Virus record (IMG/VR): IMGVR_UViG_3300028840_003032
Location: 1 to 53,500 of that record
Length of the DNA: 53,500 nucleotides
From: a virus
Strand: one strand, 5' to 3'
Below are positions 1 through 53,500 of this stretch, in pieces. Below the pieces are notes generated by a model that was not told where the DNA came from, ran no database searches, and saw only the letters and a program-made list of their open reading frames with translations. Position numbers and translations under genes: made by a program. The stretch's first letter is position 1; every line of letters starts with the position of its first letter.

Positions 1-881
1 CTCAGCTGCGCGACATTTGGGTAACGACTATCGGTGAGATGAAATCGGTCATCACCGAGTTATTCGATGATATGGACTTAGGAATCGAGACGACGAAAGA
101 GGATTGGAAAGTGCTCGGCCAACTCATCGGCCTTGAGCTGGGCGGACTCGCTGCGACGGCGGGCAAGGTCTTCCAGTTCGTCGCAAAGCAGTTCAAGACG
201 TTCGTCATCTTCCCGATTCGAATTGGGATTCAATTCGTCCGGAACCTAGTGACGTCCATCAAAACCATTTTCGCAGGCGACATCATGGGAGGTTTGAAGG
301 AGTTGGGACTAGCAATTCTCGATTTCTTCCTTGCGCCGGTCCGGCAGTCTGTAAAATGGATGATTGAGCTTGCGGACCTCATCGGCAAAAAGGATTTGAT
401 CCCCGAAGGCATCCAGAAGTTCGCTGAGAAGGGCATCACGGGAATCCTCTATGGCGAAGAGGGGAAGAGGAAAGGGAGACGCGCTGGCGGATTCAAACCG
501 TTGGTCGTTCCGTCCGATAAGGAACTGGAGCAGGAGTTCGGTATCATCCCACCGGGCGAAACCGAAACCGACCCGTTCAAGAAATTCCTCACAAGTGAAA
601 TGCCGCTTGCGACGTCGGAAGGAGAAGCGGCGCTCACGCAAGCATTGGCGGAGGCGGTCAAGGAAGGGTCGTTGGCGGGGACGAAGCAAGGCGCGATGGA
701 AGGCGCCAAGGACGCGAAGACGGAAGTGAAGATTGATAGCAAGATGTGCGTCGATGGGGAGGCGTTGAACGTCGCATCGGCGCGTCATTCGGCTACCGTG
801 AAGGAAAGGTCCGGAGAGAAGTTCACGCCGTGGCAGCGACGGACGATGGTCGAGCACGGCGCCGTTCCGGTGACTTCGTAG
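1..881 (+). CDS. Tape measure protein, C-terminal part (5' truncated by window)
   Basis: The reading frame is open from base 3 with no stop upstream of the first ATG (39), so the gene almost certainly begins before the window. The visible ~290 residues contain several hydrophobic helices (roughly residues 35-120 counted from base 3), a KGRR basic patch, then an acidic, alanine-rich helical tail. Hydrophobic segments followed by a helical tail are usual for the C-terminal part of tail-length tape measure proteins. The position directly upstream of hub genes (tube adaptor, gpD, gpV) is where myoviruses place this gene. The function rests on context and composition; no specific motif identifies it. 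The stop overlaps the GGAGG ribosome-binding site of the next gene (881-885). Confidence 0.6.
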   Translation, partial: QLRDIWVTTIGEMKSVITELFDDMDLGIETTKEDWKVLGQLIGLELGGLAATAGKVFQFVAKQFKTFVIFPIRIGIQFVRNLVTSIKTIFAGDIMGGLKELGLAILDFFLAPVRQSVKWMIELADLIGKKDLIPEGIQKFAEKGITGILYGEEGKRKGRRAGGFKPLVVPSDKELEQEFGIIPPGETETDPFKKFLTSEMPLATSEGEAALTQALAEAVKEGSLAGTKQGAMEGAKDAKTEVKIDSKMCVDGEALNVASARHSATVKERSGEKFTPWQRRTMVEHGAVPVTS

Positions 882-890
882 GAGGCGACG

Positions 891-1673
891 TTGGGTCTAT
901 TTGATATGCTGTTCGCGTTCGATGTTTGGTACCTCGAAAATACGGATGCCATCCCGCCTCTTCGATTACAGGGCCAGTTCGTCGCTATCAATCCCACGGA
1001 GACCATCAGCAATCGATACGCGCAGCACAACGCGTTGAACCGGGCGAAGCCCATCGTTCAATTCCTAAACGGCGAAGCAGACCGTGTTTCTTTCCAGGTT
1101 CGTCTTCGCGCCCGCGATGCGCTCTTCTCAAGCGTCGAAGATAACCTCAACATGCTAAAGTCTTGGGCGAGGCGCGATGATGCGTTGAAGCGTCCGCCCA
1201 TCCTTTCCTTTTGGATAGCGGACGGGCATCTCAGCCTATCGAAATGCGTGATCGAAAGCTTGAGCGGTATCACCTACGGAAAGCCCACGAGCTTGGGGGC
1301 CATCCAGGACGTTACCCTCACCATCAACTTACTCGAATATGATCCATATAGCTTGGAAGAAGTCGGCGCATTCGAGACGCGGTATCACCGCGCCAAAATC
1401 CGAGACTACTATGAGATGCTCGCCTATCGGGAGTACAGAAACCCGTTGTTGGGCGACGTCATCCGGAAGCGCCATCCCGAGAAGCAGAAGATCAAAGTAG
1501 CAGAGGTCATCAAGCTACCGTCCGTTGAAGCGATTCGCAAGGAGGTAATCGAGCCAAAATCGATTCCCTTCTCAACGGCATACGGGAAGAAAGAGACGCC
1601 GCAAAGGACGTTGCGGCTTCAAATGTTCGAACGAACGAACCGCACGCACGTATCCCACGTGCTGAAGCAGTGA
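891..1673 (+). CDS. Baseplate hub/tube adaptor protein (CIS-tube-like), putative
   Basis: 260 aa, TTG start chosen because GGAGG lies 5 bases upstream and overlaps the previous stop codon. The N-terminal half carries a pattern seen in contractile-injection-system tube/adaptor proteins (Pvc7/Afp7 type, often with LysM): residues ~25-60 (LQGQFVAINPTETISNRYA) are followed by a beta-rich block with FQVRLRARD and a segment describing position-dependent loading. The C-terminal third is basic and less structured. Its place between tape measure and gpD fits a protein joining tail tube to hub. The family assignment is by general resemblance; a gpX/gpU-like role is the main alternative. Confidence 0.5.
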   Translation: MGLFDMLFAFDVWYLENTDAIPPLRLQGQFVAINPTETISNRYAQHNALNRAKPIVQFLNGEADRVSFQVRLRARDALFSSVEDNLNMLKSWARRDDALKRPPILSFWIADGHLSLSKCVIESLSGITYGKPTSLGAIQDVTLTINLLEYDPYSLEEVGAFETRYHRAKIRDYYEMLAYREYRNPLLGDVIRKRHPEKQKIKVAEVIKLPSVEAIRKEVIEPKSIPFSTAYGKKETPQRTLRLQMFERTNRTHVSHVLKQ

Positions 1674-1680
1674 GGCTCGG

Positions 1681-2838
1681 TTGGTACAGCAATTAGACGA
1701 CGCCACGCTGGCCCCGAATTACGCCATCGAAATAAATGGGGAGGACATCGGGGAGAACATCGTCAGATTCGTTCGCCACGTCGAATACGAAAGCGCTGAT
1801 GGGATGGCCGACATGGCGATGATTCGCCTCGTGAATCCCGATGCGCTCATCTCCGAAGCAAAAGTGTTTCAACCCGGAAACGAGATGTCCATCTATATGG
1901 GCTATGGAGACTTCGCAACGCTCAATCACGTGGGTCGCGTCGTATTGGTCCGCCAAGTTCCGAACTTCCCTCAAGAGGGTGAGCCGGTTTTGACCGTGAC
2001 GGGGTACACGAAAGACGCCCTGATGATGGACAACGAACCGGACAAGGGGAAGAAGCGGACCTATGACGATGAGAAGTACAGCGATGTCGTAGAGACGAAA
2101 GCGAAGGAGTACAAAATGGAGACGGATATTGATCCGACTCCAAACGCGCCGAAGAAGATCATCCAGAAATCCGGCGTGAGTGATTACGACTTCGTGAAGG
2201 GGATGGCGAACATCACCGGCTTTATCTTCTGGGTAGACGGCAAAGCCGGTCCGAATAGCGATAGCAATTGGACGCTCCATTTCAAAGACCCCAAGAAGCT
2301 CAAAGAGCAAGACAAGGTCTACACCTTCCGGTACGATTTCGGAGATGAGGGAAGTCTTCTCAGCTTCGTACCGGAGTTGCTAGTGAAAGGCGCGAAGACG
2401 AACCTGATCGTGACCGTGAAGGACCGGCTATCAGGGCGCAAGTTGAGAGCGGAGATAACCGAAGAGAACGAAGGCTCACCGGACTTGGACGCCACCGGTG
2501 ATCTCACAGGGGAAGTAAAGGGAGAATACACGACCGCAAGTGACATCAAAATCTTTTTCAACAACTTCAGTTTCGACGTCGTCACGAACCGGCGTTTCCA
2601 AGTCGAAGCGGACGTGGTCGATTGGGCGCAACAGTGGTTCCGTCGAATGCGCGAGAACTTCATCATGAGTCGGGGCAAGACTATCGGTGTTGAGACGCTG
2701 ATGGCTCGGCAACAGCACGTCATCGAAGGTGTGGGCGAGTCCTACACGGGGCAATACTACTTTTCGAAGGTCAAGCAAATCCAGAACGACAGCGAAGGAT
2801 ATGTCTGCGACTTCGCTTGTAGGAAGGTAGTGCCGTGA
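1681..2838 (+). CDS. Baseplate hub protein, P2 gpD-like (late control D family)
   Basis: 385 aa, TTG start 7 bases after the previous stop. The protein begins with a beta-rich domain (APNYAIEINGEDIGENIV, then MADMAMIRLVNP) and a YMGYGD element typical of hub proteins of the gpD/VgrG-N/T4 gp27 type, followed by a domain with SDYDFVKGMANITGFIFWVDG near residue 160-180. In the gpD family this 'D..F...LA...G....' pattern is widely conserved. It should form the trimeric ring on which the spike sits. The stop overlaps the GTG start of the spike gene by four bases (GTGA), suggesting translational coupling and near-equal production. Confidence 0.75.
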   Translation: MVQQLDDATLAPNYAIEINGEDIGENIVRFVRHVEYESADGMADMAMIRLVNPDALISEAKVFQPGNEMSIYMGYGDFATLNHVGRVVLVRQVPNFPQEGEPVLTVTGYTKDALMMDNEPDKGKKRTYDDEKYSDVVETKAKEYKMETDIDPTPNAPKKIIQKSGVSDYDFVKGMANITGFIFWVDGKAGPNSDSNWTLHFKDPKKLKEQDKVYTFRYDFGDEGSLLSFVPELLVKGAKTNLIVTVKDRLSGRKLRAEITEENEGSPDLDATGDLTGEVKGEYTTASDIKIFFNNFSFDVVTNRRFQVEADVVDWAQQWFRRMRENFIMSRGKTIGVETLMARQQHVIEGVGESYTGQYYFSKVKQIQNDSEGYVCDFACRKVVP

Positions 2839-3698
2839 TAAGCGAAACATACGACGCTACCGTGATGGCAATCGACGCGGACGAACCGACTCCACGCGGC
2901 CGGATCAAGGTCGCTTGCGTCGGTCTATTGGGCGACGAAGATGCGACACTTCCGATGTGGGTGGAACCGGCGTTCGACTGGGGATGGTTCTACGTTCCAG
3001 ACGTCGGAGAAATCGTTGAGGTGGAAGTCGTAGCCTCATCGGAGCAAGACGAACAATTTGGGCAAGCGAGCATTGATAACCTAGACATCCGTTGGAGAGG
3101 GAAGCGCAACTACACGGATGAGGAGGTGGACGGCGAAAACGAAGCACGCCCCGTCCCGGAAGATTTCCAAACCAACTACGGCAAGCGGCGCGGGTTCGCT
3201 ACGCCGAACGGCCATATCATTTACTTCGATGACACGGAGGGAAAACAAAAAGTTCAAATCACCTGGAAGCAGGGCGATAGTTTCCAGTTCATCGCGTTCG
3301 ATGAGACGGGTTCCATCGTTATGTCGAACAAGAACGGAGGATTCATCCACCTGGACGCGGAGAACGGCGCAACGACCATCGTCGATGAGAACGGGAATAC
3401 CATCTCAAGCAACGAGAACGGGATCAAGCTCGTTGACAAATTCACGAACTACATCGAGATGAAAGACGGCGTCATCCAAATCGTCTCGCAGTCGAACATC
3501 GTTGCGACCGGCGCGGACTTCTCCGCCAAGACGGGAAGCGTGAACTTGGGCGATGGAGCGTTCGAACCGGCCGTGCTCGGAAACTTGTTAATGGCGTATC
3601 TAGTAGGGCACGTACATCCGGCGCCCGGTTCGCCACCGACTCCTGGGACGCCGCTGCCGATCAATTTGATCCTTAGTTTGGCGACGAAAGTGAAATGA
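2835..3698 (+). CDS. Central tail spike / baseplate assembly protein, P2 gpV-like
   Basis: 287 aa, GTG start. The N-terminal ~100 residues form a likely OB-fold (PRGRIKVACVGLLGDE, WFYVPDVGEIVEVEV). Residues ~145-245 are a chain of short repeats (GSIVMSNKNGGFIHLDAENG, TTIVDENGNTISSNENG) expected for a trimeric beta-helix. Near the end comes GHVHPAPGSPPTPGTP. An HxH motif at the distal end of P2 gpV and phi92 spikes binds iron and sharpens the tip, and the HVH here matches that position. The protein is the membrane-piercing needle of the baseplate. It is translationally coupled to gpD upstream and to the proline-repeat gene downstream (ATGA overlap). Confidence 0.75.
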   Translation: MISETYDATVMAIDADEPTPRGRIKVACVGLLGDEDATLPMWVEPAFDWGWFYVPDVGEIVEVEVVASSEQDEQFGQASIDNLDIRWRGKRNYTDEEVDGENEARPVPEDFQTNYGKRRGFATPNGHIIYFDDTEGKQKVQITWKQGDSFQFIAFDETGSIVMSNKNGGFIHLDAENGATTIVDENGNTISSNENGIKLVDKFTNYIEMKDGVIQIVSQSNIVATGADFSAKTGSVNLGDGAFEPAVLGNLLMAYLVGHVHPAPGSPPTPGTPLPINLILSLATKVK

Positions 3699-4021
3699 GT
3701 AAATGCAACTTCCCGCCAATACCGATTCCGGGCATCCCGATACCGGCGCCGGGATTTCCCTCAATCCCGACTCCTCCAGAAATGCCGCTCCCACCGGGCG
3801 GACTTCCCGTGATACCTCCCATCCCAACGCCGGGCATCCCGATACCGGCGCCCGGTTTCCCCTCGATACCGACGCCACCGCAGATGCCGTTGCCGCCAGG
3901 AGGACTGCCCGTCATCCCTCCTATCCCGACTCCGGGCATCCCCATACCGATACCTGGGCTGCCGTCAATACCATCAATACCGGACATGCCGGCGATACCC
4001 GCGTGTCCCTTAGACGATTGA
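3695..4021 (+). CDS. Proline-rich repeat protein between spike and wedge genes
   Basis: 108 aa and nearly all proline, isoleucine, glycine and serine. Two complete 34-residue repeats (each with GIPIPAPGFPSIPTPP then MPLPPGGLPVIPP) and a partial third make up residues ~8-102. The DNA repeats with the matching 102-bp period. The short ends are MSKCNF and PACPLDD. The ATGA overlap with the spike gene, reading frame maintained through the repeats and the tight junction to the wedge gene argue for a real protein. Such sequence would form polyproline helices or an extended rod. I do not recognise a family. Association with the spike tip or baseplate is inferred from position only. Confidence 0.65.
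   Translation: MSKCNFPPIPIPGIPIPAPGFPSIPTPPEMPLPPGGLPVIPPIPTPGIPIPAPGFPSIPTPPQMPLPPGGLPVIPPIPTPGIPIPIPGLPSIPSIPDMPAIPACPLDD
3753..3990 (+). repeat. Tandem 102-bp coding repeat (34-aa Pro-rich unit, about 2.3 copies)
   Basis: Within the proline-rich gene, the block starting near 3729 is repeated at about 3831 and again in part at about 3933, with a few substitutions (E to Q, A to I). The substitutions mostly keep the proline/isoleucine alternation. The repeats stay in frame, so unequal exchange would change rod length in steps of 34 residues. Boundaries are approximate. Confidence 0.7.
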
Positions 4022-4028
4022 GGGAGCT

Positions 4029-4409
4029 ATGCCAAGCGGTTTGAAGGTTCCGATAGGAAAAAATATGAGCGGCGGGATGGCCGTCGTAGATGGGGACGAC
4101 AACGACAAAAAGCTCATCGCAGTTGCGCTAGGAGACGACGACAACGAGAACGCCTTTCAGCAAAGCATCGGCTTGGGTATTGGGATGGTCTTCGACATCA
4201 ACGACCCGTTCATCCGAGGCGGCATCACGCGGAAGTTGAAAGAAATTTTCGAATTATTCGAGGCTCAAAAAAGGTTTAAACTGCTCACGGATACGATAGA
4301 ATGGAAGACGGACTCTAAAACGCAGGAGATGATATTGGAGTTTCGATACTTGAACTTGGAGAGCGATGAAGAGGGAGAGTTCACGAAGGTCTTCAGCGCA
4401 GGAGGGTAG
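4029..4409 (+). CDS. Baseplate wedge protein, gp25/gpW-like
   Basis: 126 aa, ATG start 7 bases after the previous stop. Small size, position between spike and gpJ, and the C-terminal pattern (LKEIFELFEAQKRFKLL... ILEFRYLNLESDEEGEF) match the gp25/gpW lysozyme-like wedge family, whose members end in a similar 'v.i.Y.l..t.e...' strand pair. I do not see a clear EPR motif as in T4 gp25, so the assignment relies on size, order and the C-terminal pattern. In the family, this protein helps nucleate sheath assembly and join wedges. Confidence 0.6.
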   Translation: MPSGLKVPIGKNMSGGMAVVDGDDNDKKLIAVALGDDDNENAFQQSIGLGIGMVFDINDPFIRGGITRKLKEIFELFEAQKRFKLLTDTIEWKTDSKTQEMILEFRYLNLESDEEGEFTKVFSAGG

Positions 4410-4411
4410 AA

Positions 4412-6565
4412 TTGACCGTCACGATTGAAATACCCACGTTCGATTTTAGCGCGTTTTACTACGCTGAGATTTTGGAGGCGCTCGTTCAATACAAGCGGGT
4501 CAACGTCCCGGAGTTGACCGATGAGAGTGAGTTCGAACCCTCCATGCAATTGCTTCGCGCCTATGCGCTAGTCGGGCACCTCAACAATACGTTGGTAGAC
4601 ATCACCGCGAATGAGAGCACCCTCCCAACGGCCAAACTCCCCGAGTCGGTTCGCAATCAATTGAGGCTCATCGGCTATGAGCTTCGTTCGGCTACCCCAG
4701 CGCAAACGGACGTTGTGTACGAGCTTTCAAAAGTCTTCACGACCTCCGTGGAGGTAGTACCGGAATTGGCGCAATGCGCCACGCAGCGAGACGGCGACAA
4801 CCCGCCCATCTACTTCGAAGCGTTAGAAGCGCTCACGGTGAACCCGACCAACGTCCACGATTTCGTGTACGCAGACGAGTCCGGAACGTTCACCGACTAC
4901 ACCGCCAAAGCGAATAGCCAAACGACACCGGCCGATGATTGGACGCCATGGGCGACACCGGCCGTGAAGGACTCGATTTATTGGGGACACAGAACGGCGA
5001 TGTGGGACAAGCTGAGCGTCTTCATCACGACGCTATCGGCTAACCTGGTCGGTGTTTGGGAATACTACGACGGGGATTGGGAGAAGACGTCACCCACCTC
5101 CGTGACCGACCTTGGCGGGTCGTTGGAAATCGATTTGACCTCGCTGCTAGGCGTCTCGAATCGCCAAGGCACGACGGTTCGCGTGCGGCTGAACGAGACC
5201 ACCGCTTCTGAAGAGGTAGAATCGACTTGGACGGGAACGAAGAACATCGCAACGACCGGCTTGCTGGGGCAATCGTCTCCGTCTACCACGGCCGCAGACT
5301 ACACGGTGGGTTCGGATTGGTCGGAGCTGGGAGCGACGGACGGTTCATCGAATCTAACCGCCAGCGGTGAAGTCGATTACGAGTTGCCGCAGACGTTGGA
5401 GAAGAATTGGATCAGGGGAGTCGTGAACGGTAGCACGGCATATTGGGTACGATTCCGGATCACGGAAGCGAACTCAGCGACGTCTCCGGTGATGACCTAC
5501 ACGCGCATGGACGAGGGCAATCAATACGTCCTTCGTTCCGTCACGCAAGGCGAGACGTATGATGAGGCGGATCAATCGTCCACCGGCTTGCCGGGGCAAC
5601 GCTTCGAAACGAGCCAAGAGAACTTCATTTGGGGAAGTGAAAACATCTACGTTGGAGGCGACCTCTGGACGCGGGTCGAGAACTTCCTCAACAGCACGAG
5701 CGTTGATAAGCATTACGTGGTCGAGCTAGGAGAAAACGACCGCGCAACGTGGGTCTTTGGCGGAACAAACGATAAGGGGATGCCGCCCCCAGTCGGAGTC
5801 GGGAACATCACCTCAAGCTACCGTTACAACGCAGCGACTGATGGGAACGTCGGAAGTGATACGATCACCGTCGATAAAACTGGGCTCGTGTACGTCAACA
5901 AGCTTTGGAATCCGAGGCAAGCGACCGGATGGCAAGAAGCACAAAGCGCCTCTGAAGAAAGTTTGGAGCAAGCGAAAATCGAAGGACCGGCGAACTTCAG
6001 AATCAAGGACGTTGCGCTGGGACCGGACGATGTTATTCAATTGACCAAATCCTTCGTGGACGATTCCGGCGCTTCACCGTTTGCAAGAGCAGCGGCGATT
6101 GAAGAGGGATACGGACCGAAGACGATTGAAGTGGTCGTGGTTGCCGCAGGAGGCGGATTGGCGAGCACGGCGCAATTGGAGGCGCTTGAGGAATATTTCA
6201 ACGGGGACAAAACGGCGATTCCCCCGAAGGTGAAACACCTCGTTGCGAATCAGGAAGTGGTGGCCGTTAACTACACGCAGAAACTAATCGACGTCACCGC
6301 AACGGTCTATGGGGACGTCGAACCGGAAGAAGTTGTGAACCAACTTCGGCAAGTGATCCAACCGGAAGCGTTGAAGGCGGACGGCGTGAGTTGGGAATGG
6401 GAGTTCGGCGCGGAAGTCCCGTTGAGCCGAATCAACAGCGTGATCTTCGACACGGATCAATCGATCACAAAAGTGGTCTTGACCGTCCCAGCGGCCGATA
6501 CGCCACTACAACCCAGGGAGCTACCGTTGGCCGGGACCGTTAACATCACGGTCATCGAGCCATAG
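4412..6565 (+). CDS. Baseplate wedge protein, P2 gpJ-like
   Basis: 717 aa, TTG start immediately after the wedge gene. The N-terminus (IPTFDFSAFYYAEILEALVQYKRVNVPELTDESEFEPSMQLLRAYALVGHLNNTLVD, quoted in parts: FEPSMQLLRAYALVGH and LPTAKLPESVRNQLRLIGY) is diagnostic of gpJ/Mu gp47 wedge proteins. A central beta-rich insertion (about residues 130-430) contains fibronectin/lectin-like strands and makes it far longer than P2 gpJ (~300 aa). The C-terminal part (IEEGYGPKTIEVVVVAAGGG, later GDVEPEEVVNQLRQVIQPEAL) again matches the gpJ core. The large insertion may decorate the wedge. Role: the wedge ring that connects sheath to fibres. Confidence 0.8.
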   Translation: MTVTIEIPTFDFSAFYYAEILEALVQYKRVNVPELTDESEFEPSMQLLRAYALVGHLNNTLVDITANESTLPTAKLPESVRNQLRLIGYELRSATPAQTDVVYELSKVFTTSVEVVPELAQCATQRDGDNPPIYFEALEALTVNPTNVHDFVYADESGTFTDYTAKANSQTTPADDWTPWATPAVKDSIYWGHRTAMWDKLSVFITTLSANLVGVWEYYDGDWEKTSPTSVTDLGGSLEIDLTSLLGVSNRQGTTVRVRLNETTASEEVESTWTGTKNIATTGLLGQSSPSTTAADYTVGSDWSELGATDGSSNLTASGEVDYELPQTLEKNWIRGVVNGSTAYWVRFRITEANSATSPVMTYTRMDEGNQYVLRSVTQGETYDEADQSSTGLPGQRFETSQENFIWGSENIYVGGDLWTRVENFLNSTSVDKHYVVELGENDRATWVFGGTNDKGMPPPVGVGNITSSYRYNAATDGNVGSDTITVDKTGLVYVNKLWNPRQATGWQEAQSASEESLEQAKIEGPANFRIKDVALGPDDVIQLTKSFVDDSGASPFARAAAIEEGYGPKTIEVVVVAAGGGLASTAQLEALEEYFNGDKTAIPPKVKHLVANQEVVAVNYTQKLIDVTATVYGDVEPEEVVNQLRQVIQPEALKADGVSWEWEFGAEVPLSRINSVIFDTDQSITKVVLTVPAADTPLQPRELPLAGTVNITVIEP

Positions 6566-6574
6566 GAGGATACG

Positions 6575-6988
6575 ATGTCACTTTTCAACGGACTGGAAAC
6601 GGACGTATTGAATGCGCTGCTAGGTTCGGGCGCCTCGTTGATCGGCGCCACGGTCGAAATCGGTTTGAGTACGACCACGCCGAACGATGACGGGACGGGG
6701 ATCACGGAACCGTCCGGTGGTGGGTACGCACGCGTGTCGAAGTCGAACAACGACGCCAACTGGCCGGTCTCAACCGGGAACGAAAAATCCAACGGCACCG
6801 CCATTTCCTTTCCCACGGCGACGGCGGATTGGGGGAGCATCACCCATTGGGTGCTTTGGGAATCGGGCGGACCGGCGAAAATCTGGGGAGTGCTCGATGA
6901 CGGCGCCGGGACTCCGACGCCCAGAACGGTTCAAAACGGAGATGACTTCAGCTTCCCGATAGGGCAGCTGCGAATCCAGATGGACTGA
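6575..6988 (+). CDS. Small tail/baseplate appendage protein, unknown
   Basis: 137 aa, ATG start with AGGAGG 5-10 bases upstream. The sequence is beta-rich with SGGGYARVSKSNNDANWP near residue 48 and ADWGSITHWVLWESGG near residue 88. The combination of a YAR turn and a 'WG.ITH..L' strand is common in small tail-associated proteins of phages that precede fibre genes. No catalytic motif is visible. It sits between gpJ and an Ig-like protein and shares a one-base stop/start overlap with the latter. A structural role is likely; the exact one is unknown. Confidence 0.55.
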   Translation: MSLFNGLETDVLNALLGSGASLIGATVEIGLSTTTPNDDGTGITEPSGGGYARVSKSNNDANWPVSTGNEKSNGTAISFPTATADWGSITHWVLWESGGPAKIWGVLDDGAGTPTPRTVQNGDDFSFPIGQLRIQMD

Positions 6989-7716
6989 TGGCGACGATAG
7001 TAGCATACGGACTCGCCCAAGCGAGCGTTACAGGGGAAGGCCAGGGCGCAGGCGGTAACACCCCTGGTGGGCTATGTGAGGTATCGTCTGCGGGCCTGGC
7101 CAAATCCGTTGTAGCGCATGTTTCTGCCGGCATAGCCTCCGCATCGGTCGTGGCACGCGGCGAAATGGTAAGCTATGTGCGGGTTTCGAGCGTGGTCGCA
7201 CTCTCTTCCACGAGGATTCGGATCAACTTCGACCGGCCGATGCTCGATGATTCGGCGCTTCGAAATCCCGCCAACTACACGGTTCAACCGACTGTGGGAG
7301 GCGGCGCACCGGTTTACTACACGACCATCGTACCGGAAGATGAGCCCGAACCGACCTATGTGGAAATCCCTATATCTGAGATGACCGATGGGCCGGTGTA
7401 CGAGGCCATCGTGTTCGCGTCCGGTCCCACGGACCCGGAAGGGACGCCCATCGACCCTGCTAACAATTCTGGGACCTTCGTTGGTATCGGTATCGACCCG
7501 GAAGTCATGCGAGTGGAATCGACCGGATTGAATCGGGCGGACGTCATTTTCACGGAAGCGATGGAAGACAACGCCGCAATTCGTGAAGCGAGTCGATACG
7601 CATTCGATGGAGGGTTGAGCGTGTTAGCGGTTTTGGACGTGGTGGGAGACACGGTAAAATTAGTGACATCGGATCAAACGCCGGGGCAACTGTATACCCT
7701 GACGATTTCGAATTGA
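6988..7716 (+). CDS. Ig-like domain tail protein
   Basis: 242 aa, ATG start overlapping the previous TGA by one base. After an alanine/valine/glycine-rich N-terminus (residues 1-55) there appear to be two Ig-like (SbsA/Big-type) domains. One begins around VVALSSTRIRINFDRPMLD (residue ~68), the other around VMRVESTGLNRADVIFTEAM (residue ~172). Both show the 'v....i.v.F...m' strand followed by 'a....a.nYtv'. Such domains are common on phage tails, where they bind carbohydrate or act as spacers. It probably decorates the baseplate or fibre base. The precise partner is not visible. Confidence 0.6.
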   Translation: MATIVAYGLAQASVTGEGQGAGGNTPGGLCEVSSAGLAKSVVAHVSAGIASASVVARGEMVSYVRVSSVVALSSTRIRINFDRPMLDDSALRNPANYTVQPTVGGGAPVYYTTIVPEDEPEPTYVEIPISEMTDGPVYEAIVFASGPTDPEGTPIDPANNSGTFVGIGIDPEVMRVESTGLNRADVIFTEAMEDNAAIREASRYAFDGGLSVLAVLDVVGDTVKLVTSDQTPGQLYTLTISN

Positions 7717-7732
7717 TGGCCGGGAGGAATAA

Positions 7733-10700
7733 ATGGCGCACGTAACTCCGAATCGAGGGTGGAGCACACCGGATGAATACGCTGATCCGTATTGGGCGGC
7801 ATTCACCGCCTTCGTGGATGAAATCGACGCGGACGTCCAAGCATTGTTCGATAGCGGGCACGTCATCTATCAAGGCGCGTGGAACGCAAACACAAATACG
7901 CCTTCCCTCGCAAGCGGAGTCGGAACCAAAGGCCATTACTACGTTGTGTCCGTTTCGGGAAGCACGGACTTGGACGGGGAGACGGATTGGGTCGCAGGGG
8001 ACTGGGCCATCTTCAACGGGACCGCTTGGCAGAAAGTAGACAACACGCAAGTCGGCACGACGCTGGACGGCGCATACGGCAATTTCGGTTCGGACCCGGC
8101 CACGGTCGTTGTGGACGGTTCGGAGGGGCAAGGCGACCTCAAGTTTGATTTGACCGGCGCGTATTCCTTCGACATCGACCTGGGAAACACGACCGGCTCA
8201 ATTGATGGGTTCCGAGTTTACGACGGGGAGTCAACGGAATACTGGAGGCTGCTCCGCAAGAACGATAACGCCATCGACCTCGAAGCAGCGCTCCAGAACG
8301 CGAATCATTCATTGTCGGGCAACTTCGACGTGGCCGCAAGTGGGTTCGTTTCGTTGGATGCTGGGGCACCGTCCAACTTTACCGTTGATGGGGCGGACCT
8401 AACCCTTTCAACTACCACGAGTGGAGATGTCAACGTTTCGTCCGCCAACGACATTGACGCACAAGCCGTGAACGAAGCGTCTCTCCATAGCTTCTATCAA
8501 GTGAACGTCTACAGCGCTTCATCTAGCGATGCGCTCACCGGGGTGTACTCTGTTAGCGGCGGAACGGGGGTGTCTGCGCTCACCACGCTACATGCGGACC
8601 AAGGAGGGAGTTCCAACCCTTCCGATAGCGCAACCGTTCAAGTGTACTCCAGGATACTTTCCGGGAGCGCAAAAGCGTACTTGTGGTTGGGGTCGCAAGG
8701 CGGCACTTTCGATACGCACGAGACTTATCTGTATGGCGATGACCTCGTGAGGGTCACTTCGAATTCGGGCGCTGTTGATATCAACGCAAGCACGAGCGTA
8801 ACAATCGATGCGAATGCATTCACCATCGACGCCGATAACGATAGTTCCATCACCATCACGGGCCAAAAGACGCTTACCATAGATGTTACCGGCGCCAACA
8901 AAGTGGATGATACGATCTTTGTGAAAACCACTACGGATGGCGGAATCCATTTCGAATCGGCCGCCAACCTATTGGTGTATGCCGCTAACAATATACGCAT
9001 AGGCAGTACGCCGGTGGGCGGTAGTCTTGGGAATATCTCTATCGGTGAAAACAACCCTTCCGATAACGGCCAAACGGTAGGCATATATAGCGGCAACGCA
9101 TCCGCTGTGATGACTTTAGAATCTAATTCCGGAGTTTGGATGAACACCTTTGGCGTGTCCGGATTCTGGGGAAGATTCACGGACGGTAACGCTGTTTTCG
9201 AAACGATAGATTCGGCCGGTGGTGGTGATGTCGAGATAACGGCAAGAGGTTCTGGGAAGTATTTGATGCTGCGCGGAGAAGACCGAGTGGAAATGCACGT
9301 TGGTCTCGGCGGTTCTCCGATGGCAACTTTTGGTTCCACGGGCCTCACAATGTCGTTGGGAACGAACATCAACGAATTCTCGACCGATGGGACTCTCAGC
9401 GGAGATAGCGACAACGCTTTGCCGACAGAAAAGGCGGTCAAAACTTACGTTGATAATGCGGTGTTGGCAGAGGACTTTTGGGACCGTTCCAGCGGCGTCA
9501 TCTCTCCGCAGACGTCCGGGGATAGTCTCGATGTCACGATACCGTCCGGCACTTCTTCTATCGTTGCGAATTTCGATCAGCAAAATACGAGCACCATTGC
9601 CAACGGCGTTGAGATCACTAGTAGCGTCATTCAGCCATCGCTCACGGCGCTCACGGGTTCGGCTTTGAAGGTCACTCACAATGGCGCAGGGGCGGCGCCT
9701 GTGATCGAAGTACAGAACAACGGCGGTGGGCCTTCAATGGTTCTAACCGGCTCAAGTCCGAACTTAGGGTTGGCGACGATTGACGCGAACGTTAGTCAAT
9801 GGGCTATCGCTCAAACAACGGTCGGAGGGACGCGCCAAGCAACGTTCCAATCCACGGCGCTCGCGTTGACCGGTAGCACATCTGCCGATAACCTCCGTGT
9901 ACTCGTACAAGCGCAACGCGATATTGCTACCGCAGGCGGAACAGAAGTGGATTTGGTAGCCAAAATCGATCACACATCGGCTTCTGGCGATTCGAAAATT
10001 GACTTGAGGTCGGAGAACAACGGGACCGGGAAATCCGACACGTACTTGAGAGCAGATATTTCCAATGCGGCGAATAACTCCAACGCGAATCTTTATATCC
10101 AAGCCGCAACGACCGGAGGCGGAACGGCGAACATCGACATGGATGCAGACAACGCAATCACGATAGACGCGGGAGGTGGCGTCTCCATCGATGCGGCCGC
10201 GTCTTCGAACTTCAGTACCACGGCGGGGAATCTTAATTTCATTGCTAGCGCCGGTACTGTTGCGATTAACGCCGGTGGCGGTCGGATGGACATCGATGCG
10301 AACGATGAGTTGGAAATCACCGCTGGGAACGGGATGGATATCGACGTCACCGGAACGTATGATATGCTTTCGTCGGGAACGTTCACAATTGCGGGGACCG
10401 GATCAAGCACGATCACTACCGATAGCGGCGATCTTCAACTCAACGCTACATCGGGAGGTGCCGTCAAACTACATTCTTATACTAGTGGCATAGCGGCAAG
10501 GCTTGGCGATAACGCTGGGTCGCAAAAGTTCTTCGTTAGAGATTCGGACGATGCGAACGTTGCCACCATCGATTCGAACGGCGTGGCGACCTTCACGGGT
10601 ATCACCTTGGACGCCGGAAACATTTCGACCGATACAACGACCGGGATGCAGATTGCGACGTCAACGAGCCAAAAAATCGCGTTCTATGGAGCGACTCCTA

Positions 10701-11017
10701 TTCCGCAGCCTACTACATACACGCAGACGTATTCGGCATCAACGAGTACGCACGCCGCAAGGACGGCATCCGCTTTGACGGATAGCATCGGAGGTTCGGT
10801 AGGAACGACCTTGGCAGCGATTCCGGACCCAGCCGACTCCCCGGCCACGGCGGACGCTTTGAGAGACGACCTCGTGGCGAATGTCCTGCCAAAAATTCGG
10901 GATGCTCTATCTAGTTTGGCGGATCAAGTGAATAAGGGACGTGCGGATGCAATCGATTCCGCAGCGGTTCTAAACCAATTGATTGACGACGTCCAAGCTT
11001 TTGGGCTTGCAGGGTAA
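7733..11017 (+). CDS. Long tail fibre protein
   Basis: 1094 aa, the second largest gene here after the polymerase. It has AGGAG upstream. The N-terminus (residues ~40-105: VIYQGAWNANTNTPSL, GDWAIFNGTAWQKVD) matches a module at the base of many phage fibres. Residues ~130-940 are repetitive beta structure rich in 'DIDA..', 'ITIDAGGG', 'NFSTTAGNLNF' units, a pattern for triple beta-helix or beta-solenoid shafts. A conserved fibre segment LPTEKAVKTYVDNAV lies near residue 563. The C-terminus (DALRDDLVANVLPKIRDALS) is predicted helical, perhaps a trimerising coiled coil rather than a receptor head. No lyase or chaperone domain is recognised. Confidence 0.75.
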   Translation: MAHVTPNRGWSTPDEYADPYWAAFTAFVDEIDADVQALFDSGHVIYQGAWNANTNTPSLASGVGTKGHYYVVSVSGSTDLDGETDWVAGDWAIFNGTAWQKVDNTQVGTTLDGAYGNFGSDPATVVVDGSEGQGDLKFDLTGAYSFDIDLGNTTGSIDGFRVYDGESTEYWRLLRKNDNAIDLEAALQNANHSLSGNFDVAASGFVSLDAGAPSNFTVDGADLTLSTTTSGDVNVSSANDIDAQAVNEASLHSFYQVNVYSASSSDALTGVYSVSGGTGVSALTTLHADQGGSSNPSDSATVQVYSRILSGSAKAYLWLGSQGGTFDTHETYLYGDDLVRVTSNSGAVDINASTSVTIDANAFTIDADNDSSITITGQKTLTIDVTGANKVDDTIFVKTTTDGGIHFESAANLLVYAANNIRIGSTPVGGSLGNISIGENNPSDNGQTVGIYSGNASAVMTLESNSGVWMNTFGVSGFWGRFTDGNAVFETIDSAGGGDVEITARGSGKYLMLRGEDRVEMHVGLGGSPMATFGSTGLTMSLGTNINEFSTDGTLSGDSDNALPTEKAVKTYVDNAVLAEDFWDRSSGVISPQTSGDSLDVTIPSGTSSIVANFDQQNTSTIANGVEITSSVIQPSLTALTGSALKVTHNGAGAAPVIEVQNNGGGPSMVLTGSSPNLGLATIDANVSQWAIAQTTVGGTRQATFQSTALALTGSTSADNLRVLVQAQRDIATAGGTEVDLVAKIDHTSASGDSKIDLRSENNGTGKSDTYLRADISNAANNSNANLYIQAATTGGGTANIDMDADNAITIDAGGGVSIDAAASSNFSTTAGNLNFIASAGTVAINAGGGRMDIDANDELEITAGNGMDIDVTGTYDMLSSGTFTIAGTGSSTITTDSGDLQLNATSGGAVKLHSYTSGIAARLGDNAGSQKFFVRDSDDANVATIDSNGVATFTGITLDAGNISTDTTTGMQIATSTSQKIAFYGATPIPQPTTYTQTYSASTSTHAARTASALTDSIGGSVGTTLAAIPDPADSPATADALRDDLVANVLPKIRDALSSLADQVNKGRADAIDSAAVLNQLIDDVQAFGLAG

Positions 11018-11064
11018 ACTCGTACATCGGCGGGATTGACCGCTCATGGCGAAAGGAAAATGAG

Positions 11065-11673
11065 ATGAAGATCACGATCAAGAAAGAGGAAATTTTCGCA
11101 GCCGAACGGGCATTGGGTATCTTGGGCGAGAAGACGCTCAAGAAGAAACTTGCCTACACGGTAGCCAAGGCCACGAGAGTTGTGGCGGCCGAAGCAAAGG
11201 ATGTTCGGTTCGCCCAGCAGATGCCGGACACCGATGAGGTCCAAGAATACGAGAAGCGGAGAAAGGCACTCGCAGCGGAACATTCCTACAAGGACGGCGA
11301 CGGGAACCCGATCATGGTCCAAGGTCGTTACCAGATTCGGGACCACGACGGGTTCGACCGAAAGTTGAACGCGTTGCGGGAGGAGATGGATGAGGCTTGG
11401 GCGTTGCTCGAAGCTCACCAGAAGGAATACGACGAACTGCTCCAGGAGGAAGTGGAGCTGGAAATTCTCGCCATCCCGTTCGATTGGCTCCCCAAGGAAA
11501 TCGAACCATCGGCGTTGGGACCGTTGGTTGAAGCCGTCACCGGTTTCGATGAGGCCGAAGACGACGATGAAGACGATGAAGACGACGATGAGGAACCCGA
11601 AGAGGCGCCCGTCAAGAAGAAGAAGCGCAAGAGCAAGGACAAGAAGAAGTCGAAGAAGCGCAAAGGGGACTAA
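11065..11673 (+). CDS. Hypothetical protein with acidic then lysine-rich tail
   Basis: 202 aa, ATG start preceded by AAAGGAAAA. Residues 1-135 are largely helical and charged (MKITIKKEEIFAAERALGIL; QEEVELEILAIPFDWLPKEI near 130). Residues ~160-180 are an aspartate/glutamate run and residues ~183-202 a lysine/arginine run (KKKKRKSKDKKKSKKRKGD). The same acid-then-base design is seen in the SSB of this window. It lies between a fibre gene and gpI, with its stop abutting the gpI start. I do not recognise a family. A role as tail assembly factor or DNA/RNA-associated protein cannot be decided. Confidence 0.6.
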   Translation: MKITIKKEEIFAAERALGILGEKTLKKKLAYTVAKATRVVAAEAKDVRFAQQMPDTDEVQEYEKRRKALAAEHSYKDGDGNPIMVQGRYQIRDHDGFDRKLNALREEMDEAWALLEAHQKEYDELLQEEVELEILAIPFDWLPKEIEPSALGPLVEAVTGFDEAEDDDEDDEDDDEEPEEAPVKKKKRKSKDKKKSKKRKGD

Positions 11674-12969
11674 ATGTCGGTAGGATTCGGACATGCTCCA
11701 TTCGGTCATTACCCGTTCGGCCACGCGGGCGCATACGCGGGAATCCGCGATTTGGCGTACAACGAATTGGCGAACGGCGCCACCGGGCAAATGCTCGGTT
11801 ACGTGGAGCCACCGGTTGAGGATGAAGCGCTGGACCTCGACATCTACCGCTTCATCCTCAACGGCATCCGAATCGAGGACCAAAAAGACGTCCTCTTCCT
11901 CAGGAGGTATCTCCAAGGGCCGCAGCAAGTTTGGAACCGAATCCAAGAAATCATCTTCTCAATCAAGAACTTGTGGAGCACGGTCGATTGCCCCGATGAG
12001 TACCTCCAGTATCTGAAGAACATCGTCGGGTGGACCGTCGAATTAGAGCCCATCACGGACGAATTGGACGACGACACGTTGCGGCGTCTCATCGCCGTGT
12101 CGTGGGCTATCTGGAAGCAACGTGGTTCCGAAGACGCGATGATCGAAGTCTTGGAGCTGCTCGTGACGACGCGGATGCGTCTATGGAACTGGTTCGATTT
12201 CCGGTGGGTGCTAGGCGAAACGGAGTTGAGCGAAGAGCACGAAGGAACCGACCCGTGGATGATCGACCTTCCCGTGGACGGCGGCAGAGACGAGTATTAT
12301 TCCAACTTGCGAATCGTTGATGACGGATACTTGAACCGGACGTTGGTCCGGAACATCGTGAAGCTCATGCGGCCGGTCGGTGAGAGATACGAAATCTCTT
12401 ACATCGATTTCTTGGACCTCTTCCGAATAGCCGATAGCAGCCAATGGGTAATCGCGGAAGGGACCGTTGTCATCGAAGATGGTGTTGCGAAATTCTTAGA
12501 CGATACTCAACCGGAATCGATGTACACGTCTTATCTCGCCTCTGCGTCGTGGGAAGACTACGTTGCGTCATGGAGAATCAAGGGAACTACCAATGGCGCT
12601 TCGGATTCTTATGGGGCGGGATTCTATTTACAAGATGAAGACAACGGGTATGCCGTTGCGTTGAATACCATCACGCAATCGGTCACTCTTTATCGAGTCG
12701 TTGGCGGAGTCTACACGCCGTTGGTGAGCGCAAGCTACCTACTGTTTGATGACGTCTACAATACCATTCGAGTTCAAGTCACGCCGGAAGGAGCGACGAA
12801 CCGAATCAAAGTGTACGTGGACGGGAACCTCAAGATCAATACCACCAACGACGAATACACGGAGGGCAGGGTGGGCGTCTTCCATACGACGGGCGCAACG
12901 ATTCAAACGGACGAAGTTGAGATGTTCCAGCTACCGATGGACACGGAGCTGATCGACATCAACTCATAG
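11674..12969 (+). CDS. Baseplate wedge protein gpI-like fused to lectin-like domain
   Basis: 431 aa, ATG start directly after the preceding stop. Residues ~45-230 resemble P2 gpI/Mu gp48 tail proteins: FLRRYLQGPQQVWNRIQEII, CPDEYLQYLKNIVGW, LRRLIAVSWAIWKQRGSEDAM. These place it next to gpJ in the wedge. Residues ~250-425 form a separate beta-rich domain resembling concanavalin/LamG folds (YVASWRIKGTTNGASDSYGA, YNTIRVQVTP, NRIKVYVDGNL). This domain is absent from P2 gpI (~176 aa) and probably binds carbohydrate or anchors the next fibre. In P2, J and I are adjacent; here four genes separate them. Confidence 0.75.
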   Translation: MSVGFGHAPFGHYPFGHAGAYAGIRDLAYNELANGATGQMLGYVEPPVEDEALDLDIYRFILNGIRIEDQKDVLFLRRYLQGPQQVWNRIQEIIFSIKNLWSTVDCPDEYLQYLKNIVGWTVELEPITDELDDDTLRRLIAVSWAIWKQRGSEDAMIEVLELLVTTRMRLWNWFDFRWVLGETELSEEHEGTDPWMIDLPVDGGRDEYYSNLRIVDDGYLNRTLVRNIVKLMRPVGERYEISYIDFLDLFRIADSSQWVIAEGTVVIEDGVAKFLDDTQPESMYTSYLASASWEDYVASWRIKGTTNGASDSYGAGFYLQDEDNGYAVALNTITQSVTLYRVVGGVYTPLVSASYLLFDDVYNTIRVQVTPEGATNRIKVYVDGNLKINTTNDEYTEGRVGVFHTTGATIQTDEVEMFQLPMDTELIDINS

Positions 12970-12978
12970 GAGCAGGGT

Positions 12979-15120
12979 ATGACGACCAACGATGTGTACG
13001 TGAACGTTTCCGCGAAACGATTGTTGGGAACCGATGATTTTGGTGACCGACTTTTGGGCTATATGATCGACGCAGTAAGGGACGCGAATGCGCGCAACTT
13101 CGACGTCGGCATGACTCACGGAATCGCGTTGGGGCTTTCGAGTCCCGGAAACGACCTCATCGACATCGACGGGACTTCCATCGCATCGGATGGTCTCGGC
13201 CATTTCCTGGACCCTGCGAATGCGACCCATGAGGACATCAATTTCGAGAACCAAACCGGGTTCGATTACTACGTGGGATTGGAATACAGCGAAGAACCTG
13301 ATGACGTTCAAATAAATCCCCGTACCGGCCAACCGGAGTACATCGGTTACAAAGAGCAGATTGGTAAGCAAGGCGACCCGGACAGTGTAGTGGACAACGG
13401 GTCGAATATTACCTTCACTATCGACGGCGTGACGGAAGCGGGAAGGACCCACGCCGGTCGCAGCGCCGTCGTCTACATGAAGACGCCTGCGGCGGGCGCC
13501 ACTACCGCTGCGGTAGCCATTGAGACGTGTACCGTCGCCTGGAGTGGAGGCGCGAACAAGATAACGACGACAGGGACACTCGGACAAACGACCGTTTCCA
13601 CGACTCCTTCGGACTATGAGGTGATCGTGCTCGGTCCAACGGTGAGTAGAGGAACGGACCTGCGGAGTGTTTCGGGAGTCGCTTTCATCGGTATCGTCAC
13701 GGGCAACGGACCGGGCGCGACACCGACCGTGTTCGATACCGATGATCAGAAAGTGGTCCCGCAATCATGGGCGTCCGTGCTCGCAGACGGACTCTCCCAG
13801 GACTTCTACCCAAGCGCGGACGCTACCTACAAGTTGGGGACATCGTCGCTACGATGGTCGGAGATACACACGGCCGATTTGCTCGTCAGCAACTCGTTCC
13901 TCCCCGCAACGGATGATGCGGTTGATTTGGGTTCCACGACCGGACCGAAGCGATGGAGGGATTTGCACCTCTCAAGAGATGCCGTCATCGAAGGAACGGC
14001 GACGATCACGAAGCTCGATGTAAGCACGGCCGCGTCCGAAGGCATTGTGAGTCACCTGTATCCCGATGCGGATGATACCTACGACATCGGAGGCGGTGGA
14101 CGTCGTTGGGCAAACATCTACATCGCCGGTAACTACACCGGCCAAGGGAAAATCACGGTCACCATCGCAAGTCCTTCCACCGCGTCCGCTATCCAAGGGG
14201 AATCAAGAGGGCAAGGCAGCGGCGGATTCTTCCGAGGCGGCGATGGGACCGTTACTTCGACTGCGGGCGGCAAAGGCGTGTACTCATTCGGCGGGGATGC
14301 CGATAGCGGGAATCAAGCCGGTGTCGGAGTTGAAGGATGGGGAGGCGCAGCCGATACTACGCTCAAGTGCGGCAACGGAGTCTCCGGGAAGGGCGGCAAT
14401 TGTTCCGGTGGAGGCGGCACACAAGCCGGAATTGGCGTTGTGGGTTCGGGCGGTTCGCCCAACGGAATTGGCGTCAAGGGAACGGGCGCCGGTGGGTTAC
14501 AAGGAGGATGGTTTGCGGGCGGTTCTTCCGATGCGGATGGCGTGTATTGCTTAGGAGGCGGAAGTGTCGGAACTGGGTTGCGAGCGGACGGAGCGAACCT
14601 TGGTACAACTGGAAGCGCCGGTTCCGGCGCCGTGCTGACGGGAGGAACCGCAACGAGTGGTAGCGTACAAGGTGGCGTCGGCGTGTATGCATCGGGCGGT
14701 GATGGATACGGAACCAATCAAGCCGGTGGAGACGGTGGCGATTTCACTGGTGGTGATGCCACCGGAACGTCGCAGGGCGGAAGAGGTGTTAACGCCACGG
14801 GCGGTAATTCTCCGGGTTCCACGCAAGGCGGAATCGGCGGGAAGTTCACCGGTGGAGATTCGGTTTCGGGAAGTGGCGGATATGGAGTGCTCGCATTAGG
14901 CGGCGACGGCGCTGGCGGATTCCAAGGGACAGCAATTCTAGCGTCCAGCACGCATGAATACTGTATCATCTTGGATCCAAACGGGAACACGCGCCGCGCA
15001 CCGCTTCGATTGATTGCCGTGACCGGGACTTCTAGCCCACAGAACGGCGACATCCGTTATCTCAGCGGCAGCGGATTCGAAGGCTACCACGGAGGTGCTT
15101 GGCGAGCCTTCCACCCATAG
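12979..15120 (+). CDS. Tail fibre / receptor-binding protein with glycine-rich tip
   Basis: 713 aa, ATG start preceded by AGGAG. The N-terminal ~270 residues likely bind the baseplate. Residues ~275-375 contain fibre repeats of the form 'LG...RW..IH' (YKLGTSSLRWSEIHTADLLV, DLGSTTGPKRWRDLHLSRD, YDIGGGGRRWANIYI). Residues ~405-655 are strongly glycine-rich with irregular ~20-residue units (GGVGVYASGGDGYGTNQAGG, GGRGVNATGGNSPGSTQGG). The C-terminus (NGDIRYLSGSGFEGYHGGAW) is a common fibre end. The glycine-rich stretch could form polyglycine-II sheets like the tip of T-even gp38 adhesins. Probably the receptor-recognising fibre; that role is inferred from architecture. Confidence 0.7.
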   Translation: MTTNDVYVNVSAKRLLGTDDFGDRLLGYMIDAVRDANARNFDVGMTHGIALGLSSPGNDLIDIDGTSIASDGLGHFLDPANATHEDINFENQTGFDYYVGLEYSEEPDDVQINPRTGQPEYIGYKEQIGKQGDPDSVVDNGSNITFTIDGVTEAGRTHAGRSAVVYMKTPAAGATTAAVAIETCTVAWSGGANKITTTGTLGQTTVSTTPSDYEVIVLGPTVSRGTDLRSVSGVAFIGIVTGNGPGATPTVFDTDDQKVVPQSWASVLADGLSQDFYPSADATYKLGTSSLRWSEIHTADLLVSNSFLPATDDAVDLGSTTGPKRWRDLHLSRDAVIEGTATITKLDVSTAASEGIVSHLYPDADDTYDIGGGGRRWANIYIAGNYTGQGKITVTIASPSTASAIQGESRGQGSGGFFRGGDGTVTSTAGGKGVYSFGGDADSGNQAGVGVEGWGGAADTTLKCGNGVSGKGGNCSGGGGTQAGIGVVGSGGSPNGIGVKGTGAGGLQGGWFAGGSSDADGVYCLGGGSVGTGLRADGANLGTTGSAGSGAVLTGGTATSGSVQGGVGVYASGGDGYGTNQAGGDGGDFTGGDATGTSQGGRGVNATGGNSPGSTQGGIGGKFTGGDSVSGSGGYGVLALGGDGAGGFQGTAILASSTHEYCIILDPNGNTRRAPLRLIAVTGTSSPQNGDIRYLSGSGFEGYHGGAWRAFHP

Positions 15121-15129
15121 GAGGTAAGA

Positions 15130-15468
15130 ATGGAAGAATCAATCTTCAGTACCATCGTCACGAAGGAGATGGCAATGCTCGCAGCGGGCGCCATCGCCGT
15201 GATGCTCATCATCGGCCGCATTCCGTTGAAAGCCGGGAGACGCATCCTCAACGAGACGAAAGTTTGGCAGGACTGGGGCTCATTCATTCTGGTAGCGGTT
15301 TGCCTCGCAGGAGCGTTCGCCCCAGGCGTCTCGAAAATTCCGTACTCAGATTGGGGAAGCATCGTCACCTTCGGACTCGTCTCATCAATGGTCGCGCATT
15401 TGGGACGCAAGCTCTTAGCGCCCATCATCTTGCGTCGCCTGGAAGGGAAACTACCACCGAAGGAGTGA
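15130..15468 (+). CDS. Small membrane protein, holin candidate
   Basis: 112 aa, ATG start with AGGAGG upstream. Three hydrophobic segments are visible at about residues 13-31, 49-66 and 76-92, separated by basic loops (PLKAGRRILN; GRKLLAPIILRRL), so the protein is an inner-membrane protein. Size, number of segments and position after the fibre genes and before two further membrane genes fit a class I holin, but holins share no signature. No endolysin gene is visible in this window, which weakens the inference. Confidence 0.5.
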   Translation: MEESIFSTIVTKEMAMLAAGAIAVMLIIGRIPLKAGRRILNETKVWQDWGSFILVAVCLAGAFAPGVSKIPYSDWGSIVTFGLVSSMVAHLGRKLLAPIILRRLEGKLPPKE

Positions 15469-15471
15469 CCC

Positions 15472-15855
15472 GTGTTCAATCCGAGTAGCATTTGGGGATG
15501 GTATCAAGACCGTCCGAAATGGATCAAATGGGTCCTCATCGTCTTCGTGATCGTCGCAATCGCCATCGCGGCGATTTGGGTCGCAATTTCAAAAGGGGCA
15601 ATCGGGGAATCCGGAGAAATCGACCCGGTGAAGGTAGCGAAGGACGGTTCAGAGAAGTTCTTTTGGCAGCGGTGGAACGCAGCGAGGAAACGAGACGCAG
15701 AAGCGGCCAAGCGGATTGAGCGAGAAGAAGCCGTGAGGGACGAATTGAAAGAGGAGAGGGAAGATGCGGCAAAGGAAAATGAAGACGCTCATCGCGCTAT
15801 TGACGACGCTGATAGCATCGATGCTGTGGACGACGCCATTAGCAGCCGACGATAA
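15472..15855 (+). CDS. Single-pass membrane protein with coiled coil, spanin-like
   Basis: 127 aa, GTG start 7 bases after AAGGAG. One transmembrane helix (residues ~18-40, IKWVLIVFVIVAIAIAAIWV) is followed by a long charged helix (residues ~65-115) likely to form a coiled coil. Short cytoplasmic N-terminus, one membrane helix and a periplasmic coiled coil is the plan of an inner-membrane spanin (Rz). The last 92 bases are shared, in the +1 frame, with the next gene, as in Rz/Rz1. Sequence alone does not prove lysis function. Confidence 0.5.
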   Translation: MFNPSSIWGWYQDRPKWIKWVLIVFVIVAIAIAAIWVAISKGAIGESGEIDPVKVAKDGSEKFFWQRWNAARKRDAEAAKRIEREEAVRDELKEEREDAAKENEDAHRAIDDADSIDAVDDAISSRR

Positions 15856-16270
15856 ACCGGAGAGACCCAGCGCGCATCGTTTCGAACCCATCGGCCAGAC
15901 CATCGTTCACGAAGGCGTCGAATATAAGGCTTACACGCTTGAGGAATACAAGCGCCTCGCCCACCTCATCTTGGACTACCACCTCCTGTGGACCTATTCG
16001 TTGAGCTTGGAACTAGAAATTGAATCGTGGAAGAGGGAAAAGAAAGATTGGCAGCTGCGAGTCGAGACGTGGAAAGAATCGGCCGAAGTCCAGAAGGCAA
16101 GAGGTGACCAATTGAGTGAGACGTTCGACGCCGAACACGCGCTGCGACTCCGAATCGAGAAGCAGCAACGGACCTTGGGGTGGGTTCCGTGGGCGCTCGT
16201 GGTAGTAGAGTCCATCGCAATCGGCATCCTGGGTGTCTATTCGGGCGCCCAGATGGCCGCTACGAACTAA
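15764..16270 (+). CDS. Secreted/membrane protein nested in spanin-like gene
   Basis: 168 aa. The ATG at 15764 lies inside the previous gene in the +1 frame, with GAGGAGAGGGAAG just upstream. Residues 1-28 form a clear signal peptide (basic RQRKMK, hydrophobic TLIALLTTLIASMLW, then PLAADD), suggesting cleavage after Ala by signal peptidase I. There is no lipobox cysteine, unlike Rz1. The middle is helical and charged (residues ~60-135), and a second hydrophobic helix lies at ~141-162 (WVPWALVVVESIAIGILGVY). It would be periplasmic with a C-terminal membrane anchor. It is a candidate partner of the preceding protein in outer-layer lysis, with moderate doubt. Confidence 0.55.
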   Translation: MRQRKMKTLIALLTTLIASMLWTTPLAADDKPERPSAHRFEPIGQTIVHEGVEYKAYTLEEYKRLAHLILDYHLLWTYSLSLELEIESWKREKKDWQLRVETWKESAEVQKARGDQLSETFDAEHALRLRIEKQQRTLGWVPWALVVVESIAIGILGVYSGAQMAATN

Positions 16271-16318
16271 GAACCCGCCAAATTCAGCTCCTCTCGTGAC
16301 GAGACAGTAGAATAGAGT

Positions 16319-17782
16319 GTGATTACTCTCAAACTCGACAATAGGTATGTCCGAATCGTTGGCGCAACTAGGAGCGAAATACGCAAGCTAGAACGGATCA
16401 CCAGCTACAGAGTCGCTGGGGCGTATTATTCGCCCGCCTTCCGGTCCAAGCGCTGGGACGGCCGCGAACACCTCCTGAGGTTTAGTCGCCGCAAAGGATA
16501 TCGGGCGCCGGTGGGACTCCTTGAAGACATCCTCGTGGAACTGCGCTCGCAAGGAATCAAGTACCAAATCGAAGCCAAGAGGAAGCGAAAACCCACTAAC
16601 AAAATCGACTTCGCGTGGAATTCGGAAATCGAGCTGCGCCCGTATCAGAACGAAGCCGTGGAAGCGGCCACGGGGCGACACGCATTACTCCTTGGAAGAG
16701 GCATCTTGAAGATGCCCATCAGAAGTGGCAAGACGAAGACGGCAGCGGGTATCATACACAAGATGGGACTCCGCACTCTCTTCGTCGTGAATAATCAATT
16801 GCTACTCTATCAGTCGCAAGAGGCGTTGGCGGACGCTCTTCTCACGGACGTCGGTATCATCGGAGACTCCGAATGGATAGAGCACGACGTGACCGTTGCG
16901 ACGGCCCAAACGCTCTGTCGTGCGAGAGGCGGAACCCAGGAAGTTGATGGCAAGAAAAAGAAGATTCCACGTGATCCGCGCTACAAAGCGATGCTCAAGA
17001 GATATGATCTCATTTTCTTCGACGAATGCCACCATTTGACCGGCGATTCTTGGCACGCGGCGCTGATGGACTTCGACGCTCCCTACAAAATCGGATTGAG
17101 CGCAACGGCATACCTCGATAACGCAAGCGAGTCGGAACGGGGAGTCATCTGGTTGAAGGCATGTTGCGGCAACGTTCTCATCGACATCGAGACTTCCCGG
17201 CTCATCAAGGAAGGGTACTTGGTACGGCCACTCGTGAAACTATACCCAATCACGAAACCCGACCTCACCGACCATAGGTGGAGTACTGAACTTCACAACG
17301 CGGCGATTTACGAGAATAAGCATCGCAACAAAAAGATAGCGCGATTGGTTCGCAAGTACGTCGAAAAGGGCGTGAAGGTTTTGGTCGTCACGAATCGATT
17401 GAACCAAGTCGCTGAGATCATCGAAACGTTGGATGACGTTTCCTTCGGTGTAGCAGCTTCGATAACCGGACGCGACCCGATGCCGCTTCGAAGAGAGTTG
17501 ATCGAGGAATACACGAAAGGCGGACTCATGGCGTTGGTCGGCACGGTCTTCGGGGAAGGAGTAGACATCCCGGAGATAGAATGCGTCATCAACGCGGAAG
17601 GCGGGAAGGATATCAAAGCAACGGTACAGAAGATGAGGAACCTCACGCCGCATGAAGGTAAAAAGCGGGCGGTGTTTATCGACTTCATGGACTTCACGAA
17701 CTCATACTTTGCGAAGCATAGCGCGGAACGTCTTGCGGTGTACCGTTCCGAGTCGGAGTTCAGAATCAAGCTCCTGAAATAA
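16319..17782 (+). CDS. DEAD/DEAH-box helicase, T4 UvsW-like
   Basis: 487 aa, GTG start; the ribosome-binding site is weak. A ~100-residue N-terminal domain precedes the helicase core, as in UvsW. Helicase motifs: LRPYQ (106-110), Walker A MPIRSGKTKT (132-141), DECHH (235-239), SAT (261-263), and GEGVDIP (412-418). Motif VI is unusual: at 437-449 it reads QKMRNLTPHEGK, where relatives have a QxxGRxxR pattern, so the usual arginine-finger positions appear changed. UvsW-type enzymes unwind branched DNA and R-loops and drive the switch to recombination-dependent replication. It is the first gene after the lysis-like genes and begins the replication region. Confidence 0.85.
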   Translation: MITLKLDNRYVRIVGATRSEIRKLERITSYRVAGAYYSPAFRSKRWDGREHLLRFSRRKGYRAPVGLLEDILVELRSQGIKYQIEAKRKRKPTNKIDFAWNSEIELRPYQNEAVEAATGRHALLLGRGILKMPIRSGKTKTAAGIIHKMGLRTLFVVNNQLLLYQSQEALADALLTDVGIIGDSEWIEHDVTVATAQTLCRARGGTQEVDGKKKKIPRDPRYKAMLKRYDLIFFDECHHLTGDSWHAALMDFDAPYKIGLSATAYLDNASESERGVIWLKACCGNVLIDIETSRLIKEGYLVRPLVKLYPITKPDLTDHRWSTELHNAAIYENKHRNKKIARLVRKYVEKGVKVLVVTNRLNQVAEIIETLDDVSFGVAASITGRDPMPLRRELIEEYTKGGLMALVGTVFGEGVDIPEIECVINAEGGKDIKATVQKMRNLTPHEGKKRAVFIDFMDFTNSYFAKHSAERLAVYRSESEFRIKLLK

Positions 17783-17857
17783 ACCCGATGCTTTACTTCA
17801 TCGCCGGGAAAGGCTAGAAAGAGAATGGTTGTCGCGGCCATCTCCGGAAACTCTTAT

Positions 17858-17929
17858 GGCGGACAGCTAGCCGGTTTGAGTGCCGACCCTCCTTGGCGCT
17901 CAACGCGACACTGGCTAGGCTAGTCCGCC
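17858..17929 (+). ncRNA. Strong 72-nt structured element upstream of initiator gene
   Basis: In the 160-base gap before the initiator gene, GGCGGAC (17858-17864) pairs with GTCCGCC (17923-17929). Next AGC/GCT and TAGCC/GGCTA continue the stem with single-base bulges, and inside TTGAGTGCC (17876-17884) pairs with GGCGCTCAA (17895-17903) around a 10-base loop. That is about 24 paired positions. No T-run follows, so it is not a classical terminator. It ends 5 bases before GGAG of the next gene. The hexamer GGCTAG or its complement occurs four times between 17812 and 17923. It could be a small RNA, a leader controlling the initiator, or part of an origin. It does not fit a tRNA. Confidence 0.6.
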
Positions 17930-17942
17930 TCATGGAGTGGGA

Positions 17943-19421
17943 ATGACGTCGGTCCAAGTCGGAGAACCCATCACGATAGAAGAAGCATACGACGAACTCA
18001 CCCAGCAAGCTTTCGCGGTATGGATGCGCCTGATGACCGCGCAACCTCAGCAGCTAGTAGGACGGGCGGCCATCGCAAGGATGGTCCGTTACTCATCGTC
18101 GTATTGCGACGAGATTCTGCGCGAATTGAAACACAAGGGTTACATCAAATTTGAAAAGGCGCCTCCTGGGAAACCTAGCAAGCTCATCATCTATCGACGT
18201 GCGTTGCTATCCGGTCCTACAAGCTTCATTACTCTCACCCATTCGTTCCGATTTACGGATCAGGAGAAGTTGTGCGAAAAACCTAAGAAAAGTTTTTGTT
18301 TCTGGGGCGCCACTTCTATACCGTCGATGAAAAATGGCGTTCGGAAGAAGTGCGCGCATTTACCCGATGAAAGCTCTGGAAAACTGAGCCACTTCTCCGC
18401 ATCCTCAAACGCCGGTGACGAGGACGAAAAAATGTGTAAAATGGATTCGCCCAACGGAAAGGCGGGAAAGAAGCGGAAATCACGCCGCAAGAAATCTTCC
18501 CGAAAGAAACCCGCAAATCAAAAAGCAGGGAAGAAAACCACCATCGGTATCGTCGGTGAGAAGCTCCCGAAGACGCGTGTGAAAGCGGCGAAAGAACCGG
18601 ACGAACTGGACGCATCAAAGCACGACCGGCCGGAAGGTAGTGAAGGCGAAAATCCAAGTGCGGCTATAAATAAGGGCGTATCTCTTACCAAGTTTAGGGA
18701 GAAGTTCAACGAGATAAAAAAAGAGAGAAGCGACCGGGGGAAGAAATCGAAGATTCGTGCTCGTGGTCCGTTGCGGAAAGTCGATTGGGAAAAGCTCGAT
18801 CAACGCGGCTCACCCACTATCTCTTTCACGCCCAGCGACGAAAAACGGGAAGTGATGATTTCAATTCTGGAGCGTTCCGACCGGGACTCAAAGAAGAAAG
18901 CGTTGGTGAAGAAGCTCGCATCGGAGTTCGGGCGCATCTACTCGCGTTACAGACGGATGCTCCAGAAGAAGAGAGGAAGCAAGCCCACTTATCTCTTGCC
19001 GAAGCAAGAGCGCAAATACGCAGGACGCGCCGCTGAGTGGTGTATTAGAAAAAGTCTCACGCCACGCCAAGTGCTAGAATACTGGCACGCGAACATCGGA
19101 AACTTCGCGGACAATCGGATGACCATCCCTCCGTTGGTATTCCTTTCGGGACCGGCGAACATCGACACGGTAGCTTGCGCGGAGTTAGAAGAACCGAAGA
19201 AGAAAAACGCGGGACACGGATTCAGCGATGAGAGAGAGTTGGATTATAGACTAAGACCGGGACTTGAGAACGCGGGATTTGAGACTCACATGTTCAACGA
19301 TAGGTACTTGCTAACTATTCAAAAGACGGCGCAAGCAATAGCGAAAGGCGCAAGGCTATTCGTAGGATCAGAAATGAAACCGTTGGTCAACTGGGCGGCA
19401 AAGAACCTCTATGCGAACTGA
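17943..19421 (+). CDS. Winged-helix replication initiator/organiser candidate
   Basis: About 492 aa. ATG 17943 is chosen over GTG 17937 because GGAG (17934-17937) is correctly spaced from it. Residues ~20-87 look like a winged helix: FAVWMRLMTAQ, RAAIARMVRYSSSYCDEILRE, then LKHKGYIKFEK and a basic wing (PPGKPSKLIIYRR). A long basic linker (~165-265, rich in KKRKSRRKKSSRKK) leads to a C-terminal domain with helical segments (WCIRKSLTPRQVLEYWHANI). It is followed at once by a DnaC-like loader, DnaB-like helicase and primase, the order seen for lambda O/DnaD-type organisers. That context is the main reason for the call. DNA-binding specificity is unknown. Confidence 0.6.
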   Translation: MTSVQVGEPITIEEAYDELTQQAFAVWMRLMTAQPQQLVGRAAIARMVRYSSSYCDEILRELKHKGYIKFEKAPPGKPSKLIIYRRALLSGPTSFITLTHSFRFTDQEKLCEKPKKSFCFWGATSIPSMKNGVRKKCAHLPDESSGKLSHFSASSNAGDEDEKMCKMDSPNGKAGKKRKSRRKKSSRKKPANQKAGKKTTIGIVGEKLPKTRVKAAKEPDELDASKHDRPEGSEGENPSAAINKGVSLTKFREKFNEIKKERSDRGKKSKIRARGPLRKVDWEKLDQRGSPTISFTPSDEKREVMISILERSDRDSKKKALVKKLASEFGRIYSRYRRMLQKKRGSKPTYLLPKQERKYAGRAAEWCIRKSLTPRQVLEYWHANIGNFADNRMTIPPLVFLSGPANIDTVACAELEEPKKKNAGHGFSDERELDYRLRPGLENAGFETHMFNDRYLLTIQKTAQAIAKGARLFVGSEMKPLVNWAAKNLYAN

Positions 19422-20133
19422 GGCGGATGTAGAAGAGTATCGGCAACGCTCTTACGCGGCCGTTGTCTTAGGATGCAAGCGTTGCGCTGGTGCGGACGTC
19501 GAGTGCGGTTGCTTTGAGCGTCACTCCATCGCCGTCTCCGCTTATGAAGCTTGCGTGCCGAGAGATTTCTGGAATGTAAGAGCAAGCGACATCACGCACA
19601 ACAAGGAAGTCTTCGATGCGGTAGTCCGGAAGTACACCGAACGCCTCGACACCGCGCTCAAGAAAGGCTATGGGCTAGTCTTCTTGGGCGACAACGGCGT
19701 TGGGAAAACGTACCTCATCAGCTACGTTCTGATGAAGGCGATTCGCGCCGGTCGCAGCGCGTACTATACCACGATGCCGCAACTCGACCACAACATCAAG
19801 CGCGGGTTCGACAAGCCGGAAGTCGAAGAGCACCTATCATGGCTCCTCACTTCCGATTTTCTAGCGATAGACGAGTTGGGGAAGGAGCGTTTCAAATCCG
19901 GTAAGACCTCTTTTATGGATACGCAAATTGAGAGAATCCTAAAGCAACGCTGCGACGACTCGCTTCCAGTTCTTCTAGCAACGAACCTGGATCACGAGGC
20001 ACTGATTGAGTCCTACGGTCCAACGGTCGGGTCGATCATAGCGGGAAAGCTACAAGCGGTGGCGATGAAGCCGGGAGACTACCGCGCCAAGATGGCGCGT
20101 GAGATGTCGGGAGACATGGGGTATGGGGAGTGA
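19411..20133 (+). CDS. DnaC-like AAA+ helicase loader
   Basis: 240 aa, ATG start inside the end of the initiator gene (11-base overlap). Walker A GDNGVGKT (93-100), Walker B FLAIDELGKE (150-159) and a sensor-I-like VLLATNLD (187-194) identify the DnaC/DnaI/IstB branch of AAA+ ATPases. An N-terminal cysteine set (C22, C25, C32, C34) may bind zinc, as in the N-terminal regions of some DnaI-type loaders. It should load the downstream DnaB-like helicase on DNA opened by the initiator. The stop overlaps the helicase GTG start by four bases. Confidence 0.85.
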   Translation: MRTEADVEEYRQRSYAAVVLGCKRCAGADVECGCFERHSIAVSAYEACVPRDFWNVRASDITHNKEVFDAVVRKYTERLDTALKKGYGLVFLGDNGVGKTYLISYVLMKAIRAGRSAYYTTMPQLDHNIKRGFDKPEVEEHLSWLLTSDFLAIDELGKERFKSGKTSFMDTQIERILKQRCDDSLPVLLATNLDHEALIESYGPTVGSIIAGKLQAVAMKPGDYRAKMAREMSGDMGYGE

Positions 20134-21512
20134 AGTTCGATAAGGAATTTGAGGAGTCCATTCTAGCGCAAACGCTGCGTGATACGACGTACCTCAAGCG
20201 CGCATCGAGGCTACTAGACGCACATCATTTTTCGACGCCTCAACACGCGTGGGTATGGGCAGCGGTTCGTTCCATCTGGGAAGAGTACCGGGAACGAGCG
20301 ACCGCCAAGCTCATCATTGCGAAGGCGAAAGAGGACTTCAAAAAGCCGGAGCAGCTTGAGGTCCACATCGAGCTGGTCCGAAAGCTCTACAAGATAAAGC
20401 CTACAGCGGCCGTTGCGACGCTCGATCAAATGAGCGAGTTCGTTCGCACCGTCAACGCGCAACTCTCTATGGAGCAAGCAGCGACCGACTTGGAGAAAGG
20501 GAAGCTCACCGAGGTGTACGAAGGTCTGCGGAGGTTAACCCGCAAGGAGCTCAAGCAGAAGGAGTACACGAAGATAGACTGGATTGAAGGGTTCAAAGAG
20601 AGGCAGCGTGAGAGAAAGTACCGGAAGGATCATCCGGATGAGTTCGTCCGAATCCCTACAGGCTTCAAGAAGCTCGACTCAATTATCAAGGGCATAGAGC
20701 TAGGCGAGTTGGGGCTGGTCCTCGCCACGACGAACAAAGGCAAGAGCATCTTCCTCACGAACCTCGCCGCAGCAGCGGTGGGACGGAAAATTCCAACGGT
20801 CTATTTCTCGCTGGAGATGCCCGCACGGAAAATAGCGATGCGGCAAGACGCTCGATGGCTCAAGATGCCGTACGACAAATTCAAGGACTTCGACTTCACG
20901 AACCCGGAGTTGCGAGCGATAAAGAAGCGGCTCAAGGTGGCGCGGAAGAAGTGGAGCAGCGTCCTCAAGATCATCTCGTTTCCAATTGCGAAGGTAGACA
21001 TCAACGTAATTCGCAACGCGCTGGACGACCTATGGACGGAAGAGAAGTTCAGGCCGCAACTCATCCTCATCGACTCCGGAGATCATATGAACGGCGTGGG
21101 GCGTTTCGAGTCCTACCGATTGGAGCAGAAGTCGGTCTACATGGCGTTGAGTAGCCTCGCAGAAGAGGATGGGTACGCAATTTGGTCTTCGACTCACGCC
21201 GGTCGAGAGTGGGCCGACTCCGTTGCGACGGCTGAAGCATCCAGCGAATCCTACGACAAATCCAGAATTGCGGACATCGTCGTCTCACTCAACACGCCGA
21301 AGAGGAAAAGCCGATCCACCAAGGTGGAGTTCGACGTGGACGGGGAAGAGGTGAAGGAGGCGACGAAGTCACCGAAAGACTACCGTGCGATGGCGGTCGG
21401 GACGTACATTGAATTATTCCTCGCCAAGTACCGGGATGGGCTCGCAAGGATCACGATACCACTAGACGCGGAATTGAGCAAAATCTATATTCACGAGATG
21501 GACGAGAAGTGA
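20130..21512 (+). CDS. Replicative DNA helicase, DnaB-like
   Basis: 460 aa, GTG start overlapping the loader stop (GTGA). An N-terminal helical domain (~1-115, EESILAQTLRDTTYL, HHFSTPQHAWVWAAV) is followed by the RecA-like motor: TGFKKLDSIIKGIELGELG (177-195), a non-standard Walker A ATTNKGKS (199-206), FSLEM (226-230), Walker B LILIDSGDHM (311-320) and STHAGRE later. The usual first P-loop glycine is replaced, but GKS is kept. Length matches the DnaB family (~450 aa). It forms the hexameric fork helicase and pairs with the adjacent primase. Confidence 0.88.
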   Translation: MKFDKEFEESILAQTLRDTTYLKRASRLLDAHHFSTPQHAWVWAAVRSIWEEYRERATAKLIIAKAKEDFKKPEQLEVHIELVRKLYKIKPTAAVATLDQMSEFVRTVNAQLSMEQAATDLEKGKLTEVYEGLRRLTRKELKQKEYTKIDWIEGFKERQRERKYRKDHPDEFVRIPTGFKKLDSIIKGIELGELGLVLATTNKGKSIFLTNLAAAAVGRKIPTVYFSLEMPARKIAMRQDARWLKMPYDKFKDFDFTNPELRAIKKRLKVARKKWSSVLKIISFPIAKVDINVIRNALDDLWTEEKFRPQLILIDSGDHMNGVGRFESYRLEQKSVYMALSSLAEEDGYAIWSSTHAGREWADSVATAEASSESYDKSRIADIVVSLNTPKRKSRSTKVEFDVDGEEVKEATKSPKDYRAMAVGTYIELFLAKYRDGLARITIPLDAELSKIYIHEMDEK

Positions 21513-22522
21513 AGTTTGATATCACAGATTACGTTGAGAGCAATCTCGATAGCGTGAGAACGACCTCCAGCGGGGAGTTGATGGCGGAGTGCCCATGGTG
21601 CGGTCGCTATGGAGGGTTCTACGTGAGCCCAAAGACGGGAAACTACATTTGCTTTAAGTGCGACGAGAAAGGGCGCCATCTCGTTGGGGTGGTCGCCCAA
21701 GTCGAAGGTATCAGTTGGCGGGAAGCGAAGCGATTCATCCTCAAGCGGGCGGTCCAATTCCGTCGCAAAGAGACGCCGCAGAGCTTGCTAGAAAAAATCC
21801 AAGCGTTGCGCCCAAGCGATGGGAAGGGAAAATCCGACGATGAAGACGAGCTAGTGGAGGCGGAACTGCCCGAAGAATTCGTCCCAGTCTACAAGGACGG
21901 GCGTTGGAAATTTCCGGCGTATTTGAAGTTGCGAGGTATCAAACGCGAGACGGCGAAAGCGTGGGGCTTGGGCTTCTGTAACGAGGGCAAGTACGCAGGT
22001 CGAATTATCGTCCCAATTGAATGCCCGAACGGGTACTCATTCGCTGCTCGCGATACGACCGGAAAACAAGAGCCAAAAATCCTTCACCCCGAATACGCCG
22101 ATCACGGGAAACTTCTCATCGGATGGGAGCACATCCGACCGGGAGAAGATGTCGCAATCGTGGAAGGTCCGTTCGACGCGCTCAAGTGGTTTCAGCACGG
22201 CATTCGAGCTATCGGTTTGGGAGGAAAAACGCTCCATGAAGAGCAACTAGAAATGCTCTTGAAATTTCCCTCCGACACGAGCATAATCGTCGCACTCGAC
22301 CCGGACGAAATCGAAGGCCCATCGCTCGTGGCGCAGCAACTCATTTCGCATTTCGAAAACGTCTACATTGCGGAGCTTCCGGAAGGAATCGACCCAGGGG
22401 AAACGACGAAAAAGCAAGCGAAGGAAGCGTGCGAATGCGCGCATCTATATAGAGGCAAACAAGAGCTTTTGTCGGCTAAATTAAGGGTTTCAAGGAAAAA
22501 GTTAGAGGGAATTTACCAATGA
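21509..22522 (+). CDS. DNA primase, DnaG-like (zinc finger plus TOPRIM)
   Basis: 337 aa, GTG start overlapping the helicase stop. The CHC2-type zinc-binding domain uses C28, C31, C48 and C51 (AECPWCGRYGGF... NYICFKCDEKG). The TOPRIM fold shows DVAIVEGPFDALKW (E219) and ALDPDE (D264, D266), then PEGIDPGE, a phrase often found after the metal site in phage and bacterial DnaG. It is shorter than bacterial DnaG (~580 aa) and lacks a clear helicase-interaction domain, so contact with the helicase must differ. It makes lagging-strand primers. The last codons lie in one arm of a perfect inverted repeat (22507-22566). Confidence 0.88.
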   Translation: MKFDITDYVESNLDSVRTTSSGELMAECPWCGRYGGFYVSPKTGNYICFKCDEKGRHLVGVVAQVEGISWREAKRFILKRAVQFRRKETPQSLLEKIQALRPSDGKGKSDDEDELVEAELPEEFVPVYKDGRWKFPAYLKLRGIKRETAKAWGLGFCNEGKYAGRIIVPIECPNGYSFAARDTTGKQEPKILHPEYADHGKLLIGWEHIRPGEDVAIVEGPFDALKWFQHGIRAIGLGGKTLHEEQLEMLLKFPSDTSIIVALDPDEIEGPSLVAQQLISHFENVYIAELPEGIDPGETTKKQAKEACECAHLYRGKQELLSAKLRVSRKKLEGIYQ

Positions 22523-22566
22523 TTACAGGAGGTTAAAACTTTTTTCAATTAAGTTGGTAAATTCCC
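22507..22566. promoter_or_regulatory. Perfect 13-bp inverted repeat with 34-base loop
   Basis: GGGAATTTACCAA (22507-22519) is exactly complementary to TTGGTAAATTCCC (22554-22566). The left arm ends at the primase stop codon. The loop contains AGGAGG (22527-22532), a near-perfect anti-16S sequence with no start codon at usable distance, and a T-run. As RNA it could be a hairpin that ends or slows transcription from the primase operon. As DNA it could be an operator for the operon starting ~20 bases downstream. Confidence 0.6.
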
Positions 22567-22578
22567 TTCCCTTTTAAA

Positions 22579-22627
22579 TTGAAAAGCCCTATATTTAATG
22601 TATGGAGAAGAACTCAAAAAAAAGGAG
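22579..22627 (+). promoter_or_regulatory. Conserved operon leader/promoter, copy 1
   Basis: This 49-bp block is 41/49 identical, without gaps, to 49803-49851. Shared parts are TTGAAAAG, CTA-A-TTT, ATGTATGGAGA and CTCAAAAAAAAGG. Both copies lie at operon starts in unusually AT-rich sequence. It may be a promoter (TTGAAA as -35-like box, TATGGA 16 bases on) for a phage-modified polymerase, or a shared 5' leader ending in the ribosome-binding site AAAGGAG. Sequence does not separate these. The operon it heads encodes a sigma-like protein. Confidence 0.65.
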
Positions 22628-22634
22628 TCCAAAA

Positions 22635-22976
22635 ATGACGACGAACCTTGACGTGATTTTCTACACGACGGCCACGGGGAATCTCGGCGCTAGTCTCGAC
22701 GGGGAGATTTTGGTGAACCACTTAGGTCGCCGCCTCCCTATTTCCGACGCATGGCAGGAGACGGACGCCGAATTAGACGACCTTACCGACGAGTGTTGGG
22801 AGGCTATCGAAGAAGAGGCGGACCGGGAAGAGAGGATAGCGGCGAACCGGGCGGAAGTTCCGAAGCGGATAAAAGCGAGGAAAGAAGCGAGGCGGAAAGA
22901 GAACCGGAGAGTGATGGTGGATTTCGTCGCGTATTACGAAAAAATTATCGCGGCCGGTCTCGCCAGGAGTCGTTAA
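22635..22976 (+). CDS. Small charged hypothetical protein, first gene of CobS/CobT operon
   Basis: 113 aa. ATG 22635 is preferred to the in-frame ATG 22602 because AAAGGAG (22621-22627) is 7 bases upstream of it and 22602 lies inside the conserved leader. The N-terminus is a short beta-type segment (TTNLDVIFYTTATGNLGASL). Residues ~40-113 are highly charged helix (EAIEEEADREERIAANR, RIKARKEARRKENRR). I do not recognise it. It holds the same place in its operon, between the conserved leader and the two-hairpin element, as the unrelated-looking 49860 gene. Confidence 0.6.
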   Translation: MTTNLDVIFYTTATGNLGASLDGEILVNHLGRRLPISDAWQETDAELDDLTDECWEAIEEEADREERIAANRAEVPKRIKARKEARRKENRRVMVDFVAYYEKIIAAGLARSR

Positions 22977-22986
22977 AAAAAAGGGA

Positions 22987-23048
22987 AACGGGGGACGGGG
23001 AAACCCCCTTACACACAGCCCGAAAAAGGGCGAAAAAAAAGGAGTCCA
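22987..23048 (+). promoter_or_regulatory. Two-hairpin intergenic element with fixed RBS, copy 1
   Basis: GGGGG (22990-22994) can pair with CCCCC (23004-23008), with an alternative GGGG-AAA-CCCC hairpin inside. After TTACACACA, GCCC (23018-23021) pairs with GGGC (23028-23031). An A-run and AAGGAGTCCAAAATG follow. Nearly the same arrangement lies at 50085-50145. Position directly before the CobS start suggests control of its translation, or RNA processing between genes. It is not a usual terminator, as no T-run follows. Confidence 0.65.
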
Positions 23049-23050
23049 AA

Positions 23051-24238
23051 ATGGGGAAAGCAAGAAACGAATTAGACGATGATGGAAGGCGAAAGGTAGA
23101 ATGTCTTGAGTGCGGCGGGAAATACTACCATCGCCTTGACGTCCATCTCCCGGCGAAGCACAAGATCAAGGTAGCGGATTACCGGGCGAAATATCCCGGC
23201 GCCGCCACCATGAGCGAGTACGCGAAAGAACGCGCCTCCAAAGCCCAAAGCGGCCGGGGAAAAGTCGCCGCCCCGAAGACGCCCACGACGCACACGGAAA
23301 AGGCCGAAGAAACTCGCATCGAAGTTGAGGGCGAGTATCGCATCGGCGTTGCGCGCCTCCACAAGAGAGACGACCTCACAGAGCTGGACAAAGCCTACGT
23401 CCCGAAGCACGACGAAAATTACATTTTCGGGGACGTCGAAATGGAGAACTGGGAGGATGTCGCGGTGGGCATCGAAGACGGCGAACCCGTCTACATCGGC
23501 GGACCGACCGGGTGCGGCAAGACGATGGGGGTGATGGAGATGGCGGCGGTCCTCAATCAACCCGTTCGGCGCGTCCAGTTAAACCGCGATTTCAAGGTGG
23601 GGGAATTCGTGGGACGCGGAACGCTCGTCACGGACGATGACGGGAACACGATCACGGGGTGGAAGGACGGCGTGCTGACCGAGGCGATGAGGAACGGATG
23701 GTGGCTCTTGCTCGACGAAATCGATCAGTCGCATCCCGACGTTCTGATGAAGCTTCAAGCGGTGCTCGAAGGGTCGCCGCTGGTCCTCACCGAGAATTTC
23801 GGGGAGGTCGTTCGACCTCATCCCCGGTTCCGGGTCATCGCGACGGCGAACACTTTCGGACGCGGCGATGAGGCGGGTTTGTACGTCGGAGCGAAGGTGA
23901 TGAACGAGGCGATGATGGACCGCTTCGGAGTCGTCATCAAGGCCGAATACCCGAAAGCCGAAACCGAGGTCACGATCATTTCGCGTCGCACGGGACTCGG
24001 GAAGCGCGAAGCGATGAAGATGGTGAAGGTCGCGCACAAGGTTAGGGAGGCGCTGGAGAAAGAGGAATGTTGTTGTACGTTCTCGACCCGTCGCCTGGTC
24101 GCCTGGGCGCACAAGACGGTTCGCTATCGGGGAGACGCGCGCAGGGCGTCGAAGACGGCCATCTTGAATAAGATGGAGACGGAGGATGCCCGCTTCGTTA
24201 ACCACCTGGTCCAGCGCTACTTCGGCGGTGAGGTATAG
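23051..24238 (+). CDS. cobS: CobS-like AAA+ ATPase (MoxR/dynein-related) with N-terminal zinc finger
   Basis: 395 aa. ATG 23051 is chosen because AAGGAGTCCAAA precedes it; the frame is open further upstream but without a supporting site. Residues 15-40 resemble a Ros/MucR-type zinc finger (C18, C21, H32, H37). The AAA_5 ATPase follows: Walker A IGGPTGCGKT (149-158), FKVGEFVGRGTLV (181-193), Walker B WLLLDEIDQS (218-227), and RVIATANTFGRGDE. This matches the CobS subunit of aerobic cobaltochelatase. Many large phages carry cobS without cobalamin genes, and none are seen here. With the adjacent CobT-like protein it probably forms a MoxR-VWA remodelling machine of unknown substrate. Confidence 0.85.
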   Translation: MGKARNELDDDGRRKVECLECGGKYYHRLDVHLPAKHKIKVADYRAKYPGAATMSEYAKERASKAQSGRGKVAAPKTPTTHTEKAEETRIEVEGEYRIGVARLHKRDDLTELDKAYVPKHDENYIFGDVEMENWEDVAVGIEDGEPVYIGGPTGCGKTMGVMEMAAVLNQPVRRVQLNRDFKVGEFVGRGTLVTDDDGNTITGWKDGVLTEAMRNGWWLLLDEIDQSHPDVLMKLQAVLEGSPLVLTENFGEVVRPHPRFRVIATANTFGRGDEAGLYVGAKVMNEAMMDRFGVVIKAEYPKAETEVTIISRRTGLGKREAMKMVKVAHKVREALEKEECCCTFSTRRLVAWAHKTVRYRGDARRASKTAILNKMETEDARFVNHLVQRYFGGEV

Positions 24239-24254
24239 AAAGGAGATGGAGACG

Positions 24255-26420
24255 ATGTCTAAGAGAAAATCGAATCTACTCCTTGGGGACTTCGAAAAAG
24301 TAGCGCGGGCGATGGCCGGTCGCTACGACATCAAGGTGGTCGCTTCCAACGCTTGCGCGACGGACGGTCGCACGATTTACTTCCCCTCAAACGCGGACGA
24401 TTTCGACGCGCATACGCTCAATCAGTTGAGCGGCTACAACGACCACGAGGTGGGGCATATCCGCGAAGAGGACCGCCACGCACTCGCCGGGAAGGAGACG
24501 CCGATCACGATCATAAGTCGCCTTCCGACGTCGAAGCAGAAAATGTTCTTCAATATCTTCGACGACATCCGGATGGAGCGACGGGAAGCGCAAGAGCACG
24601 TGGGCGTCGCAGAGAATCTTCGCGCATCGGCCGATTACTGTAAAAAGGTAATCGCGAAAGAAGCGAAGCGCGGCAAGGTCGATTTCTGGAGGGGACTCGG
24701 GACGGGCATCCTGGCGAAAGCCCACGGGCAGAAGGCGAGCTGGCTCACGCCCGCCCATAAGCCCTACATGGACGCAATCGAAGAGGAGATTGAGGAGTGC
24801 TGCGACATCACGAAGACGGTTTGGGGTTCGGACGTCGAAAACCTCGTTGAGCGCGTCCTCATCAAGCTGAACGAGACGGCTGAGGCGCTGGAAGAGGAGA
24901 AAGAGCGACGGGAAGAGGAGAAGAAGCGGAAAGAGGAAGAAGAGAAGCAGGAGCAGGAGGGTGAGGAGGAAGGGAGCGCCGGGGAAGGCGACGAAGAGGG
25001 TGGCGAGGAAGGTGAAGAGGAGAGTGAGGAGAACGGCACAGGAGATGAGATGGAGGAGGGTGAGGGCGACGGGTCAGGGACGGGCGCTGGCGATGAGGAG
25101 GGAGAGGAAGAGGATGGCGAGGGTGCGGCCGACTCGGACGGGACCGATGACGGAGAAGACCTTGGGGCGAGCGATGGCGAGGACGGCACGAGCGAACCCG
25201 GAACGCCGGATGCGGGCGAGGGTGAGGAGAACGGCAGCGAGGATGGGGCGGACTCCGATGAGGGCGCCGATACCGACGACACCACGGGAAGCGATGGCGC
25301 GGACGCTAGCGGCAAGGAGTCGAAGCGGAATCAGAATCTGGACGACGAAGACGATGGCGGGGAGTTCTCCGACCTGAGCGATGAGGAGCTGGAAGAAGCG
25401 GCGGACCTGGCCGATGAGGTTGCGAAGGACGCGGCGACCGACGACCTGATGGATGAGCTCAAAGACGAGATCAACAAGAAAGCGAAAAGCGCTCACGAGC
25501 GCACCGGTCGATACGCGGCCACGACGCAAGCGTTGAAAGAGGATGAATGGTTCGCGCCTCACAAGGATGAGGCCGCATACGAGGCGGCGAAGAAGACCGT
25601 TGCGCCGCAGATCAAGGGGATGAAGTCGAAGCTCATCAACCTCATCCGGTCTCAGGCGGAAGATACGATGGTGGGGGACCGGGAAGAGGGAGACTTGGAC
25701 GATGACGCTCTTCATACCGTCCGGACCGGGAACCGGAGAGTGTATACCCAGCTGGTGAACGGGACTCCGCTGGACACGGCGGTTTCTATCCTCATCGATC
25801 AAAGCGGGTCGATGGGAGGTAGCCGGATCAAATGCGCGAGGGAGATGGCGGTGGCGTTGGGCGAGACGTTCAACGCTCTGGGCGTACCTTTCGAGATCAT
25901 CGGGTTTGAGAATCGTTACCTCAAGCACGGTCGCTCGATCACTCAAGGCGAGGCCACGAACCCTTCGCTCAGGAAGAAGCGTTACAACTTCCGGACCTTC
26001 AAGACCTTCGATGAGTCCTATCGCCGCGTGAAGGCTCGCTTGGGAAATTGCCACGCCCACGGCGATAACGCCGATGGCGAGGCGGTGCTTGAGACTGCGA
26101 AGCGTCTTATCGTCCGCCCCGAAAGTCGCAAGCTTCTTTTCGTCCTGAGCGACGGTCAACCCGCTTGCGCCGGAACTAGCCGACACGTCTTGGCGAATCA
26201 CCTCAAGGAGGTTATCGAGAAAGTGACCGCAAGCGGAATCGAGGTCATCGGAATCGGTTGCGAGTACGAAGGCGTGAAAGAATACTATAACGAAGAACAC
26301 GGCGCCTCTCACACCGTTGTTTACGACGTCCAGAAACTGGCCGTCAAGGTCTACAAGATCATGAAAGATCAACTGCTGGGGAAAGGTCGGAAGCGCGGCC
26401 GGAAAGGAGCTGCGGCATGA
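24255..26420 (+). CDS. cobT: CobT-like VWA-domain protein
   Basis: 721 aa. ATG 24255 is used, since AAAGGAG lies 9-10 bases upstream. The N-terminal domain (1-205) has an HExxH motif (HEVGH, 64-68) and FNIFDDIRMERREAQE (99-114), both typical of the CobT/peptidase-like branch. Residues ~206-400 are an extreme Glu/Asp/Gly low-complexity linker. The C-terminal VWA domain (from ~507) has an intact MIDAS start DQSGSMGGS (515-523), HAHGDNADGEAV and LSDGQPAC. In cobaltochelatase, CobS and CobT form a two-tier ring; here both lie in one operon. Whether HEVGH is an active peptidase is not known. Next gene overlaps by ATGA. Confidence 0.85.
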   Translation: MSKRKSNLLLGDFEKVARAMAGRYDIKVVASNACATDGRTIYFPSNADDFDAHTLNQLSGYNDHEVGHIREEDRHALAGKETPITIISRLPTSKQKMFFNIFDDIRMERREAQEHVGVAENLRASADYCKKVIAKEAKRGKVDFWRGLGTGILAKAHGQKASWLTPAHKPYMDAIEEEIEECCDITKTVWGSDVENLVERVLIKLNETAEALEEEKERREEEKKRKEEEEKQEQEGEEEGSAGEGDEEGGEEGEEESEENGTGDEMEEGEGDGSGTGAGDEEGEEEDGEGAADSDGTDDGEDLGASDGEDGTSEPGTPDAGEGEENGSEDGADSDEGADTDDTTGSDGADASGKESKRNQNLDDEDDGGEFSDLSDEELEEAADLADEVAKDAATDDLMDELKDEINKKAKSAHERTGRYAATTQALKEDEWFAPHKDEAAYEAAKKTVAPQIKGMKSKLINLIRSQAEDTMVGDREEGDLDDDALHTVRTGNRRVYTQLVNGTPLDTAVSILIDQSGSMGGSRIKCAREMAVALGETFNALGVPFEIIGFENRYLKHGRSITQGEATNPSLRKKRYNFRTFKTFDESYRRVKARLGNCHAHGDNADGEAVLETAKRLIVRPESRKLLFVLSDGQPACAGTSRHVLANHLKEVIEKVTASGIEVIGIGCEYEGVKEYYNEEHGASHTVVYDVQKLAVKVYKIMKDQLLGKGRKRGRKGAAA

Positions 26421-27526
26421 CGGTTCATTTCCCGAAAGGCGCCCGGTGTCCCGACGAATACCACGAGATGTGGCCGCAACTCGAAAAGCAAATGCTCCCC
26501 TACATCAAAGCAAAAGCGAAGCGCATCAAGACGTTCACGGGCGGACTCGATATGGACGACGCAATTCAAGAGGGACGTCTTGCGCTACTCTCGGTCATCA
26601 TCAAGGGTAAATACGACTACACGAAAGGCGAGTTGGGGAGGTACATCGGGAAGGTTCTCGACAATACGTACCGCAGCATGCTCTATCAAATGCTAAGCCA
26701 GACTAGGATGCCGCGCGCAATCGTGAGGGGAGACGGCGGGGAGTGGGTGGAACTCCCGGCTCCACCGATGTCTCTCAACGGCTTAGAGGCGGACCCAGGA
26801 GGATGGGGCGATGACGTCGGGAATCGAACTGCTCTCTCAAAGGCGCTCACCGAAGCGGAAGTCCCAACGCCGGAAGGGTTCATCGAGTATCAAGAGATGG
26901 AGGAGCAAGCGAAGATTTTTAAACTCAAGCTTCTCAATAGCCTGAAGGGGAGGGACAAAAAGGTTTTCGAGTGCCGCACAAATCCGCCCGTCGATTTTCT
27001 CAAGATGGTGGAGAATATCGGCGGTGATATCTACAATCCCACGATACCTCAGATTGCGGAATACCTGGGCATCAATAAGAATGCCGTTGACTATTCGATT
27101 AGCAAGATCAAATCGGTATTTACGCGCATGGCGCGCCAAGAAGAATTCAGCGACCTTTTTGGAGAACGGTTAGAGACGAAAGAGTGGCCGATGATAAGAA
27201 TGAGTAGGACAGCGAAGCACGACCGCGAATTTGTACGACGAATCATCCAACAACGAGAACTGGACCCCAAGCCGGTCGAAGGGTACGAGAGTGAACCCGA
27301 CTTCTATCAAAAGGCGGGGATGTATAGTCGGCTCATCGAGCGATACCCTTGGGGAGTGGTTCTGGTCGTTAGGAGGAAGGGCACTTGGAGGACGATGGTC
27401 ATCGAGTGTACCGCTTTCAACTCTTCTAGCGGTTCGATTTCGGGAGAACGGGGGACCAAAGAAAAAGTCCCCGTGAAATGGTATCCTCAATTGGTGAAAG
27501 CCTTAGCAGAAGGGACGAAGTCATGA
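26417..27526 (+). CDS. Sigma-factor-like transcription protein
   Basis: 369 aa, ATG overlapping the CobT stop, with GGAAAGGAG upstream. Residues ~20-95 look like sigma region 2: YIKAKAKRIKTFTGGLDMDDAIQEG (in parts: LDMDDAIQEGRLALLSVI) and YDYTKGELGRYIGKVLDNTYRSML, an arrangement like the -10-binding helices of group 3/4 sigma factors. Residues ~178-240 resemble region 4: LKGRDKKVFECR, then TIPQIAEYLGINKNAVDYSI, a helix-turn-helix. A C-terminal ~110-residue extension is unknown. It may direct host polymerase to phage promoters, perhaps to the conserved leader at 22579 and 49803. That link is inference. Confidence 0.7.
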   Translation: MTVHFPKGARCPDEYHEMWPQLEKQMLPYIKAKAKRIKTFTGGLDMDDAIQEGRLALLSVIIKGKYDYTKGELGRYIGKVLDNTYRSMLYQMLSQTRMPRAIVRGDGGEWVELPAPPMSLNGLEADPGGWGDDVGNRTALSKALTEAEVPTPEGFIEYQEMEEQAKIFKLKLLNSLKGRDKKVFECRTNPPVDFLKMVENIGGDIYNPTIPQIAEYLGINKNAVDYSISKIKSVFTRMARQEEFSDLFGERLETKEWPMIRMSRTAKHDREFVRRIIQQRELDPKPVEGYESEPDFYQKAGMYSRLIERYPWGVVLVVRRKGTWRTMVIECTAFNSSSGSISGERGTKEKVPVKWYPQLVKALAEGTKS

Positions 27527-28374
27527 GCGACGTTTCCGCACCTCCCCTTTCGCATTGTATCGGGGAATACGAGAACGGAGATTCAACATGCGACGGCGGG
27601 GACGGGGAAGCACCTTGCTCGTGGAAGGAACGTTGCGCCGCGTTCCAGCTACACCTTACAAAGACCGGCCAGCAAGCGAGTCGCTATGTGAAGTACGGCG
27701 CAAAGAAGACGGACGGCGACACGCATTACTACGCTGAGCCCAAAACCTCGTTGGAGGAGTTCGCCCGATTCTGCGATGGCCTCATCGGCAAGGAGACGAA
27801 GACGCAAGCGCCGGTCGTTGAGGAGGAAGAAGAGAAGAAGAGGAAAACGAGAAGCGATAAGTATGGTCACGACAAGCGCCGGGACGGACCCTCAGCAAGG
27901 GCCAAGCGGGCGGCAGCGGCATCGCTCAAACGCAGAGCGAAGGAACGCCGGGAAGCGCTGTACAAATTGTTCGACGGTTTCAAGAACCAACTCGTGGAGG
28001 AGTTAGACGGACCGGAGTTTGCGCCGGCAGGGTTGCCCGTCTCCCACGGGTTTCTCTACATCTCGGACAGGACGTCCTCAAGCAACTACCTTTCGGTGTA
28101 CTGCCGCACGATGAACGGATGGGACGCGCCTCTCATCATGCTTACCTTCCGGACGTCGCAGCTCAAGTTCCTCGCGCAACTTCCGGTTACTCCGGACGTG
28201 CTCGCAACGGCGATGTCGAAGAAAGACTTCAAGAAGCTGAAGCCCAAAGATACGGACGAAGGACGTTTCAGGAGCGCAATCGAAAACGTCGGCAAGGCGG
28301 AATTGTCCTTGCTCGCGGAAGTTATCGCCAAGCTGGTCAATGGCGGTAAAATAGAATTGCCCGAAGCGAGGTGA
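27523..28374 (+). CDS. Hypothetical protein with N-terminal cysteine cluster
   Basis: 283 aa. ATG 27523 overlaps the sigma gene stop (ATGA), better than the in-frame GTG/ATG sites upstream. C12, C23, C32 and C38 in the first 40 residues (HCIGEY... STCDGG... PCSWKERC) could bind zinc. A basic stretch (~105-150, SARAKRAAAASLKRRAKERR) links to a beta/alpha domain (FLYISDRTSSSNYLSVYCRT, later RFRSAIENVGKAELS). No family is recognised. It is the last gene before the terminator, so it shares the CobS/CobT/sigma transcript. Its position suggests a DNA- or RNA-related role at most. Confidence 0.6.
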   Translation: MSDVSAPPLSHCIGEYENGDSTCDGGDGEAPCSWKERCAAFQLHLTKTGQQASRYVKYGAKKTDGDTHYYAEPKTSLEEFARFCDGLIGKETKTQAPVVEEEEEKKRKTRSDKYGHDKRRDGPSARAKRAAAASLKRRAKERREALYKLFDGFKNQLVEELDGPEFAPAGLPVSHGFLYISDRTSSSNYLSVYCRTMNGWDAPLIMLTFRTSQLKFLAQLPVTPDVLATAMSKKDFKKLKPKDTDEGRFRSAIENVGKAELSLLAEVIAKLVNGGKIELPEAR

Positions 28375-28376
28375 CC

Positions 28377-28399
28377 CCGGATGTTATCCCCACATCCGG
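28377..28399 (+). other. Hairpin preceding the terminator
   Basis: CCGGATGT (28377-28384) and ACATCCGG (28392-28399) form an 8-bp perfect stem with a 7-base loop, just after the stop of the previous gene. It has no T-run, so it probably protects the transcript end or helps the terminator 28 bases downstream. Confidence 0.55.
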
Positions 28400-28426
28400 C
28401 TTTGCCTCCCTCTCCACGGGCACCTC

Positions 28427-28477
28427 GCCGCACGGCGGTAGGATTTGGACTCCCCTGCCGTCGTGCGGCCCTTTTTT
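28427..28477 (+). terminator. Strong rho-independent terminator
   Basis: GCCGCACGGCGG (28427-28438) pairs with CCGTCGTGCGGC (28458-28469), with one G-T pair, and the stem extends inward by TAGG/CCTG to about 16 bp. A run of six T follows at 28472-28477. This is the clearest terminator in the window and closes the CobS/CobT/sigma operon. The next gene starts only 14 bases later with no obvious promoter, so it depends on read-through or on a promoter I cannot see. Confidence 0.9.
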
Positions 28478-28490
28478 ATCCTGAGAGGCT

Positions 28491-29453
28491 ATGAAGAGAG
28501 TAGTCATCGTTGGAGGCGGTATATCCGGCCTCATTTGTTCCTACGTCTTTCGCAAACGCAAAGACGTTCGAACGACTATCTTGGAGCCCAATCGAATAGG
28601 AGGCGAGTTCATCGCGGGCGGTTTGAAGTACATCCATCGAACGGACGCGATGGCGAGTATGCTCATCGACCTGGGATTGATCTTCTCCAACTACGTTACC
28701 CGTGGAGGCATACTGCTTCGCGGGAAGGTGCTCCCGTATCCCAAGTGTTTGAGGAGCATGGAAACCGAAGAGGCGAGACGCATCCAGGACGATCATTATC
28801 GCAAGACGCGATTAGCCGAACCGGGGAAGCATTCGGCAAGAGCGATGAACGACCCCGCAAGCACGAAACCGCGAAAGGCGTTGCGCACGGATTTCGTCTC
28901 ACTCATCGAGTCGTTGGCGGCGGGAAACGAGTTCATCCGACTCCCGTTGAAAAGCGTAATGAGGCACGCGGTTATCTTGGGAGACGGAAGGCTCATCCCG
29001 TATGATTACCTTGTGATGACGATTCCCCTATGGGCGATTCGTCGGTGCGTTGATTGGTACGTCCCTCACGGCATCGCGATGAAGCTGAACATCGTTAACA
29101 TGGCCCCACGGCGCGATAGGTTCGCAAAGTGGGATTACGTTTACACCCCCTACACTCCGGAAAACGCGGTCCACCGCTTCTCAATTCAGGACGCTGGGTA
29201 CGCAGTCGAAGTGAACGGCGAATTGGATATGGATAGGGTCGCCGGGGACTTGAACTTCATCTTCAGTAGCGGGTGGGCGATACGGAATATCCAACGCGAC
29301 TTGAAGGGGCATTTGCTTCCGTTGAAAGAGAAGACGGAATGGCCGTCCAACGTCGCTCCCATCGGACGGTTCGCGCAATGGGATTCGCGGATCACGGCGG
29401 ACGTTACCCTTGAGGACGCGGAGAAGCTAGCCAGGAGGTGGTTCGGTGGATAG
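28491..29453 (+). CDS. FAD/NAD(P)-binding oxidoreductase, amine-oxidase/UGM-like
   Basis: 320 aa, ATG with GAGAGG upstream. The N-terminal dinucleotide-binding loop is VVIVGGGISGLICSY (4-18), followed by an acidic residue in TILEPNRIGGEF that would contact the ribose. The C-terminal VAPIGRFAQWDSRITAD resembles the FAD-binding end of UDP-galactopyranose mutases and amine oxidases (pattern GR...W). It is shorter than those families (~370-450 aa). Substrate is unknown. Position next to nucleotide enzymes and an SQD1-like epimerase suggests a nucleotide or nucleotide-sugar substrate, which is inference only. Confidence 0.65.
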   Translation: MKRVVIVGGGISGLICSYVFRKRKDVRTTILEPNRIGGEFIAGGLKYIHRTDAMASMLIDLGLIFSNYVTRGGILLRGKVLPYPKCLRSMETEEARRIQDDHYRKTRLAEPGKHSARAMNDPASTKPRKALRTDFVSLIESLAAGNEFIRLPLKSVMRHAVILGDGRLIPYDYLVMTIPLWAIRRCVDWYVPHGIAMKLNIVNMAPRRDRFAKWDYVYTPYTPENAVHRFSIQDAGYAVEVNGELDMDRVAGDLNFIFSSGWAIRNIQRDLKGHLLPLKEKTEWPSNVAPIGRFAQWDSRITADVTLEDAEKLARRWFGG

Positions 29454-30387
29454 GTGGGAGGAGATTTTCAAGCTTCAAGCGGCGCAGCAGGAGTCGTTCG
29501 GGATGGGTCCCCAGGAACTATCCCCGGTGGCCCGTTCGGAGGTAGCGAACCACCTATGCCTGGGGTTATACGAAGAAGCCGCAGAGCTTGCTCGTACAGC
29601 TGTTAGATTCAAGCGTCATCTACTACGCACGCCGCCCGTAGACCACAGCGAGGTCGTGGAAGAGGCGGCAGACGTCGTGAAATACGTGGTGGCGATAGCC
29701 CAACTCCACGGAATCGACGCAGAAAGCCTATTCTCGGCAATCCTTCGTAAGACCGATGTGGTGAAGGACCGGGCGGAAGGCGAGCAACTGGAACTGACCC
29801 GCGATAGTCGGATCATCCTCGTGGACTTGGACGGTTGCGTGGCCGACTTAGGACCGCTGGAGACGCTCACGGACGGGCGCCCCATCGAAGAGAAAGAGCG
29901 AATCAAAAAGGACTTCCGGCGCCGTGGGGGATTCCGGGACTTGCCCGTGGTGGAAGGAGCGCAAGAGGGATTAGCCGAATTGCGGCGCAACGGCTACAGG
30001 ATAGCGTTCGTCACCGCACGTCCCTACCGGCAGCACAAGAGACTCTACGCCGACACGGTCGAATGGTTGAGAATGAACGACATCGAGTATGAGCTACTTC
30101 TCTTTCAAAGGGATAAGGCGGAAGCACTCGTGGACTACATCTTCCCAGCGCGGCCGATATGCTTCATCGAAGACCGGGAGAAGCACGCATTGGAGATCAT
30201 CGCGACGGGAACCCACGTGTTGCTCCTCGATAGGAAGATGGATGGGCCGGTTCGCGTTTCGGACGGTCCGTTGATTACGAGAGTTTGGAACTGGGAAGGG
30301 ATACTCAATTGGGTGGAGAGCCAAGGAGAACGAAATGAACCCCGAACCGAAAGTGACGTTGGTAACGTGGACGAAGAATCCGCTTGA
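29446..30387 (+). CDS. MazG-like pyrophosphohydrolase fused to HAD phosphatase
   Basis: 313 aa, GTG start, AGGAGG upstream, 8-base overlap with the previous gene. Residues ~30-110 match the MazG/all-alpha NTP pyrophosphatase fold: LYEEAAELAR (41-50) and EEAADVVKYV (72-81) supply the metal-binding acidic residues. Residues ~122-300 form a HAD phosphatase: ILVDLDGCVADL (D127, D129), FVTARPY (188-194) and FIEDREKHA (240-248), close to 5'(3')-deoxyribonucleotidases. One chain could convert a dNTP to dNMP and then to nucleoside. The fusion suits control of nucleotide pools beside ThyX. It overlaps ThyX by 53 bases. Confidence 0.8.
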   Translation: MDRWEEIFKLQAAQQESFGMGPQELSPVARSEVANHLCLGLYEEAAELARTAVRFKRHLLRTPPVDHSEVVEEAADVVKYVVAIAQLHGIDAESLFSAILRKTDVVKDRAEGEQLELTRDSRIILVDLDGCVADLGPLETLTDGRPIEEKERIKKDFRRRGGFRDLPVVEGAQEGLAELRRNGYRIAFVTARPYRQHKRLYADTVEWLRMNDIEYELLLFQRDKAEALVDYIFPARPICFIEDREKHALEIIATGTHVLLLDRKMDGPVRVSDGPLITRVWNWEGILNWVESQGERNEPRTESDVGNVDEESA

Positions 30388-31315
30388 GACGGTGTACGCC
30401 GTTTGGATGGCGAGTAAGAACGAAGAAGCGTTGATTGATCCGGCGCAGTTGTCCGGCGCCCTCAGGTCGCAATATTCGGAGGTGTCGCCCAACTTACCGT
30501 CTCAAGAAGAAGTCGAGACGCTTTTCAAAGCGGTCATCGCGCAACGTATTCCGATTGGGGAGCACGTTGATTTCGTCTTCGTGATGGAGAACGTTTCGGT
30601 GTCGTGGAGGGAGCAAGCGGTGAGGCACCGCATCGGAGTCGAGATTAGCCCAGAGCGATTGGGCATCGACCTCATCCCGGATTTGGCGAAGTCGAGTTGG
30701 TGGTCGCAGTCGATGCGAATCCAAAACATGGGCGAGTTCGCTAGCAACGGCGCGTATCGTCTCCCGGCGACGGTCAAGGGCCACGGCGAGATCACCGACA
30801 CGTACCACGAGACGATGAAGACGGTCCAAGACGCTTACAACAAGTTGGTGGCGGCGGGAGTCCCGATGGAGGACGCACGTGAACTAATCCCGTTGGGCGC
30901 TCATCATCGCATCTCATGGAAGCTCAACATCGGCGCCCTTCAGCATATCATCGGGAAGCGCGGGTGTTGGATACTTCAATTGGGAATCTGGGGTCCGGTT
31001 ATCCGGGGGATGATAGACGAGTTGGCGACGAAAGTGAATCCCATCTTCCGTGATCTCGTTCGACCTCCTTGCTTGAACGATTCGGACGATGAGCTGCCCT
31101 ACACGGGATGCGTCTATATGGAGGAGTGTCGGCGCCGGTTAACCGGAGACGACGCGCTGCCGCCGTGTCCGATTCATCTCAACTACGAAGGGAAGCACGA
31201 AGAGGGATTGGACCTACACAAACCCGTTCCGATGCTAGCGCAGATGAAAGAACGCGCAAAGCAATACGAGAAATTCTGGGGGAGAAATCCATACACAGGA
31301 GAGAAGATCAAATGA
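30335..31315 (+). CDS. thyX: Flavin-dependent thymidylate synthase
   Basis: 326 aa, ATG with AAGGAG 7 bases upstream. The signature RHR (97-99) is followed by SWWSQSMR (121-128), so the canonical RHRxxSxxxxSxR motif is stretched by an insertion of about 18 residues. The conserved ARELIPLGAHHRISWKLNIG (186-205) and a final helix match ThyX. A cysteine-rich C-terminal segment (~255-292: PPCLNDS, GCVYMEEC, PPCPIH) is additional and could bind metal. It methylates dUMP to dTMP with flavin and folate. The ATGA junction couples it to the SQD1-like gene. Confidence 0.87.
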   Translation: MNPEPKVTLVTWTKNPLETVYAVWMASKNEEALIDPAQLSGALRSQYSEVSPNLPSQEEVETLFKAVIAQRIPIGEHVDFVFVMENVSVSWREQAVRHRIGVEISPERLGIDLIPDLAKSSWWSQSMRIQNMGEFASNGAYRLPATVKGHGEITDTYHETMKTVQDAYNKLVAAGVPMEDARELIPLGAHHRISWKLNIGALQHIIGKRGCWILQLGIWGPVIRGMIDELATKVNPIFRDLVRPPCLNDSDDELPYTGCVYMEECRRRLTGDDALPPCPIHLNYEGKHEEGLDLHKPVPMLAQMKERAKQYEKFWGRNPYTGEKIK

Positions 31316-32523
31316 GTAAGCGAGTCATCGTTTTGGGAGGAGACGGATTCTGCGGTTGGCCCACGGCGCTTCATTTATCCGAGCAGGGTATGGAGGTCGC
31401 CATCCTCGACAACTTCGTGAGGCGGCAATACGACTTCGAACTGGGTTGTGAGTCCGCTACTCCGATTGCGTCGCTTGCGACGCGCCTCGATGCGTACCGG
31501 GAAAGAAGCGGGAAGGAGATCAAAGCATATGTGGCGAATATGCTCGATGCCGAAAGGCTCAAAGCGATTCTCCAGGACTTCGGACCGGACGCCGTGGTCC
31601 ATTTCGCAGAGCAACGCGCCGCCCCATACTCGATGATCGATAGGCGGCACGCCGTCTACACCCAACGCAACAACGTGCTGGGGACGTTGAATTTGATCTA
31701 CGCTATTCAAGACGTTGCGCCCGATTGCCACCTCATCAAGCTAGGAACGATGGGCGAATACGGAACGCCGAACATCGACATCGAAGAGGGGTGGCTCAAC
31801 GTCGAGCACAACGGCCGGAAGGACCGGGTGTTGTATCCGAAGTCCCCAGGCTCCTGGTACCATCTCTCCAAAGTCCACGACTCGGCAAACCTCGAATTCG
31901 CTTGCCGCATCTACGGTCTCAGGGTCACCGACCTCAATCAAGGAGTCGTCTATGGGGCCACGACTCCGGAGATAAAAGTGGCGCAAGACGAACGCTTGGT
32001 GAACCGTCTCGACTATGACGGGACTTTCGGAACGGCGCTCAATCGGTTCTGCGTCCAAGCCGTGCTCGATATTCCTCTCACCGTGTACGGGACGGGCAAG
32101 CAGACGAGAGCATTCATCAACATCGTCGATACCGTGCGATGTATTCGCATCGCGGTAGACAACCCGGCCAAGCGTGGAGAGTTTAGAGTCTTCAATCAAT
32201 TCACCGAACAGTGGAGCGTGATGGCGCTGGCGGAATTGGTCCGCAAGGTAGGTCGGGAACGTTTCGGAAGAGAGGTCCACATCGCGCAACTCGAAAACCC
32301 GCGCATCGAAAAGGAAGAGCATTACTACAACGCCAAGAATACGGAGTTGCCCGCGTTGGGTCTCGACCCTTACTTGCTAACCGAGGACGTGGTCCATTCC
32401 ATCATGCGGCACTGCTTGTTGTATAAGACTCGTTGCGACCCGCAAGTCGTGAAGACCGGCGTGAAGTGGAAGGAGACGGACAACGCGGCGCTTTCCGGAT
32501 TCGTAGCAAGGAGAGGCTCATGA
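31312..32523 (+). CDS. sqdB: UDP-sulfoquinovose synthase-like SDR (SQD1/SqdB)
   Basis: 403 aa, ATG overlapping the ThyX stop. The NAD-binding loop is VIVLGGDGFCGWPTALHLSE (5-24). SQD1-specific text follows: ILDNFVRRQYDFELG, KLGTMGEYGTPNIDIEEG (143-160), Tyr183-x3-Lys187 in WYHLSKVHDS, and RVFNQFTEQWSV. Plant SQD1 uses Thr145, Tyr182 and Lys186; here Thr146, Tyr183 and Lys187 align. In plants and bacteria this enzyme joins sulfite to UDP-glucose to make UDP-sulfoquinovose, the sulfolipid head group donor. A phage copy among nucleotide genes is unusual. Its real substrate cannot be told from sequence. Confidence 0.85.
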   Translation: MSKRVIVLGGDGFCGWPTALHLSEQGMEVAILDNFVRRQYDFELGCESATPIASLATRLDAYRERSGKEIKAYVANMLDAERLKAILQDFGPDAVVHFAEQRAAPYSMIDRRHAVYTQRNNVLGTLNLIYAIQDVAPDCHLIKLGTMGEYGTPNIDIEEGWLNVEHNGRKDRVLYPKSPGSWYHLSKVHDSANLEFACRIYGLRVTDLNQGVVYGATTPEIKVAQDERLVNRLDYDGTFGTALNRFCVQAVLDIPLTVYGTGKQTRAFINIVDTVRCIRIAVDNPAKRGEFRVFNQFTEQWSVMALAELVRKVGRERFGREVHIAQLENPRIEKEEHYYNAKNTELPALGLDPYLLTEDVVHSIMRHCLLYKTRCDPQVVKTGVKWKETDNAALSGFVARRGS

Positions 32524-33665
32524 GCTACTTGATGGACACAATCGAATTCCGCGAACGAAAGATCATCGGCGGGGACGGCGCATACCTGATCGACGAAGAC
32601 GGGAACCGGCTATTGGACTTTCACTCCGATACCGGCGCATCGGCGTTGGGGTACAATCACGCGGCCGGTCGTGGGGCGCTCGCATCGATGCTCGGCAACG
32701 AGATTCCTATCCACTCCATCAACTTGTACCCGTTCAAAGAGAGGGAAGAAACGGCCGAAGGACTTTGCGAGGCGACGGATATGGACCGCGTGTTCTTCTG
32801 TAACAGCGGAACGGAAGCGGTGGAGGCGTGTATCAAACTTGCTCGCCTCCACCAGCATCGTCACGGCGGGGGACGCAACGGGATTTGGACGTTGAGAAAA
32901 GGATTTCACGGGCGCACGTACGCATCGATGCGAGCGACGGACGGACCGCCATACCACACCGAAGGATTCGGCCCACACCTTGAGGAGTTCTATCGATGGG
33001 ATTGGGACGACATCGGGGCGATAGATAAGAACGCCGCTGCGGTGCTGATGTCGCCCGTTCTCGGTCATCACGACGTAATGCCGTACACCCAAGACCAACT
33101 TCAGTCGATTCGAGACTATTGCGACCGGCACGGCATCCTCCTAATCTTCGATGAAGTCCAAAGCGGTAGTGGGAGGACGGGCGCGTGGCTTTACGCGCAG
33201 AAGGTAGGAGTGATGCCCGACATCGCGGCGCTGGGGAAGGGAATTGCTTGCGGGTTCCCTGCTGCGGCGTGTCTTGCGCGGGGAGACGTTGCGGATACCT
33301 TCACTCCAGGAACCCACTACAGTACCTTCGGAGGGAGCCCAGCATCGTGCGTCTTCATCAACGCGATGCTCGACTACATGACGCCCGGTTTCCTCAAGGG
33401 CGTGGAGCATCGCGGAAAGTACGCGATGGACCTGATGTACTCGTTGGGGTGGTTCAACGAGGTAATCGGGGAAGGTCTTATGATCGCGGGTTACTCCGAC
33501 GTGGACGCAAGGGAGTTCGCCAAGCGTTGCGAGAAAGAGGACTTGATAATTGGAGCGTGGAGAGTTAACCCCATCCGCGTTTCGCCCGTCCTCGACATCC
33601 CCTATGAAGACATCGAAAAGGGAATTGAAATAATGGACCGCGTGTATCGGGAGATGACGCGATGA
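32520..33665 (+). CDS. PLP-dependent class III aminotransferase
   Basis: 381 aa, ATG overlapping the previous stop (ATGA). Class III features: FCNSGTEAVEACIKLAR (93-109), the PLP aspartate in LLIFDEVQSGSGRTG (207-221, D211), and the Schiff-base lysine in DIAALGKGIACGFP (K240). It most resembles acetylornithine/ornithine aminotransferases in the region around SGRTG. Length is near the family norm of ~400. Placement between an SQD1-like and a dTMP-kinase-like gene suggests transamination of a sugar or modified-nucleotide intermediate; the substrate is unknown. Confidence 0.82.
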   Translation: MSYLMDTIEFRERKIIGGDGAYLIDEDGNRLLDFHSDTGASALGYNHAAGRGALASMLGNEIPIHSINLYPFKEREETAEGLCEATDMDRVFFCNSGTEAVEACIKLARLHQHRHGGGRNGIWTLRKGFHGRTYASMRATDGPPYHTEGFGPHLEEFYRWDWDDIGAIDKNAAAVLMSPVLGHHDVMPYTQDQLQSIRDYCDRHGILLIFDEVQSGSGRTGAWLYAQKVGVMPDIAALGKGIACGFPAAACLARGDVADTFTPGTHYSTFGGSPASCVFINAMLDYMTPGFLKGVEHRGKYAMDLMYSLGWFNEVIGEGLMIAGYSDVDAREFAKRCEKEDLIIGAWRVNPIRVSPVLDIPYEDIEKGIEIMDRVYREMTR

Positions 33666-34207
33666 TACTACTCTTCGAAGGCGTGAACGGAGTCGGAAAG
33701 ACGACCTACATTCGCCAAGTAGAGAAGCGGACCGGGTGGCCCGCATATAGCGCCTTCCGGGGAAGGGCCAACAAGTACGATTCCGCGATGCTCGAAAAGC
33801 TCTCACGGTTGGGCGTCCCCGTTAACACCTTCGTGGACGAGATGTACATGACGGACTTGGTCCGTTCACTTGGGCTCAACATCATAGTGGACCGTTCATT
33901 TCCTTCCGCAGTAGCCTACGATCAGGTGTACGGCCAAGGGACGTTCGTTGATGTAGAAGAGACGGCCAAAATTTGGTTAGACCTCGTGCGGGAAGCGGGG
34001 ATGCTATACGTTTGGTTGCGGGCGCCTTACGAAGTCGCGCACGCAAGGTGTACGGGCGTTCGTATCGGTGAAGACGAATCGGAGGCGCTTGAGGAGCATT
34101 ATCGATATTGGTATGATCGCTTGTGCGTCGAGAAGATGATGATTGATACGTCGCTGCTAGACGTAGCGGAAGGTGTAGAAAGAGTTTGCCGAGCCTTGAA
34201 GAAATAA
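33662..34207 (+). CDS. Thymidylate-kinase-like P-loop kinase
   Basis: 181 aa, ATG overlapping the aminotransferase stop. Walker A is FEGVNGVGKTTY (5-16), followed by IIVDRSFPSAVAYDQVYGQ, where the DR and YQ-like elements match dTMP and deoxynucleoside kinases. Length is slightly below bacterial Tmk (~205-215 aa). A dTMP kinase would fit after ThyX. Because the cluster includes unusual enzymes, a kinase for another nucleotide is possible. A 22-base overlap joins it to the next gene. Confidence 0.72.
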   Translation: MILLFEGVNGVGKTTYIRQVEKRTGWPAYSAFRGRANKYDSAMLEKLSRLGVPVNTFVDEMYMTDLVRSLGLNIIVDRSFPSAVAYDQVYGQGTFVDVEETAKIWLDLVREAGMLYVWLRAPYEVAHARCTGVRIGEDESEALEEHYRYWYDRLCVEKMMIDTSLLDVAEGVERVCRALKK

Positions 34208-34659
34208 GAGAGTGGCTGCGCGGCAAGCGCGTGAACGGTTTACCGGACCGCAAGGGCAAATGGGACCTTCCGGGAGACGGCGTGAAGCGTCGCAAGGGCG
34301 TAGACATCGGCAAGATGGAAGATGCGACCGAAGCGATGAGGAAGTTCGGAAACGCGGCGATGAGAGCGAAGTACAAGATCAACGCCGATGGGGACGATGC
34401 CGTGCTACTCTTCGGAAAGCACAGCGGCAAAAGGGTTTCCGCGTTAGCAAAGGGTTATCCGGATTATTTGAGGTGGCTTCTCCAGCAAGACTTCCCCGAA
34501 GACCTCGTTGAGATAGTGAAGTACCGACTCCAGAAGCGATACGCGCCCGGTTCAATTCGATTCGAAGCGTTCACAGGGACGGGGAAACCTCCAGAACATT
34601 TCAACGCTCGTTGTAAGGTGGTCACCGAAGACGACTTGGAAGAAGATGAAAAAGAGTAA
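34186..34659 (+). CDS. ExoX C-terminal/DUF3820-like protein
   Basis: 157 aa, TTG start inside the kinase gene. Residues ~73-105 (VLLFGKHSGKRVSALAKG, YPDYLRWLLQQDFP) match the small domain at the end of exonuclease X and the DUF3820 family, with the pattern 'fGK..Gk....p.dYl.Wll'. No exonuclease catalytic DEDD motif is present, so it is not a nuclease by itself. Next to Pol III alpha it may be a polymerase or DNA-associated accessory. The acidic end (EDDLEEDEKE) overlaps the polymerase start by 14 bases. Confidence 0.65.
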   Translation: MPSLEEIREWLRGKRVNGLPDRKGKWDLPGDGVKRRKGVDIGKMEDATEAMRKFGNAAMRAKYKINADGDDAVLLFGKHSGKRVSALAKGYPDYLRWLLQQDFPEDLVEIVKYRLQKRYAPGSIRFEAFTGTGKPPEHFNARCKVVTEDDLEEDEKE

Positions 34660-37600
34660 GAAGAAAAAGAAGAAGCGCAAGGAAGATTTCGTACACCTCC
34701 ACGTCCATAGCGATATGAGCCAACTCGATGGGTGCGGCAAGATAGCGGACTATGTAGAGACGGCCGCGAAGAGGGGAGCACCGGCCGTTGCTTTCACCGA
34801 GCACGGGACGATGCGAGGCTACCACGCCGCCCATACCGCTTGCGAGGAGCACGACATCAAAGCGATTCACGGCGTTGAGTTCTACGTCGCAAACGATATG
34901 AAGCGCAAGGGCCTCACGGCGGAAGAGAAAGAGGAGATCACCAAAGGACTAAAGACAGCGGAGAAGAAAGTGGCCATCCGAGAATACGAACAGCGTCATG
35001 GTATTCGGGACCGATGGCATCTTACCGTTTGGGCGAAAGATAACGTGGGATTGAAGAACCTATTCAAATTGACGAGCGCATCTTACATGGACGGGTTCTA
35101 CTACAAACCGCGCATCGACATCCCGACCCTTTTGGAGTACGGGGACGGTCTCATCGTAGCGACGGGGTGCCAGTCCAGCTCCGTGTACGACCGGGCCATC
35201 AACGGGAAGCGCAAGCAAGCGTTCGCAGAGGCGGAACGTTTGCGCGAAAGGTTCGGAGAAGACTTGTGGCTGGAGATACAGCCGCACGCGATGGAAGACC
35301 AAGTCGTTGCGAACAAATTCGCGATGGAATTGAAAGAGCGTTGGGGCCATCACGCTCGTCTCCTAGCTACTCAGGACGCGCATTATGTCGAACCGACCGA
35401 CGCAGTCCATCAAGAAGTCCTCTTGTGCATCGGAACGAATGACGTGATGTCGAACCCGGACCATTTCAAATTCGATTTGGACGAGTTCTATTTCAAGACG
35501 CGCAAGCAGATGAGAGAGACGTTTTTGGAGCATCACTCCTACATGGGGAAGAAAGCGATCAAGGAAGCGCTGGACGGGACGATGCTTTTGTCGGAGATGG
35601 TCGGAGCGAAAGTGAACATCGACTATCACGCAGCGCTTCTTCCCGATGTAGAGATACCTCCTGAGCATCGGAACGAATGGAGGTACTTGAAGGCACTTTG
35701 CTTCGAAGGGTGGCTATGGAGAGACCTGAACGAGCGCATCGCGAAAGTAGCGCAACGCCGGGGAGAGAACGTTGAGAGGACGCGCCGTGAGTACAAGGAC
35801 CGCTTGATGTACGAATTGAACGCCCTCAAGCGGCAGAAGTTCATCCGATACTTTCTCATGGTACACGACATCTATCGCTTTGCGCGTGAGAATCGAATCA
35901 TGTGCGGCCCTGGGCGCGGTTCGGTTTCGGGAAGTCTCGTTTCATTTCTCTTGGGGCTAACGTCCGTTGATCCTATCGAGCACGGCCTCATCTTCGAACG
36001 GTTCATCAATCCGGACCGTGTTGATATGCCGGACGTGGATATGGATTTCGAAGACGGGCGCCGCCAAGAGATCATCCAATACTTGCGCGACAAATATGGG
36101 GAGAGTCGCGTGGCCCAGATAGCCACCGTGACGAAGTTAACCGGGAAGCAATGCCTCAAGGACGTGAGCCGCGTTCTGGAAGTCCCCTATGCGGACGTGA
36201 ATGAGGTAACGAATAGTATCATCGAGCGCTCAAGCGGCGATGAACGCGCCAGCCAAACCATCGAGGACTCGTTCAAGGACTTCAAGGTGTGTCGCGAGTT
36301 CAATAAAAAATATCCGGATGTTCTCAAGCACGCAAAGCGTTTAGAGGGACTTGCGAAGAACCTCGGCATACACGCGGCAGGAGTAGTAGTTGCGCCGTCT
36401 GATGTCGAAGAATACGTCCCATTGGAGGTACGGAAGAAAGACGGGAAGGACATCGTGGTCACGGCGCTCGATATGCACGGCGTCTCCGCTATGGGTTTAG
36501 TGAAGCTCGATGTATTGGGCTTGCGGACCCTCACCGTGTTACGCAATTGCTTAGACGCCGTTGAGGAGCGCCACGGACTCGATATTGATTTGGAATCGGA
36601 CGTTGAGTTGAACGACAAGGACGTGCTCGACCTCTTCACCGATCACGAGTATGTAGGTATCTTCCAATATGATACTCCCGGCGCCGACAAGATTTGTTCG
36701 GGCGTGAACTTCGAATCGTTTGAAGACGTCGCAGCGATGACCGCGTTGAACCGTCCGGGAACGGCGCGCAGCGGGTTGGCCGGTCGATACGTTGAGAGGA
36801 AGAAAGACCCATCTAAGGTAGGTGAGGACGCCTTCCATCCGAAGGTAACTGAGCTCACCTCCGATACGTTGGGCATCATCGTCTATCAAGAGCACGTGAT
36901 TAAAATCTTCACAGAGATAGCCGGGTTTGCTCCCGGCACGGCCGATTCGTTACGCAAGTCCATCGCGAAGAAGTATGGAGACGAGACCATCGGGAAGGAG
37001 CGAACGAACTTCATCAAAGGCGCGATGGAGAAAACCGGGATGAGCGAGAAAGAAGCGGCCAAGATAATGGACGCAATCACGTTCTTCGGTTCCTACGGTT
37101 TCAACAAGAGCCACGCAACCGCATACGGCATCATCGCCTATTGGGGGATGTGGCTCAAGAAATACTACCCCATCGAGTTCTACTGGTCGATGCTAAAGAA
37201 CGAACCGAACCGCATCCGCATACAGCAGGTCGCCAAGGACGCGAAGAAGCACGGCATCCAGTTACTCCCACCGGACGTCTCCGTCAGTAGGAGCGACTTT
37301 GCCATCGACCCTAACCCCAAGCTCAAAGCAATTCGCGGTAGCCTAGTGGACATCAAAGGCGTTGGGAAGAAAGCGGCGGAAACGATAATGGCGAACCAGC
37401 CATACACGAGCTTCACCGACTTCGTCAAGCGGGTCGATAGGAGGAAATGCCACAAGGGCGTCGTGCTCGCCTTGGCGAAGTCCGGAGCGCTGGACTCGTT
37501 CGTTCCGAACGTCAGGTGGCTAGTCGAGAACATAGAAACTTTTTGGGGCGACGTAGGGAAGGGAGAAGCGGCAGAGAAGCAAATCCGGAAGTTGTTGCGG

Positions 37601-38482
37601 GCGTCGAAAGAAGAACCGGACTATGCGAAGGAGGAACGGCAACTGATCGCCTCGCAAGTGAACCCACTCGCCTTCGGTCGTCATCCCATCGACGCCTATG
37701 GGGACTTCATCGAGAAGAACATACACGTCCCAATCGAGTCGATGGGTGAAGACGATTTCTTCAAGAGGAACGATGGGAAGGCGGTATACATCGCGGGCGT
37801 AATCGTCGAAGTCAAGTACAACCAAATAGGCGACTTCCATACCGGAGAACTACCGCCCGAAAGGGAGCGTGAGAAAATCTTTTGGGGCGCCCGATACGCG
37901 AACGTGAACGTGGAGGACGCAAGCGGCGTTCAGAACCGGATCAAGTTCGGCATCGACGTTTTCGATGAGATGCGCCCGTTGATCGATGCGGGCATCGGGA
38001 CTCCCGTTATAGTCCACGCCATCGCAAACGGTAAGTTCGAAAATTTGAAAGCAGACTTCGCGGTGGACCTCGAAACGTACCGGAAGAAAGTTGAAGCGGG
38101 CGATGAGCTATCCCTATGGGAGAACCTAGTAGCAGGGCGGCATCCCGCTTTAACGCGGAAGTGGAAGAAAGAAGCGACGAAGAAGAAGAGGACGGAGCAT
38201 CCGTGGGTAGATGATCGGTCGTCTCCAGGAGACGTTTTCTGCGGCGTCGTAACCCACGTTCAAAAGAAGATAGACCGGGCAGACCGTGAGATGGCCTTTT
38301 TCGGATTGATGGGGGCGGACCGCCACATCGAGGTCATCTGCTTCGGTTCGCATTGGGAGGAGGCGCGCAAGCATTTCGTTCCCGGCAAGCTAGTAGTCGC
38401 AGCGATTGAAAAGCAACGCGACTCTCGCAGGAAGGGATGGGCGTTCTTTTACAACGGTGGAGGAGTCCGTCAACTGAATTAA
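34646..38482 (+). CDS. dnaE: DNA polymerase III alpha subunit (C-family replicative polymerase)
   Basis: 1278 aa, ATG with GGAAGAAG upstream. A lysine-rich N-tail (residues 2-12) precedes the PHP domain: FVHLHVHSDMSQLDG and AFTEHGTM, where most relatives have TDHG. The catalytic core has CGPGRGSVSGSLVSF (~419), PDVDMDF (~462-468, two metal aspartates) and LVKLDVLGLRTLTVL (third aspartate). SYGFNKSHATAYG (~816) and the helix-hairpin-helix KGVGKKAAETIM are as expected, and an OB domain follows. Length is near that of bacterial DnaE (~1160 aa) plus extensions. No proofreading exonuclease domain is fused. It is the likely phage replicase. Confidence 0.93.
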   Translation: MKKSKKKKKKRKEDFVHLHVHSDMSQLDGCGKIADYVETAAKRGAPAVAFTEHGTMRGYHAAHTACEEHDIKAIHGVEFYVANDMKRKGLTAEEKEEITKGLKTAEKKVAIREYEQRHGIRDRWHLTVWAKDNVGLKNLFKLTSASYMDGFYYKPRIDIPTLLEYGDGLIVATGCQSSSVYDRAINGKRKQAFAEAERLRERFGEDLWLEIQPHAMEDQVVANKFAMELKERWGHHARLLATQDAHYVEPTDAVHQEVLLCIGTNDVMSNPDHFKFDLDEFYFKTRKQMRETFLEHHSYMGKKAIKEALDGTMLLSEMVGAKVNIDYHAALLPDVEIPPEHRNEWRYLKALCFEGWLWRDLNERIAKVAQRRGENVERTRREYKDRLMYELNALKRQKFIRYFLMVHDIYRFARENRIMCGPGRGSVSGSLVSFLLGLTSVDPIEHGLIFERFINPDRVDMPDVDMDFEDGRRQEIIQYLRDKYGESRVAQIATVTKLTGKQCLKDVSRVLEVPYADVNEVTNSIIERSSGDERASQTIEDSFKDFKVCREFNKKYPDVLKHAKRLEGLAKNLGIHAAGVVVAPSDVEEYVPLEVRKKDGKDIVVTALDMHGVSAMGLVKLDVLGLRTLTVLRNCLDAVEERHGLDIDLESDVELNDKDVLDLFTDHEYVGIFQYDTPGADKICSGVNFESFEDVAAMTALNRPGTARSGLAGRYVERKKDPSKVGEDAFHPKVTELTSDTLGIIVYQEHVIKIFTEIAGFAPGTADSLRKSIAKKYGDETIGKERTNFIKGAMEKTGMSEKEAAKIMDAITFFGSYGFNKSHATAYGIIAYWGMWLKKYYPIEFYWSMLKNEPNRIRIQQVAKDAKKHGIQLLPPDVSVSRSDFAIDPNPKLKAIRGSLVDIKGVGKKAAETIMANQPYTSFTDFVKRVDRRKCHKGVVLALAKSGALDSFVPNVRWLVENIETFWGDVGKGEAAEKQIRKLLRASKEEPDYAKEERQLIASQVNPLAFGRHPIDAYGDFIEKNIHVPIESMGEDDFFKRNDGKAVYIAGVIVEVKYNQIGDFHTGELPPEREREKIFWGARYANVNVEDASGVQNRIKFGIDVFDEMRPLIDAGIGTPVIVHAIANGKFENLKADFAVDLETYRKKVEAGDELSLWENLVAGRHPALTRKWKKEATKKKRTEHPWVDDRSSPGDVFCGVVTHVQKKIDRADREMAFFGLMGADRHIEVICFGSHWEEARKHFVPGKLVVAAIEKQRDSRRKGWAFFYNGGGVRQLN

Positions 38483-38526
38483 TCAGCGGCGGGCGTTCAA
38501 CTTCGGTAGTAGCTATCAGAGTCGAT

Positions 38527-38847
38527 GTGACGAAGAATTTGAGAGATATGGCCGCTGAGCTAGGCTTGAAGAATTTGAAAGGCACCCACGGTGGTAAAAT
38601 CGACGGCGTCAAGTTGTTGGAAGAGTTCTTCGGCCATATCCTCAAGACGGTAAAGAACGGAGAAGCCGTGCGGATCAAAAACTTCGGGACGTTCTCAGCG
38701 AAGGTTTACAAGGGCCGCACTATCAATTCGCCGGTCATCCCAGAAGGTAAGAGGGAGTTCAGCGACAATTTGGTTCTTCGTTTCCATCAATCATCGGGAG
38801 CAAAGCAACGGCTCAACGCCGAAGCAGACGAAGGAGAGAAGCAATGA
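38527..38847 (+). CDS. HU/IHF-like DNA-bending protein
   Basis: About 106 aa from GTG 38527. The frame is open upstream to 38437, inside the polymerase gene, and the true start is uncertain because no strong ribosome-binding site is present. The family core is visible: LLEEFFGHILKTVKNGEAVRIKNFGTFSAKVYKGR, quoted in parts as KNGEAVRIKNFGTF and KGRTINSPVIPEGKR, with the arm loop and final strand (EFSDNLVLRFHQSS). HU-family proteins bend DNA. It overlaps a zinc-ribbon basic protein by ATGA, perhaps as a nucleoid-protein pair. Confidence 0.82.
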   Translation: MTKNLRDMAAELGLKNLKGTHGGKIDGVKLLEEFFGHILKTVKNGEAVRIKNFGTFSAKVYKGRTINSPVIPEGKREFSDNLVLRFHQSSGAKQRLNAEADEGEKQ

Positions 38848-39386
38848 GCGACGAAACCCCGAAGAGGAAAAGAGGCGGCGCGCATCCCCCGCACCCCAAG
38901 TGTCCCGAGTGCGGCAAGGCGATGTACAAGGCGATGTACGGTCGTGCGGTGAAGAAAGGGGACGCGTGGGCGTTCTGCCGCAACCCCAACTGCTCGCTCC
39001 ACGGCAAGGATCAATCCGGCACGGCGCCCGAAGACTACCACGCATCGGGCGAAAAGGCGTGGCGCAAGTCGAGAGCCGACATCAAGAAGAAGCGCGAAGA
39101 GGCGGCCAAGGCGAAGGGCAAGAAGAAGTCGAAGCAGAAGGCGCCCGCCAAGAAGAAGACCGTCAAGAAAGCGGCGCCCGCCAAGAAGAAGACCGTCAAG
39201 AAGAAGACGGCCAACGGGAAGAAGAAACCCGCCGCAAAGCCCGAAGAGAAAAGCCAGCTGGCGCTCATCGCGGATGATCTCATGGAGGGGAAACTCTCCA
39301 TCAAGAAAATCGCCGCCAAGCACCACTGCGGCGCCAAGAAAGTTCGCGCCGTTCGGAACAAGCTTCAGGATAGGGGCGACCTGTGA
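38844..39386 (+). CDS. Zinc-ribbon protein with histone H1-like lysine/alanine tail
   Basis: 180 aa, ATG overlapping the HU stop. C20, C23, C45 and C50 form a zinc ribbon in HPKCPECGKAMYK... FCRNPNC. Residues ~75-140 are lysine/alanine/proline repeats (KKKTVKKAAPAKKKTVKKKT in part), like histone H1 tails. Residues ~142-178 could be a small helix-turn-helix (IAAKHHCGAKKVRAVRNKL). The zinc ribbon recurs at 49245-49670 with the same cysteine spacing. DNA binding and compaction is a reasonable guess given the HU neighbour. No enzyme motif is seen. Confidence 0.7.
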   Translation: MSDETPKRKRGGAHPPHPKCPECGKAMYKAMYGRAVKKGDAWAFCRNPNCSLHGKDQSGTAPEDYHASGEKAWRKSRADIKKKREEAAKAKGKKKSKQKAPAKKKTVKKAAPAKKKTVKKKTANGKKKPAAKPEEKSQLALIADDLMEGKLSIKKIAAKHHCGAKKVRAVRNKLQDRGDL

Positions 39387-39916
39387 AACCGACCGTCATA
39401 AAGGTTTGCGGCGAAGAGATAACCGTGAACCGCGATAAGCTCATGCTCATCAAGGACGTGAGCCGGGATATGGACCGCATCGCCTCGCTCATGTCGTACT
39501 GGGGCGAAGTCTGGGCGGCAGCGGAGTCGGAGCGCATCGAGGTCGATGCGTACTATCGCCAGTGGAGAGCGGGCAAGGGAATGGAGATTGCCGAGGCGGA
39601 ACCGAAGCTTGCCGAGTGGAAGGTGAAGCAGCGCATCGAGGAAAGCGAGATGTTCTACAAGCTCAAGCAGGGCATCGCAGCGGCGACTCGAAACGCGACC
39701 ATCGCCAAGACCACTTACGAGTCGCTCAAGACGAAAGCGAGCATGCTCCAGTCGAAAGGCGCGATGATGCGAGCGGAGATGGACTCCACCGGTATGCATA
39801 CACCGGAGAAACCATCGCGCAAGCGGTCGGAAAAGGAAGCGGACCGGGAAGAGAAAGCCGCGCAGATGCGCGAGTTGAACCGGAAGAAGAAAAAGAAGAA
39901 GAAGCGAAAGGCATGA
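39383..39916 (+). CDS. Hypothetical coiled-coil protein upstream of SSB
   Basis: 177 aa, GTG overlapping the previous stop. After a short beta segment (PTVIKVCGEEITVNRDKL) the rest is helical, with ~80-130 (IEESEMFYKLKQGIAAATRN) likely coiled coil. It ends in a run of lysines (NRKKKKKKKRKA). I do not recognise it. Its position immediately before the SSB and RecA genes suggests a recombination or replication accessory, and its basic tail could contact DNA or the acidic SSB tail. Both ideas are inference. Confidence 0.6.
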   Translation: MKPTVIKVCGEEITVNRDKLMLIKDVSRDMDRIASLMSYWGEVWAAAESERIEVDAYYRQWRAGKGMEIAEAEPKLAEWKVKQRIEESEMFYKLKQGIAAATRNATIAKTTYESLKTKASMLQSKGAMMRAEMDSTGMHTPEKPSRKRSEKEADREEKAAQMRELNRKKKKKKKRKA

Positions 39917-39948
39917 GCCTTTACCAACGATAGAAAAGGAGAAGTATC

Positions 39949-41133
39949 ATGGGCGTGAATATGAAGAAGATGAGACGCGGATATGAGTCCCAGCAACGCG
40001 GCGGGGACTTCTGGAACGTGCCCGAGGGAGACAGCCTCGTGTACGTCCATCCGCCGTGTCGAGAGGAAGATGAGTATGAGCCCACCGAAGGGCTCAACTA
40101 CATCCCTGTCGCGGTTCATTACGCCGTTGGGAAGAATAACGCGATGTGCGTTTGCCTCGACAGCGACAATAACCCGATCATCAAGCACCCGTTCATCAAG
40201 GCGCTACTCAAGAAGCGCGGGATCAAGTTGGACGGCAATTGCCCCGTCTGCGAGGCTATCCAAGCCGGGAAGATGGACGCGGACGATGGCGACCGGAGCA
40301 GGGTCCAGACTCGCTATCTCTGGGGCCTCACGCTCCTCAAGCATCGCGGAAAGTCCTCGCAACCGTGGAACAAGGTCGCCGCGAAACCGGCCGTGGCCTT
40401 CGTCGGCAAGACCGTCTATGACGGCCTGATGGAGATGTTCTTCGACAACGGCGATATCACGGAGATGGGCGCCGCAATCCTCGCCAAGATCAACCGCGTC
40501 GGGACCGGCCCCACGGATACGAAGTACAAGGTGGCGGCCGACACCGAGTCGCTCAAGAAGCCGAAGAAGCTCGCAAAGCGATTGCGCGACATGGTCCTCA
40601 AGGCGCTCAAGGAAGGCGGCGACTGCGACCTGTTCCGAATCGTCTCCCAGCTCATCAAGAGTCCCGAAGAGGTCGAAGCGGCGATGGCGGGCGTGAAGGT
40701 GGAACTCGATGAAGACGACGATGACGAAGACGACATCGAGGATGAGGAGGACACCACCGAGGATGACGGCGCCGAAGAGGATGAGGAAGAGGACGCCGAA
40801 GACGACGATGACGAGGACGATGAGGAGGACGACGAAGACGACGATGACGAGGACGATGAGGAGGACGACGAAGACGACGATGAGGAGGACGACGAAGACG
40901 ACGATGAGGATGAGGAGGACGATGAGGACGGCGACGATGGCGAAGAGGATGAGGAGGACGCCGAAGAGGACGATGGGGATGACGACGAAGAGGACGATGA
41001 CGAGCTGGAGCTGGACGAGCTAGACAAGGAGCTGGATCGCATCCACAAGGGCAAGAAGAAGACGCCCGCCAAGGAGAAGAAGAAGAAGCCGGCCAAGAAG
41101 TCTCCCGCCAAGAAGAAGTCCAAGAAGAAGTAG
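39949..41133 (+). CDS. Single-stranded DNA-binding protein, gp32-like, with acidic and basic tails
   Basis: 394 aa, ATG with AAAAGGAG upstream. The start FWNVPEGDSLVYVHPP (21-36), a CxxC in NCPVCEAI (98-101) and further Cys (37, 67, 69) follow the T4 gp32 plan of an OB-fold with a zinc site. Residues ~252-357 are almost only Asp/Glu, over 100 residues, far longer than the acidic tip of known SSBs. Residues 368-394 are lysine-rich (KKKTPAKEKKKKPAKKSPAK). It precedes RecA. Identity rests on the N-terminal pattern and context; a tail role in recruiting partners is expected for SSBs. Confidence 0.75.
   Translation: MGVNMKKMRRGYESQQRGGDFWNVPEGDSLVYVHPPCREEDEYEPTEGLNYIPVAVHYAVGKNNAMCVCLDSDNNPIIKHPFIKALLKKRGIKLDGNCPVCEAIQAGKMDADDGDRSRVQTRYLWGLTLLKHRGKSSQPWNKVAAKPAVAFVGKTVYDGLMEMFFDNGDITEMGAAILAKINRVGTGPTDTKYKVAADTESLKKPKKLAKRLRDMVLKALKEGGDCDLFRIVSQLIKSPEEVEAAMAGVKVELDEDDDDEDDIEDEEDTTEDDGAEEDEEEDAEDDDDEDDEEDDEDDDDEDDEEDDEDDDEEDDEDDDEDEEDDEDGDDGEEDEEDAEEDDGDDDEEDDDELELDELDKELDRIHKGKKKTPAKEKKKKPAKKSPAKKKSKKK
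40711..41025 (+). repeat. GAY/GAR-rich low-complexity tract (SSB acidic tail)
   Basis: About 315 bp made almost only of GAC, GAT, GAG and GAA codons, with near-repeats such as GACGATGAGGAGGACGACGA. It is coding throughout. Long stretches of this type can slip and change length, so relatives may differ here. Confidence 0.8.
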
Positions 41134-41142
41134 AGCACGCCG

Positions 41143-42204
41143 GTGGCTACCTCCAAGAAGAAGAAGTCCAAGAAGAAGTCGAAGAAAGAATCCAAGAAAC
41201 CGGCCGGTGATGTGCTGGCCGGAATCTTGGAGGAAATCGGAGGCGAGGACGGTGCGCAACTGCTCGGTTCGGAAGGGTTCGCGATCAAGATCAGAGGCGT
41301 TATCTCCACGCAATGTCCGAGCATCGACTGGGCGACGGGCAGAGGCGGAATCCCGTTGGGGCGTCTCACTATCCTCCACGGCAAAGAGGGAAGCGGCAAG
41401 ACGACTCTTGCGCTTCATATCGTAGCCGAATGTCAGCGGCAAGGCGGCGCCGTGGTCTACATGGACAAGGAATACAAACTTGATCCGGATTATGCCCGCG
41501 ACATCGGCGTTGATACGAAGCGCCTCATCATCGTCCAACCTCCTCATCTTGAGAGAGTTTTCGAAACGACGCGGCGCATCATCGAAAGGATCAAAGCGAA
41601 TCGAGAAGAGACGGGCAAGCGCACGCCGGTCCTTGTGGTGCTCGACTCGATGAACGCCGCTATCACCAAGGCGCAATACGAAGGAGAAGAGGAAGCGCAA
41701 CACGTTGCTCCCGAGGCACGCGTGTATAGTCGTCTACTCCCCAAGCTAATCCCGTTGGTGAATGAGGAGGACGTTGCGCTGCTTTGGGTTAGCCAGGTGC
41801 GCAATAAAATCGGCGTGAAGTTCGGTGACCCAGACGACGTTTGCGGCGGCAACGCTCCCAAGTTCTACGCTTCGATGATCCTCCACGTTACCAACTTCGG
41901 TTCGGAGAAAGTGGACGGTGAAAGAGTAGCGAACAAGCTCTGGGTCGAACCGAAGAAGAATCAGATTGCCCCGCCGTTCAAAAAGGCGGAAGTGCGCGTT
42001 GTATACGGGGAAGGATTCGACAAGGAGAAGTCCTTGCTTTGGATAGCGGAGAAGCTTGGCACGGTGAAGAGGAAGGGAGCGTTTTACAAACACGGAGGGA
42101 AAACGTTGGGGCAAGGATTGAACGCAGCGGCCGATACGCTTGTGGTTGATGAAGAATGGTACGGGCGAATCCTGAAAGAAGCGAGGGAGGAAGGCGGATG
42201 GTGA
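41143..42204 (+). CDS. recA: RecA-like recombinase
   Basis: 353 aa, GTG start. A lysine-rich N-tail (residues 3-19) precedes the core. Walker A is LHGKEGSGKTTLAL (78-91), then VVYMDKEYKLDPDYARDIG, the Walker B LVVLDSMNA, and the L1/L2 region with VSQVRNKIGVKFGDP and GGNAPKFYAS, all RecA hallmarks. Length matches bacterial RecA (~350 aa), closer to RecA than to T4 UvsX. It drives strand exchange with the SSB and SbcCD enzymes alongside. Its stop region overlaps the next gene by 7 bases. Confidence 0.93.
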   Translation: MATSKKKKSKKKSKKESKKPAGDVLAGILEEIGGEDGAQLLGSEGFAIKIRGVISTQCPSIDWATGRGGIPLGRLTILHGKEGSGKTTLALHIVAECQRQGGAVVYMDKEYKLDPDYARDIGVDTKRLIIVQPPHLERVFETTRRIIERIKANREETGKRTPVLVVLDSMNAAITKAQYEGEEEAQHVAPEARVYSRLLPKLIPLVNEEDVALLWVSQVRNKIGVKFGDPDDVCGGNAPKFYASMILHVTNFGSEKVDGERVANKLWVEPKKNQIAPPFKKAEVRVVYGEGFDKEKSLLWIAEKLGTVKRKGAFYKHGGKTLGQGLNAAADTLVVDEEWYGRILKEAREEGGW

Positions 42205-42515
42205 GTCTTCGAAATTGGTTCGACATTCCCGACGAATTGAAGGACACGATTTGGCGAACGTTGGGCGATGAGGTCTTCGGGGAAGAAGAGGAACCGATCA
42301 ACGAGTTGTGTCGAGCAATCGTGCTAAAGTGGAAAGCGAAAGCGGAAGAGGACGATGACCCGCCCAAGGCGTTCAAGGCGCTACATAAAGCAAATCGGCG
42401 GAACGCCATTGCCTCAATCATCGCCGCGTTGGAACTTCTCCGGAAGGTGGGCGACGGGAAACCGCTATTGAGCGACGAAGACCGCATCGCCGTCGCGCAA
42501 CTGGAACGCTTCTGA
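42198..42515 (+). CDS. Hypothetical protein between RecA and SbcD
   Basis: About 105 aa from ATG 42198, chosen for GGAGGAAGG just upstream; an in-frame start at 42156 would bury far into recA. The protein is acidic and mostly helical (IPDELKDTIWRTLGDEVFGE; NAIASIIAALELLRKVGD). I do not recognise it. The sandwich position suggests a recombination accessory. The stop overlaps the SbcD ATG by one base. Confidence 0.6.
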   Translation: MVSLRNWFDIPDELKDTIWRTLGDEVFGEEEEPINELCRAIVLKWKAKAEEDDDPPKAFKALHKANRRNAIASIIAALELLRKVGDGKPLLSDEDRIAVAQLERF

Positions 42516-43645
42516 TGTTACGCTCCTTCAAGATACTAGCCGTGGCGGACGTTCATATGAGTAACAAACTCCCATACGCGAAACCGACCGCCAACGGCCT
42601 CACCGACCGCCTTGAGGATCAGATGGCTCTGTGGGAGCAAATCCGAAAGGTAGCGAAGGAAGAAGAGGTGATGGCCGTCTTCGTGCTAGGGGATTTGTTC
42701 GATAAGAGCTTGGTGGACGCCGTGACTCTTACCGCGACGGTTCAGGCCATCGTCGGGTTAGGCGTTGACGTCTACATCTTACCGGGGAACCACGACGCGA
42801 ATAGCATACGCGGCGGACGCTTCACCGTGGAGGCTTTCGGTGCGATGAACCGGCCGGGCATCCACGTGATCGGGGAGAATCCCGGCCAGCACGTTGAAAT
42901 CGAAATCAAGAAAGGCAATTGGAACCTTTGGCCGGTAGCGTTCAAGCCGGTCGAAGAGATGCGCGAAGAGATTAAAGCGATTCAAAAGAAGTTGGACGCT
43001 CGCAAGTATCACGCGTTGCTCCTTCACGGAAGCGTACTGGACTCAAAGCATCTCGGATGGATATGCGACGACGGATTGGACCCGAAAGAGATTTGCGACG
43101 GGTTCGAAGCGGTACTGGCCGGCCACTTCCACGACCCGCAAACATTCGGTCTCAACGGTCGCTACCTTGGGGCGCCGATGCATCATAACTTCGGAGACGC
43201 CGGAAGGGAAGCCGGATTCTGGATAGTCGATTTCCAAGAGGGAGGGATGTTGAGCTACGATTTCCATCCCAGCAACGCGCCTCGCTTCCATGTTTGCTCC
43301 TCGCTCAAGGAGCACCACGACGCCGTGAGCGGAGACTACCTGCGCTTTCAGTTAGAGGCGACTCACGCCCGATGGGCGAAGATAAAACCGAAGGCGCAAG
43401 CGCATTGCGAGGCGTTGAAGGCGAAAGGGATCAAGGCGGACTTCAAACACAAGCCGGTCTATCACCACGAATCGAGGCTAGCAAAGTCGAGCATCGGGAA
43501 GAAAGAAACCGTGTCGATGGAAGAGGCGTTGGGAGAGTACATCGAGGCGTCCGGAGTCGTGACGACCGGACTGGACGAGAAGCGTTTGAAAGAGATGGGA
43601 ACGGAGATACTTGGAAGGGCAAGGGTCGAACGTGGAATTGCTTGA
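42515..43645 (+). CDS. sbcD: SbcD/Mre11-like nuclease subunit (T4 gp47-like)
   Basis: 376 aa. Metallophosphatase motifs are in order: AVADVHMSN (9-17), VLGDLFDKS (58-66), LPGNHDANS (89-97), LLHGSV and AGHFHDPQT. These coordinate two Mn ions in Mre11/SbcD. Length matches SbcD (~400 aa) and T4 gp47 (339 aa). It forms the nuclease of the Rad50/Mre11-like complex that processes DNA ends and hairpins, with the next gene as ATPase partner. The genes overlap slightly. Confidence 0.92.
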   Translation: MLRSFKILAVADVHMSNKLPYAKPTANGLTDRLEDQMALWEQIRKVAKEEEVMAVFVLGDLFDKSLVDAVTLTATVQAIVGLGVDVYILPGNHDANSIRGGRFTVEAFGAMNRPGIHVIGENPGQHVEIEIKKGNWNLWPVAFKPVEEMREEIKAIQKKLDARKYHALLLHGSVLDSKHLGWICDDGLDPKEICDGFEAVLAGHFHDPQTFGLNGRYLGAPMHHNFGDAGREAGFWIVDFQEGGMLSYDFHPSNAPRFHVCSSLKEHHDAVSGDYLRFQLEATHARWAKIKPKAQAHCEALKAKGIKADFKHKPVYHHESRLAKSSIGKKETVSMEEALGEYIEASGVVTTGLDEKRLKEMGTEILGRARVERGIA

Positions 43646-45587
43646 GCTAGTCGCAACGGACTTCTGTTGCTTCGAAGACCTCCGATTGCCGTTGTCGGGG
43701 ATGGGGTTGGTATGGGTGACCGGGGAGAATACCGATACCAAAGCGGCCGATAACAACGGCTCAGGGAAGTCTACTTTATTCAAAGCGCTCACGTGGGGAC
43801 TCTACGGCAAGACCATCGACGGCGAAAAGGGCGACAAGGTCATCCGCAACGGACGAAAAGCGGCGCGTGTAGAAGTCGTCTTGGGAGACGGGAAGAAGCG
43901 ATGGACCGTCGTGAGAGAGCGTCGCAAAGGTTCGCCCAAGCTTCAACTCCTCCAACCGACCGGGGAAGAGTTCGAAGCGAGCAAGGACGCGATACAAGAG
44001 CGCATCGTTGAGATGGTCGGATTAGACTTCCCAGCTTTCAAGAATACCGTTTTGTACGGCCAGAACGATTCGGCGCGGTTCGCTCATCCACGGACGAAGG
44101 ACGCGGAACGGAAGGAGATGCTACACCGAATCCTCCGAACCGGCATCCTCAAGGACTGCCACGCGCTGGCGCTCGAATACCGCCTCAAGCTCAAGAAGAA
44201 CATCGCGGAAATCGACGAAGCCATAAGAGGCGCAGAGATCAGGCTAGAAGAGCAAGACATCGAGGGACTACATAAGGACTTCGAACGGTTCGAAGAGCAG
44301 AGGACACGCGATGTAGACCGGCATAGGACAAAAGCTCGTGAGTACCGGGACCGGGCGCGCAGCGAGATGGACTCCATCGGGAAGGTCGCTGAGACTTCTG
44401 AGGAGGTCGAAGAGGCGCTCATCGAGGAAATCGAAGCGCTGAAGGAAGCGCTCAAGATAGCCGAAGAAGCGGCCAAGGAATCTCAAGCCGTGGAAGAGGA
44501 GATAGCGCCGCTCAAAGAAGAAGAGATCAAAGCGATGGAGGTCACGGCGCTCGATAAGGCGAGGCTGGGCGGTAGCAAATCGACTCTCGAAAGACTCGAT
44601 GGGGAAGAGAAATGCCCCACGTGTAACTCTCCTCTCGATGAAGGCGCAGCGCTTGAGTTCATCGAAGCGGTGAAGAAAGAAATCAAGAAGAGGAAGAAGC
44701 AAGAGCGCAAGTCGCAGAACGAATTGAACGCCGTCCGGGAGAAGATCAAAGCGGGAAGGGAACGCCAAGAGGAGTTCGACACCGTCGCTCGCAAGCATAT
44801 GCCGCTCATGGAAGAACTACACGAGGCGGAAGGGAAGCTTGAGCGATGGAGGTCGGATCAAGAGAAGCTAGCGACGTGGAAGGAGAACGCGAAAGAGCGA
44901 GCAGAGGATTACATCGCCCTTGCGCGACAAGAGTTGACGAAAGCGAAGGACGTCAAAGCGCAAACGAACCTCCACGCCGAACGGTTAGCAAGAGCGAAGA
45001 AGAAGCGGAAGAAGTTCAAGCAAGAGATAAAGAGCTTCAAAACTTTGAAGAAGGAACATTCCTCAACGCTCGCTCACGTTGAGTTCTGGGTTCGCGGTTT
45101 CTCGAATCAAGGCTTGCCGTCCTATATCCTCGATGCGGTGATGCCCTACGTCGCTGAGAGGGCAAACCACTACCTCGAAACGTTAGCGGACGGCGACATC
45201 ACGATGAACTTCTCGACGCAACGCAAGATGAAGAGTTCGAAGGAGATGCGCGATGAGATAGACATCTCGTGGGAGATTGAAGGCTTGGAGGATTCGTACC
45301 CGCCCAGCGGCGGTCAGTTGAAGAAAATGGAGATTGCTACCGACCTCGCCTTGATGGACCTGGTAGCCACGAGGGAAGGCGAGACCATCGACATACTCGC
45401 GTTGGATGAAATCCTCGATGGGCTCGATAGCGAGGGACGCCAGCGCGTGTTAACGCTCTTGATGGAGATGAGAAAGCGGCGCGGGTCGGTCTTCGTTATT
45501 AGCCATGAGACGGAGATGTCGGAGGTATTCGAGAAAGCTATCATCGTGAAGAAGCGCGATGGGGTTTCGTCTTTGTCGATGAAGTAG
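43632..45587 (+). CDS. sbcC: SbcC/Rad50-like ATPase subunit (T4 gp46-like)
   Basis: About 651 aa from GTG 43632 (an in-frame ATG at 43611 is possible but less well placed). The N-terminal ATPase half has NNGSGKSTLFKALTW, and the C-terminal half has PPSGGQLKKMEIATDLAL with ALDEILDGLDSEG, the ABC signature and Walker B. Between them lie two long coiled-coil arms and the zinc hook CPTCNS (~328). It is shorter than bacterial SbcC (~1000 aa), close to T4 gp46 (560 aa). It partners SbcD in end resection for recombination-dependent replication. Confidence 0.92.
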   Translation: MELLELVATDFCCFEDLRLPLSGMGLVWVTGENTDTKAADNNGSGKSTLFKALTWGLYGKTIDGEKGDKVIRNGRKAARVEVVLGDGKKRWTVVRERRKGSPKLQLLQPTGEEFEASKDAIQERIVEMVGLDFPAFKNTVLYGQNDSARFAHPRTKDAERKEMLHRILRTGILKDCHALALEYRLKLKKNIAEIDEAIRGAEIRLEEQDIEGLHKDFERFEEQRTRDVDRHRTKAREYRDRARSEMDSIGKVAETSEEVEEALIEEIEALKEALKIAEEAAKESQAVEEEIAPLKEEEIKAMEVTALDKARLGGSKSTLERLDGEEKCPTCNSPLDEGAALEFIEAVKKEIKKRKKQERKSQNELNAVREKIKAGRERQEEFDTVARKHMPLMEELHEAEGKLERWRSDQEKLATWKENAKERAEDYIALARQELTKAKDVKAQTNLHAERLARAKKKRKKFKQEIKSFKTLKKEHSSTLAHVEFWVRGFSNQGLPSYILDAVMPYVAERANHYLETLADGDITMNFSTQRKMKSSKEMRDEIDISWEIEGLEDSYPPSGGQLKKMEIATDLALMDLVATREGETIDILALDEILDGLDSEGRQRVLTLLMEMRKRRGSVFVISHETEMSEVFEKAIIVKKRDGVSSLSMK

Positions 45588-45596
45588 GAGGGAGTG

Positions 45597-46103
45597 ATGG
45601 AAGAAAAAATCTATCACTACAAGATAGGCGACAAGATAGTTGCGTTTGATTGTCCGCCTTGGCGCAAGCTCCTGATGAGTCCGAAGTTGATGGAAAGACT
45701 CCCGTCAAAGAAGTCCACGACGCACACGATGTTCTATTCCAAGGCGGAAGGAATCGTGAGATGCTTCAACGCCACTAGGGACGACAGCCATTCCCTTTCT
45801 CGCGTGGCGTTCTCTTTTGATATACCGTTGGAGAGACTTTCGATCATCAAGCAACTCATCAAGAAGAATTGGCCGGTGCCGTCTGATCCGTTCGCCAAAA
45901 CGTCCAAGATACCGAAGGAATGTAAATTCAATCGACACGACATCGCGCCGTTGATAATCGCGGAATTCGGTTTGGGAGTAGACAAGTACAAATTCTTCCA
46001 AGAGAGTATCGACTACAATCAACCCTACTACGATTGGCCGATGCAAATATTTCAAGTGATAGGTTTCCTACGATTCGGTCGCAAGACGTGGAGACTACAT
46101 TGA
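45597..46103 (+). CDS. Hypothetical protein
   Basis: 168 aa from ATG 45597, with AGGAGG 6 bases upstream; GTG 45594 is in frame just before it. The sequence mixes aromatic and basic residues (YHYKIGDKIVAFDCPPWRKL; MQIFQVIGFLRFGRKTWRLH) and is neither low-complexity nor membrane-bound. I see no catalytic motif. It lies between SbcC and a RuvC-like nuclease, so a repair or recombination role is possible by location only. The TTG of the next gene overlaps its stop. Confidence 0.6.
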   Translation: MEEKIYHYKIGDKIVAFDCPPWRKLLMSPKLMERLPSKKSTTHTMFYSKAEGIVRCFNATRDDSHSLSRVAFSFDIPLERLSIIKQLIKKNWPVPSDPFAKTSKIPKECKFNRHDIAPLIIAEFGLGVDKYKFFQESIDYNQPYYDWPMQIFQVIGFLRFGRKTWRLH

Positions 46104-46918
46104 CGACTAAAGTACAGGGGTGGGACCTGGGTCTCAATCATCTCGCCTTTGTCGAACTACTCGATGGAGAGCTTTCCAATTTTTGGTACCTCACAACGGC
46201 GGTCGGCTCAGCGGGTCGTTCGAAGGAACACGGCTTCAGGATCAAGCTCCCCAAGACGAAGGAGAAGCAAGTGTTGGCGTTAGCTCGCCTTGCGGTGCTA
46301 GAGAACTTCATCGACAAGACGGTGCTTCGACCGAATATGCCCGACTACGTGGGCATTGAAGACTACGCCATACGCGCCGAGCAAGGCGCTCATTACATGG
46401 GAGAGATAGGCGGCATCGCTCGAATCCTTTGTTGGTTCCGAGGCGTGAGGCTACGTCTCCATGATCCTATCTCCGTGAAGATGTTCGCCGCCCACGACGG
46501 GACGTGCCAAAAGGATAGCATCGAACGCGCCGTGAAGAAGCGTTGGGATAAGGACTTCTCCCAGTACAACCAACCGTTGGCGAAACCGACGAAGAGAAAC
46601 CCGGACCCCAAGCAGAGCCGAACCACGAGCGAAGACCTTGCGGATGCGTACGCGATAGCCCAATTGGTATGGACCGAAGTACAATTGAGAGACGGGCGCC
46701 TTGCGTTAAGCGACCTCCACGAAAAGGAAGTGCGCGTCTTCAATCGCATTACAAAAACGTACCCGGTGAACCTCCTAGATAGGAGTTGGATAGTTAATCC
46801 GGAAGGGACGGCCACGCCTCACGGGAAGCCGGTGTGCCCGCATTGCGGTTCAACTCGCTGTTGCGGGAACGTTAGAGAGGCTTGCGAAGAGAAAAGCGCG
46901 ATCAAGGTAATCAAATGA
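46100..46918 (+). CDS. RuvC-like Holliday-junction nuclease
   Basis: About 272 aa from TTG 46100, which overlaps the upstream stop; an in-frame ATG at 46034 lies deep in the previous gene. The RNase H-like fold shows GWDLGLNHLAFVELL (D9), VGIEDYAIRAEQGAHYMGEIGG in parts (E87, with E101 nearby) and TTSEDLADAYAIAQL (D179/D182), the spacing of RuvC acidic residues. A C-terminal cysteine group (CPHCGSTRCCGN) may bind zinc and is not usual in RuvC (~170 aa). It would resolve four-way junctions from recombination. Confidence 0.75.
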   Translation: MTTKVQGWDLGLNHLAFVELLDGELSNFWYLTTAVGSAGRSKEHGFRIKLPKTKEKQVLALARLAVLENFIDKTVLRPNMPDYVGIEDYAIRAEQGAHYMGEIGGIARILCWFRGVRLRLHDPISVKMFAAHDGTCQKDSIERAVKKRWDKDFSQYNQPLAKPTKRNPDPKQSRTTSEDLADAYAIAQLVWTEVQLRDGRLALSDLHEKEVRVFNRITKTYPVNLLDRSWIVNPEGTATPHGKPVCPHCGSTRCCGNVREACEEKSAIKVIK

Positions 46919-47826
46919 AAGCCGACATCATCATCTTAGACGGGCGCCATCTCCTATGGAGGACGGTGGACGCCTTCGGTATGTTGAGCGCGGAACTGGG
47001 CGATGTAGAGGTAGCGACGGGCGGCATCTACGGTTTCTTGTCGGTCGCAATTCGTATCCACCAGCGCTATGGGGGAAGGGTCATCGTTGCGTGGGAAGGT
47101 CGGAACAACTTCCGATACAAATTGTATCCCGAGTATAAAAAGAAATCCGAACCGGATGAAGAGAGGTTAGAATTTATCCAAGAGATGATTGATCAGGAGA
47201 CGCGATTGAAAGCCATTCTCAGAGCCATCGGAGTCGATCAGTACAGGGGAATCCGCTGCGAGGCGGATGACGTGATAGGCTCTTTAGCTCATTACTACGC
47301 TGAGGCGAAACGGCGCGTGGTAATCTATACGGGTGACAGCGACCTCCGGCAACTCGTTGACGACCTCGTCACTGTAGTGGCGCCTGGGAGACGCGGGAAC
47401 GATACGGTGTTTGACGAAGAGGCGGTCATCGCTAAACACGAGGTGTCGCCGCCTCGCCTCGCTGACCTCAAGGCGCTCGCTGGCGACTCTTCCGATAACA
47501 TCCCCGGCGTGAAGGGAGTAGGACCGAAGACGGCCGCAAAGCTCATTAACGCCTATGGGGACATCGAGGACGTCATACACGCCGCAAAGATCAACGGCGC
47601 CGCGAAACCTCCTTGGCCGGTCGCTGAGCGATTCCGAGAAGCAATTGCCGAGGTGGAAGACGACATCCGCCTATTCAAAAAGCTAACGCTCATCGACGGG
47701 CAACGGCAGATGAGGCGCATCGAGCCCAAGCGGGATAAGAAGCGCGTCATTCGTCAATTGATGGCGTACAAGTTCCGGTCGCTGATGGCTCCGGCCGAAT
47801 TGAACGAACTAATGAGGATGGGGTAG
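46915..47826 (+). CDS. 5'-3' exonuclease / flap endonuclease (Pol I N-domain type)
   Basis: 303 aa from ATG 46915, overlapping the RuvC-like stop (ATGA). The PIN-like nuclease motifs are intact: IILDGRHLLWRTVDA (6-20), RCEADDVIGSLA (114-125), YTGDSDLRQLV (138-148) and GDSSDNIPGVKGVGPKTA (190-207), the last being a helix-hairpin-helix with metal aspartates. Length is that of T5/T7-type exonucleases (~290-350 aa). It removes RNA primers and flaps, complementing the Pol III-type replicase that lacks this activity. Confidence 0.92.
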   Translation: MKADIIILDGRHLLWRTVDAFGMLSAELGDVEVATGGIYGFLSVAIRIHQRYGGRVIVAWEGRNNFRYKLYPEYKKKSEPDEERLEFIQEMIDQETRLKAILRAIGVDQYRGIRCEADDVIGSLAHYYAEAKRRVVIYTGDSDLRQLVDDLVTVVAPGRRGNDTVFDEEAVIAKHEVSPPRLADLKALAGDSSDNIPGVKGVGPKTAAKLINAYGDIEDVIHAAKINGAAKPPWPVAERFREAIAEVEDDIRLFKKLTLIDGQRQMRRIEPKRDKKRVIRQLMAYKFRSLMAPAELNELMRMG

Positions 47827-47829
47827 CCG

Positions 47830-48432
47830 ATGGGCTTCGGTCGATTGAAGACGCTTGAGAAGCTAGAAACGACCTACAGCGATTGCGACCGCTGCGAGCT
47901 ATCGAAGGGACGCACCCAGCTCGTTCACTGGCGAGGTTCCCCGAAAGCTAAGTTGCTCCTCATCGGGGAGGCGCCGGGAGCGAAGGAAGATGAGAAGGGA
48001 GTTCCATTTGTAGGCGCCGCTGGAAGACTACTCGATGGGTTGCTTATCAAAGCCGGTCTCAAGCCATCGCGAGACGTCTTCATCATCAATACCGTCGCGT
48101 GTAGACCTCCGGGCAATCGGGCGCCTACATTCGACGAACATCGCGCCTGTCGGAAGCGAACCGCATTCCTCATCGACATCGTCCGGCCGAAAGTCATAAT
48201 GCTCTTCGGAGCGACCGCTGCGAAACGAATGGCCGGTGTAGGACCGATCACCGCGTGGAGAGGTAGCTTCACCGAGGTAGAATCTTGGACCGTCAACGAT
48301 GGGACTCGCGTCTATCCGGCGATGCCGACCTTTCATCCATCGTACCTAATGAGAAAGGGACGCGACCCGGAGATACAAGCGTTGATGATAGCAGATATTT
48401 CGAAGGCGTGGAGAGTTGCGAATGAGTCGTAA
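47830..48432 (+). CDS. Uracil-DNA glycosylase, family 4 (iron-sulfur type)
   Basis: 200 aa, ATG 3 bases after the upstream stop. Cysteines C19, C22, C91 and C107 match the 4Fe-4S cluster of family 4. Catalytic motifs are LIGEAPGAKEDEKG (44-57) and FHPSYLM (168-174), with GVPFVGAAGRLL between. It excises uracil from DNA in the first step of base-excision repair. Presence of this enzyme suggests the phage DNA itself is not uracil-substituted. Confidence 0.9.
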   Translation: MGFGRLKTLEKLETTYSDCDRCELSKGRTQLVHWRGSPKAKLLLIGEAPGAKEDEKGVPFVGAAGRLLDGLLIKAGLKPSRDVFIINTVACRPPGNRAPTFDEHRACRKRTAFLIDIVRPKVIMLFGATAAKRMAGVGPITAWRGSFTEVESWTVNDGTRVYPAMPTFHPSYLMRKGRDPEIQALMIADISKAWRVANES

Positions 48433-48835
48433 CACATCTCGCAGGAAGAAGAAAGACAAGGAACGCAAGGGCTACAATAGCACAAAGGCGCGGGCATCTC
48501 GCAGAGCGAAGAAGCAACGTGAGAGACAGGGCGTTCAAGAGAAGCAACCCGCACCGACAGCGAACGCGAGAACGATTAAAGCGATGATGCTTGAGGAGAA
48601 AGTAAAGGGCAACTTCAAAGACTACGTTATCATCACGGGCAATCGTCTTCTCGATTGGAGGAGTAGCTACTCAATCACCGTCGATGAGGGCCATACGCTT
48701 GGAGTAAATGGCGTTGCGCTCGTCCATAAGAAGAAGCTTCATATGATAATCGGAGACGAGCAAGCGAAACAATTTTGGCATCCCCAGTTAGGTAGGATAA
48801 TGGAGGTGCCGGAAGGAACGAAACCGAGCGAATGA
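48422..48835 (+). CDS. Basic hypothetical protein
   Basis: 137 aa from ATG 48422, which follows GGAGAG; TTG 48416 is in frame. The first ~45 residues are very basic (TSRRKKKDKERKGYN, RASRRAKKQRERQG), then a compact beta/alpha domain follows (NFKDYVIITGNRLLDWRSSY, KKKLHMIIGDEQAKQFWHP). I do not recognise it. The basic head suggests nucleic-acid binding. It overlaps the glycosylase by 11 bases and the next gene by 4. Confidence 0.6.
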   Translation: MSRNTSRRKKKDKERKGYNSTKARASRRAKKQRERQGVQEKQPAPTANARTIKAMMLEEKVKGNFKDYVIITGNRLLDWRSSYSITVDEGHTLGVNGVALVHKKKLHMIIGDEQAKQFWHPQLGRIMEVPEGTKPSE

Positions 48836-49050
48836 CTCTCAGGCAAACGTTCGGCGCTAGGTTCGACCCGAACAAAGAGTACATGACGGCGTCGGAGCGT
48901 GCGTTGTTCGAAGGTATGAGAAGCTCCGGTGAGCTTTCATTTTATCGAATCGGCGTATGCAAGCAATGCGGCGCGGACGTCCTCAAGGAAAAAAAATTTT
49001 GTAGTCGGCAATGCAAGGAGAATCACGATGAGACCGGGAAAATGGATTGA
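48832..49050 (+). CDS. Small zinc-finger protein
   Basis: 72 aa, ATG overlapping the previous stop (ATGA). Cys pairs in VCKQCGADVLKEKKFCSRQC give a CxxC...CxxxC zinc site of the kind found in small regulators. The N-terminal part is helical (TASERALFEGMRSSGEL). Target is unknown; such proteins often modulate host enzymes or nucleic acids. Confidence 0.6.
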   Translation: MTLRQTFGARFDPNKEYMTASERALFEGMRSSGELSFYRIGVCKQCGADVLKEKKFCSRQCKENHDETGKMD

Positions 49051-49252
49051 TGAGTTGATCGAGTCGGTAGGGGAGTTCATGTCGCTCGAAACGGTGGACG
49101 GCGTGATGCGCGAGGGTCGCATCTCCGGGTTTACCTATCGCAGCTTCATCTTCAACGGAGATGAAGTTCAATTGCCGATAGAAATCGAAGTGAACGGCGA
49201 CCCAAACGACCGTATCCCAATCGACCGAATCGCAACGCTGAGTCTTGAGTAA
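49028..49252 (+). CDS. Small protein, possible Sm-like fold
   Basis: 74 aa from ATG 49028, inside the end of the zinc-finger gene, with AAGGAG 7 bases upstream. A short helix (MRPGKWIDELIESVGEF) leads into five likely beta strands, with pattern LETVDGVMREGRISGF, then YRSFIFNGDEVQL and RIPIDRIATLSLE. The glycine after DG and the closing 'RIP.DRIA.l' resemble Sm1 and Sm2 motifs of LSm/Hfq-like proteins. The match is by eye and moderate. If true it would bind RNA. Confidence 0.5.
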   Translation: MRPGKWIDELIESVGEFMSLETVDGVMREGRISGFTYRSFIFNGDEVQLPIEIEVNGDPNDRIPIDRIATLSLE

Positions 49253-49670
49253 AGACGCTCCCAGAAAGGGAGTTCATCCCAAGCATCCGCGCTGTCCCGA
49301 TTGCGGCAAGGCTTTGTACAAATCCGCCGTCCCCGCCCGCGTGAAGAAGTCTGATCCGTGGAAGTACTGTCGCAACGTCGAATGCGACTCGTTCGGCGTC
49401 GTGGAAGAGGCGAAAGAGGAAGCGACGGAACCGAAGGAAGTCGCACCGCCTCCTCCACCTTCGAAAGAACCGATTGAGGAGCACGCGGCGGTCAAGCAAG
49501 CACGCGAAAGAATCCAAAAAGCGTTGCGCGGAAATACCGGTCATGAGCGCAATATCGTCGGTCTTTCGCTCGCACTACTCGCCCAAGAACTAGGCCACCG
49601 AAAGTTCGCAAATGAGCTCATCGATGAGTACAATCTGGACGAGCTTTTCGGTATTCAAAAGGCCGAATAA
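49245..49670 (+). CDS. Zinc-ribbon protein, paralogue of 38844-39386
   Basis: 141 aa, TTG start overlapping the previous stop by 8 bases. The first ~50 residues (GVHPKHPRCPDCGKALYKS... YCRNVEC) have C17, C20, C42 and C47 with exactly the same spacing as the ribbon at 38844. The rest differs: a proline/glutamate linker (EVAPPPPPSKEP) and a helical C-terminus (LSLALLAQELGHRKFANELI). Function is unknown; a shared zinc ribbon suggests a shared partner. It is the last gene before the second conserved operon head. Confidence 0.65.
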   Translation: MSKDAPRKGVHPKHPRCPDCGKALYKSAVPARVKKSDPWKYCRNVECDSFGVVEEAKEEATEPKEVAPPPPPSKEPIEEHAAVKQARERIQKALRGNTGHERNIVGLSLALLAQELGHRKFANELIDEYNLDELFGIQKAE

Positions 49671-49708
49671 CCGCGTACAATCGGCGTCTTTTCCGCCCAA
49701 ATTCTCCT

Positions 49709-49777
49709 CTTTTTCAAAATAGGGATGCGGCTAAAAAATTAAAGATTTCAACGCGTTGTAATTTTCTTTTGAAAAAG
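49709..49777. promoter_or_regulatory. Inverted repeat and palindrome upstream of second operon
   Basis: CTTTTTCAAAA (49709-49719) is exactly complementary to TTTTGAAAAAG (49767-49777), 47 bases apart, and CAACGCGTTG (49749-49758) between them is a perfect palindrome. The right arm covers the -35-like box of the candidate promoter. Its place corresponds to the 13-bp repeat upstream of the first operon, though the sequence differs. It could be an operator or cruciform. Confidence 0.55.
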
Positions 49778-49798
49778 CGCGTATCTTCTCTTTACTAT
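49769..49798 (+). promoter_or_regulatory. Candidate sigma70-type promoter
   Basis: TTGAAA (49769-49774) and TACTAT (49793-49798) are separated by 18 bases in AT-rich sequence. Boxes match the consensus at 5 and 4 of 6 positions. Transcription would begin near 49805, at the edge of the conserved leader, which would then be a 5' leader. The first operon has only a weaker counterpart. Confidence 0.45.
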
Positions 49799-49802
49799 TA
49801 GA

Positions 49803-49851
49803 TTGAAAAGAACTAAATTTTATGTATGGAGATGGTCTCAAAAAAAAGGGG
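49803..49851 (+). promoter_or_regulatory. Conserved operon leader/promoter, copy 2
   Basis: Ungapped 41/49 identity with 22579-22627, including TTGAAAAG, ATGTATGGAGA and CTCAAAAAAAAGG. The ATG in TATGG (49826) is not in frame with the downstream gene here, whereas it is in copy 1, so the conservation is not due to coding. It ends in the ribosome-binding site AAAGGGG. Confidence 0.65.
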
Positions 49852-49859
49852 AAACGAAA

Positions 49860-50075
49860 ATGAGGACGAGCGAAGACATGGGGATCAGAATAAACGACGA
49901 AGTCACTTTCAGAAATCGCCATACCGGGCGGACGCACACCGGTGTAGTCGTCTCGCTAGTTAGCGGAACCGGAACGCGGGAAGATTTTTTGGTGGGTCTT
50001 CGGGTCCACGGGTGGGAATACGCTAACGGGGAAAATCCGACCCTTATCCATACTCGGATGATCGTGAAAGGTTAG
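49860..50075 (+). CDS. Small hypothetical protein, first gene of second conserved operon
   Basis: 71 aa from ATG 49860, with AAAGGGG upstream; the in-frame ATG 49803 lies within the leader and is not used. The protein looks like a small beta barrel (INDEVTFRNRHTGRTHTGVVVSLVSG in parts; GLRVHGWEY), perhaps SH3-like. It shows no similarity that I can see to the 22635 gene, although the two occupy the same place in their operons. Confidence 0.55.
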   Translation: MRTSEDMGIRINDEVTFRNRHTGRTHTGVVVSLVSGTGTREDFLVGLRVHGWEYANGENPTLIHTRMIVKG

Positions 50076-50081
50076 AGGGAG

Positions 50082-50140
50082 AACGGGGGACGGAAACCCC
50101 CTACACATAGCCCCAACGGGCGAAAAGAAAAGGAGTCCAA
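50082..50140 (+). promoter_or_regulatory. Two-hairpin intergenic element with fixed RBS, copy 2
   Basis: GGGGG (50085-50089) pairs with CCCCC (50097-50101) around ACGGAAA, and GCCC (50110-50113) pairs with GGGC (50118-50121) around CAAC. The sequence CTACACATA lies between. An A-rich stretch and AAGGAGTCCAAAAATG follow. Loop lengths differ from copy 1 (22987-23048) but stems are kept, which points to RNA structure being selected. Confidence 0.65.
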
Positions 50141-50142
50141 AA

Positions 50143-50742
50143 ATGAGAACCACAACGGGAGTAAACAAGGCGAGGAAGAGGCTGGAAGAGGACATGGACA
50201 CGCGCAGGACGTCGTTCATCGAAGCGGTCCGGGAATCGCTCATCGACGCGGGCCACGAACTCGATACCGGCCACGGCGTTTCGCGAGTGGACGACATCGG
50301 CATCTACATGGAGGTCGGCAAGCAGGATTCGGGCGGCGCTTTCCGGACGCATTACAACGGCCGACTCTACTACACGCTGGGAGACTACGGCAACAAGCAA
50401 ACGTACCCGGAGCCCAAAAAGGGTTTCGACGTCGCCAAGGCGGTCGAGAGAATTCTGGAACGGGTCGAAGGCGGGAAGAGGCGGAAGGAGGCTCGCAAGA
50501 AGAGTGACGAGAAGAAGAAAGCGGCCAAGGTCACTCTTCGCAGGGCGTGCGCGAAAATCGAGATGGACGAGCACAACCGACCGAAGGACTGGAGCGATGA
50601 GGCGGACTTGCGATGGGATAAGAAGTCCCCGGAGACGCTTCGCAAGGTCAAGACGCTCGACGCGGACCGGGTTGAGGCGACGTTCGCCCTCACCCCGGAG
50701 ATGTTTGAGAAGGTCGTGAAACTGATCGACGTGATCGGATAA
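50143..50742 (+). CDS. Hypothetical protein of second conserved operon
   Basis: 199 aa, ATG with AAGGAG at the conserved distance. Residues 1-70 contain a helix and a small beta region (RTSFIEAVRESLIDAGHELD, VSRVDDIGIYMEV). A basic helical stretch follows (~110-130, GKRRKEARKKSDEKKKAAK), and the end is a short domain (ADRVEATFALTPEMFEKVVK). Not recognised. It has the same place in its operon, after the two-hairpin element, as CobS does in the first. Confidence 0.6.
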   Translation: MRTTTGVNKARKRLEEDMDTRRTSFIEAVRESLIDAGHELDTGHGVSRVDDIGIYMEVGKQDSGGAFRTHYNGRLYYTLGDYGNKQTYPEPKKGFDVAKAVERILERVEGGKRRKEARKKSDEKKKAAKVTLRRACAKIEMDEHNRPKDWSDEADLRWDKKSPETLRKVKTLDADRVEATFALTPEMFEKVVKLIDVIG

Positions 50743-50756
50743 TAAAGGAGTCCAAA

Positions 50757-51860
50757 ATGAAAACGACGAAAGAAGAAAAGACGACGAAGGTGGAGACGAG
50801 CTATCTGATGTGGGTCGGTGCCGCTCACTACCCCACGATCAAAAGCTACGTCGAAGAGGCGCTTGAGATGGGTATCTCAAAGCGACTCCCGAACGCGGCG
50901 GTGGCGGAGAAGATGCTTGAGGCGAACACGGTCGTATTCGTCGCCCACGACGAAGGCGAGTATCACGAATGCCCCGAGTGCTTGGGGACTATCGAGTGCC
51001 CCGAGTGTCGCAAGCGGTCGGAGCGAATCAACCGCCTCAAAATCGAGCGTGAGGACTTCTGCGAAGAGGAGATGGCGCTGGAGTCGAAGGTCAAGAAGAT
51101 GGAACTGGAGGTCGCCAACTCCGAAGAGAGGGATCACGACGCGACGGACGCCCTCAAGGAGAAGATCAAGGAGACGAAGACGAAGATGAAGCGCTGCGAG
51201 ACGAAGACTCAGAAGCGCAGCGAGAAAATCCACGAGCTTCTTGCCGAGCAAATGAACTGCGTCGATTGCGACGGGGAAGGGACGATGAGCGGCGGAACGG
51301 GCGGCAAGGTCGTCTTCGGGGATAAGGACGTTTGGGAATACCGGCGTTACAACTACTGGCTCCACCTTCCGAAGAAGTGGACCGCCGAAAAGAAGAACGG
51401 CGTGGCGGCCGAAGAGATGTGCGAGAACTGCGGCGGCACCGGGCGCCTCCCCAACGGTCGAATCTTCGGGATGTTCCTCCCCAGCGCCACCGAATACGTC
51501 CTCAAGCCTGAGGATGAGGAAGAGTTCAAAAAGGAAATCGAAGCGAAGGGCATCGAGACGGTAGCGAAGACGATAGTGGAAGCGGAACGGAAGCGCGGCT
51601 GCGGCAAGCGGAAGGCGGGCGGATACTACGCCGTCACGAACCCGAAGACGGCGACCGCCGAAGAGGTGACGACGAAGATGAAGGAGCTAATCGAAAAGGG
51701 CGTCATCAAGTACGAAGAGGTGAAGGTGAGCGGCAACTTCGTAGAATTTTTGGCGCCGGTCGAAATCGCTTCAAAGCGGTTCCGAGGTATCAAGCGGTGG
51801 TCTCTCGACCCGGCTGCGGAAGAGGAAGCGGAGATGGCGCTTGACGCGATGGAGGACTAG
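50757..51860 (+). CDS. Coiled-coil protein with DnaJ-type zinc motifs
   Basis: 367 aa, ATG with AAAGGAGTCC upstream. Cysteine pairs occur at 72/75 and 81/84 (ECPECLGTIECPEC), then 168/171 (CVDCDGEG) and 222/225 (CENCGGTG). The last two are CxxCxGxG motifs of DnaJ zinc fingers. A charged coiled coil (~87-165) separates the first pair group from the others. There is no J domain (no HPD). It may be a zinc-bound scaffold or chaperone-like protein. Further identity is not visible. Confidence 0.62.
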   Translation: MKTTKEEKTTKVETSYLMWVGAAHYPTIKSYVEEALEMGISKRLPNAAVAEKMLEANTVVFVAHDEGEYHECPECLGTIECPECRKRSERINRLKIEREDFCEEEMALESKVKKMELEVANSEERDHDATDALKEKIKETKTKMKRCETKTQKRSEKIHELLAEQMNCVDCDGEGTMSGGTGGKVVFGDKDVWEYRRYNYWLHLPKKWTAEKKNGVAAEEMCENCGGTGRLPNGRIFGMFLPSATEYVLKPEDEEEFKKEIEAKGIETVAKTIVEAERKRGCGKRKAGGYYAVTNPKTATAEEVTTKMKELIEKGVIKYEEVKVSGNFVEFLAPVEIASKRFRGIKRWSLDPAAEEEAEMALDAMED

Positions 51861-51863
51861 ACG

Positions 51864-52454
51864 ATGAAGACGGAAACGCAACAACAGAAGAACGCGATGA
51901 AGGCGCTTGAGAAGTTCTTGGTGAACGGCGGTCAGCCGGGATTCGAGATACTAACGATGCCCGGCAAGATCAAAGTCGGGCTCAAGGCGGGACCGGAGCC
52001 GCATATGAACGGCGGCAACTATCAAATCGCCTACATCGTTAAAGGCGAGGACGATGACCATGAGCCGGACTTCCGCTACATCATCGCCGCGAAGACGCTT
52101 GAGCTTGCGCGGGAATTCGAGTTGAAGAACCCGTCGATCATCGACGGTCGAATACACTTCCAGCACGACCTTCCGGAGATGGCGACTGTGTACCTCGTGG
52201 ACGGGACGGGACCACGTGGGAACGTCTACAAAGAGTGGCTCCAAATCGACGTTAAGCGAGGCGCCTATCGTCATACGCCGGGAAGCGATAGCGCCTATGG
52301 TGCTCCGCTTGAGGAGGACGCTGTCTCCATGCCCAGCGCCCACGGCGGCAACGACTTACCCGGACCGGGAGCGCCCGCAAAGAGAGTTGATAGCTACAAC
52401 TCTGTCGATGATCTTCGGAAGGCGCTCCAACGGGGAGACTTTGAGAGGCGGTAG
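51864..52454 (+). CDS. Hypothetical protein with SVDD/GDFER C-terminal motif (paralogue 1)
   Basis: 196 aa, ATG with GGAGG about 10 bases upstream. The N-terminal part is similar in plan to the next gene: a short helix with FLVNGGQPGFEI, then a beta-rich region (YQIAYIVKGEDDD, FRYIIAAKTLELA). A glycine/proline linker (GGNDLPGPGAPAKR) precedes the C-terminal motif YNSVDDLRKALQRGDFERR. The motif recurs at the end of 52501-53061. Function is unknown. Confidence 0.6.
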   Translation: MKTETQQQKNAMKALEKFLVNGGQPGFEILTMPGKIKVGLKAGPEPHMNGGNYQIAYIVKGEDDDHEPDFRYIIAAKTLELAREFELKNPSIIDGRIHFQHDLPEMATVYLVDGTGPRGNVYKEWLQIDVKRGAYRHTPGSDSAYGAPLEEDAVSMPSAHGGNDLPGPGAPAKRVDSYNSVDDLRKALQRGDFERR

Positions 52455-52500
52455 TTCATCGCTCCGTCGCTTCGTTCGGTAGAAGAAAGCGAGGTGAAAA

Positions 52501-53061
52501 GTGGAAGGTCGAAGTATAGGACGGGAAGAGGCGCTCACCGACGCGGTGGACACGTTTTTGAATCGCGGCGGTCGCCCGCATTTACAGATTCGAGGAACCG
52601 GTGATGACGAGTATCGACTTGATGGCTCAACGGGAACGTCTCCTCAATTGGAAGGCGTGCCGTGCGCGGTCGTCTTCGTCCTCTTCTCAACCTCATCCGA
52701 CGCTCACGGGCGGTTCTATTTCGTCGGTGCGGAGACGTTAGGAGAGGGAGAATTATTTCAAAACGATCACGAAGAGGAGATCATCGGCAAGATCAACTAC
52801 GGTTCTTGGCGCCACTTGGGTTCGGTTTTCGTCCATAACGGGAAGGGAAAGTGGTATCCGCATATCCGGTTAGACCATAAGCGCGAAGTGTACTCCATCA
52901 TTACGAAGGAACCGGGTGAGAACGACGTAGCGGTGGGACCGGAGATACGCCCCAAACCGAAGTCGAAGAAGAAGCCGAAAGAGGCGCCGAAGACGAACCG
53001 CAGTTTCAACTCCGTCGATGACTTCCGAGATGCCCTTCAGAAAGGCGACTTTGAGCGATGA
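52501..53061 (+). CDS. Hypothetical protein with SVDD/GDFER C-terminal motif (paralogue 2)
   Basis: 186 aa, GTG start with GAGGTGA upstream. FLNRGGRPHLQI near residue 18 parallels FLVNGGQPGFEI of the previous protein, and the middle is beta-rich (AVVFVLFSTSSDAHGRFYFV). A basic linker (PKPKSKKKPKEAPK) leads to FNSVDDFRDALQKGDFER. The pair looks like an ancient duplication with diverged cores and conserved ends. The end overlaps the HNH start by four bases (ATGA). Confidence 0.6.
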   Translation: MEGRSIGREEALTDAVDTFLNRGGRPHLQIRGTGDDEYRLDGSTGTSPQLEGVPCAVVFVLFSTSSDAHGRFYFVGAETLGEGELFQNDHEEEIIGKINYGSWRHLGSVFVHNGKGKWYPHIRLDHKREVYSIITKEPGENDVAVGPEIRPKPKSKKKPKEAPKTNRSFNSVDDFRDALQKGDFER

Positions 53062-53500
53062 AGTCGGTCGCCATAAGACTCCTTCAACGGACGTCGTTCT
53101 CAGCGCCGGAAGAGTGTTGGGAATGGGGCGGTTCAACGACCGAATACGGGCACGGAAGGATATGGGTGGAAGGACGGGTCGAAAGGGCGCACCGCGTCTC
53201 CTATCGCCTCTTCAACGGACCGATTCCCGATGGGGAGGTCGTTCGGCATACCTGCGATAATCCTCGCTGCGTCAATCCTCGCCATCTCCTACTCGGAACG
53301 CCTGCGGATAACGCCCAGGATATGGTCGAACGCGGGCGCCATCGGTCCGGATACGCTAAAATCACCGCAGATGACGCTGTATTCATCCGAGAACGTGCGG
53401 CGCTTGGGACTCCGACCGAAGACCTGCGACATCAATTCGGTCTTTCTACGTCGAATCTCGCACGCCTCCTCAACCGGGAGATATGGGCCAACGCGGAAGG
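53058..53500 (+). CDS. HNH endonuclease, 3' truncated by window
   Basis: The frame from ATG 53058 is open to the last base, giving at least 147 residues. Residues 45-85 hold an HNH_3-type core: AHRVSYRLFNGPIPDGE, VVRHTCDNPRCVNPRHLLLG (61-80; H64, C66, C71, H76), then TPADNAQDM. After this, residues ~101-145 look like a helix-turn-helix DNA reader (KITADDAVFIRERAALGT, HQFGLSTSNLARLL). This layout matches free-standing homing endonucleases of phages. The stop lies outside the window. Confidence 0.85.
   Translation, partial: MKSVAIRLLQRTSFSAPEECWEWGGSTTEYGHGRIWVEGRVERAHRVSYRLFNGPIPDGEVVRHTCDNPRCVNPRHLLLGTPADNAQDMVERGRHRSGYAKITADDAVFIRERAALGTPTEDLRHQFGLSTSNLARLLNREIWANAE

Follow-up and report, generated by a model that had tools for sequence, protein, structure and literature searches.

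A repeated two-hairpin block before a fixed ribosome-binding site as a candidate translation-start cassette in a tailed phage

What is the role of a block of two hairpins and a ribosome-binding site (RBS) that is duplicated between two unrelated gene pairs, each time between the stop codon of an operon's first gene and the start codon of the next? We addressed this question in a 53.5-kb IMG/VR virus record of a tailed phage (the window, i.e. the whole stretch of DNA analysed), in which nearly all genes lie on the + strand and which encodes a DnaE-like polymerase, a DnaB-like helicase, a UvsX-like recombinase, SbcCD-like proteins and a baseplate-like protein. The region of the first operon (operon A) gave no DNA match to cultured phages, and the window polymerase matched isolates at ~33% identity only. 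For comparison, two syntenic contigs of 104-116 kb from uncultured relatives and more than 20 further relatives found via the polymerase were available; positions in G014, G016, G019 and G021 refer to the reverse-complemented record. Some features of these sequences were recorded in passing: a polymerase match of ~4.6-4.8 kb versus 3.8 kb in L034-L038, L040 and L168 suggests an intein or other insertion, a GAC/GAG/GAA codon run at 40696-41045 of the window gives the gene at 39949-41133 a very acidic low-complexity protein segment, and the small ORF at 3703-4044 contains three tandem repeats with 102-nt spacing at 3711-3991.

The two operon heads and their shared block

The features of the two operon heads are as follows; all hairpins were found by sequence reading and folding.

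22579..22608, + strand: shared promoter/leader core of operon A, TTGAAAAGnnCTAnATTTnATGTATGGAGA (pattern match between operons)
22622..22634, + strand: fixed RBS AAGGAGTCCAAAA of the first gene of operon A, no hairpins (exact sequence search)
22635..22976, + strand: first gene of operon A, 113 aa, no family match
22982..23053, + strand: copy A of the shared block, AGGGA to start codon (local alignment)
22990..23008, + strand: hairpin 1 of copy A, GGGGG[ACGGGGAAA]CCCCC (alone -7.9 kcal/mol)
23018..23031, + strand: hairpin 2 of copy A, GCCC[GAAAAA]GGGC
23039..23051, + strand: fixed RBS AAGGAGTCCAAAA of the CobS-like gene, its last A being the first base of the start codon
23051..24238, + strand: second gene of operon A, CobS-like AAA+ ATPase (AAA_5, phrog_249)
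24186..26420, + strand: third gene of operon A, encoding a CobT-like protein that contains a VWA domain (CobT_C)
49803..49832, + strand: shared promoter/leader core of operon B (pattern match)
49860..50075, + strand: first gene of operon B, 71 aa, no family match
50076..50145, + strand: copy B of the shared block, AGGGA to start codon (local alignment)
50085..50101, + strand: hairpin 1 of copy B, GGGGG[ACGGAAA]CCCCC (-8.3 kcal/mol)
50110..50121, + strand: hairpin 2 of copy B, GCCC[CAAC]GGGC
50130..50142, + strand: fixed RBS AAGGAGTCCAAAA of the second gene of operon B
50143..50742, + strand: second gene of operon B, 199 aa, no family match
50745..50757, + strand: fixed RBS of the third gene of operon B, no hairpins (exact sequence search)
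50757..51860, + strand: third gene of operon B

In order to assess the similarity of the two gaps independently of the RBS, positions 22977-23050 and 50076-50142 were aligned with the RBS left out. The local-alignment score was 61, compared to a best score of 36 among 2000 dinucleotide shuffles, which bears out the shared two-hairpin block of the initial annotation; the similarity, however, starts further upstream than first stated, at AGGGA (22982 and 50076). A structure-only scan for tandem hairpins before a Shine-Dalgarno (SD) sequence returned just these two places among the non-coding gaps of the window. The linker between hairpins 1 and 2 is TTACACACA in copy A and TACACATA in copy B, the distance from hairpin 2 to the SD is 7-8 nt (spacer GAAAAAA in copy A and GAAAAGAA in copy B), and AAGGAGTCC begins at 23039 in copy A (ATG at 23051) and at 50130 in copy B (ATG at 50143). 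The approximately seven differences between the copies all fall at unpaired positions, for which the hand-computed chance is (31/49)^7 or ~0.04. The claim that the stems are kept holds in the sense that all stem letters are identical in copies A and B, but for the same reason there is no covariation, and compensation is not assessable from two copies.

The fixed RBS is a strong SD site with a 6-7 nt spacer, preceded by an A-rich run. As claimed, it is common to both copies, except that copy A reads AAGGAGTCCAAAATG and is thus one A short of copy B. Exact copies of AAGGAGTCCAAAA stand at four gene starts (22635, 23051, 50143 and 50757) and nowhere else in the window. Since two of these four starts, 22635 and 50757, have no hairpins, and only 23051 and 50143 are preceded by the tandem hairpins, the RBS can evidently occur independently of them. 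In a shuffle test for repeated RBSs, the window gave a weaker result than its relatives, with 6 of 200 shuffles reaching four starts, yet the match consists of 13 exact bases.

The promoter/leader pattern has two exact matches in the window (22579-22608 and 49803-49832) and none in 100 shuffles, in agreement with the proposal that both gaps follow the first gene of operons sharing a promoter and leader. TTGAAA-16-TATGGA in the core of operon A is likely the -35/-10 pair. Building operon heads to one plan, as had been suggested, is seen both in the window and in relatives, several of which have operon heads with a common virus-specific promoter. The CobS-like gene and the third gene of operon B usually lie directly behind a sigma70-like promoter in relatives; the latter gene is conserved there and follows a promoter or a small first gene. 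The relatives inspected showed no first gene of operon A between the primase and the CobS-like gene, and a search for relatives of the second gene of operon B found none; the operon B proteins have no family matches. The small first genes of the window appear to be insertions. At comparable places in several relatives, the starts are unstructured or seem to be leaderless.

A few further features of operon heads and their proteins were noted. The N-terminus of the CobS-like ATPase, which the CobT-like VWA protein adjoins, contains a ROS/MucR-like zinc-finger stretch (PF05443, just under cut-off). In many cases the ATG lies ~10-20 nt past the -10 box of a sigma70-like promoter, such that several genes look leaderless while others in the same genome have SD leaders; leaderless-looking sites include 70635, 72513, 87063, 87936 and 98306 in G001 (L011-L016), 102283 in G002, and promoters of G009, G024 and G006. 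G001 also carries a repeated promoter motif, AAAAAAGTTCTCGAC.TGTGGAAGCA...TATNNT, in which TGTGGAAGCA is conserved in the -35/-10 spacer, suggesting a phage-specific promoter or operator. In operon heads of G021 and G003 (AAAAAAAGTTGCCTCCAAGGCAATTTTTTTCTTGAC), a terminator-like hairpin that has an A-run and a T-run directly abuts the -35 element of the next promoter, and this compact terminator-promoter unit is repeated at several genes.

Predicted folding and the situation in relatives

Folding prediction gave hairpin 2 a probability of 0.95-1.0 in both copies. Hairpin 1 was the majority fold in copy B (0.82) but a minority fold in copy A (0.08-0.15), where it has a competitor, GGGG[AAA]CCCC, of -5.6 kcal/mol. 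The predicted optimum of copy A opens hairpin 1, with GGAC pairing to GUCC after the SD and CCUU pairing to the AAGG of the SD; the two extra G in the loop of this copy make both an inner GGG[GAAA]CCC hairpin and the pairing of CCUU with the SD possible. This SD-masking switch (GGAC:GUCC, CCUU:AAGG) was predicted in copy A only and not in copy B, and counts among the rejected readings. The hairpin segments alone folded better than shuffles in each copy (z ~-2.1). In a context of -80 to +40, the SD zone was predicted to be unpaired to 70% (copy A) and 74% (copy B), compared to 45 +/- 22% for 39 other starts of the window; in a short context, the SD of copy A was ~75-80% paired, and the outcome therefore depends on the context folded.

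The exact block was absent from IMG/VR and from the relatives compared. A descriptor of the tandem hairpins gave 15 matches per ~1280 SD starts in 25 relatives, which is not above the 5 per 213 on the minus strand, and at gathering threshold no Rfam covariance model matched the window. To date, the tandem form of the hairpins is private to the window virus, but the habit of repeating an RBS is clade-wide: in six relatives, a virus-specific RBS was found at 4-10 gene starts, a number reached by 0 of 200 shuffles in each.

G002: repeated RBS GGAGATCAGC
G014: repeated RBS AGGAGATCGA
G016: repeated RBS GGAGTCAGCC
G019: repeated RBS GGAGATCAGC
G021: repeated RBS AAAGGAGAAC
G027: repeated RBS AGGAGAACCG

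In two of these viruses, the repeated RBS is preceded by hairpins. In G002, the RBS ACCTGGAGATC is present at four starts with a hairpin directly before each; the stems are different and three of the four loops read GGCGA(G). One of them, at 2634-2649, lies behind a larger hairpin in the gap between the first (2221) and the second gene (2668) and is the nearest parallel to the window. In G021, five hairpins precede the fixed RBS, three of them with loops AAGGCAAA, AAGGGCAAA or AGGGCAAA.

G002, hairpins before the RBS: AGGCGC[GGCGA]GCGCCT; GGCCC[GGCGAG]GGGCC; CGGCT[GTG]AGCCG; GTGGCGT[TGGCGAG]ACGCCAC
G021, first three hairpins: AGGTGG[AAGGCAAA]CCACCT; AGTTGGA[AAGGGCAAA]TCCAACT; TGGTG[AGGGCAAA]CACCA
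G021, other two hairpins: GTTGG[ACGGCATA]CCAAC; GGGTT[GGC]AACCC

Compared to dinucleotide shuffles, stem strength before the fixed RBS was above chance in G002 (p 7e-5) and G021 (p 7e-4), but showed no excess in G014, G004 and G016. The hairpins must therefore be dispensable, since these latter three viruses have fixed RBSs without them. Promoter-anchored leaders, which were selected without regard to folding, gave a combined p of 3e-4 over 22 leaders. When the stem arms of G002 and G021 were deranged, only the true one of 120 arrangements formed all pairs (25/25 and 20/20), with at least two pair types per position; these stems had been picked because they pair, and the number is supportive only. 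The leaders of G001 contain strong hairpins with unrelated stems (AGGGCGGCCG/CGGCCGCCCT and GAGGCCG/CGGCCTC) before AAGGAG or AAGGA, with a combined p of only 0.09. CobS leaders as a set showed no consistent structure excess, and the signal for a conserved hairpin before all CobS-like genes was only weak and scattered.

Possible functions of the block

A function of the block in translation initiation is plausible and agrees with its position, given that hairpins and fixed RBS recur as a unit. We give an even chance to the proposal that the block is a reusable translation-start cassette of phage mRNA, in which the hairpins insulate or stabilise a strong, A-rich RBS and the second gene is translated independently. 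The hairpins would fold during RNA synthesis and close off the upstream reading frame, would keep the A-rich run and the SD single-stranded for loading of the 30S subunit, and might slow the decay of the downstream message. The second gene, i.e. the CobS-like ATPase gene in operon A and an orphan in operon B, would then be translated independently of the first; simple re-initiation is disfavoured because the gap measures 67-74 nt. The core of such a cassette would be the virus-specific RBS, with the hairpins as an optional structural extra that can vary freely in stem sequence. Standby-site effects like those proposed here are established in Escherichia coli (PMC3936740). Insulation is, however, not equally predicted for both copies, as hairpin 1 is the minority fold of copy A and the SD of this copy is mostly paired in the short context. 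In addition, the common loops within G002 and within G021 point tentatively to recognition of a specific sequence, a feature that pure insulation would not require.

Such recognition would underlie a translational operator, one of the two functions put forward in the initial annotation; in the form considered here, a phage or host RNA-binding protein would recognise the loop ACGG(GG)AAA and control initiation at the second gene of both operons together. The loops are purine-rich and alike within and perhaps between viruses (ACGGGGAAA and ACGGAAA in the window, AAGGCAAA, AAGGGCAAA and AGGGCAAA in G021, GGCGA(G) in G002), kept loops on varying stems are typical of protein-bound hairpins, and the alternative fold of copy A masks the SD; the gp43 operator of phage T4, a hairpin with conserved loop upstream of the RBS (PMC3014915), counts for the same reading. 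The masking fold is, on the other hand, missing in copy B, and the SD lies outside the hairpins. Over all starts, loops of the type GG..[AG]A were not enriched (p 0.30) and GGC[AG]A was marginal (p 0.05), the GGGCAAA stretch of G021 also occurs stemless at several promoters, and no CsrA-family gene was matched in 17 phage records, although the CsrA-type ANGGA is present as ACGGA in the hairpin loop of copy B, but not of copy A. Taken together, we regard an operator as rather unlikely. In the other function put forward, RNA processing, or in decay, the hairpins would serve to mark an mRNA end or to shield it, uncoupling the decay of the first gene from that of the remaining operon. The location between first and second gene, the stable local hairpins and the A-rich single-stranded tail speak for it, as does the resemblance of GGAGAACGG in G021 to the consensus GGAGRAYARAA of T4 RegB, which cuts GGAG in intergenic regions (PMC3014915). 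The window itself reads GGAGTCCAAAA and its RBS (GGAGTCC) does not fit this consensus, and no RegB-family match (PF10715) was obtained in the 17 records; the positive control of this search was silent as well, and the window represents a fragment. At 4-5 bp, the stems are, moreover, short for RNase III, and the comparable hairpins of G002 and G021 are mostly located in promoter-proximal leaders, not between genes. We consider a processing element improbable; of the earlier suggestion that an operator or a processing site is plausible, the position of the block in line with a role in translation initiation remains, while nothing specific to either of the two was found.

Two further readings were weighed. 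Copying by recombination between operon heads could have spread a cassette without RNA function, the copies being similar since they are recent or still exchanging, as proposed for the promoter-early stem-loops (PeSLs) whose shuffling is reported for T4-like phages in work cited by PMC4503421. The flanking genes are indeed unrelated and apparently lineage-specific, promoter and gap are near-copies, and the repeats vary between viruses but are uniform within one. Shuffling leaves unexplained, however, why the stems of G002 and G021 differ yet stay paired and why the differences between the window copies avoid the stems, and PeSLs are composites of promoter and terminator, while no + strand terminator is predicted here; this reading is quite improbable. 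The G5/C5 hairpin in an intergenic gap could also be a transcription attenuator or weak terminator that lowers the expression of downstream genes, which we judge to be highly improbable. Neither hairpin is followed by a U-run on the + strand and the terminator scan called none there in either gap, which led us to reject the terminator reading; on the - strand, the T-rich side precedes hairpin 2 instead of following it, and the sole call (23008-22991), made in copy A and not in copy B, does not exceed the rate seen in shuffles, in a genome whose genes are nearly all on the + strand.

Returning to the translation-start cassette, a wider picture that combines it with loop recognition is tentative and unlikely in our view: in this uncultured clade of ~100-kb phages, a virus-specific start RBS would be accompanied by a hairpin with drifting stem and kept purine-rich loop, through which a phage or host factor switches a set of genes together, and the tandem form of the window would be a duplicated version inside operons. 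Since upstream repeats keep pairing through sequence change in two members of the clade, an RNA-level role in initiation is testable with small reporters.

Comparison with known start-associated elements

Structured RNA shortly upstream of an RBS is also found in the operators of T4 genes 43 and 32 (PMC3014915); these are, however, autogenous for a single gene with a known protein, whereas the block of the window serves two operons, leaves the SD outside the hairpins and has no known binding protein. The ribosome standby sites mentioned above (PMC3936740) resemble it in having hairpins upstream of an accessible SD and a single-stranded landing sequence, but were described in E. coli and synthetic leaders, in contrast to the duplicated intercistronic cassette of the window. 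With the T4 PeSLs, as far as described in the paper citing them (PMC4503421), the block shares the character of a repeated intergenic regulatory hairpin cassette bordering lineage-specific genes; according to the same source, a PeSL consists of a promoter plus a terminator-like stem-loop, whereas the block lacks a U-run, is fused to an RBS and has its promoter one gene upstream.

The nearest known elements are the SAS and ESAS of cluster K mycobacteriophages (PMC3203893), of which the block is not a member. Both systems consist of a short, asymmetric, virus-specific sequence over the SD at the starts of a subset of genes, with conservation beyond the complement of the anti-SD and with repeat letters that differ between subgroups, and inverted repeats lie directly upstream of about half of the SAS/ESAS copies and of two of the four copies in the window. 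The phage group differs, the 13-bp sequence GGGATAGGAGCCC shares only a GGAG-type SD with AAGGAGTCCAAAA, and ESAS are imperfect 17-bp inverted repeats, compared to two tandem hairpins of 5 and 4 bp and four RBS copies in all in the window. The authors of that study found little support for the ESAS repeats forming hairpins in the mRNA (PMC3203893). Start-associated repeats have thus been known in mycobacteriophages without assigned function and with little support from RNA folding, and an unrelated clade now shows the same habit; unlike in the reported ESAS picture, the differing arms of G002 and G021 stay paired.
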